From a virus, in IMG/VR virus record IMGVR_UViG_3300021961_000535, positions 1 through 26,573 of that record: a stretch of 26,573 nt of DNA. One strand, 5' to 3'. The position numbers and the translations under genes were made by a program. The notes below the pieces were generated by a model. The model saw only the letters and a program-made list of their open reading frames with translations, ran no database searches and had not been told where the DNA came from. Positions 1 through 26,573 of this stretch are shown in pieces (the first letter of the stretch is position 1; every line of letters starts with the position of its first letter).

Positions 1-352
1 CCCCGCCATCCGAACAATAAGCAACATCGCCTGATGCCTTGTCCGTTCTTGCGTTTAGTTGTGCTGTGGTTTGTGGTTTTAGGTTTAGAATTTCTTCAAG
101 TTTAACCTTGCCTGTTGCAGGATCAAGTGTTAGTGCTGTTGCACTACTTGAATTGATTTCGTCAGGAAGATATGAAGCATCAATCTTTGTTGATGCGTTT
201 AGTGGTGCAACACCGCTTGCTTGTCCTCTGCCGTTGATTACCGCAGTAACTTCGTCCAATGCCGCTTTAAGATCTGCTCTTGCCGCCGCTGGACTATCCG
301 TTCCTGCGTCTAAATTTGATGTATCTATGTTACTTGCATTTCCCCAAGCCAT
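1..352 (-). CDS. Tail fibre/tip-associated structural protein, 3' end cut off
   Basis: The reading frame opens with ATG at 352 behind a GAGAGG ribosome binding site and stays open to the window edge, so only the first ~117 residues are seen. It begins MAWGNASNIDTSNLDAGTDS and continues with an Ala-rich helix and a GRGQASGVAPLNASTKI segment. That opening is common in phage virion proteins encoded near tail fibre genes, where a short N-terminal helical part is followed by a 'GVAPL..STKI....LP' linker as in fibre shafts. It lies last in the visible tail-tip operon, after a 100-bp gap from its upstream neighbour. Function beyond virion/fibre association is inference. Confidence 0.75.
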   Translation of the reverse strand, partial: MAWGNASNIDTSNLDAGTDSPAAARADLKAALDEVTAVINGRGQASGVAPLNASTKIDASYLPDEINSSSATALTLDPATGKVKLEEILNLKPQTTAQLNARTDKASGDVAYCSDGG

Positions 353-414
353 GTTATCTACCTCTCATTGTTATTTAACGTCATTGTAGCATTTACATAT
401 AAAAACGCTTGTAT

Positions 415-439
415 GACGCTTATTTTGCGTCTTAGACGC
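415..439. repeat. Overlapping inverted repeats in a 100-bp intergenic gap
   Basis: GCGTC-TTA-GACGC at 427-439 is a perfect 5-bp stem with a 3-base loop. The left half of that stem also pairs with GACGC at 415-419 around a TTATTTT loop, so the two hairpins exclude each other. On the minus strand an AAGCG plus T-run follows at about 400-410. The gap at 353-452 could hold a weak terminator for the upstream gene, a promoter for the fibre gene, or both; neither is certain. Confidence 0.35.
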
Positions 440-452
440 CATTAATTTATCT

Positions 453-1058
453 TTATACACTTGACTCATACGATGTAAATCCTGTATGTCCATGATACCA
501 AAAATTGCCAGTTCCCAAACTTGCTACCTTGTGAATATACAACGTAGGACCGTTTGCAAAAAACGTGTTAGGACCAATCAGTGTTGTTCCGCCTGCTTTT
601 ACATAATATTGATTTGTTCCTGAACCTATGCTAACAATCTGTGACATAATCAAAATTGTGCTGTTAACTGCCATATTTTGAATGTCTATGTTAACGGTTA
701 TGCCCGAAGTTCCTGTATAATTTGTCGCAAATATCAATACCGTTTTACCACTTGACAATGTTAAATTTTTTGTTCCGCCGCTGGTATAGGTTATTGTTTG
801 TAAATCACTTGCTGTCCAAGTAGGTATTCCTCCGCCTGTAGCACTAATTGTAACGCTACCAGCACTATCTGGATTTGTTACGGTGACATTATCTCCAGCA
901 ACAACATCTTGTATACCACTACCGCCCAGTGTGCCTGCGTTGTATTCAGCACCAATTGTGTTAATGGCATCAGCCATCTTTTTTAGTTCTGGTCTGCTGT
1001 CCTTGATGCTGTCATTGTCATTGTCAAAATATGAACTATCTGGTAATGTGACTGGCAT
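453..1058 (-). CDS. Putative tail tip/fibre structural protein (201 aa)
   Basis: The N-terminal ~40 residues (FDNDNDSIKDSRPELKKMAD, then INTIGAEYNAG) form a short Asp-rich stretch followed by a helix. This start is often seen in phage fibre-type proteins. The rest is Gly/Thr/Ser-rich and likely beta-structured, with one DSAG motif near residue 64. Its ATG overlaps the upstream stop by one base (TAATG at 1058), and the AAGGAG ribosome site is formed by the last codons of the upstream gene, so translation is probably coupled. The Asp-rich stretch resembles but does not match a calcium-binding loop. A role in the virion is inferred from position and composition. Confidence 0.7.
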   Translation of the reverse strand: MPVTLPDSSYFDNDNDSIKDSRPELKKMADAINTIGAEYNAGTLGGSGIQDVVAGDNVTVTNPDSAGSVTISATGGGIPTWTASDLQTITYTSGGTKNLTLSSGKTVLIFATNYTGTSGITVNIDIQNMAVNSTILIMSQIVSIGSGTNQYYVKAGGTTLIGPNTFFANGPTLYIHKVASLGTGNFWYHGHTGFTSYESSV

Positions 1059-1834
1059 TATATCTCCTTAATGCTACCATTGGCATCCGAAACAAGGCCT
1101 GGTAGTCCTGTTATGACTGCATCAAATGTGCAATCCACTGGTTTTGTTTTTCCATATGTATCAAAATCATAGATATACATAGTTATTGGATCCGTTGACT
1201 TGTCCAAATAAATCTGCGGTTTACCTGTTAGCGTTGTAGAACTTGCTACATAAACTTCACCAGCACTATCATCACTTGCCACATATCCACTTGCCACGTA
1301 TGTGTTAGAACCAATCAAAGGTTGGCATACAGCACTTGTAATCTTGCTTAATGTTGAATTAACGCTTAATTCTCTAACACCTGTGCTACCTGTTAGCGTT
1401 GCAGAACTTACACTACTAACGGTTTCAACCCTTTTGCCTGTTGTTAAATCTGTTCTTATACCCAATATAACAGGTGCAGTATCTCCTGCACTATCATTGG
1501 ACACGCTTACGGTAAATTGAAAATATCTACCTCTAACACCGCTTAATGTTTGGCTTGGTGTTACATTAATCTGTTGCGGACTTACAATAACACCGCCTGA
1601 AATTGCGTCACCATAGTATACGGTTATGTTAGCAGGAAAGTTTGCTTCTACATCAGTCAAATAGTTAATGTCTTCTATTCTACCAAAATCTACCACGTTG
1701 GTTGTAAATGTTAAAGGACTTGCAGGAGTAAGATTCCAAGAGGTATAGGTATCCCAACCACCTGTTAGGTCCGCCCAAGTTTCGGTGCTTTTGGCTTGAT
1801 ATACTCCTTCAGCAAAATAACCATTTCCTGCCAT
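1058..1834 (-). CDS. Putative tail tip structural protein (258 aa)
   Basis: A soluble, Thr/Val/Ser-rich protein with the look of beta-sandwich virion proteins. It carries two DSAG motifs (encoded at 1259-1270 and 1484-1495). It sits directly downstream of the gpJ-like hub gene: ATG at 1834 follows the hub's TAA at 1836, and the hub's last codons supply a TAGGAG ribosome site. In phages, genes in this slot after gpJ usually encode proteins added to the tail tip or fibre base. I do not recognise a named family. There is no signal peptide or membrane segment. Confidence 0.7.
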   Translation of the reverse strand: MAGNGYFAEGVYQAKSTETWADLTGGWDTYTSWNLTPASPLTFTTNVVDFGRIEDINYLTDVEANFPANITVYYGDAISGGVIVSPQQINVTPSQTLSGVRGRYFQFTVSVSNDSAGDTAPVILGIRTDLTTGKRVETVSSVSSATLTGSTGVRELSVNSTLSKITSAVCQPLIGSNTYVASGYVASDDSAGEVYVASSTTLTGKPQIYLDKSTDPITMYIYDFDTYGKTKPVDCTFDAVITGLPGLVSDANGSIKEI

Positions 1835-1835
1835 C

Positions 1836-4100
1836 TTATGCTCCTAAACTATGTGATGTAATCACACTATTTGCGTTTGCGGCTGGCGTAATAAATGAAC
1901 TTATGTTTTGATTTACGTGATTGACAAATGCCGTAATAGTTTTTTCATTTTTTGTTTTACCAGCAATAGGATCATAATAAGAATATACCTGTCCTAGGTC
2001 ACTATCATCAGGAAATTCAAATTCTTCACCGTTTAATCTTTTAACCCATTTGTATCTAAAAAATTTACTTGCACGGATATCAACGTGTGCATCATAAAAA
2101 CCCCAAAAACCACGACTTTCACTAAAACTTGCACCATTTACATTGCCTCTAACATTGTATTCAGTGGTCCATTGCACATAATATGTTGATGTTCCTTTTC
2201 TATTAAACCAATTTTCTTCGCGAAGGAAATTTACCAATCTATCCTCAGGTTGATTAAGTTGTAAACGCAAATAATAATACGGTTCACCATTAAAGGCATA
2301 ATTCGGCCCACTTATTTCATACCAAGGTGTTCCACCTGTTTGTGCTCTCATACCTAGACCTGCATTTTGATCTCCATACCAAAGGTTATCTAGTGTATAT
2401 CCATAGGCATATGGTGATTTGTTTGTAAACAGATTGATACCATTAATTGGTCTATCCCAACTTGGTGGTAATTCATTGTTAGGTCCTTCGCCCGCACTAT
2501 CTTCATCTGGATCGTTAGGCGGAACAACACCAATTGGATTTACTGGTAGTGGACGCACATAAGGAATAATTGTAAATTCGTCTGGTAGATATAAACTTGG
2601 TGGTGTTTCCACCTGTTCACCTGTTGTAAACGGATACAATGTAGCATCGTGTTCAACAGCATCCATATCAACCGTTGCGTCCGCGTTAAGTTTTAATCCT
2701 ACAACACGAAATGTCTTTTGATTAAAATTAAGGATAGTATCAGTCACCCTAATAATGTCACCAATCTCAACATCCATCAATTCCTGTGAACCTTTAAAAT
2801 TAATCTGTCTTTGTGATCTTGATTTGTCATAGATCATTTGTGCCATGTCATATGCAATGGCTTTGTTGGTTAGTGTGTTAAATGTAAACTCACCTGTTAG
2901 CACTTCTTCATCATCAGCGGTTTGATCTCCACTTCTGTTAAACACAACCTGCTGTGAACTAAAGTTTAGATCAGGATCAATGTAGTTTACCAATACCTGA
3001 TTGTATTTTGAAGTCTTTGTTTCACCATTTAATTTTATGCCGCCAATGATGTTTGATTTTGTTACATCATATGCAACACTTACGGTAGCACTTGTAATAT
3101 CCGTTGGATTTCCACCATCTTCTACCTTTAGTTTATAGCGTCCCTGCACAAAAGGCATAATGCCTCTGCTTCCTGCTAGTAAAATTTTTGTGTTGTCAAT
3201 TACCTTGCTTCTTGTGTCCAATACAGCATTTAAGGTCAGTGCTCTACCTGACTGGCTGTTGGAATAGTTTACGGTTTGTTCAAACTTGTTAGCCGCTACC
3301 TTAAAACTATCAGCATCAATTTCTTCCTTGGCAAAACCCGCACCATATCTTGGATTAAGCATATAGTCCAACAGGCAGTTTGCTGGATTGAAACTATAAC
3401 CTTTTGTTAGGTTAGCATAGTCGGCACTTAATGTTGCCCCACCTGCGTGATTACGCACATCATACACCTTTTTGCCCAACACGTCAAATTCAACTTTGGG
3501 AATACCACCACTAAATGGATTGTTGTTGGCATCATCCTGTGTTTTAATTTCTTTCCATTCAAAACGCATTACAGCATAGGCAACACCCGGCAGTTTACGT
3601 TGTTTTATTGGCCAAGTGGGTGTTTCATTTGCCAATGAACTTTGTGCTTGTCCTTCACTGCCTGAAAATAATTGCATTTGAATTCTGTCTTTGTAACGTC
3701 CTTCAGTAACATTGATTGTAGAATTAAACGCATACTTGTTTGTCGGTAATGGTAAGTCCACATCATTAACAAGTATACGTTTAATCCCTTCTATCTCACC
3801 CTCGCATATGGCATACACAATATAAAGATACTTGTTAGACGTTCCGTTTGTTTCAGCAAATATAATTGATCCACCTACACGTCTATATCCATAGATAACA
3901 GGAATAGCAACGTTGGTTCCTTGTTTGTTAACCTTAACACCCTGTGCTTCTTGTTCGGGGTTGTTAACACTGGGCATATCCAATGCACCAAATGGTGATA
4001 ACACAAATCCAACAACGTCGCCAACAAAACTTACAACCGCCTTAACGGCACCTACAATAACTTTGACAACCTTTTTGAATACTTTTGAAACACCACCCAT
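1836..4100 (-). CDS. gpJ-like tail tip / host specificity (central hub) protein
   Basis: At 754 aa this is the largest tip protein. Residues ~5-35 are Val/Ala/Gly-rich and hydrophobic. Around residues 50-80 comes the segment NKQGTNVAIPVIYGYRRVGG, the characteristic start of lambda gpJ-type hub proteins ('IPVVYG.RRVGG'). The middle contains hub-like sheet regions and a GDIIRVTD element (near residue 450) typical of phage tail hubs. The C-terminal third after a Pro-rich linker at ~520-550, which contains DSAG, is rich in Trp and Tyr and may carry receptor contact. Shorter than lambda gpJ (1132 aa), with no obvious fibronectin repeats. The start is fixed by a TAATG overlap with the upstream gene at 4100. 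Confidence 0.85.
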   Translation of the reverse strand: MGGVSKVFKKVVKVIVGAVKAVVSFVGDVVGFVLSPFGALDMPSVNNPEQEAQGVKVNKQGTNVAIPVIYGYRRVGGSIIFAETNGTSNKYLYIVYAICEGEIEGIKRILVNDVDLPLPTNKYAFNSTINVTEGRYKDRIQMQLFSGSEGQAQSSLANETPTWPIKQRKLPGVAYAVMRFEWKEIKTQDDANNNPFSGGIPKVEFDVLGKKVYDVRNHAGGATLSADYANLTKGYSFNPANCLLDYMLNPRYGAGFAKEEIDADSFKVAANKFEQTVNYSNSQSGRALTLNAVLDTRSKVIDNTKILLAGSRGIMPFVQGRYKLKVEDGGNPTDITSATVSVAYDVTKSNIIGGIKLNGETKTSKYNQVLVNYIDPDLNFSSQQVVFNRSGDQTADDEEVLTGEFTFNTLTNKAIAYDMAQMIYDKSRSQRQINFKGSQELMDVEIGDIIRVTDTILNFNQKTFRVVGLKLNADATVDMDAVEHDATLYPFTTGEQVETPPSLYLPDEFTIIPYVRPLPVNPIGVVPPNDPDEDSAGEGPNNELPPSWDRPINGINLFTNKSPYAYGYTLDNLWYGDQNAGLGMRAQTGGTPWYEISGPNYAFNGEPYYYLRLQLNQPEDRLVNFLREENWFNRKGTSTYYVQWTTEYNVRGNVNGASFSESRGFWGFYDAHVDIRASKFFRYKWVKRLNGEEFEFPDDSDLGQVYSYYDPIAGKTKNEKTITAFVNHVNQNISSFITPAANANSVITSHSLGA

Positions 4101-4576
4101 TATTCAAGTTCCTTCACGTAATGGTATCCAACTTCTTCCATACCCTGTTTTTTAAAAAAGATTTTGCCACGTTTAACATAATCTTCTACCTGTTTAAATT
4201 CGTCATTGTATAACATAGTTGATGCCTGCACATATAAACAACCATTGTTTCTAAACCATCTAACAGCCGCTTCATACATATCCTTGGCTAACCAAATATT
4301 TCTAACATCAGGATCAATATAAAACATAACAATTTCACCATATAATCTATTGTTCCATAATTTTTCATTTAATTGTGCTATACAATAACCTTTAATCTCA
4401 TTGTCTTCATCAACCACAAACACCTTAACATCAGGACTAATAATACATTGACGCATCTGTTTCTTAACGTGTATTTCATCTATGTTGTCATAGTCTTGTA
4501 TTTGTGCATCAACGGCGTGTTTTCTAATACACTTTAACCAAAGATCCATTTCAGAAACATCTATTTCTCTAATCAT
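4100..4576 (-). CDS. GNAT-fold acetyltransferase-like protein inside the tail-tip operon
   Basis: 158 aa from the ATG at 4576, preferred over an upstream in-frame ATG at 4591 because it forms the TAATG overlap seen across this operon. Residues 51-70 (KVFVVDEDNEIKGYCIAQ) match the central beta hairpin of GNAT proteins, 80-112 the beta4-loop-alpha3 motif A, and 138-156 (FFKKQGMEEVGYHYVKEL) the classic final strand region. The acetyl-CoA pyrophosphate loop, usually R/Q-x-x-G-x-G/A, reads RNIWLA at 92-97 with no glycine, so catalysis is doubtful. In lambda-like tails this position holds the NlpC/P60 peptidase; none is seen here. It could be a structural or chaperone-like use of the fold. Confidence 0.75.
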   Translation of the reverse strand: MIREIDVSEMDLWLKCIRKHAVDAQIQDYDNIDEIHVKKQMRQCIISPDVKVFVVDEDNEIKGYCIAQLNEKLWNNRLYGEIVMFYIDPDVRNIWLAKDMYEAAVRWFRNNGCLYVQASTMLYNDEFKQVEDYVKRGKIFFKKQGMEEVGYHYVKELE

Positions 4577-5139
4577 TATTTCTGTCCCCATTTTAAATCG
4601 TTAAGTGTTTCGTGTGAATATTCCATGCCAAAGTCCGTTGGATATTCTCTTTGAAAATTTGCTATGTTAGTTCTTCTACCAACCACCTTATCAAAGTTTG
4701 CAAATTGACTTACAACCTCATAGGTAATGGTTGCTGTTTCGTCAGCATCGGTAACACTATAACCACCAACTCTACCCTTGAATAATGTGACAGGAGTTCC
4801 AACAATTGAATTGTCTGTTGGATTTATAAATGCTCTGCGTATTTCTACTGGTTGGTTAATTTGTTCTGAACGAGCAAATGTTGTGACGTTTGAAACATCC
4901 AATGCACTAATTTGTAAATTGACGTTTGTAATTTGTAATTCACCAGTTTCTTGTGCTTCACTAACACCTAAAAAGTTGCCCTGTGCTTCATAGGTATTTG
5001 AATTGTAATCTACATCAAAAGGACCGTCAGTGTAGTAGATTGTGCTGGATCCGTTTACACCAATATCAACCAATAAGAACGATACGAGAGCATCGCCGGC
5101 AAGGTATGTGTTAACACTTGAATCCAACCCTCTTGACAT
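4576..5139 (-). CDS. Minor tail / tail tip protein, DUF2163-like
   Basis: 187 aa. The opening (LVSFLLVDIGVNG plus an aromatic YYTDGPFDVDYNSNTY stretch) and the late motif RRTNIANFQREYPTDFGMEY resemble the DUF2163/BR0599-type tail-tip proteins, whose members have a conserved R..N....F..D.GF..E segment. In gene order it lies between the distal-tail-like protein and the GNAT/gpJ genes, the expected place for a gpL-like tip protein. Lambda gpL carries Cys residues for an iron-sulfur cluster; this protein has none. Coupled to both neighbours by TAATG overlaps at 5139 and 4576. Confidence 0.65.
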   Translation of the reverse strand: MSRGLDSSVNTYLAGDALVSFLLVDIGVNGSSTIYYTDGPFDVDYNSNTYEAQGNFLGVSEAQETGELQITNVNLQISALDVSNVTTFARSEQINQPVEIRRAFINPTDNSIVGTPVTLFKGRVGGYSVTDADETATITYEVVSQFANFDKVVGRRTNIANFQREYPTDFGMEYSHETLNDLKWGQK

Positions 5140-5765
5140 TAGATAGTCTCCTGTATGTCGATTTCATAATCTACCAATCCGTCATTCCTATAACCAAATT
5201 CTTGTAAATCACCTGTTAGTATCATTCTAAAAGGCACACTTGAAAATATAACCTGTTCGCCACCCGCTGACTCTTGACTAACAACATCATTAACCAATGC
5301 AGGTGTAATGTTTAATGTAGCATCACCTCCAGCATCCGTGTTGATGTCTGTGCTTACCATATACACTTTAGTATGATTACCAAATCTTATAACATCACCA
5401 GCCTTGAATAATTCTCCGCTGATTACATTTGAATTAACAGATAGCGTTGTTGCACCCGCACTTGCATCTGAAGTCACATAGCAGTTTTGACTAGCAACGT
5501 TTGGACTTGTGCTTGTGGAAATTGTGGGAAATACAATATCAAATTCGTTTAGACTACCTTGACAACGTGCAATAAAAGCCTGTATAGGTTTAAATTCTGC
5601 AAGGGTCATTGTTGGAAAACTTAACGTAGCACTCCAAATAGTTGTTGAATTTGTAGCACGAATTATTCTGCCACTTGCTGTTTCTGTTTTTTTGGTTGCC
5701 GTGTTTTGTTTGAAGTTAATAGCACGGGTTCCTACCGATATTGGAAAATTTCCTATGTAAGCCAT
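5139..5765 (-). CDS. Distal tail / minor tail protein-like
   Basis: 208 aa, immediately downstream of the tape measure gene and coupled to it by a TAATG overlap at 5765. The pattern 'FPTMTLAEFKPIQAFIARCQGSLNEF' (two parts, residues ~50-75), followed by an inserted domain and ending 'QEFGYRNDGLVDYEIDIQE', matches the minor tail proteins that follow tape measures in many siphoviruses, where the protein caps the tube and joins it to the tip. Residues ~95-165 look like an inserted beta domain (GDVIRFGNHTKVYMV). One ESAG tetrapeptide is present. Assignment is by position and general sequence character. Confidence 0.65.
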   Translation of the reverse strand: MAYIGNFPISVGTRAINFKQNTATKKTETASGRIIRATNSTTIWSATLSFPTMTLAEFKPIQAFIARCQGSLNEFDIVFPTISTSTSPNVASQNCYVTSDASAGATTLSVNSNVISGELFKAGDVIRFGNHTKVYMVSTDINTDAGGDATLNITPALVNDVVSQESAGGEQVIFSSVPFRMILTGDLQEFGYRNDGLVDYEIDIQETI

Positions 5766-8248
5766 TACGCTGTTACTCCTGTTCTACCACGTTTGTTCAT
5801 TGCTTGATTGATGATGCCAACAATAGTTCCTCTTCTATTAATTAACAGATCATCAAAGCCTTCGGCATCAACCGTGGATATGTTGAAGTTAACCGTGACT
5901 GGTTGATTGTTTCCGCCCATACCTTCAATTGCTGTTGCAACTTCTCTTGGTATAACCGTGCTTGGTTGTTTAGGAACAATAAGTTCAGGTCCGTCTTCAC
6001 CTACTAACGCAGGTTGTCCTTGACCAATTACACCACCTCGCTGTGCCGGTTGTGCTCTAATAGCCGCCACCTGTGCAAAACCTGCCGCAACGGTTGCCGC
6101 CGCCGCAATAAAGTTAAATGGTGGTGGATAACTTGCTAATGCTTTTGTGGCACCTTGGTATGTGTTAATAATTGCTTGAACAATAGCCGCCGCTTTTGCC
6201 AACCTTGCATATTTTTTATCCATAGCCGCCAAACTTGAAAAGAATGTTGAGGCATTGTCTGCCATAAATTGATATTTTTCTGCTGTAGATTTCTTTTCAA
6301 AATCAATTCTACTCTTAACGTATTTTTCTTCACGTTCTTGTTGACCAATGCGTTGAAGATTTGCTTTTTCATCTTCAGATAGCATTTGACCATTAACTGC
6401 TTTATATTTGTTTAATCTATATTCTAAACTTGCTTCAAACAATTTATCCTGTCTTTTATTAAAGTCTTCAAATATTTTTAATCTTTCATTTTCTGCTTGA
6501 AGAAGTATTGCACTTAATGCCTGTTGTTTTTCTGTTTCTGAAAGTAATGTGTTTTCATTAACCTGTTTTTCAACTTCACGTCTTGCAGTTTCTAAATCAT
6601 TTAAACTATCAATTAAATATTTTGGTGTTAATTGTTGGAATGATTTACTAAAACTTGCAACTAAATCTTGTTGTGCTTTTGTAAGTTGATTTGTGGCTTC
6701 AGTTGCACCAAACAAACCACCTGCCGCATCATCTGCCGCATCTCCTTGATCACCTAATGCTTTATTGGTAGCAATTAAGGCATCATAAGTTTCTCTTGCT
6801 TTCTTTTCTGCTTCATCATAAGTTAAACCAGCATTTGTCCAAGCAGTTGTTAAATCATTAAGTAAAAGTTGACCTTCTTGAATAGCGGATTTAGCCAATT
6901 CATTGCCGTCAACCCATTCCATAACAGCATCTTTGGCATCACCTATTTTTTCTTCAACAAATTCATAACCTGATATAGCAAGATCTTTTAATCCGTCTCT
7001 TACCTGTTTACCAGTGACTTCTATTTCTTCTAAACCTGGAATAAATCTTGCAATAGCATTGTATCCTGAAATGATACCTTCAACAAAACTATCAAAAATA
7101 CCTGTGACAAAGTCAATTGCTCTACCAAGTTGATTTTTAAAATATGTTGCTATGCTACCTGCTACAGCACCAAGTTTTTTCAATACAGCACTAACCTGTG
7201 CAATAGTTCTACCCAATCCATTTTCCATAGATAGGTATGTGATTAAACTTGCGGCCGCTACTGCTAACAATCCTAATGGATTTCTTGCCATAGCAAGTGT
7301 TAAACTTTTAACACCATTTGTCACCATCTGCAATACTTTTACAAGTCCTGCACCACCTAATACAGCAATAGCAATCTTGGCACCTTGAATAAATTTGCCC
7401 ATATCAAAACTAGATTCTTTAATAAATTCATTAAGTTTAAAGAACATAAAGCCAAGTTCTTCACCAATTGTTTGAGCAAGTCCATTTGAACTTTGAACTA
7501 TGCTTGTGAATGTTTTGGCTAATTGTGTAAGTGCTAAACCTAATCCGCTTTCACCTATTGTAGCAGAGAACTTATCAGTAGCATCTTTTAGATTTGATAA
7601 CGCACCTGTTAGTGTGTTAGATTGACGTTCAATACCACCTGCAAATTCTGTCTTACCAATTTGATCAATTAATTTGATAATACTTCTACCATCATTTGCA
7701 ACGGTTGTTGTTGTTCCTTTGAAATTTACTTTTAATTTGTCGCCTTCAACCTTTACCTTAATACCCAATTGTTTGAGCATTTCAAATTCGCCGGTTGTGG
7801 CGTTGAATACTGCTTGTGCGACGTCGTCTATACGTTTGCCCATACCAGCCGCTATGTTGCCCACGTTTGTCATAAACTCCGTGGTTGGATTTAGACCAGC
7901 ATTTTTAAATTTAATAAATGCTTCTGTAACTTCATCTAATTGGAACGGGGTGCCAGCCGTAAAATCTTCAATGAGTTTGAAGGATCTTGCGGCTTTGGCA
8001 GTATTACCTTCGATGGTGACTAATGTTGCTCTTAAGTCTTCAAAACGTCTTGAAACGTTGATTACTCCTGATGCAACCCTACCTAAACCTAAACCAGCAA
8101 AAACCCCTGCCGCTAATCCGGCAATAGATCTAAATGTATTGTCTACACTTTTTGCACGTTTTTCAACCTTAGATAAATTAGCATTGATTTTACCCAATGC
8201 CTGTTGCGTTTTATCTACGGCCCTTATTTCTACGGTCTGTGTTGCCAC
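5765..8248 (-). CDS. Tape measure protein
   Basis: 827 aa and the longest gene here. It sets tail length and fills the tube; at the usual ~1.5 angstrom per residue the tail would be near 120 nm. The N-terminus is helical (AVDKTQQALGKINANLSKVE, a coiled-coil lead), then a tape-measure core 'RRFEDLRATLVTIEGNT....DFTAGTPFQLDEVTEAFIKF'. Several hydrophobic stretches follow (~42-65, ~290-310, ~320-340), then long charged helices (~540-670), an Ala-rich part and a C-terminal 'GEDGPELIVP' motif typical of tape measures. The start is GTG at 8248, with AGGAGG 7-8 bases upstream. It overlaps the end of the frameshifted chaperone by 38 bases. Confidence 0.95.
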   Translation of the reverse strand: MATQTVEIRAVDKTQQALGKINANLSKVEKRAKSVDNTFRSIAGLAAGVFAGLGLGRVASGVINVSRRFEDLRATLVTIEGNTAKAARSFKLIEDFTAGTPFQLDEVTEAFIKFKNAGLNPTTEFMTNVGNIAAGMGKRIDDVAQAVFNATTGEFEMLKQLGIKVKVEGDKLKVNFKGTTTTVANDGRSIIKLIDQIGKTEFAGGIERQSNTLTGALSNLKDATDKFSATIGESGLGLALTQLAKTFTSIVQSSNGLAQTIGEELGFMFFKLNEFIKESSFDMGKFIQGAKIAIAVLGGAGLVKVLQMVTNGVKSLTLAMARNPLGLLAVAAASLITYLSMENGLGRTIAQVSAVLKKLGAVAGSIATYFKNQLGRAIDFVTGIFDSFVEGIISGYNAIARFIPGLEEIEVTGKQVRDGLKDLAISGYEFVEEKIGDAKDAVMEWVDGNELAKSAIQEGQLLLNDLTTAWTNAGLTYDEAEKKARETYDALIATNKALGDQGDAADDAAGGLFGATEATNQLTKAQQDLVASFSKSFQQLTPKYLIDSLNDLETARREVEKQVNENTLLSETEKQQALSAILLQAENERLKIFEDFNKRQDKLFEASLEYRLNKYKAVNGQMLSEDEKANLQRIGQQEREEKYVKSRIDFEKKSTAEKYQFMADNASTFFSSLAAMDKKYARLAKAAAIVQAIINTYQGATKALASYPPPFNFIAAAATVAAGFAQVAAIRAQPAQRGGVIGQGQPALVGEDGPELIVPKQPSTVIPREVATAIEGMGGNNQPVTVNFNISTVDAEGFDDLLINRRGTIVGIINQAMNKRGRTGVTA

Positions 8249-8737
8249 TCATCGCCTCCTCGCTTTTTCTTTGTTGTAGTAAGAACCATTCATACCACAA
8301 CCTAATTTCAAGGACACTCAACTGCATTACTTCCTCCACACTCTTGTGCAAAGTCTCTGCTATTCTCATTAGCAGTTGTAGTTCAGTATCCTCTTTTAGT
8401 TTTTTGCTATTTCCTCATATTCAGAAACAGCATTATTCAACTCGCTACACACTTTTAACAATGTTGCTGGATCAGCCTCATTTAGTAATGTAGTTTTGTC
8501 AAACTTTGTAAACATTGGTTTTCCTTCCGGATCCAATGCTTTAGCAATTAGACTTTCGACTAATGCTTCAACCGTCTTACCTTGTTGTTGTAGACTAATA
8601 ATTTTACTTTCTACAGCAAATGGATAAGCCGCTTTGTAGTAGATGTCTGTTTTCCATTCTGGCACAGAAATCTTTTGTAGTCCACCACTTAACTTGTCTT
8701 TAAAGTGTCCAGTGATGTTTTGCATTACGTTGCTCAT
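8211..8737 (-). CDS. Tail assembly chaperone fusion made by -1 ribosomal frameshift (gpGT-type)
   Basis: Translation starts at 8737. At 8399-8405 the ribosome meets A AAA AAC in register (frame GCA AAA AAC, then TAA). A -1 slip bypasses the stop at 8396-8398 and adds 62 codons ending at TAA 8211-8213, for a 175-aa product. The added part (LKEDTELQLL..., then VEEVMQLSVLEIRLWYEWFL) is helical with the Trp/Tyr-Glu spacing seen in the T domain of tail chaperones. It fills the otherwise unexplained 8249-8395 gap directly upstream of the tape measure, exactly where the lambda G/GT system sits. I read this frame by hand; slip efficiency cannot be judged from sequence. Confidence 0.85.
8396..8737 (-). 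CDS. Tail assembly chaperone, short form (gpG-type)
   Basis: 113 aa in the unshifted frame, ending at TAA just after the slippery site. It contains the 'VPEWKTDIYYKAAYPFAVESKI' region (two parts, ~25-45) and a helical C-terminal half that reads like phage tail assembly chaperones, which coat the tape measure while the tail is built and are absent from the mature particle. The ATG overlaps the upstream stop as ATGA at 8734-8737, with GGAGATAT as the ribosome site. The gene is placed between the major tail protein group and the tape measure, the conserved order. Confidence 0.85.
   Translation of the reverse strand: MSNVMQNITGHFKDKLSGGLQKISVPEWKTDIYYKAAYPFAVESKIISLQQQGKTVEALVESLIAKALDPEGKPMFTKFDKTTLLNEADPATLLKVCSELNNAVSEYEEIAKN
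8399..8405 (-). other. Programmed -1 frameshift site (A AAA AAC)
   Basis: Read on the minus strand, the heptamer AAAAAAC lies in the X XXY YYZ register with the upstream frame (GCA|AAA|AAC), and the zero-frame stop TAA follows immediately. Both tRNAs can re-pair after a one-base slip back, and the -1 frame is open for 62 codons up to the start of the tape measure gene. Confidence 0.85.
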
Positions 8738-9030
8738 ATTTTATATCTCCTTTTAGATATCTCCCTTACGGTAGGTCCCAAAATACCGTTTGGTGCTTGT
8801 TTTGAGCGGCCTTCTTCCAATGGAACAATGTGGGAAACACGGTTGACAATCCTCTTTTCTTTGAAAGCGGATTCGAGACGCCAACCGCGTCTTGCTTGTC
8901 CCTTGTCGATAGGAGTTTTAGAAACTGCTACCGTTTTGATATCTTCTGCCACTCGAGTGATAAATGCATCTTTTTCTCTTTCAAGTTGCCTCATCGCTTT
9001 TTTAGTGCCTCGAACACTAATTCTTAACAT
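8734..9030 (-). CDS. HK97 gp10-like head-tail joining / tail component
   Basis: 98 aa, basic. It opens MLRISVRGTKKAMRQLEREK and has an internal 'VAVSKTPIDKGQARRGWRLE' segment (residues ~35-54). The T-P-x-D-x-G-x-x-R-x-x-W pattern is the signature of the HK97 gp10-like family, small proteins at the head-tail joint or tail end. The later part (HIVPLEEGRSKQAP) also fits the family, where 'LEyG' follows. Family members are often 110-150 aa, so this is a short one. It overlaps the chaperone start by 4 bases. Its position between the major tail protein and the chaperone is slightly later than usual. Confidence 0.8.
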   Translation of the reverse strand: MLRISVRGTKKAMRQLEREKDAFITRVAEDIKTVAVSKTPIDKGQARRGWRLESAFKEKRIVNRVSHIVPLEEGRSKQAPNGILGPTVREISKRRYKI

Positions 9031-9039
9031 TACAAATCC

Positions 9040-9450
9040 TTAAGCGTTATACGCCGCCGTATCTAATGCTCCAGTTCCCTGGAAATTAACCGTTGCAGTG
9101 ATTAAGTCGTCAAAAGTTGCACTTCTTGAAACAGAAGTTACAATAACTTTTCCTGTGAATTTTTCACCAGCACTTGTGCTTGGATAAAATTCAATAAACA
9201 AATCGCTATCAACGTTTGGATTGAAAGCATCTGATGCCGCTGTATGTCCGTCATCATATACTACTTCCATTGAACCTGTAAACTGGTGTAAACCTGATTT
9301 ATAAGTTCTTGCCGCGTCGCCCATTACGGTGTCTTCAATAACATCTTTAGTATGTTCTACCGTCCAAGAGCGAACTTGAGCAATCGCAGTTTCACCTGCA
9401 GAGTCGGTTCCGAGTTTAACGGTTCCGTTTTCACCTGTGTAAGTCGCCAT
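9040..9450 (-). CDS. Major tail (tube) protein
   Basis: 136 aa beginning MATYTGENGTVKLG, with 'VRSWTVEHTKDVIEDTVMGD' (residues 26-45) and 'TGSMEVVYDD' (58-67). These segments are typical of compact single-domain tail tube proteins of siphoviruses. It forms the stacked hexameric rings of the tail tube. A ribosome site AGGAG precedes the ATG at 9450. The protein holds one DSAG motif at residues ~16-19 and a related TSAG near residue 93. A strongly expressed structural gene is expected, but no dedicated promoter is seen in the two bases between it and its upstream gene. Confidence 0.85.
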   Translation of the reverse strand: MATYTGENGTVKLGTDSAGETAIAQVRSWTVEHTKDVIEDTVMGDAARTYKSGLHQFTGSMEVVYDDGHTAASDAFNPNVDSDLFIEFYPSTSAGEKFTGKVIVTSVSRSATFDDLITATVNFQGTGALDTAAYNA

Positions 9451-9452
9451 TT

Positions 9453-9761
9453 TTAGTTCTCCTCTTTAGCGTTTTTGGATTCAGCGTCTGAAATGCGTTC
9501 ACCTTCTGGTGCTGAAACAGATTCAATTGAGTCTGCCCAGTCTTCACCTGAAAGTGGATCCCATTCCTCTTCCTCATCCTCTTTGATTGAAGTCACGTGG
9601 GCGTCGGCTGTAATTTTATTCTTACGTCCTTTGGCCTGTGACTTTTTTTCTGAAGTTGGTTGTTCTAATGTCCAACCTTCTTCAAGAAATCTTTGTATGC
9701 GATCCTCTTCAATGTATTTCCAAGAACCGTCTTTCCACATTTTTACATTTTTAATTGGCAT
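9453..9761 (-). CDS. Small acidic protein of the tail operon, function unknown
   Basis: 102 aa from the ATG at 9761, which follows the upstream TAA (9763-9765) and has AAAGGAG upstream. A longer in-frame start at 9803 would lie inside the neighbour and lacks a ribosome site. The N-terminal 40 residues (MPIKNVKMWKDGSWKYIEED and a helix ending in GW) look folded. The remainder is charged and low-complexity (Lys/Glu/Asp/Ser), probably disordered. It is encoded between tail terminator and tail tube genes. It might be a joining or assembly factor; nothing in the sequence proves this. Confidence 0.65.
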   Translation of the reverse strand: MPIKNVKMWKDGSWKYIEEDRIQRFLEEGWTLEQPTSEKKSQAKGRKNKITADAHVTSIKEDEEEEWDPLSGEDWADSIESVSAPEGERISDAESKNAKEEN

Positions 9762-9762
9762 A

Positions 9763-10212
9763 TTATACTGCTCCTTTTGTAAATGAGTATTGAACTTCTG
9801 CAATCATATTGAACTCACCAAGTGGTGGTGTTCTATCTATAACTTCAATAGTCGTAACGTGTGTTGTTGCGGCTCTTGTTGCGTTTAGTTCTCTATCTCT
9901 GTTTGTGTTAAGTGCTTCTTCAATGCGTTCAATCAATTCATTACGTTTTTGATCTACACTTTGAACAAATCCTTGGCGTCCATCGGATCGCACAAAACCT
10001 CTTATGTTAACTTCTAACACTCCACGACGATTTCCACCCATTGTGTTTTCTGCACGGGTTTCATTACCTGTTGTAACCAATAATGCGGGGAATTGTGTAA
10101 GTGCTAATTTTTCTGTGTCAAAAGGTTCGCGTGTCACGAACTTGACCTTTGGGTTTTCCATATCACCCAAAACATCAATGATGTTAGAAATTATATCTTC
10201 TCTATTTGACAT
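9763..10212 (-). CDS. Tail terminator-like protein
   Basis: 149 aa. The N-terminal helix (REDIISNIIDVLGDM), the central 'FPALLVTTGNE' strand, the VNIRGFVRSDGR strand and the closing 'PPLGEFNMIAEVQYSF' fit the minor tail protein/tail terminator fold, which caps the tail tube at the head-proximal end and binds the connector. The position between the head-tail connector and the major tail protein is the canonical one. The start at 10212 has an AAAAGGTAG ribosome site. Family assignment is from pattern and gene order. Confidence 0.75.
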   Translation of the reverse strand: MSNREDIISNIIDVLGDMENPKVKFVTREPFDTEKLALTQFPALLVTTGNETRAENTMGGNRRGVLEVNIRGFVRSDGRQGFVQSVDQKRNELIERIEEALNTNRDRELNATRAATTHVTTIEVIDRTPPLGEFNMIAEVQYSFTKGAV

Positions 10213-10218
10213 CGCCTA

Positions 10219-10674
10219 CTACCTTTTTAGGCGTAGGTAATGAGTAGGTTCTCTTTCGTTATCGTCAACCGTTCCGCTAGAGTCCAAGTCATATTCTACA
10301 CCATCTCTTAAAATTAAATCTAATTCTCTTTCGTATTCTTTACGATAGAATTCCATCTTTCTTTCAAAGATGTCTAAATCTGGTTCAAATTTTGATAGTT
10401 TAGGATATACGTGGAAACCCAGTGCATGATAGCAACAGGCTCTTGTCAGTTGACTTGCTGTATATAAGTCTTCGTCAGGCTCAACTGCCCCAGTAGCAAC
10501 ACGTGATATGTCATACATTCCAACCGTATATGTAGGCCACCAACGAATGCGTAAATCTCTAAACACATCGTTTTGTGCTTTGTTTAATTCGTCGTCAAAG
10601 TCTGGAATTCCGAATGATAAAATATCCGGTTCATATTGTTGTATGTCGCTAATAGTCGCAAGTGTTATTGCCAT
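10219..10674 (-). CDS. Head-tail connector/adaptor with EF-hand-like loop
   Basis: 151 aa, mostly helical, placed right after the capsid gene and before the tail terminator, as for gp6-type head-tail adaptors that dock on the portal. Helical segments with aromatic residues run from ~25 to 120 (ASQLTRACCYHALGFHVYPK in the middle). Residues 129-140 read DLDSSGTVDDNE, which satisfies the 12-residue calcium-loop spacing D1-x-D3-x-S5-G6-T7-x-D9-x-x-E12. The start at 10674 has AAGGA upstream. It is separated from the capsid gene by 125 bp holding a terminator-like hairpin. Confidence 0.75.
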   Translation of the reverse strand: MAITLATISDIQQYEPDILSFGIPDFDDELNKAQNDVFRDLRIRWWPTYTVGMYDISRVATGAVEPDEDLYTASQLTRACCYHALGFHVYPKLSKFEPDLDIFERKMEFYRKEYERELDLILRDGVEYDLDSSGTVDDNEREPTHYLRLKR

Positions 10675-10756
10675 AGGATTCTGTCCTTTTTAATATGCTT
10701 TGGGTCCTTCCCAAACCATCAAATTGTTTACATTGTTATTTATTGTAAAGAAGAGA

Positions 10757-10780
10757 AAAGGGCGAATTTCTCCGCCCTTT
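10757..10780 (-). terminator. Hairpin terminator after the major capsid gene
   Basis: AAAGGGCG at 10757-10764 and CGCCCTTT at 10773-10780 form an 8-bp GC-rich stem with an 8-base loop. On the minus strand the stem is followed by TTCTCTTC, a weak pyrimidine tract rather than a clean T-run. It may act as a partial terminator, lowering transcription of tail genes relative to capsid. Confidence 0.6.
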
Positions 10781-10788
10781 CCCGTGAT

Positions 10789-10806
10789 TTAATCTAAAAT
10801 TAGATT
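10789..10806. repeat. Near-perfect palindrome over the capsid stop codon
   Basis: TAATCTAA-AA-TTAGATTA is an 8-bp inverted repeat with a 2-base centre. It spans the last codons and stop of the major capsid gene, just before the GC-rich hairpin at 10757-10780. It could form a small AT hairpin protecting the mRNA end or simply be coincidental. Confidence 0.45.
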
Positions 10807-11657
10807 AATGCTGAAGAATCAGATACGATTGCAACACCGTATTGATCAAACAATTCAGAAGTTCCGTAAGCCATAGAACCTACGATCTCTAATGAACGTT
10901 TTGAAGCGTTTCTTTCAGTTTCAATTCTCATTGCTCTCTTAACCATGTAGCCAAGAGCATCTTGAGTCATTACACCACCTACGTAAGCACCTGCAGAATC
11001 ACCAGCAATAACCGTTGATTCAAAGATGTCCACGCCAGCGACACGTCCTACGAAACCATCTCTTAAAGCCGCGTTACCGATATCACTTAAAGAGTGTGAC
11101 ATAGTATTACCTGCGTTAGTTAATTGTTTCTTAAGATCATATGCTTGATATGGGTGTAACACACAAGCAAAACCACCATTTTGGTCTGCTTTGTTTGCTC
11201 TCAATGTAGCCGCCGCTTTAAAGATATCGTCGATTGTTACAGACGCACCAGCAGAGTTAATTGTGTTAGAGAAACCGCTGAATAATGTCGCGATATCTGT
11301 GTCAACTTTTTCTGCCATTGCCGCACCAATTTGACGTCCGATAGCCGCCGCAACATCTTCGTTTGCACTTTCTGCCGCTAGGTCAGTAAGTTCAACCATA
11401 ACACCAATTTCTGATGCTGTGATTGTTTTAGATGTTGTATTGAATGCTGTGTTAGATAGATCAATCCCGTCAGCAACGCCTGCCGCTGATAGTGATGGAT
11501 AAATTGGAACCTGTGCTGTTAAGCCTGGTGTTCCTGACATATCGTAATTTCTTACGAGAGGTCTAATTACGGTCTTCTCATTTAGTGTATAAAGAGCCGA
11601 CTGCACGATGTTTGCGTATAATTCACTTAATACGCTACTTGTTGCTTCATTTGCCAT
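10800..11657 (-). CDS. Major capsid protein (HK97 fold)
   Basis: 285 aa. It has a short N-terminal arm (MANEATSSVLSELYANIVQS), then 'LVRNYDMSGTPGLTAQVPIYP', which resembles the E-loop entry, the 'EIGVMVELTDLAAES' and 'AMAEKVDTDIATLFSG' segments (spine helix region), and the A-domain 'CVLHPYQAYDLKKQL' and 'VAGVDIFEST'. These are recognisable hallmarks of small HK97-fold capsid proteins of marine siphoviruses. There is no protease-type pro-domain, in line with a separate scaffold gene just upstream. DSAG lies near residue 221 in the A-domain/P-domain region. Start at 11657 with an AAGGAG site; a terminator-like hairpin follows. Confidence 0.9.
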   Translation of the reverse strand: MANEATSSVLSELYANIVQSALYTLNEKTVIRPLVRNYDMSGTPGLTAQVPIYPSLSAAGVADGIDLSNTAFNTTSKTITASEIGVMVELTDLAAESANEDVAAAIGRQIGAAMAEKVDTDIATLFSGFSNTINSAGASVTIDDIFKAAATLRANKADQNGGFACVLHPYQAYDLKKQLTNAGNTMSHSLSDIGNAALRDGFVGRVAGVDIFESTVIAGDSAGAYVGGVMTQDALGYMVKRAMRIETERNASKRSLEIVGSMAYGTSELFDQYGVAIVSDSSALI

Positions 11658-11683
11658 TGCTTTGTCTCCTTGTTAGTAGCAAT

Positions 11684-12391
11684 TTAAATACGGACCCCTT
11701 TAGCCTTCATAATCTCTTTGTATCGAGCACGATGCTCTGGGTTTTCCATATTCAGTTTTGTTATGTCGTTATCTACCACAGGACTTTGTTTTCCAACGCC
11801 TTGTCCAGTTCCTGAACCACTTGGTCCTGCCTGAACAAAATGTGGATTGGTTGTAAGGAATTCATTTACCAAACTAGACACTTTAATTGGGTTACCCGAA
11901 TCATCATATCTAACCTGTCCGTTTGCATCTACAACGTCAACACCACCTGCTTCATTTAAGCGAAGTTGTCCTTTTAGCAATGAAACCACCTGTTGTGGAT
12001 TTACTGCCTTTTGACTGCTTGCCTCATTAAGCAATGTGCCGTCTACCTTGATTGAAGTAAGTTCGCTTTGGTATTGTTGAATTTTACCGGAGAATTTCTC
12101 TGCCTGTTCCTTCAACAACTTTTCAAACTCGCCACGCTTTTCTAATTCTTCATGACGTGCCTTTTCTTGCTTCTCTACAAGTTCGTTATAAAGATCCAAG
12201 TCAACGTTTGAGTATTTCTTTTCAAACTTTGCCTTTTCTCTTGCTACCCTTTCCGCCACAATGCGATTTACATCGTCTTGTGATAAAAGGTTGTCCTTAA
12301 CACCTTCCTGTGTTTTTGCTACCTGCTCTTTACCTTCTTGGTGAGTTGCAGTCAACTCTGTATCATTAACCGCTGTGTTTTCTGCGTCCAT
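11684..12391 (-). CDS. Capsid scaffold protein
   Basis: 235 aa, highly charged. Residues 40-115 form a strong predicted coiled coil (VNRIVAERVAREKAKFEKKY, then repeated Glu/Lys heptads). A short Gly/Asp part follows (VDVVDANGQVRYDDSGNP), and a C-terminal basic tail (YKEIMKAKGVRI) as used by scaffolds to grip capsid protein. Its location directly upstream of the major capsid gene is the standard place. Scaffold is removed on DNA packaging. No protease gene accompanies it in this window. Start at 12391 with AGAGGT upstream. Confidence 0.85.
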   Translation of the reverse strand: MDAENTAVNDTELTATHQEGKEQVAKTQEGVKDNLLSQDDVNRIVAERVAREKAKFEKKYSNVDLDLYNELVEKQEKARHEELEKRGEFEKLLKEQAEKFSGKIQQYQSELTSIKVDGTLLNEASSQKAVNPQQVVSLLKGQLRLNEAGGVDVVDANGQVRYDDSGNPIKVSSLVNEFLTTNPHFVQAGPSGSGTGQGVGKQSPVVDNDITKLNMENPEHRARYKEIMKAKGVRI

Positions 12392-12425
12392 AAATTACCT
12401 CTTTCTAATTGGTTGAGTTCTACCC

Positions 12426-12441
12426 CTACGCTCATTCGTAG
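12426..12441. repeat. Small inverted repeat between genes
   Basis: CTACG and CGTAG pair around a 6-base loop in the 57-bp gap between the 123-aa gene and the scaffold gene. No T-run follows, so a terminator role is unlikely. It may be an mRNA processing or regulatory hairpin. Confidence 0.25.
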
Positions 12442-12448
12442 TATGTGT

Positions 12449-12820
12449 TTATTTAGCAATATTGGCTCTAGCCATGTCTAAATTGTGTTTGTTTTGCTGT
12501 ATTAACACCGGAATTGGTGTTGAATGTATTCCAAAACTAGGATGGCTATGTAACCATTCTTCGTCTTCTCGTTCTGTGTTTAATCTTTGTTCTATCTTTT
12601 TAAGTAGCCTTGGTTTTATAACACCTATGATGTTTACCCTGGCTTCTAGATCACCTAGTGGTTGAGGTATGCCATTCCATAGACATATTTCAATTTTACC
12701 CTTAAGCCATGCACTATAACTCCAAGGGCATACCCGTTTGATGCTAGTAAAATACTGCTCCCAAAGAGCCTTATTTTCTACCGCCTCGTTTGCCGCCTTT
12801 TTTGCCGCCTCTTTTTCCAC
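12449..12820 (-). CDS. Unknown 123-aa protein starting inside the Lys/Gly microprotein gene
   Basis: Only one start codon exists in this frame, GTG at 12820; upstream the frame closes with TGA and no ATG follows. The first ~17 residues (MEKEAAKKAANEAVENK) come from the same DNA that encodes the KKGG/KRGG repeat in another frame. After that the protein is Trp-rich and looks folded (ALWEQYFTSIKRVCPWSYSA, then a Gly/Pro loop and a helix). The region before the GTG is purine-rich but lacks a good Shine-Dalgarno, so initiation may depend on coupling, or the frame may be reached by a +1 slip from the microprotein gene. It lies between portal and scaffold genes. Function unknown. Confidence 0.6.
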   Translation of the reverse strand: MEKEAAKKAANEAVENKALWEQYFTSIKRVCPWSYSAWLKGKIEICLWNGIPQPLGDLEARVNIIGVIKPRLLKKIEQRLNTEREDEEWLHSHPSFGIHSTPIPVLIQQNKHNLDMARANIAK

Positions 12821-12932
12821 CTTTTTTCTTCTTCATAGCCATGATGCTCGCTCCTTTGTATTGCAGACTAAAACGTCTGCGTTGTCTTGGTTCACCTATA
12901 ACGCCACCTATTGACGCACTAGTAGTCACCAT
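12771..12932 (-). CDS. Very basic Lys/Arg/Gly-repeat microprotein (53 aa)
   Basis: A short gene found by reading the 13-12.7 kb gap. ATG at 12932 has AGAGGT upstream and overlaps the end of the 88-aa gene. The protein starts MVTTSASIGGVIGEPRQRRR and ends in a tail of five basic dipeptides separated by GG (KKGG-KRGG-KKGG-KRGG-RK), in which 12 of the last 23 residues are Lys or Arg and 8 are Gly. An in-frame ATG at 12842 behind a strong AAAGGAG could yield the 23-aa tail alone. Such a chain would bind nucleic acid or acidic proteins. Candidate roles are DNA condensation in the capsid or a portal/scaffold-associated factor. No family recognised. Confidence 0.6.
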   Translation of the reverse strand: MVTTSASIGGVIGEPRQRRRFSLQYKGASIMAMKKKKGGKRGGKKGGKRGGRK

Positions 12933-13185
12933 TGGTTTCTACCTCTTTCCAACTTGGATGTTCTTCAATCTTGCGATTTTTATAACCATCCAATATTTCA
13001 CGTCTGCGTTTTTTTAGCAAAGGATATAATTCTAGTAGGTTATTACGCGAACGTATGCCTGCTGTCTTGTAACCTTTGGTTTCATAGACGTGTATGTTTT
13101 CGTTGTATTCGCCAAGAACACGACGTATCTCCTGCTCCGTTTCATTCGTAACTATCCAACTATCTTCTGGGATATATTTTCCCAT
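12919..13185 (-). CDS. Small basic protein after portal, histone-H1-like motif (88 aa)
   Basis: 88 aa, helical and charged. Residues ~40-70 read KTAGIRSRNNLLELYPLLKK then RRREILDGYK. The pattern K-x-A-x-x-R-S-R-x-x-L-x-E-L is similar to short 'histone H1-like' proteins carried by some phages next to the portal or capsid genes. I cannot confirm this without a profile search. The ATG overlaps the portal stop by one base (TAATG at 13185), so synthesis is coupled to portal. The last bases overlap the start of the 53-aa basic microprotein. Confidence 0.65.
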   Translation of the reverse strand: MGKYIPEDSWIVTNETEQEIRRVLGEYNENIHVYETKGYKTAGIRSRNNLLELYPLLKKRRREILDGYKNRKIEEHPSWKEVETNGDY

Positions 13186-14705
13186 TACTCACCTCTGTTG
13201 AATAATTGTGCTAGTTCAGGATGTAGTTGTTGTATCTCTTCATCCGTATAACCCTGTTGCACCATCTCCCTCAAGTGTGCAATCAAGTCATTAGCACTAG
13301 TGACTGGAGGATGTTCCAGTGTAGGCCTAATCATACCCTCGCTCATAGGGGACTGCATATCTTCGTAATATTCTTCTGTGATTGTTTCGTAAATTCGTTT
13401 GTCAATTTCTTTGTTGATGTTGACGTCGGCAATGTTTGCTTCTTTAGCCATCTTCAACATAGTAACATCATTCGCTTTGTCCTGTATTGAGAATGAACGT
13501 GGATATTCCACTTCACCATCCCATACCTTACCTTGGTAAGTTGCCCATAGTCTCCAAATTAATTCTTCAGCGTGTTCTAGACACATAGCAAATCCGCTTA
13601 ATTTAGAATTAAGTGTTTGGAATTCGCTTGTTAGAGCAACACCTGATAGTCTACGACTTTCAACACTTCTAATACCTGCCAATGAAGCCATTCTATCAAT
13701 TGCCTCAACTTTCTTTTGCATTGCGTTGATAACACTATCAATACTCGCACCATTTGGCTGTAATAGATAAGGTTTTAAACCTGGATCCATGCTTTGTGGC
13801 ATTTGAATGATTGAACCTGCTCCAGCACCTGCTTCTGTGTCTGCCGTTTTAACAAGTGAAGGGTGATTGGTTAATCTTACAATCTGTTCAATCTCACTAC
13901 CAAACTCATATAGTTCTTTGGTAATGTCTGCGATATCGCCGACTGCGGATACTCCGACGCCGCGAATGTTTGAGCGTTGTGCATACACGCAGACCGCAGG
14001 CACTTTGCCCAGTGTGTTAGGGACGGTTTCAACAATTCTACCAGTTTTTTCATTGCCCGAAATCATATAGACATTAATCTCGGTAGGTGTATATTCCCTA
14101 ATATACTGCTTATCCTTAAGAACTTCTTCCTTAACCTTTAGATATGTTAATTCATAAAGTCCATTGGATGTTCTTTCATATTCCCAATCTAAAACATTGT
14201 CAGGAGTAAAAAGTGAAACATAAGGACGGATACCTTGTTGTAGTTCATCCGCTCTTGTTCTGGCCTGTGTTGTTGGCTTATCCACAATCACCCAAGCGTG
14301 TCCATAAACCATTGCGTATGTTGAAACGTCTCTTAAAAAAGCAAGTAGACTTCTACCATCCAAATCTGCGTCTGCAAGGAAAGGCTTCAAACCTGGATCG
14401 TTTTCTAGACTACCAAAATCTCTTTTGATTTCTTTTCTAAACAAGAATGAGTTGTATAAGTCAACAATGGATTTGACGTGGTTGTCAAGTCCAATCATTC
14501 TTAAACGTTTTTCGTAATCTTCTCTTGATTCGTAGTAGTATGGCTCCAAATACTTCCCGTTGAAGTAGTCAAAACCGCCTTGATATGAATCACCTAAAAA
14601 CTGCCACCTGTTAAGGTAGTATTTGTAGGCGTCGTGTGCTTCAACGATGTAGTCAATGTTTAATTTACTATCACCCTTGATAATTCTATCTCTAATGACG
14701 GGCAT
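13185..14705 (-). CDS. Portal protein
   Basis: 506 aa. It forms the 12-subunit ring at the packaging vertex through which terminase pumps DNA. Recognisable features are the N-terminal 'LNRWQFLGDSYQGGFDYF', the 'DLYNSFLFRKEI' region, the central 'YGHAWVIVDKP' and 'YVSLFTPDNVLDWEYE' strand segments, a long alpha-helical stem region (~260-360, 'ELYEFGSEIEQIVRLTNHPS'), and a C-terminal acidic/helical tail. The length is typical of siphovirus portals. It lies directly downstream of the large terminase with a TAATG overlap at 14705. Confidence 0.92.
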   Translation of the reverse strand: MPVIRDRIIKGDSKLNIDYIVEAHDAYKYYLNRWQFLGDSYQGGFDYFNGKYLEPYYYESREDYEKRLRMIGLDNHVKSIVDLYNSFLFRKEIKRDFGSLENDPGLKPFLADADLDGRSLLAFLRDVSTYAMVYGHAWVIVDKPTTQARTRADELQQGIRPYVSLFTPDNVLDWEYERTSNGLYELTYLKVKEEVLKDKQYIREYTPTEINVYMISGNEKTGRIVETVPNTLGKVPAVCVYAQRSNIRGVGVSAVGDIADITKELYEFGSEIEQIVRLTNHPSLVKTADTEAGAGAGSIIQMPQSMDPGLKPYLLQPNGASIDSVINAMQKKVEAIDRMASLAGIRSVESRRLSGVALTSEFQTLNSKLSGFAMCLEHAEELIWRLWATYQGKVWDGEVEYPRSFSIQDKANDVTMLKMAKEANIADVNINKEIDKRIYETITEEYYEDMQSPMSEGMIRPTLEHPPVTSANDLIAHLREMVQQGYTDEEIQQLHPELAQLFNRGE

Positions 14706-15955
14706 TATGCGTATCTCCTTGCTTGATTATTGTTACCAGTAAATGCCCAGCGTTGTGGTGTAGATGGTTCATAGTCTGTGCGTAGAGGAAATAAGAAGTC
14801 CACCAAATATCCAACTGCGTCTGCCATATGATCCAATTCTCCATCCTTTTCTATTATGGATGTGCCTGGTTTGTATACCATTCTTTCTAAACTATTAATT
14901 ATCTGTCTGCATTTAGGGTCAACAAATAATGAATGCTCACCCCTGCTGTTTTTTAGTTTTGCATTTACACTATTAACCCTATCTCTAATAGGAGTGTGTG
15001 CATTTCTTACTTGAACGGTAAAGCCTGCGTTTTGTAATATTGAAATGTCAGTTCTACCACCTGCTGATGTTTTTCTTTGACGTCCTGCTGGGTCCGGATA
15101 CATTATGATCCTTGATTGTGAATAACGTCTTTTTAATTCATCACATACTTCGTCTGTGTTAGAACCTTTCATTACAATTTCATCTATAAAATATATTGTT
15201 CTGCCTTCAATAACAGCAATTGAAACACTCATAGGATCCACGTTAAAGTCAATACCACAATGTATTTCTCTAACAGGTGCATTGTGTGCCTGTATTGTGT
15301 ATTTTCTATCAAAGTTGTAGTATACCTGTCCACTATAAGTGTTGAATGTAGCAAGATATTCTTGCTCAAAAGTTTTTTGATCCATATCACGTTTGGCTTG
15401 TTCAATTTCATTTTCAGGAACATTGCCACCATCCAGTGTTGTGTATGTGTGGGCACCCCAATTGTCTGCTTCCTGTGCCATTGTGAACATTTCGTGGCTC
15501 CAACTACCAACGCCTCTAGGTGTTCCTAAAAACATTGCCTTACCACCTTTGTCTGATAGTGTTGGACGTAAAACCGTTGTCCAAGTTTCTGGAGTGATAT
15601 CTTGGAATTCATCTAATACAATAAAATCCAAACCAACGCCTCGCAAACTATCAGGATTATCAGCACCCTTAAGATGTATAACGGATCCATTTTTTAATCT
15701 CAATTTTAATTCTGCTTCATTGCTTTGATCAATCCAACGCAAATCTTTTAACTTGTTTTTTAATTGATCCCAAACAATACCTTTACTCATTCTGTATGAA
15801 GGACTTACATACCAAACCTGTTGGTCCGGCTTTGATGCCGCCTTTGCCAACTCTCTCATTGCCACGTGTGTTTTGCCAAAGCGTCTTCCTGTCACAGCGA
15901 CACGAAATCTGCTTTCATCTTGACAAATAACCTGTTGTGGTTGACTTAATGGCAT
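14705..15955 (-). CDS. terL: Terminase large subunit
   Basis: 416 aa. The ATPase domain shows Walker A GRRFGKTH (residues 23-30), Walker B DFIVLDE (110-116, Asp115-Glu116) and the coupling motif LGTPRG (143-148). The nuclease domain shows Asp236 (GIDFNVDPM), Asp288 (YPDPAG) and Asp375/Asp379 (DHMADA), the usual metal-binding acidic residues of RNase H-like terminase nucleases. It pumps DNA into the prohead and cuts at headful or cohesive ends; which one cannot be told from this window. GGGAGGAT precedes the ATG. Complete, with all key residues present. Confidence 0.97.
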   Translation of the reverse strand: MPLSQPQQVICQDESRFRVAVTGRRFGKTHVAMRELAKAASKPDQQVWYVSPSYRMSKGIVWDQLKNKLKDLRWIDQSNEAELKLRLKNGSVIHLKGADNPDSLRGVGLDFIVLDEFQDITPETWTTVLRPTLSDKGGKAMFLGTPRGVGSWSHEMFTMAQEADNWGAHTYTTLDGGNVPENEIEQAKRDMDQKTFEQEYLATFNTYSGQVYYNFDRKYTIQAHNAPVREIHCGIDFNVDPMSVSIAVIEGRTIYFIDEIVMKGSNTDEVCDELKRRYSQSRIIMYPDPAGRQRKTSAGGRTDISILQNAGFTVQVRNAHTPIRDRVNSVNAKLKNSRGEHSLFVDPKCRQIINSLERMVYKPGTSIIEKDGELDHMADAVGYLVDFLFPLRTDYEPSTPQRWAFTGNNNQARRYA

Positions 15956-15958
15956 ATA

Positions 15959-16282
15959 TTAATCCTCCCACGGTAACGGAGTTTTGTTGTCTCCATCTTC
16001 TGGTGTATCTTTTTGTCCTAGGTATTGTTTACCTAAAAATATTTGCATACGGGTATCACCATTTAAGGCTTTATCCCATTGTGCTCTGCGTAAACTTTTT
16101 TTACCCGCCTGTTTACCTTTTTCTAACAAATCTTTAAAACGTCTTTTTAGAGTTTCTGTAGGAATGCCAACCACTTCAGCAATTTCATCTGGAGTGCATT
16201 GTATACAAGCAAGTTTATAGACAAGGTCTCTGTCTATAGTCTTGTATTTTTTAACAGGCTGTGATTTATTATTTTCATCCAT
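15959..16282 (-). CDS. terS: Terminase small subunit
   Basis: 107 aa. A helix-turn-helix appears at residues ~25-50 (CTPDEIAEVVGIPTETLKRR) that would recognise the packaging site, followed by a charged oligomerisation helix (LRRAQWDKALNGDTRMQIFL) and the 'GKQYLGQKD' end typical of short small terminases. It lies just upstream of the large terminase and is coupled to its own upstream gene by TAATG at 16282. The packaging site is normally in or near this gene, but no site could be identified. Confidence 0.88.
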   Translation of the reverse strand: MDENNKSQPVKKYKTIDRDLVYKLACIQCTPDEIAEVVGIPTETLKRRFKDLLEKGKQAGKKSLRRAQWDKALNGDTRMQIFLGKQYLGQKDTPEDGDNKTPLPWED

Positions 16283-16611
16283 TATATCTGTCTCTCCACT
16301 ACCTTGATTCTAAAGTTTCTGCTATCTTTTAAACCATTGGTGGTTGTGATTTTGTATTCTACGTTATAAACTTTGCCTGTTGTTCCGCCTGAAATATTTG
16401 CTGTTGCTATGTAATTTGTGTTTGTGCTTGAATCTATTACTAAAGGTGTTGCATCGCCACTAATGGTTTCTGCCGTGATAGTAATTGCAGAAATTGTATC
16501 ACCAGTTGGCATCCAGTTGGTCCAATCCAATGAATAATCCAAAACCGCATATGGGTCTTTTTCTATAAAATGCCCTACCCTATCTTGTTGGAAACCTGTA
16601 AGTGTCGCCAT
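16282..16611 (-). CDS. Small beta-sandwich-like virion-associated protein
   Basis: 109 aa. It begins with a short N-terminal part containing 'EKDPYAVLDYSLDWTNWMPT' then GDTISAITIT, and continues as an alternating beta pattern (Ig-like, ~30-105, ending KDSRNFRIKVVERQI). Small proteins of this type occur in several marine phage structural clusters. The D-W-T-x-W-x-x-x-G-D-T-I opening is recurrent, but the role (decoration, fibre base or adaptor) is unknown. Coupled to both neighbours by TAATG overlaps. Confidence 0.65.
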   Translation of the reverse strand: MATLTGFQQDRVGHFIEKDPYAVLDYSLDWTNWMPTGDTISAITITAETISGDATPLVIDSSTNTNYIATANISGGTTGKVYNVEYKITTTNGLKDSRNFRIKVVERQI

Positions 16612-18089
16612 TAACCTTCTCTCCTGTCTAAAGGATTTATTTGTTCTACGAGTGTTAGCGTCTGTGGCTTAAGAACTCTACTTTCGCTTTTCACCATGAA
16701 TCCTCGTGTTTCTTGTTCAATGTTATTTAAGCGATTCTCTGGTTTTACCGCAAATTTTCGCTCCTCTTGTTCGATAATGAGTGTTCTTGACTCCGAATCT
16801 ACAGCAAATACTCTAAATGGATCTATGATATAGATTGTTAAGGCACTTAACACACTATTGAATGCACTCATTGATGCACTTAATCTTACAAGTATACCTG
16901 CATTACAATCCAATGTGAATTGTGGTAATAGTGTTGCACTTCTATCATATCTTGCTATTGCATTGGTTGTTAATGAAGCACTTGCTGTTATTGTAGCACT
17001 ATTGCCTCTTGTTCTTTCACCAAGTGTTAGTTGTGAATTAAATGCTGAAAGTGTTGCGGCACCACCCGCAGTATAATTGCCTGCGATTGTAAGTGTGCCA
17101 GCACTTGCTTCTAATACTATACCACGTTTTGTTTGAACGGCACTTGCACTAAAGTCAAATGCACCACTCATTGTGGACACACCTGATACTTGGAATATAG
17201 CACTTGAAGTTAAACCAAATGCACCAGTTAGGTTTGCTGTTGTATCTGTTCCTTTTGTTCCTGCTGTGACTACCGTGTTAAACGCTTGTAAATCAGCAAC
17301 GGCTGTTGAATGTATCTTATCACCATCTGCTGTTAGTGTTCCGCTTGATGCTTGTAAACTTGCACCTGGTAAAATTAAATCACCATCTGCTGTTAGCGTT
17401 GCACTACTTGTTAGATTAATTACACCCGCTTCGATGAATAATCTTATACCACTATCTGGTAGATAAAGTGTTGGTCCCCAAATCTGTTGTGTGTCATGAT
17501 TCCAACTACCATAGTTTGCCCAAGTCACACCATCGTGTGCATTGACAGCCAATGTTGCAACACCGCCTCTTAAGACATCAGCATCAACAACCATTGTGCC
17601 AGCACTTGCCTGTAGTGTTGCTCCTGGATGTATTCTACCAGCCGCAACAACAACGGCACCAGCACCTGATATGTTTGACGCACCTTGTTTTATTTGAACG
17701 CCAAGTGCTGTTTGTGTAGCATTGGCATTTATAGTTGATGTTGAACGTTTTGTTTGAACAGCACTTGCTGTTAGTGTGCCTGCACTTGCTTGAAGTGTTG
17801 CACTACGTTTAATTTGACTTGCTTCAAGTGTGAACGATAATGCACTTGATATTGTAGCACTACCACCATTAACTTTTTGTGGTGTTGTAGTGGTTGTGGC
17901 GGTAGTTGCAAGTGTCGCCGAAGTTTGTTTTAATTTATCAGCCTGTGCAGATACAGAAGCAGATACCGTTAAGGTTGCCTGTCCAAGGATCGCACCTTGC
18001 ACATAACCTATATTAACATAGGTATCGCTTACATAGCCTGTTGTCGCATAACCCTCTGCGACATATAAATCACTAACAAACTCCGCCAC
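16611..18089 (-). CDS. Long beta-repeat structural protein with C-terminal R/E repeats
   Basis: 492 aa from GTG at 18089 (preceding GGGGGG is a weak ribosome site). Residues 1-30 have repeating Tyr-Val-x-x-Gly-Tyr pairs. About 40-400 is an imperfect repeat of 'GATLQASAGTL...' type units separated by basic 'QTKR' turns, a pattern expected for a beta-solenoid or stacked sheets. Residues 420-490 hold three or more short repeats built on F/L-x-V-x-S/P-E-x-R (AVDSESRTLIIEQEERKFAV). A signal peptide is absent, so it is most likely a virion fibre/head-associated protein. A position upstream of the terminase is unusual for tail fibres, so a head fibre is an alternative. Confidence 0.7.
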   Translation of the reverse strand: MAEFVSDLYVAEGYATTGYVSDTYVNIGYVQGAILGQATLTVSASVSAQADKLKQTSATLATTATTTTTPQKVNGGSATISSALSFTLEASQIKRSATLQASAGTLTASAVQTKRSTSTINANATQTALGVQIKQGASNISGAGAVVVAAGRIHPGATLQASAGTMVVDADVLRGGVATLAVNAHDGVTWANYGSWNHDTQQIWGPTLYLPDSGIRLFIEAGVINLTSSATLTADGDLILPGASLQASSGTLTADGDKIHSTAVADLQAFNTVVTAGTKGTDTTANLTGAFGLTSSAIFQVSGVSTMSGAFDFSASAVQTKRGIVLEASAGTLTIAGNYTAGGAATLSAFNSQLTLGERTRGNSATITASASLTTNAIARYDRSATLLPQFTLDCNAGILVRLSASMSAFNSVLSALTIYIIDPFRVFAVDSESRTLIIEQEERKFAVKPENRLNNIEQETRGFMVKSESRVLKPQTLTLVEQINPLDRREG

Positions 18090-18112
18090 GGGTTAATCCC
18101 CCCAATGACGTA

Positions 18113-18535
18113 TTACGCCAATGATACCGTTAAATTTCCTGAAGTAATCTGGAAAGTATCACCTGAATCGATTGTTTTGTTTGTGTCTAATGCACCGTAG
18201 AACAATACGTTTCCTGAAGTTGATGCATCCATTACAGCAACGTGTGTAATAGTTGACCAGTTGCCATCTGATGCCGCTGGAAAAGTAATGTTGCCGGAAT
18301 TAGATACCGAACCACCTGATACCGTGCCGAAAGTCACTGCCTGACGTGCATAAGCACCGCCTGTGCATTCGTCTGTGATTGTTCCTGCTTCTAGTCTTTC
18401 AGCAGTTCCGCCCGCTGAATCGTCTGAATTGAATAAAGCAACATACACCGTAGCAGGTGCTGTTGTAACTGCACTATTGTTTTTTAACCAAAAGTCCAGT
18501 GTTTTGTCTTCTGTATAATTTGAAGCCGCACTCAT
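18113..18535 (-). CDS. Phage tail fibre-type protein, widespread family
   Basis: 140 aa. The sequence pattern 'LDFWL....APATVYVALF' and 'GGAYARQAVTFGTVSGGSVS' followed by 'ITHVAVMDASTSGNVLFYGAL' is a widespread phage protein found beside tail fibre genes in many genomes and usually annotated as tail fibre or structural protein. One DSAG motif is present near residue 40 (codons GAT TCA GCG GGC). AAGGAG lies upstream of ATG 18535. An 86-bp AT-rich gap precedes it, suggesting a separate start of transcription. Confidence 0.75.
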   Translation of the reverse strand: MSAASNYTEDKTLDFWLKNNSAVTTAPATVYVALFNSDDSAGGTAERLEAGTITDECTGGAYARQAVTFGTVSGGSVSNSGNITFPAASDGNWSTITHVAVMDASTSGNVLFYGALDTNKTIDSGDTFQITSGNLTVSLA

Positions 18536-18566
18536 TGTTTTGTCTCCTTATAAGGTTTGTTTCGTT

Positions 18567-18578
18567 TGTTAATTAACA
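18567..18578. repeat. 12-bp palindrome TGTTAATTAACA in the intergenic gap
   Basis: A perfect palindrome in the 86-bp AT-rich gap (18536-18621) before the 140-aa fibre-type gene. Palindromes of this size are common operator shapes, but no known regulator motif is recognised. A promoter may lie in this gap (AT-rich, no clear -35), unproven. Confidence 0.35.
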
Positions 18579-18621
18579 TTCGTATTTAAGCAAAATATGT
18601 ATAAATCATTATCTTACGCTT

Positions 18622-19584
18622 TTAATTTGAAGTATAGGGTGTGGTAGGAATATTACCGTATAGAGCACCAGCACTATCTTCCAAGAAATCAAAATGAACC
18701 GTAGGAGATAATGCCGCATTTGCATCTATGTTTGAATTGTAAAGATAAAACATAGGTTGTTGTAATCCTGATGCTTCGCCATTACTGCCTAGTGTTTGAT
18801 AATTGCCAGCACTATCCCATATATATGAATACCAATCATCTACCATTTGTTGTGTTGTATTGTTTAGACCTACACCTGCACTATCACCTTCTGTCTGTCT
18901 TGGTGAAGCATAAAATTCTGCTACATATCCACTCCATTTGCTGTGTTGAAAATATGTAAAATTGGGTCTACCAATTTGTGTATGATGCACACCACTACCA
19001 ACCGTTGTAATTTCTCCGTGCATTCCATACGACCTAGAAAATCCACTTGGATATCTATAGTATTCACTGCTATCAGTATCTGCTGTTTGTAATACACCAT
19101 TGATGTAAACTTTATAATCTGGATATTGAACGGTTGTGCCTGCTCCATAGGTAGGATCATTTACAACAGCAGTATTGCCTAGTTCATCATAGAATATCAT
19201 ATAGTGATTCCAACCACCAAGATTACCGTTGTAGGTAACATCTAAATGATCTCTATAAGTATTGGCACCACCTATACTTTCAATTGATGTGTGTAAAACT
19301 CGTAAACGTGATTTGTTAAGAAAAATCTGAAATCCACTATCTGTAGCAGAATATGCCGGATTGGTGACCATTACTGCCGCATCTGAACTTGTGGTTGTGG
19401 GCCTTGCCCAAAAACTCCAAAAGTAACTAAACGGGCCTACAAGGGTTCCGCTGTTATAATCATAGGCACCGCCTGATCCTGACGTGGAACTATAAAACCC
19501 TGTGGTTGGATATATGGTTATGCCATCAGCACCAAGTTGATTGAATTCAGGATTGCCTGAACTTACCAAAGGAAAAGTAAGCAT
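18622..19584 (-). CDS. LamG/concanavalin-like domain protein (320 aa)
   Basis: 320 aa with a beta-rich central region (~50-230). The run 'PFSYFWSFWARPTTTSSDAAV', later 'WNHYMIFYDE', 'YKVYINGVLQT' and the final 'YVAEFYASPRQTE' match the jelly-roll LamG pattern (W-H-x-x-x-x-Y...V-Y-x-N-G-x-x...). These domains bind sugars or proteins and are used by phages as adhesins. It carries three DSAG motifs, the most of any protein here. A TAATG overlap at 19584 links it to the upstream 167-aa gene. Confidence 0.7.
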   Translation of the reverse strand: MLTFPLVSSGNPEFNQLGADGITIYPTTGFYSSTSGSGGAYDYNSGTLVGPFSYFWSFWARPTTTSSDAAVMVTNPAYSATDSGFQIFLNKSRLRVLHTSIESIGGANTYRDHLDVTYNGNLGGWNHYMIFYDELGNTAVVNDPTYGAGTTVQYPDYKVYINGVLQTADTDSSEYYRYPSGFSRSYGMHGEITTVGSGVHHTQIGRPNFTYFQHSKWSGYVAEFYASPRQTEGDSAGVGLNNTTQQMVDDWYSYIWDSAGNYQTLGSNGEASGLQQPMFYLYNSNIDANAALSPTVHFDFLEDSAGALYGNIPTTPYTSN

Positions 19585-20087
19585 TATGCAAATGCCTCTA
19601 AATGAACTCCTAGCATATTTGTCCCATCACTAATAAATGTTAAGACATCAATGGCATTAGGATCTGTAGTGATTGCTGGGGTATTGCCAAATGTAAATTT
19701 ATAGGTGCTGTCAAAACTCAAAGTGTATCCACCTGTGCCATTCTGTTTTACAATAAGAATGTAAGTAGCACCCGCCTGTTGATTGCTTGGTGCCGCCAGT
19801 GTTGAATTGGCATCCAATGTAATCGTTGCCGTTTGTTGTGAACCCAAATTCCATTCATATGTGTTAGCACTATCGCTATCACTTAAAGTTTGTAAACCAA
19901 AGTATTGTTGTGCTGTAAAGTTTTGTGTTTGACTTGTGGCAACAAGATTAAGTCCATCATAGGTAGTAATGATGCTGTTCACATTGTCAATGTTGTTTTT
20001 TATGTCCGCTCTAGCATTGGCAACCAAATCATTTGGATTGTCCACGTTGGTTGTGTTTGCTTGTGTTAGACTTGGAAAGTTTGGCAT
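19584..20087 (-). CDS. Phage structural protein, short Asn/Ser-rich (167 aa)
   Basis: 167 aa. The N-terminus (NVDNPNDLVANARADIKNNI) is a helical region that may trimerise or attach to the tail, and the C-terminal half is beta-rich ('WNLGSQQTATITLDANSTLA', 'GYTLSFDSTYKF'), typical of small phage fibre tips or fibre-associated proteins. It contains DSDSAN, a near-DSAG variant. The ATG at 20087 lies behind AAGGAGATATAG made partly from the stop region of the upstream gene. Confidence 0.6.
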   Translation of the reverse strand: MPNFPSLTQANTTNVDNPNDLVANARADIKNNIDNVNSIITTYDGLNLVATSQTQNFTAQQYFGLQTLSDSDSANTYEWNLGSQQTATITLDANSTLAAPSNQQAGATYILIVKQNGTGGYTLSFDSTYKFTFGNTPAITTDPNAIDVLTFISDGTNMLGVHLEAFA

Positions 20088-20097
20088 CTATATCTCC

Positions 20098-22188
20098 TTA
20101 ATACCTTTGCGTATGACTAATTCTAATTTCATCAACATAAGCATCTGGCGTTCCTGAATAGTTTCCTAAACGAACATATCCGTGGTTACTATAACTACCT
20201 GCCGCTTTTGTTCCTGAAGCAACTTCAAAACCATCACACAACACTCTAATAGCACCTGTGCTGTGGTTATAAACCATCGCAATATGATGCCATTGGTTAG
20301 CATTGATTAGTCCTGTTGCTGAAGTTACATAATAACTTGCTCCTGCGTAATAGAAGAATTGTAAACTGCCATCATTTTTAGCACCAAAACTCCAATAGTT
20401 TCCGCCACCTGTAGTGACAAAACTACCCATCACCCTTGGTAAACCGTTTCCTGCTTGGGCACCTGTTAGTGTGTCATAGTATACCCAACATTCAATTGTG
20501 GTATCCTGATTATACCAAGCACTGGTTCCACCGTCACCAAAATAAATGCTGTCTGTTGAACTAAAGTTTAGGTCAACACTTGCTGTGCCAAATTTTGCTT
20601 GTGTTGTGCTTAAATCCGCACTTGCTCCACTAAAGGTAATTGTGTGTGAGTTTGAACTTTCGTCAGTTGCTGATGTCTGTCCATTTGTTCCATCCCAACT
20701 ACATAAAAATTCTGTGTTACCATCACTTGTAAATGCCGCTGTTGGAACCGTATAATCAGGTGGTGGTGTATATCCTGACAATGTTTGTCCGTTGTCATCA
20801 AATATTTCTGTTGCGTTAGCACCTTGCTGTTCAAAGTGTAATAGCAATAGTGTGTTAGCATCGTTTTCAAATGCTGTGGTGCTTGGTGTAAATCCACTTG
20901 TGTATCTTGCTGTTTGTGATACACGAAATTCATCAATGTGTCCATTGAAGAAAAATCTACCACCTGGACTACCCGTGTGCAAATATCTATCAAATATACC
21001 AATTGCTGGCACAATAGACCCAATTTGTTTATCTGTTGTATCCGTTACACTTGCTTTTTCTACACCGTCAACATATACCTTAAGTGTTCCTGAATTTCTT
21101 ACAGCCGCATAGTGTGACCAAGTGCCACTGCTACTACCTGAAGTGAATGTTGTTGAACCTACCCCATAGTGTAGTGCATTTAAGGATAAAACTAATCCTG
21201 GCACAATAGTTCCGTCCGGATCTTCATTCCAATCGTATACATGATTCCAAGTAAACAACGCATCATAGGTTCCTGGTGTTGTGGCAGGTCTTGCCCAACA
21301 TTCAATTGTAAAATCGCCTGTGCCCAATGCTGTTAAATTGTGCATTGGCACAAAATCACCTGTTCCATCCAATAGTAAACTTGAACTACCAAATTTGTAT
21401 TGTGCTGTATCTATCTGTGCGTTACCAAATGCAGTTAAACCAACCGGTCCTCTATCACCGTTGTCATCAATGAACACCGTGTCACCATCTGTTCCATCTG
21501 CGTGGATCAACAATAGTGTGTTGCTGTCATTTACAAATGCTGTTGTTGTTGGTGTAAATCCTGTTGTGTATCTTGCAGTTTTAGAAATACGGAATTCATC
21601 AATATTTCCTGGCAATGAATAACCACTATTGTAGTAAGCACCAAATTGCAGATATCTTGCACTTGAATAATCATATGTATCAGTGGAACTCCATTGTTGA
21701 ACTCCATCTATGTAAAGATACATGGTTCCGCTGTATCTAACAACAGCAACGTGATACCACGTGTTTGTGCTGTTTGCTGATGCAGTTAAACCTAACGCCT
21801 GTGATGATGTTCCTTTAAAATAGACTTGCCAGTTTGCGGAGCCATTGCTGTAAAACGCCGCCGCTACAGAATTAGCACCTGATGACGCATTGTAGTCTGG
21901 ATCTGCGTGAATATGAAATATACCCTTGTTTGCTGTATTGCTTGTTCTTGCAAAACATTCAATGGTGAAATCACCTGAACTACCAACCGTTGAACCAAAG
22001 TCCGCAACATCTACGGTTAGATAATCACTTGTTCCATCACCTAGATAAGAACTGCCGCCAAACTTGTATTGTGCTGTGTCTATCTGTGCATCATTGACTG
22101 CTGTAATGGTTCTTGCTGTTCTTTGTGCTACTGCCGCCGCTTCTGCCGCCTTTGCTAAAAAACTTAATCTACTTGCTCCAATTGGCAT
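20098..22188 (-). CDS. Triple LamG-like adhesin (696 aa)
   Basis: 696 aa. A short Ala-rich N-terminal helix (AKAAEAAAVAQRTARTI) is followed by three LamG/concanavalin-type units at about 30-225, 250-455 and 500-696. Units 1 and 2 share 'AQIDTAQYKFG', unit 3 the related 'STTQAKFG'. All three carry 'FTIEC/TTIECW', a W-x-H-x-A-x-V segment, an 'YVDGV/YIDGV/LCDGF' turn and end in 'DEFRISKTARY', 'DEFRVSQTARY' or 'DEIRISHTQRY'. This looks like a duplicated carbohydrate-binding module fixed to the virion by the N-terminal helix. No signal peptide. It lies upstream of the terminase genes. Confidence 0.85.
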   Translation of the reverse strand: MPIGASRLSFLAKAAEAAAVAQRTARTITAVNDAQIDTAQYKFGGSSYLGDGTSDYLTVDVADFGSTVGSSGDFTIECFARTSNTANKGIFHIHADPDYNASSGANSVAAAFYSNGSANWQVYFKGTSSQALGLTASANSTNTWYHVAVVRYSGTMYLYIDGVQQWSSTDTYDYSSARYLQFGAYYNSGYSLPGNIDEFRISKTARYTTGFTPTTTAFVNDSNTLLLIHADGTDGDTVFIDDNGDRGPVGLTAFGNAQIDTAQYKFGSSSLLLDGTGDFVPMHNLTALGTGDFTIECWARPATTPGTYDALFTWNHVYDWNEDPDGTIVPGLVLSLNALHYGVGSTTFTSGSSSGTWSHYAAVRNSGTLKVYVDGVEKASVTDTTDKQIGSIVPAIGIFDRYLHTGSPGGRFFFNGHIDEFRVSQTARYTSGFTPSTTAFENDANTLLLLHFEQQGANATEIFDDNGQTLSGYTPPPDYTVPTAAFTSDGNTEFLCSWDGTNGQTSATDESSNSHTITFSGASADLSTTQAKFGTASVDLNFSSTDSIYFGDGGTSAWYNQDTTIECWVYYDTLTGAQAGNGLPRVMGSFVTTGGGNYWSFGAKNDGSLQFFYYAGASYYVTSATGLINANQWHHIAMVYNHSTGAIRVLCDGFEVASGTKAAGSYSNHGYVRLGNYSGTPDAYVDEIRISHTQRY
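21391..22089 (-). repeat. Direct repeat between LamG units 1 and 2
   Basis: The 30-base stretches at 21391-21420 and 22060-22089 differ at only two positions. Both encode the AQIDTAQYKF-type start of a LamG unit. The spacing matches the unit length, pointing to tandem duplication within the gene and a likely site for recombination-driven unit gain or loss. Confidence 0.75.
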
Positions 22189-22198
22189 TGCCTACTCC

Positions 22199-23269
22199 TT
22201 ATTGAAAGTCTGTTGCTATTGATGCCCAGTAAGTGGTTCCATCATAAAAGATTGAAACAACACTAAATGAAGTCAATGTAGTATTGCCCCCTGCAAATTT
22301 ATAAGCACCAGTTCCTGATGCTGTTCCTGATCCTGTAACAATAAGTGTTACCGTTTGTCCTGTAGCCGCATCACTAAATGCAGGTAATGACAAACCTGAA
22401 GTGATAGTCACCGATTGAACATTTCCGTTTGAAACCGTAATGGTTGGAGTGTCTGTTGAACCCAGTGCATAAACCGTTTCTGAATAATCTTCTAGTATAA
22501 CATTGTTGATTTCGTTGCCCTGTCCATCAAGCGTTCCGCCCAGTTGTGGAGTTGTGTCTTCTACAACATTGGCAATACCTGCACTTGGTTGTGCAACCCA
22601 ACTTAATGTTCCCGCACCGTTTGTTGAAAGAACATAACCATTTGTTCCTTCTGCTGGCCAAGTAGCATAGTCAATAATCACATTTCCTGTGTTTGGTGTT
22701 AGGTTAATGTTGCCTGATCCGTTTGGAGCAATAGTGATATTGCCGCTTGATGCAGAAACAATTGAATTTCCATTTACATCTAAACTGCCACCAAGTTGTG
22801 GTGTTGTATCTTCTACGACGTTTGCGATACCAACAGCGTCTGTTGCCGCAATTTCAATTGCACCAGCACTATCTACGTTTAGGGTAATGTTGCTACCAGC
22901 AACAAATTGAATTGTGTCTGTTGAAGCATCTGAACCTGTTAGTGTGAAGTTAGCATTGCTACCATCTACCGTTGCTCCAATTGTGTATGTTGTGTTTGTG
23001 TCGGCAGTATCTTGATTGATTGTAATAACTGCTTCGCCGGCACTATCTGTTGTTAGTGCTGTTGTAATACCTGTTCCACCAGCGATTGTAAATTTTTCAT
23101 TTGCCAGTGCTTGACCTAGTGTTGTTTGTCCTGAATCAGCATTTAGATCAATTGCTTGAATTTTGTTGTTTAAAATATCGATAAAGTTATTATCTAATTC
23201 ACTAAAGGTTAAACTATCGCCCTTGGTAGTTGCTCCTGTTGTGGTTTCCTGTCGTAGAGTAATTGTCAT
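22199..23269 (-). CDS. Fibre protein with internal duplication (356 aa)
   Basis: 356 aa. The start 'MTITLRQETTTGATTKGDSL' followed by FSELDNNFIDI is a familiar N-terminal attachment type in marine phage fibres ('LTFAELDNNFIDL'). A repeated segment 'GIANVVEDTTPQLGG' then S/T-LD occurs twice (22788-22831 and 22536-22579 in DNA), each leading into an 'NGN/QGN' turn. The body is Ala/Gly/Thr/Asn-rich and predicted beta-fibrous, with two DSAG motifs. The C-terminal ~80 residues form a compact beta domain. The stop codon overlaps the ribosome site of the next gene. Confidence 0.8.
   Translation of the reverse strand: MTITLRQETTTGATTKGDSLTFSELDNNFIDILNNKIQAIDLNADSGQTTLGQALANEKFTIAGGTGITTALTTDSAGEAVITINQDTADTNTTYTIGATVDGSNANFTLTGSDASTDTIQFVAGSNITLNVDSAGAIEIAATDAVGIANVVEDTTPQLGGSLDVNGNSIVSASSGNITIAPNGSGNINLTPNTGNVIIDYATWPAEGTNGYVLSTNGAGTLSWVAQPSAGIANVVEDTTPQLGGTLDGQGNEINNVILEDYSETVYALGSTDTPTITVSNGNVQSVTITSGLSLPAFSDAATGQTVTLIVTGSGTASGTGAYKFAGGNTTLTSFSVVSIFYDGTTYWASIATDFQ
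22536..22831 (-). repeat. Tandem 44-base repeat units in the fibre gene
   Basis: Two 44-base copies at 22536-22579 and 22788-22831 code for the same GIANVVEDTTPQLGG run. They differ mainly at third codon positions, so the duplication is old and kept by protein-level selection. Confidence 0.75.
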
Positions 23270-23304
23270 TTTGTATCTCCTGGTTTACATTGCCCCAACA
23301 ATAT

Positions 23305-23886
23305 TTAGTCGCTGTGCGTATATTGTTGCACATTTACACCTAAATCTGGCAATAGTGCATCCTGTGGCGTGTGTATAATAAACTGCGTGTTTAAAAAGTT
23401 TGCAAATATTGTTTGCCAGTGTGGTATCCACTGCTGATTAAGATTAGGACGTTTGCCACGTGGCACTAGGTTATCCATTTGGCTGGCATAGTCATCCGTC
23501 CATATGCTGTCCATACCCCATAGGTGCAATTCGTCCGTCATACTTGCGTGATGTTCCACCGCATGATGTCCTGCACTATATCTTTGCTTGATTTCAAACA
23601 CATCAAACCAATGTCCTTCACGTTTTCTTTTCACGCTGTGGTCCTTGACCTTGGTTGTGCATAAAACAGGAACCTTTGGATTCCAATTGTTATCGCTCAT
23701 CCAATTAACCACAACCAAATCAATAATTGCTAGGCAGTTGTATTTGATCTTGTGCTGTGGTATGTTGCAGGCGACACGATATTCGTTTTCTACATCAAAC
23801 AAACCGTTGCTTGGACCGTTGCCTATCACGTGAACCCTAGGACGTTTTTCGCCATTGGGGAATGCGGTGTAATCACTATCTTGCAT
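23305..23886 (-). CDS. DUF115/sugar-transferase-like protein (193 aa)
   Basis: 193 aa. Residues 18-26 read VHVIGNGPS, then 'EYRVACNIP' and 'YNCLAIIDLVVVNWM'. This combination (G-x-G-P-S, then an N, then an aspartate-ended strand) is the pattern of DUF115/MptE-like and sialyltransferase-like enzymes that use nucleotide-activated substrates. The C-terminal half (HAVEHHASMTDELHLWGMDS) is His/Trp-rich. It is encoded next to virion fibre genes and two genes from another glycosyltransferase-like gene. It may modify virion or host surface glycans; the substrate is unknown. ATG at 23886 abuts the upstream TAA. Confidence 0.55.
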   Translation of the reverse strand: MQDSDYTAFPNGEKRPRVHVIGNGPSNGLFDVENEYRVACNIPQHKIKYNCLAIIDLVVVNWMSDNNWNPKVPVLCTTKVKDHSVKRKREGHWFDVFEIKQRYSAGHHAVEHHASMTDELHLWGMDSIWTDDYASQMDNLVPRGKRPNLNQQWIPHWQTIFANFLNTQFIIHTPQDALLPDLGVNVQQYTHSD

Positions 23887-24069
23887 TTACTTTGTCCATA
23901 TACGCAGGTCTTTGTATTCAACCGAGTGTCCCATAAACAATAATGCAATGTATAATATGGGCCAACCCCAGCCACTAATGTATCCTGTTAGATGCAATAT
24001 CATAAGTGCTAGTCCTGTGACACTTGTTGTAGGTAATAGATACCTATCACTTCTCTCTGGTAATTTCAT
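23887..24069 (-). CDS. Small membrane protein, two hydrophobic segments (60 aa)
   Basis: 60 aa with AAGGAGG directly upstream. Residues ~10-30 (YLLPTTSVTGLALMILHLTG) and ~34-46 (WGWPILYIALLFM) are hydrophobic, joined by a short loop and flanked by charged ends. A two-segment small protein in a phage could be a holin, but no lysozyme or spanin genes lie beside it, and the neighbours are sugar- and DNA-related. It overlaps the coiled-coil gene upstream by 23 bases. Confidence 0.6.
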   Translation of the reverse strand: MKLPERSDRYLLPTTSVTGLALMILHLTGYISGWGWPILYIALLFMGHSVEYKDLRIWTK

Positions 24070-24241
24070 CGTTCAGCCTCCTTAAAATTTCTTGTAAGTT
24101 ATCCAATCTCTTTGATTGTGAATTTATTGCTTTTACAAGTTCCTGTTGATTTGTTAATAGATTACCTATGTGTTGATCAGCCGCCTTGGCAAAATTAATC
24201 AACTGCATAAGTTCTTCGTATGGATCCCAACCTTGTTTCAT
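24047..24241 (-). CDS. Small coiled-coil protein (64 aa)
   Basis: 64 aa, all helical. Residues ~22-60 form heptads (HIGNLLTNQQELVKAINSQS, then RLDNLQEILRRL) typical of a dimeric coiled coil. The ATG overlaps the upstream gene as ATGA at 24238-24241, and its end overlaps the next (membrane) gene. The pairing suggests the two products interact at the membrane. No catalytic motif is seen. Confidence 0.6.
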   Translation of the reverse strand: MKQGWDPYEELMQLINFAKAADQHIGNLLTNQQELVKAINSQSKRLDNLQEILRRLNDEITREK

Positions 24242-24681
24242 ACTATTCTACTCTTATATGGTTTATAACTTGGTGGTAATGTCACAGCATCTGTTTCATT
24301 CCACCCCCTTTCTAGTCTGCTGTATAGTGTGTGCCTTTTGATACCATTTGCCCTTGCACGTTTAAGCAGTTCAGCGGCTTTGCTTTTATGCCAACGACAG
24401 CCAATCATGCGTTTTTCTGTTTTACGCCATTTGCAGTTGCCTGGAGCATAATCACCAAATGCATCATCACGAATAATTTCGTATTCCGTGTCCTCCATAG
24501 GACCCATGTCATCTATAAAGTTGATAAAGCCAGCGGAACCAACTTCATAGTAATCCCAATCTTCATAAACAGCAACGTCGGCATATCCCTTTTGTGGTAG
24601 TTTACATCTTCTGCACATACGATACCACACACGCCAAGTTCTTGGATGTTCTTTTCTTAAAAATGTATAATCACTTAACAT
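24238..24681 (-). CDS. HNH/AP2-like phage DNA-binding protein, probably catalytically dead (147 aa)
   Basis: The start is taken at 24681 (GGAGAAATACC ATG); a longer in-frame start at 24717 lacks a ribosome site. Residues ~20-85 resemble the HNH/zinc-type domain of phage homing endonucleases (MCRRCKLPQKGYADV, then 'FINFIDDMG' and 'DYAPGNCKWRKTEKR' like the 'ENCRW.t...Q..N' block). The usual catalytic His pair is not visible. The C-terminal 'GIKRHTLYSRLERGWNETDA' is a helix-turn-helix found in these proteins. The single C-x-x-C may bind zinc with outside ligands. DNA binding is likely, cutting uncertain. Confidence 0.6.
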   Translation of the reverse strand: MLSDYTFLRKEHPRTWRVWYRMCRRCKLPQKGYADVAVYEDWDYYEVGSAGFINFIDDMGPMEDTEYEIIRDDAFGDYAPGNCKWRKTEKRMIGCRWHKSKAAELLKRARANGIKRHTLYSRLERGWNETDAVTLPPSYKPYKSRIV

Positions 24682-25051
24682 GGTATTTCTCCAATGTTTC
24701 GGGCGGACAATATACACCGTGTTTGTCTACATCATAATCCGTTGTTGGATAGTTAAGCACCGTTTCATAGAAGTGTTTTTTGAAGTGCATACGTCTTGCA
24801 ATTATGATGCAGTTGTGTGGACCCCATGCCTCGGTTTTTTCCACACGGCTCATGCAGTATTGATGTATTGCTCTGCCCATGTGTTCTATTACTCCGCTGT
24901 CCTGCCATACCTTATACCAAGAGTCCGCATCAAAGGCCCATTCTTCTCCACGGAACCTTGCCTGTGCGGCACTTCTTGCATATCTTGTTCCATATGGTTC
25001 TGGCAATTGATACTTTCTTGGATATGTTTCTATTGCTCTAGTTCTTCTCAT
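24671..25051 (-). CDS. HNH-endonuclease-like small phage protein (126 aa)
   Basis: 126 aa, basic and aromatic. The block 'ARSAAQARFRGEEWAFDADS' then WYKVWQDSG, 'GRAIHQYCMSRVEKTEAWGP' and 'HNCIIIARRMHFKKHF' follows the N-terminal recognition and 'W...N..i..R..h' pattern of small phage HNH-type proteins. The His-Asn in 'GPHNC' and the Trp match such families, but complete active-site residues cannot be assigned. It is coupled to the upstream glycosyltransferase-like gene by an ATGA overlap at 25048-25051 and overlaps the next gene by 11 bases. Confidence 0.55.
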   Translation of the reverse strand: MRRTRAIETYPRKYQLPEPYGTRYARSAAQARFRGEEWAFDADSWYKVWQDSGVIEHMGRAIHQYCMSRVEKTEAWGPHNCIIIARRMHFKKHFYETVLNYPTTDYDVDKHGVYCPPETLEKYHVK

Positions 25052-25953
25052 AGTATATCCTTACCATTTGGATGAACCTTTATCCAACTCATGTTGTCAA
25101 TTTCTGTTCTAAAATATGTGTAGGCACATATTCTAGTAACCCAGTCATCAATTTGTTGTGCTGTATAATAATGCAGTTCACCTGTTTCATTAAATTGTTT
25201 CCACGGTGTTGATACTTCACTTGCACCATTCCATTCGCTGGAACAGATAACGGGGACACCATGTATAACCCCTTCGCTTGCCGCGGCACTATGGTTTGTC
25301 ACAAGAACATCATATCCTTGATCCAACTGCATAGTGACTTGATTTGTTTGCCTTGCTTTTATGCCCACTTTGTTTCTTACACTATAGGTATAACCCCAAC
25401 GATCCAATGAACCTTTCATGCGTTCTATCCACGTGGTTTGATCTTCATTGTAAAACTCTATGTGATTGCGAGGGCTTGATGCACAGATTAATGCGTGTTT
25501 GCGTTTAACTTCTCGTGTGTCAACACACCCACCCCAAATGTCTGCAATATCTTTTGCCCAACCATTTGACAGCGTGTGCAATATTTTATTCACACGTTCT
25601 CTATGCGTGTGATCCACTGGAGTGCCTTGGGGCATATTCCAACCACAGTAGGTTAGTCTGCTCCACCATTTTTCTCCCTGTGGATTTGTGGGGTTAACAT
25701 ATCTTAGATGTGGCATCATTGAATTATCCCACCAGAACCAACGAAACCCCGGTGGCTCCTTGCCTGGCTTGAACATGGTTTCAGGTTCACAACCCACAAG
25801 CAGGTATGTTTTATCCTTGCTCCATATATTTTTTAATCTTGATATCGAAATTGGCAATGCTTTTTCTTTACCATTTTCATTCATTCTGGCTTCACGGTGA
25901 TTTTTGTATATTTTATAGTATCCCCATCCCATACCTTTTAAACTCTCCTTCAT
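25048..25953 (-). CDS. Glycosyltransferase-like protein, GT-B type (301 aa)
   Basis: 301 aa, aromatic-rich. Residues 214-238 (DVLVTNHSAAASEGVIHGVP and the following strand) match the donor-binding half of GT-B glycosyltransferases and capsule-type transferases, where a D-x-x-V-T...S...E...G-x-P-V stretch holds the nucleotide-sugar. The N-terminal half (~40-150) is W/Y-rich and less typical. The ATG at 25953 follows AAAGGA. It is the first gene of the leftward run, next to the divergent promoter region. It may modify host or phage surface structures; the acceptor is unknown. Confidence 0.6.
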   Translation of the reverse strand: MKESLKGMGWGYYKIYKNHREARMNENGKEKALPISISRLKNIWSKDKTYLLVGCEPETMFKPGKEPPGFRWFWWDNSMMPHLRYVNPTNPQGEKWWSRLTYCGWNMPQGTPVDHTHRERVNKILHTLSNGWAKDIADIWGGCVDTREVKRKHALICASSPRNHIEFYNEDQTTWIERMKGSLDRWGYTYSVRNKVGIKARQTNQVTMQLDQGYDVLVTNHSAAASEGVIHGVPVICSSEWNGASEVSTPWKQFNETGELHYYTAQQIDDWVTRICAYTYFRTEIDNMSWIKVHPNGKDIL

Positions 25954-25992
25954 AGTCTGTTCCTTTGCTATCAGTATTTAGTGCTTGATAAC

Positions 25993-26007
25993 TTTAGCGT
26001 GGCTAAA
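25993..26007. promoter_or_regulatory. Possible operator, inverted repeat TTTAGC-GTG-GCTAAA
   Basis: A perfect 6-bp inverted repeat with 3-base centre, 40 bases upstream of the first leftward gene and about 50 bases from the rightward -35 candidate. The size and position suit a dimeric regulator binding site, but it could also be an early hairpin in a leader RNA. Unproven. Confidence 0.35.
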
Positions 26008-26054
26008 TAAGAGTGTAATAGAAACATTTTGGTAAAATCAGTGGTTGCACTATT

Positions 26055-26083
26055 TTGAAATGATGCTATTATAATAATATAAC
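26055..26083 (+). promoter_or_regulatory. Sigma70-type promoter candidate for the rightward genes
   Basis: TTGAAA (26055-26060), 17-base spacer, TATAAC (26078-26083). It is followed by a leader of about 35 bases and AAGGAGATA before the ATG at 26126. A TATAAT at 26070-26075 offers an alternative -10 with a more distant TTGCAC (26045). Confidence 0.55.
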
Positions 26084-26125
26084 AATCGAGTTATAAAACT
26101 GAAACTGAAAATAAGGAGATAAAAA

Positions 26126-26449
26126 ATGATAACATCAGGAGCACTCGTATCCGCAAGAAGAATGAATTCAAAATACGGTGGATATGTTTACAAGTGCAAA
26201 GTAATCTGCGAAAAGGGTAAAGAACGCACACTTTGGGTTGATCCCAAAATGGTAAACTACAAGAATTGGGAACAACTTGTGGACATTGTGCAGGACCCAA
26301 TCTGTGAAGGCAAAGGCATTTTGCTGGACAATCTAAAAGTGTTAAAAAAGAACGACGAACGACTGGATGCGGACGTATGCCCCGAATTGGCAGGTGTTTG
26401 TAAACTAACCGATTTGGAACCCAAGGAGGACACACCATGTTTCGAATAA
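26126..26449 (+). CDS. Unknown small soluble protein (107 aa), rightward
   Basis: 107 aa with a very good ribosome site (AAGGAGATA, 26113-26121) and divergent to the rest. Sequence is Lys/Val/Asp-rich, with four Cys (KCKVICEKG at ~23-31, and later DVCPELAGVC), perhaps metal-binding or simply a few thiols. No known family recognised. Its last codons overlap the start of the next gene by 13 bases. Being the first gene on its own strand, it is likely expressed at a different time from the late structural genes. Confidence 0.75.
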   Translation: MITSGALVSARRMNSKYGGYVYKCKVICEKGKERTLWVDPKMVNYKNWEQLVDIVQDPICEGKGILLDNLKVLKKNDERLDADVCPELAGVCKLTDLEPKEDTPCFE

Positions 26450-26573
26450 TGATAGCACTTGTGTTCATGACTTCAACCGCCCATGCAGGTTGTTGGGAGG
26501 ATATGGCCCAAGGCGATAATGCCGCATGGGTAATCACCAAAAGCATATTGAGTCCCTTTGTGTGCATACCCAG
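26437..26573 (+). CDS. Probable exported small protein, 3' end cut off
   Basis: The ATG at 26437 has AAGGAGG 7 bases upstream. The first ~17 residues (MFRIMIALVFMTSTAHA) form a signal peptide with hydrophobic core and A-H-A cleavage motif, followed by mature GCWEDMAQGDNAAW. Alternatively the Cys just after could be a lipoprotein site, but the -3 position (His) is atypical. A second in-frame ATG at 26449 forms a TAATG overlap with the preceding gene's stop. The window ends after ~45 codons. Role unknown. Confidence 0.65.
   Translation, partial: MFRIMIALVFMTSTAHAGCWEDMAQGDNAAWVITKSILSPFVCIP

Follow-up and report, generated by a model that had tools for sequence, protein, structure and literature searches.

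A candidate nested two-start micro-gene for a Gly-spaced basic peptide between the portal and scaffold genes of uncultured phages

In an uncultured tailed phage, a small gene with the portal gene on one side and the scaffold gene on the other is best read as a nested two-start gene that ends in a short run of Lys, Arg and Gly. Here, initiation at ATG 12932 would give a 53-aa protein made of a leader and a basic tail. Initiation at ATG 12842, which a strong ribosome site precedes, would give a 23-aa Lys/Arg/Gly peptide alone. A third start, a weak GTG at 12820 in the +1 frame, would begin a separate protein, called p123 below. The fuller proposal, given roughly even chances, places this nested two-start micro-gene in the late head-assembly operon and has its disordered polycation bind nucleic acid in head assembly or packaging.

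The window, meaning the whole stretch of DNA that was analysed, comes from a virus record; it has 26,573 bases and no attached host genome. The features of the region, with anti-SD dG values for the ribosome sites, are these:

13185..14705, minus strand: portal protein (phrog_145, E 2.5e-63), context
12919..13185, minus strand: 88-aa Hc1-domain (PF07432) protein, 24.5 bits, upstream of the 53-aa ORF
12941..12946, minus strand: AGAGGT, predicted ribosome site for the 53-aa form, dG -7.1
12771..12932, minus strand: 53-aa ORF, a leader of ~30 aa and a basic Gly-spaced tail in frame (from translation and leader dN/dS)
12851..12857, minus strand: AAAGGAG, predicted ribosome site for the internal ATG, dG -7.9
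12771..12842, minus strand: predicted 23-aa short product from the internal ATG (junction Met invariant; standalone genes in relatives)
12449..12820, minus strand: 123-aa protein (p123 family), GTG start within the basic ORF, +1 frame
11684..12391, minus strand: head scaffolding protein (phrog_206, E 3.1e-15), context
10800..11657, minus strand: major head protein (phrog_544, E 8.6e-27; PF25209), context

Elsewhere in the window, two ORFs have repeats visible by eye. A 696-aa ORF (20098-22188, minus strand) holds repeated LamG/concanavalin-like segments and is perhaps an adhesin, and a 492-aa ORF (16611-18089, minus strand) holds repeated SATLxASxGTLT-like units.

The ORF from 12932 to 12771 translates as MVTTSASIGGVIGEPRQRRRFSLQYKGASIMAMKKKKGGKRGGKKGGKRGGRK, ending at a stop codon. 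It consists of a leader, MVTTSASIGGVIGEPRQRRRFSLQYKGASI, followed by MAMKKKKGGKRGGKKGGKRGGRK; the tail has five basic blocks set apart by four Gly-Gly spacers, and the 23-aa product by itself would carry a net charge of about +13. The ORF shares 14 nt with the 3' end of the 88-aa gene. By anti-SD dG, which is -8.5 for the capsid gene and -8.5 for the portal gene of the window, the translation signals of the peptide are as strong as those of the structural genes.

The model of the 53-aa protein is disordered (pLDDT 55.8) and gives no further information. Its sequence has no significant profile match in PHROG (the best is phrog_26903, E 0.13) and no match in Pfam, the Hc1 model (PF07432) included. 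The literature search found no paper on the basic peptide; precedents concerned only Hc1 in jumbo phages and YqcI/YcgG. A sequence-only reading had pointed to this gene beforehand. The coordinates, ribosome sites, basic tail, internal ATG and out-of-frame overlap that it listed are all present in the sequence, the neighbours that it took for portal and scaffold match phrog_145 and phrog_206, and its view that no named family fits agrees with the absence of the protein from Pfam and PHROGs.

Comparison with relatives shows that the peptide gene of the window is more than a chance ORF. The portal protein was used to find 53 related contigs in IMG/VR, and under a strict composition filter the peptide is present in the portal-scaffold interval of 48 of them. 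Two DNA-pattern scans enlarged the set to about 99 distinct loci; here the peptide lies nearly always upstream of the scaffold gene, where the contig includes that gene. These relatives are, of course, metagenomic contigs and non-independent, and tests were made at the level of clusters where possible. Selection by composition could also admit chance ORFs; position and ribosome sites make such admixture minor.

The peptides fall into two sub-types. One is the RGG type (MAMRGGKKKKKKTRGGKRRK); the other, that of the window, is the periodic KRGG type (MAMKKKKKGGKRGGKRGGKK). Across 82 KRGG-type and 47 RGG-type peptides, the median net charge is +12 and the median length 21-22.5 aa. Homology between the two types is not provable, because low-complexity peptides of Lys, Arg and Gly can arise repeatedly. 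The sequence-only reading had suggested looking for the KKGG pattern in relatives; the KKGG/KRGG pattern is conserved. That reading had also said that it would fall if there were no conservation, with constraint only in the 123-aa frame. The recurrence in 48 of 53 relatives, together with the selection on the leader described below, contradicts that outcome.

Other small genes were seen in and near this interval. In phage DSL-LC06 (OR003941), a 15-aa version of the peptide, MKYKKKKPGRGGKKY, lies unannotated behind AAGGAGCGAACC (L054:8003-8050). Another family of tiny basic proteins (KGGYRWG..KTKKQAQ..A..ASGYKKKK, ~41 aa) turns up repeatedly in this interval, in L003, L012, L013, L021, L042, L054 and L202, and in L017, L042 and L202 it is fused to a MATRGG/MAMRGG/MAMKKGG peptide. 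An ORF of ~188 aa is inserted in L009 and L010 (about +551 to +1117 after the portal) and in L017 (+5 to +568). By eye it is FkbM methyltransferase-like, and it adjoins the basic peptide or the 88-aa gene.

The relatives also bear on the two starts. In many of them (L018, L020, L028, L041 and others) a standalone short gene begins at the window's internal Met. In others, leaders from different families (TTSASIG..RRxFKL, KGGYRWG..AERQGRA, TNNPALLTPG.., GIGSLNSNR..) are joined at this same Met. The window's own leader is conserved in relatives, and the junction Met is invariant in 21 aligned fused relatives. Thus the start at 12842, whose conservation the sequence-only reading had proposed as a check, is kept.

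A GGAG- or AGGAG-like site stands at proper spacing before nearly every core ATG in the relatives. In the fused genes this site has to be written within the codons of the leader, and it is kept despite that constraint. Their median anti-SD dG is -9.1; for synonymous recodings the value is -5.1, and for the internal Met codons of structural genes it is -1.7. When the internal ribosome site is compared with synonymous recodings and the worst P is taken for each lineage, the Fisher combined P over 20 lineages is about 9e-10. The argument for two starts rests on the relatives, since the internal ribosome site of the window is not significant alone (P about 0.2).

It might be supposed that only one product is made, either the 53-aa protein with a relic internal ATG or the 23-mer with the leader as an upstream coupling ORF. 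Both products are, after all, predicted from sequence, and the two ribosome sites of the window are similar in strength. However, a ribosome site at the internal ATG has been kept across those 20 lineages behind different leaders. Further, the leader is under purifying selection. Its dN/dS is 0.08 between the window and L001 and 0.15 between the window and L002, and the remaining two frames have no such pattern; L001 against L002 gives a weaker signal, 0.47, from few differences. Last, L016 and L040 encode leader and basic peptide as two distinct genes, and both are kept. A single product is therefore unlikely.

Retention of the internal start, selection on the leader, and the separate genes in L016 and L040 make a nested two-start gene the best reading. 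The locus has the conserved internal in-frame start, with its own ribosome site, that characterizes such a gene. Translation of both products has indirect support from the leader dN/dS and from the standalone short genes. The two-product gene suggested in the sequence-only reading thus gains comparative backing, from an internal start and ribosome site in 20 lineages and from a short form that stands by itself.

The tail of the nested gene also contains the beginning of p123. Its start, GTG 12820, has almost no ribosome site (anti-SD dG -1.9 in the window, median -1.5 in relatives), so p123 is probably coupled to translation of the peptide. An open +1 frame over the tail is, of course, largely compositional, because codons for Lys, Arg and Gly cannot form a stop in that frame. 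Openness by itself therefore carries no weight; what counts is that the GTG is retained and that the protein downstream is conserved.

A +1-frame start is lacking in none of the 82 peptide genes, while codon shuffles are expected to leave 13 without one. Exactly one such start is found in 63 of the 82, against 36 in the shuffles. With 23 representatives clustered at 70% identity, both tests give P about 0.015. The GTG is written as GGT-G or as CGT-G, depending on the lineage, which favours selection for the start codon. A chance overlap of p123 with the peptide was rejected, since the presence and number of GTG starts exceed those of the shuffles.

Searches with p123 gave 421 confirmed matches in IMG/VR, none in the GTDB collection (84,980 species), and none among 50,697 GenBank phage records. 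No Pfam or PHROG family was found for it, and a BFVD search returned one close relative, A0A516M8K8, 64% identical. By these searches p123 is a new, previously unnamed protein family. The second frame that the sequence-only reading had seen sharing this DNA is a real gene, with a conserved protein and a retained GTG.

The conserved domain of p123 (W..YF.SI..VCPWS ... EEWLySHP.fG.hSTPvPvLIQQd...L...R) begins exactly at the stop codon of the basic ORF. The basic ORF is in phase +1 to p123 in 84 of 86 distinct loci, with overlap in all but one of these. The periodic KKGGKRGG form is nearly always paired with p123 (84 of 86 loci). An ATG of its own is almost never found in p123. The coincident boundary, the constant phase and the rarity of an own ATG would fit programmed frameshifting, with the basic peptide and p123 made as one protein. 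However, in L266 and L255 p123 has its own ATG at the edge of the domain, after a separate basic ORF that ends earlier, and in L128 it follows the stop of the basic ORF, in that ORF's frame, and starts with TTG. These loci encode the peptide and p123 separately, which implies separate proteins and no frameshift fusion. The GTG is retained by different codon means, and the codon preceding the stop of the basic ORF is not conserved. With own starts in L255, L266 and L128 and a conserved GTG, the locus does not have the organization of a programmed ribosomal frameshift gene, and a fusion of this kind is highly improbable.

The strong conservation of p123 might invite the opposite simplification, that function resides in the 123-aa frame only, with the basic ORF arising incidentally from its coding bases. 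This is already contradicted by the relatives. About half of the distinct peptide cores occur without p123, and where p123 has moved, the basic ORF stands separately. That explanation is hardly credible. As a side observation, the stretch about 40-230 nt upstream of p123 in L255 encodes a small basic protein (MATYRGSKCKGACDGHRAGARYARNGG...), inserted after the peptide gene and ahead of p123, and L163 has a relative of it.

The fold of p123 provides a lead. Its AlphaFold2 model has a mean pLDDT of 92.3, and a Foldseek search of the PDB gave nothing significant. VIA-align aligned p123 with AglA at 113 of 114 residues, with an rmsd of 3.3. The Z of 7.0 is under the tool's caution level of 8; for the next unrelated chain it was 4.0. 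The AglA sequence was retrieved with a YqcI/YcgG family consensus, which served for that alone. AglA is a YqcI/YcgG haem-thiolate enzyme, an arginine N-hydroxylase that acts on guanidine (PMC12866846).

The order of secondary structures in p123 is that of AglA, minus one helix. An invariant Cys (Cys22) lies just before helix 2 of p123 and an invariant Gln (Gln99) in its last strand; a reading of sequence and topology places Cys44 and Gln177 of AglA in like positions. The invariance of the Cys in 79 p123 sequences is partly by construction, because the motif used to pick loci includes it; it is invariant also in an HMM-free set. However, p123 is half the size of AglA and has no sequence or profile match to it. 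PF08892 matched none of 33 p123 members and nothing in the record, and a profile comparison with 13 YqcI/YcgG proteins was negative (hhalign probability 0.5%).

The structural link of p123 to the YqcI/YcgG haem enzymes is weak, and is only a lead. It is retained because it would be remarkable to find an enzyme that acts on arginine paired with a peptide rich in Arg. On this idea, p123 would be a minimal YqcI/YcgG-like haem-thiolate protein that modifies Arg or Lys of the KRGG peptide, the two forming a RiPP-like substrate-enzyme pair in a mobile head-operon cassette; this is a long shot. A JAMM metalloprotease, an idea taken at the sequence level from the "HSHP" string of p123, was dropped, Pfam giving no support for it.

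The gene upstream bears on the function of the peptide. Its 88-aa product passes the Pfam cut-off of 23.5 bits for PF07432 (Hc1), and 19 of 20 relatives match that model at E <= 0.1 (best 8.1e-11). By profile, then, it has a histone H1-like Hc1 domain, and it is conserved within this group of uncultured phages; tblastn gave no match to it in the 50,697 GenBank phage records. Hc1-domain genes have been reported in jumbo "moraphages," where a role in genome compaction was suggested (PMC12619734). The likeness to chlamydial Hc1 is that the 88-aa gene has the Hc1 domain and that a basic peptide resembling a tail is encoded beside it. However, the 88-aa protein has no Lys/Ala-rich basic tail of its own, its C-terminus being acidic or aromatic (..HPSWKEVETNGDY), and the 53-aa gene itself encodes no Hc1. 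Outside the clade of the window, most KRGG-type genomes have no Hc1 gene, so the peptide is independent of Hc1.

The peptide might instead act on proteins, as an assembly cofactor: a polycation that links acidic regions of the scaffold, portal or capsid protein and departs together with the scaffold. This main rival is somewhat unlikely. The peptide lies almost always directly upstream of the scaffold gene, and its translation signals match those of structural genes in strength, both of which speak for it. However, the peptide/p123 cassette is also found between terS and terL (L121, L178, L212) and, amid T7-like tail proteins, 4 nt after the gene for an internal virion protein (phrog_418; L157:1723-5270). 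The peptide also adjoins the Hc1-domain gene in the window's clade. The sequence-only reading had overlooked both this Hc1 domain and the recurrence of the peptide with p123 at other places.

In the mechanism proposed here, the short peptide would be the widespread and probably ancestral unit, to which leaders were added in frame, with p123 as its regular partner in the KKGGKRGG subtype. The polycation, abundant and disordered, would most likely bind phage DNA, or possibly RNA, during head assembly and packaging. It would act alongside the upstream Hc1-domain protein, much as a protamine or a histone-tail peptide does. Production of both products and their presence in virion or procapsid are presumed with this. 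Composition and neighbours suggest the nucleic-acid function; for peptides of the RGG/KGG kind the target may instead be RNA or protein.

Nested in-frame genes with two starts are familiar in phages, the C/Nu3 gene of lambda being an example. The two-polypeptide endolysins likewise have one frame, a shared stop, an internal ribosome site, and a C-terminal product made alone (PMC9430671, PMC4777826). Here, in contrast, the short product is a polycation of 13-38 residues, several unrelated leaders are found at one internal start, and a third gene starts inside in another frame.

The core peptides of adenovirus are comparably small, highly basic and disordered. Protamine-like DNA-condensing proteins are known from eukaryotic DNA viruses (PMC6163548), and they share these features; encoding together with genome encapsidation would be a further likeness, here as a hypothesis. 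Membership of such a class of protamine-like virion peptides is suggested by composition, that is, by the median net charge of +12. The phage peptide differs in its Lys/Arg blocks with Gly-Gly spacers and in belonging to a tailed phage, and no sequence homology has been shown.

Genes this short are easily missed, as the unannotated 15-aa version in the annotated phage DSL-LC06 illustrates. Here, nearly all members of one large group of uncultured aquatic phages have such a gene, placed among their capsid genes. The KRGG peptide and p123 together offer a clean case of three starts in about 110 bases, and p123 adds a family, hundreds strong, that neither Pfam nor PHROGs has named. In the textbook picture, tailed phages package naked DNA. 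If the peptide binds the packaged genome, tailed phages would, against this picture, own helpers like protamines or histone tails.
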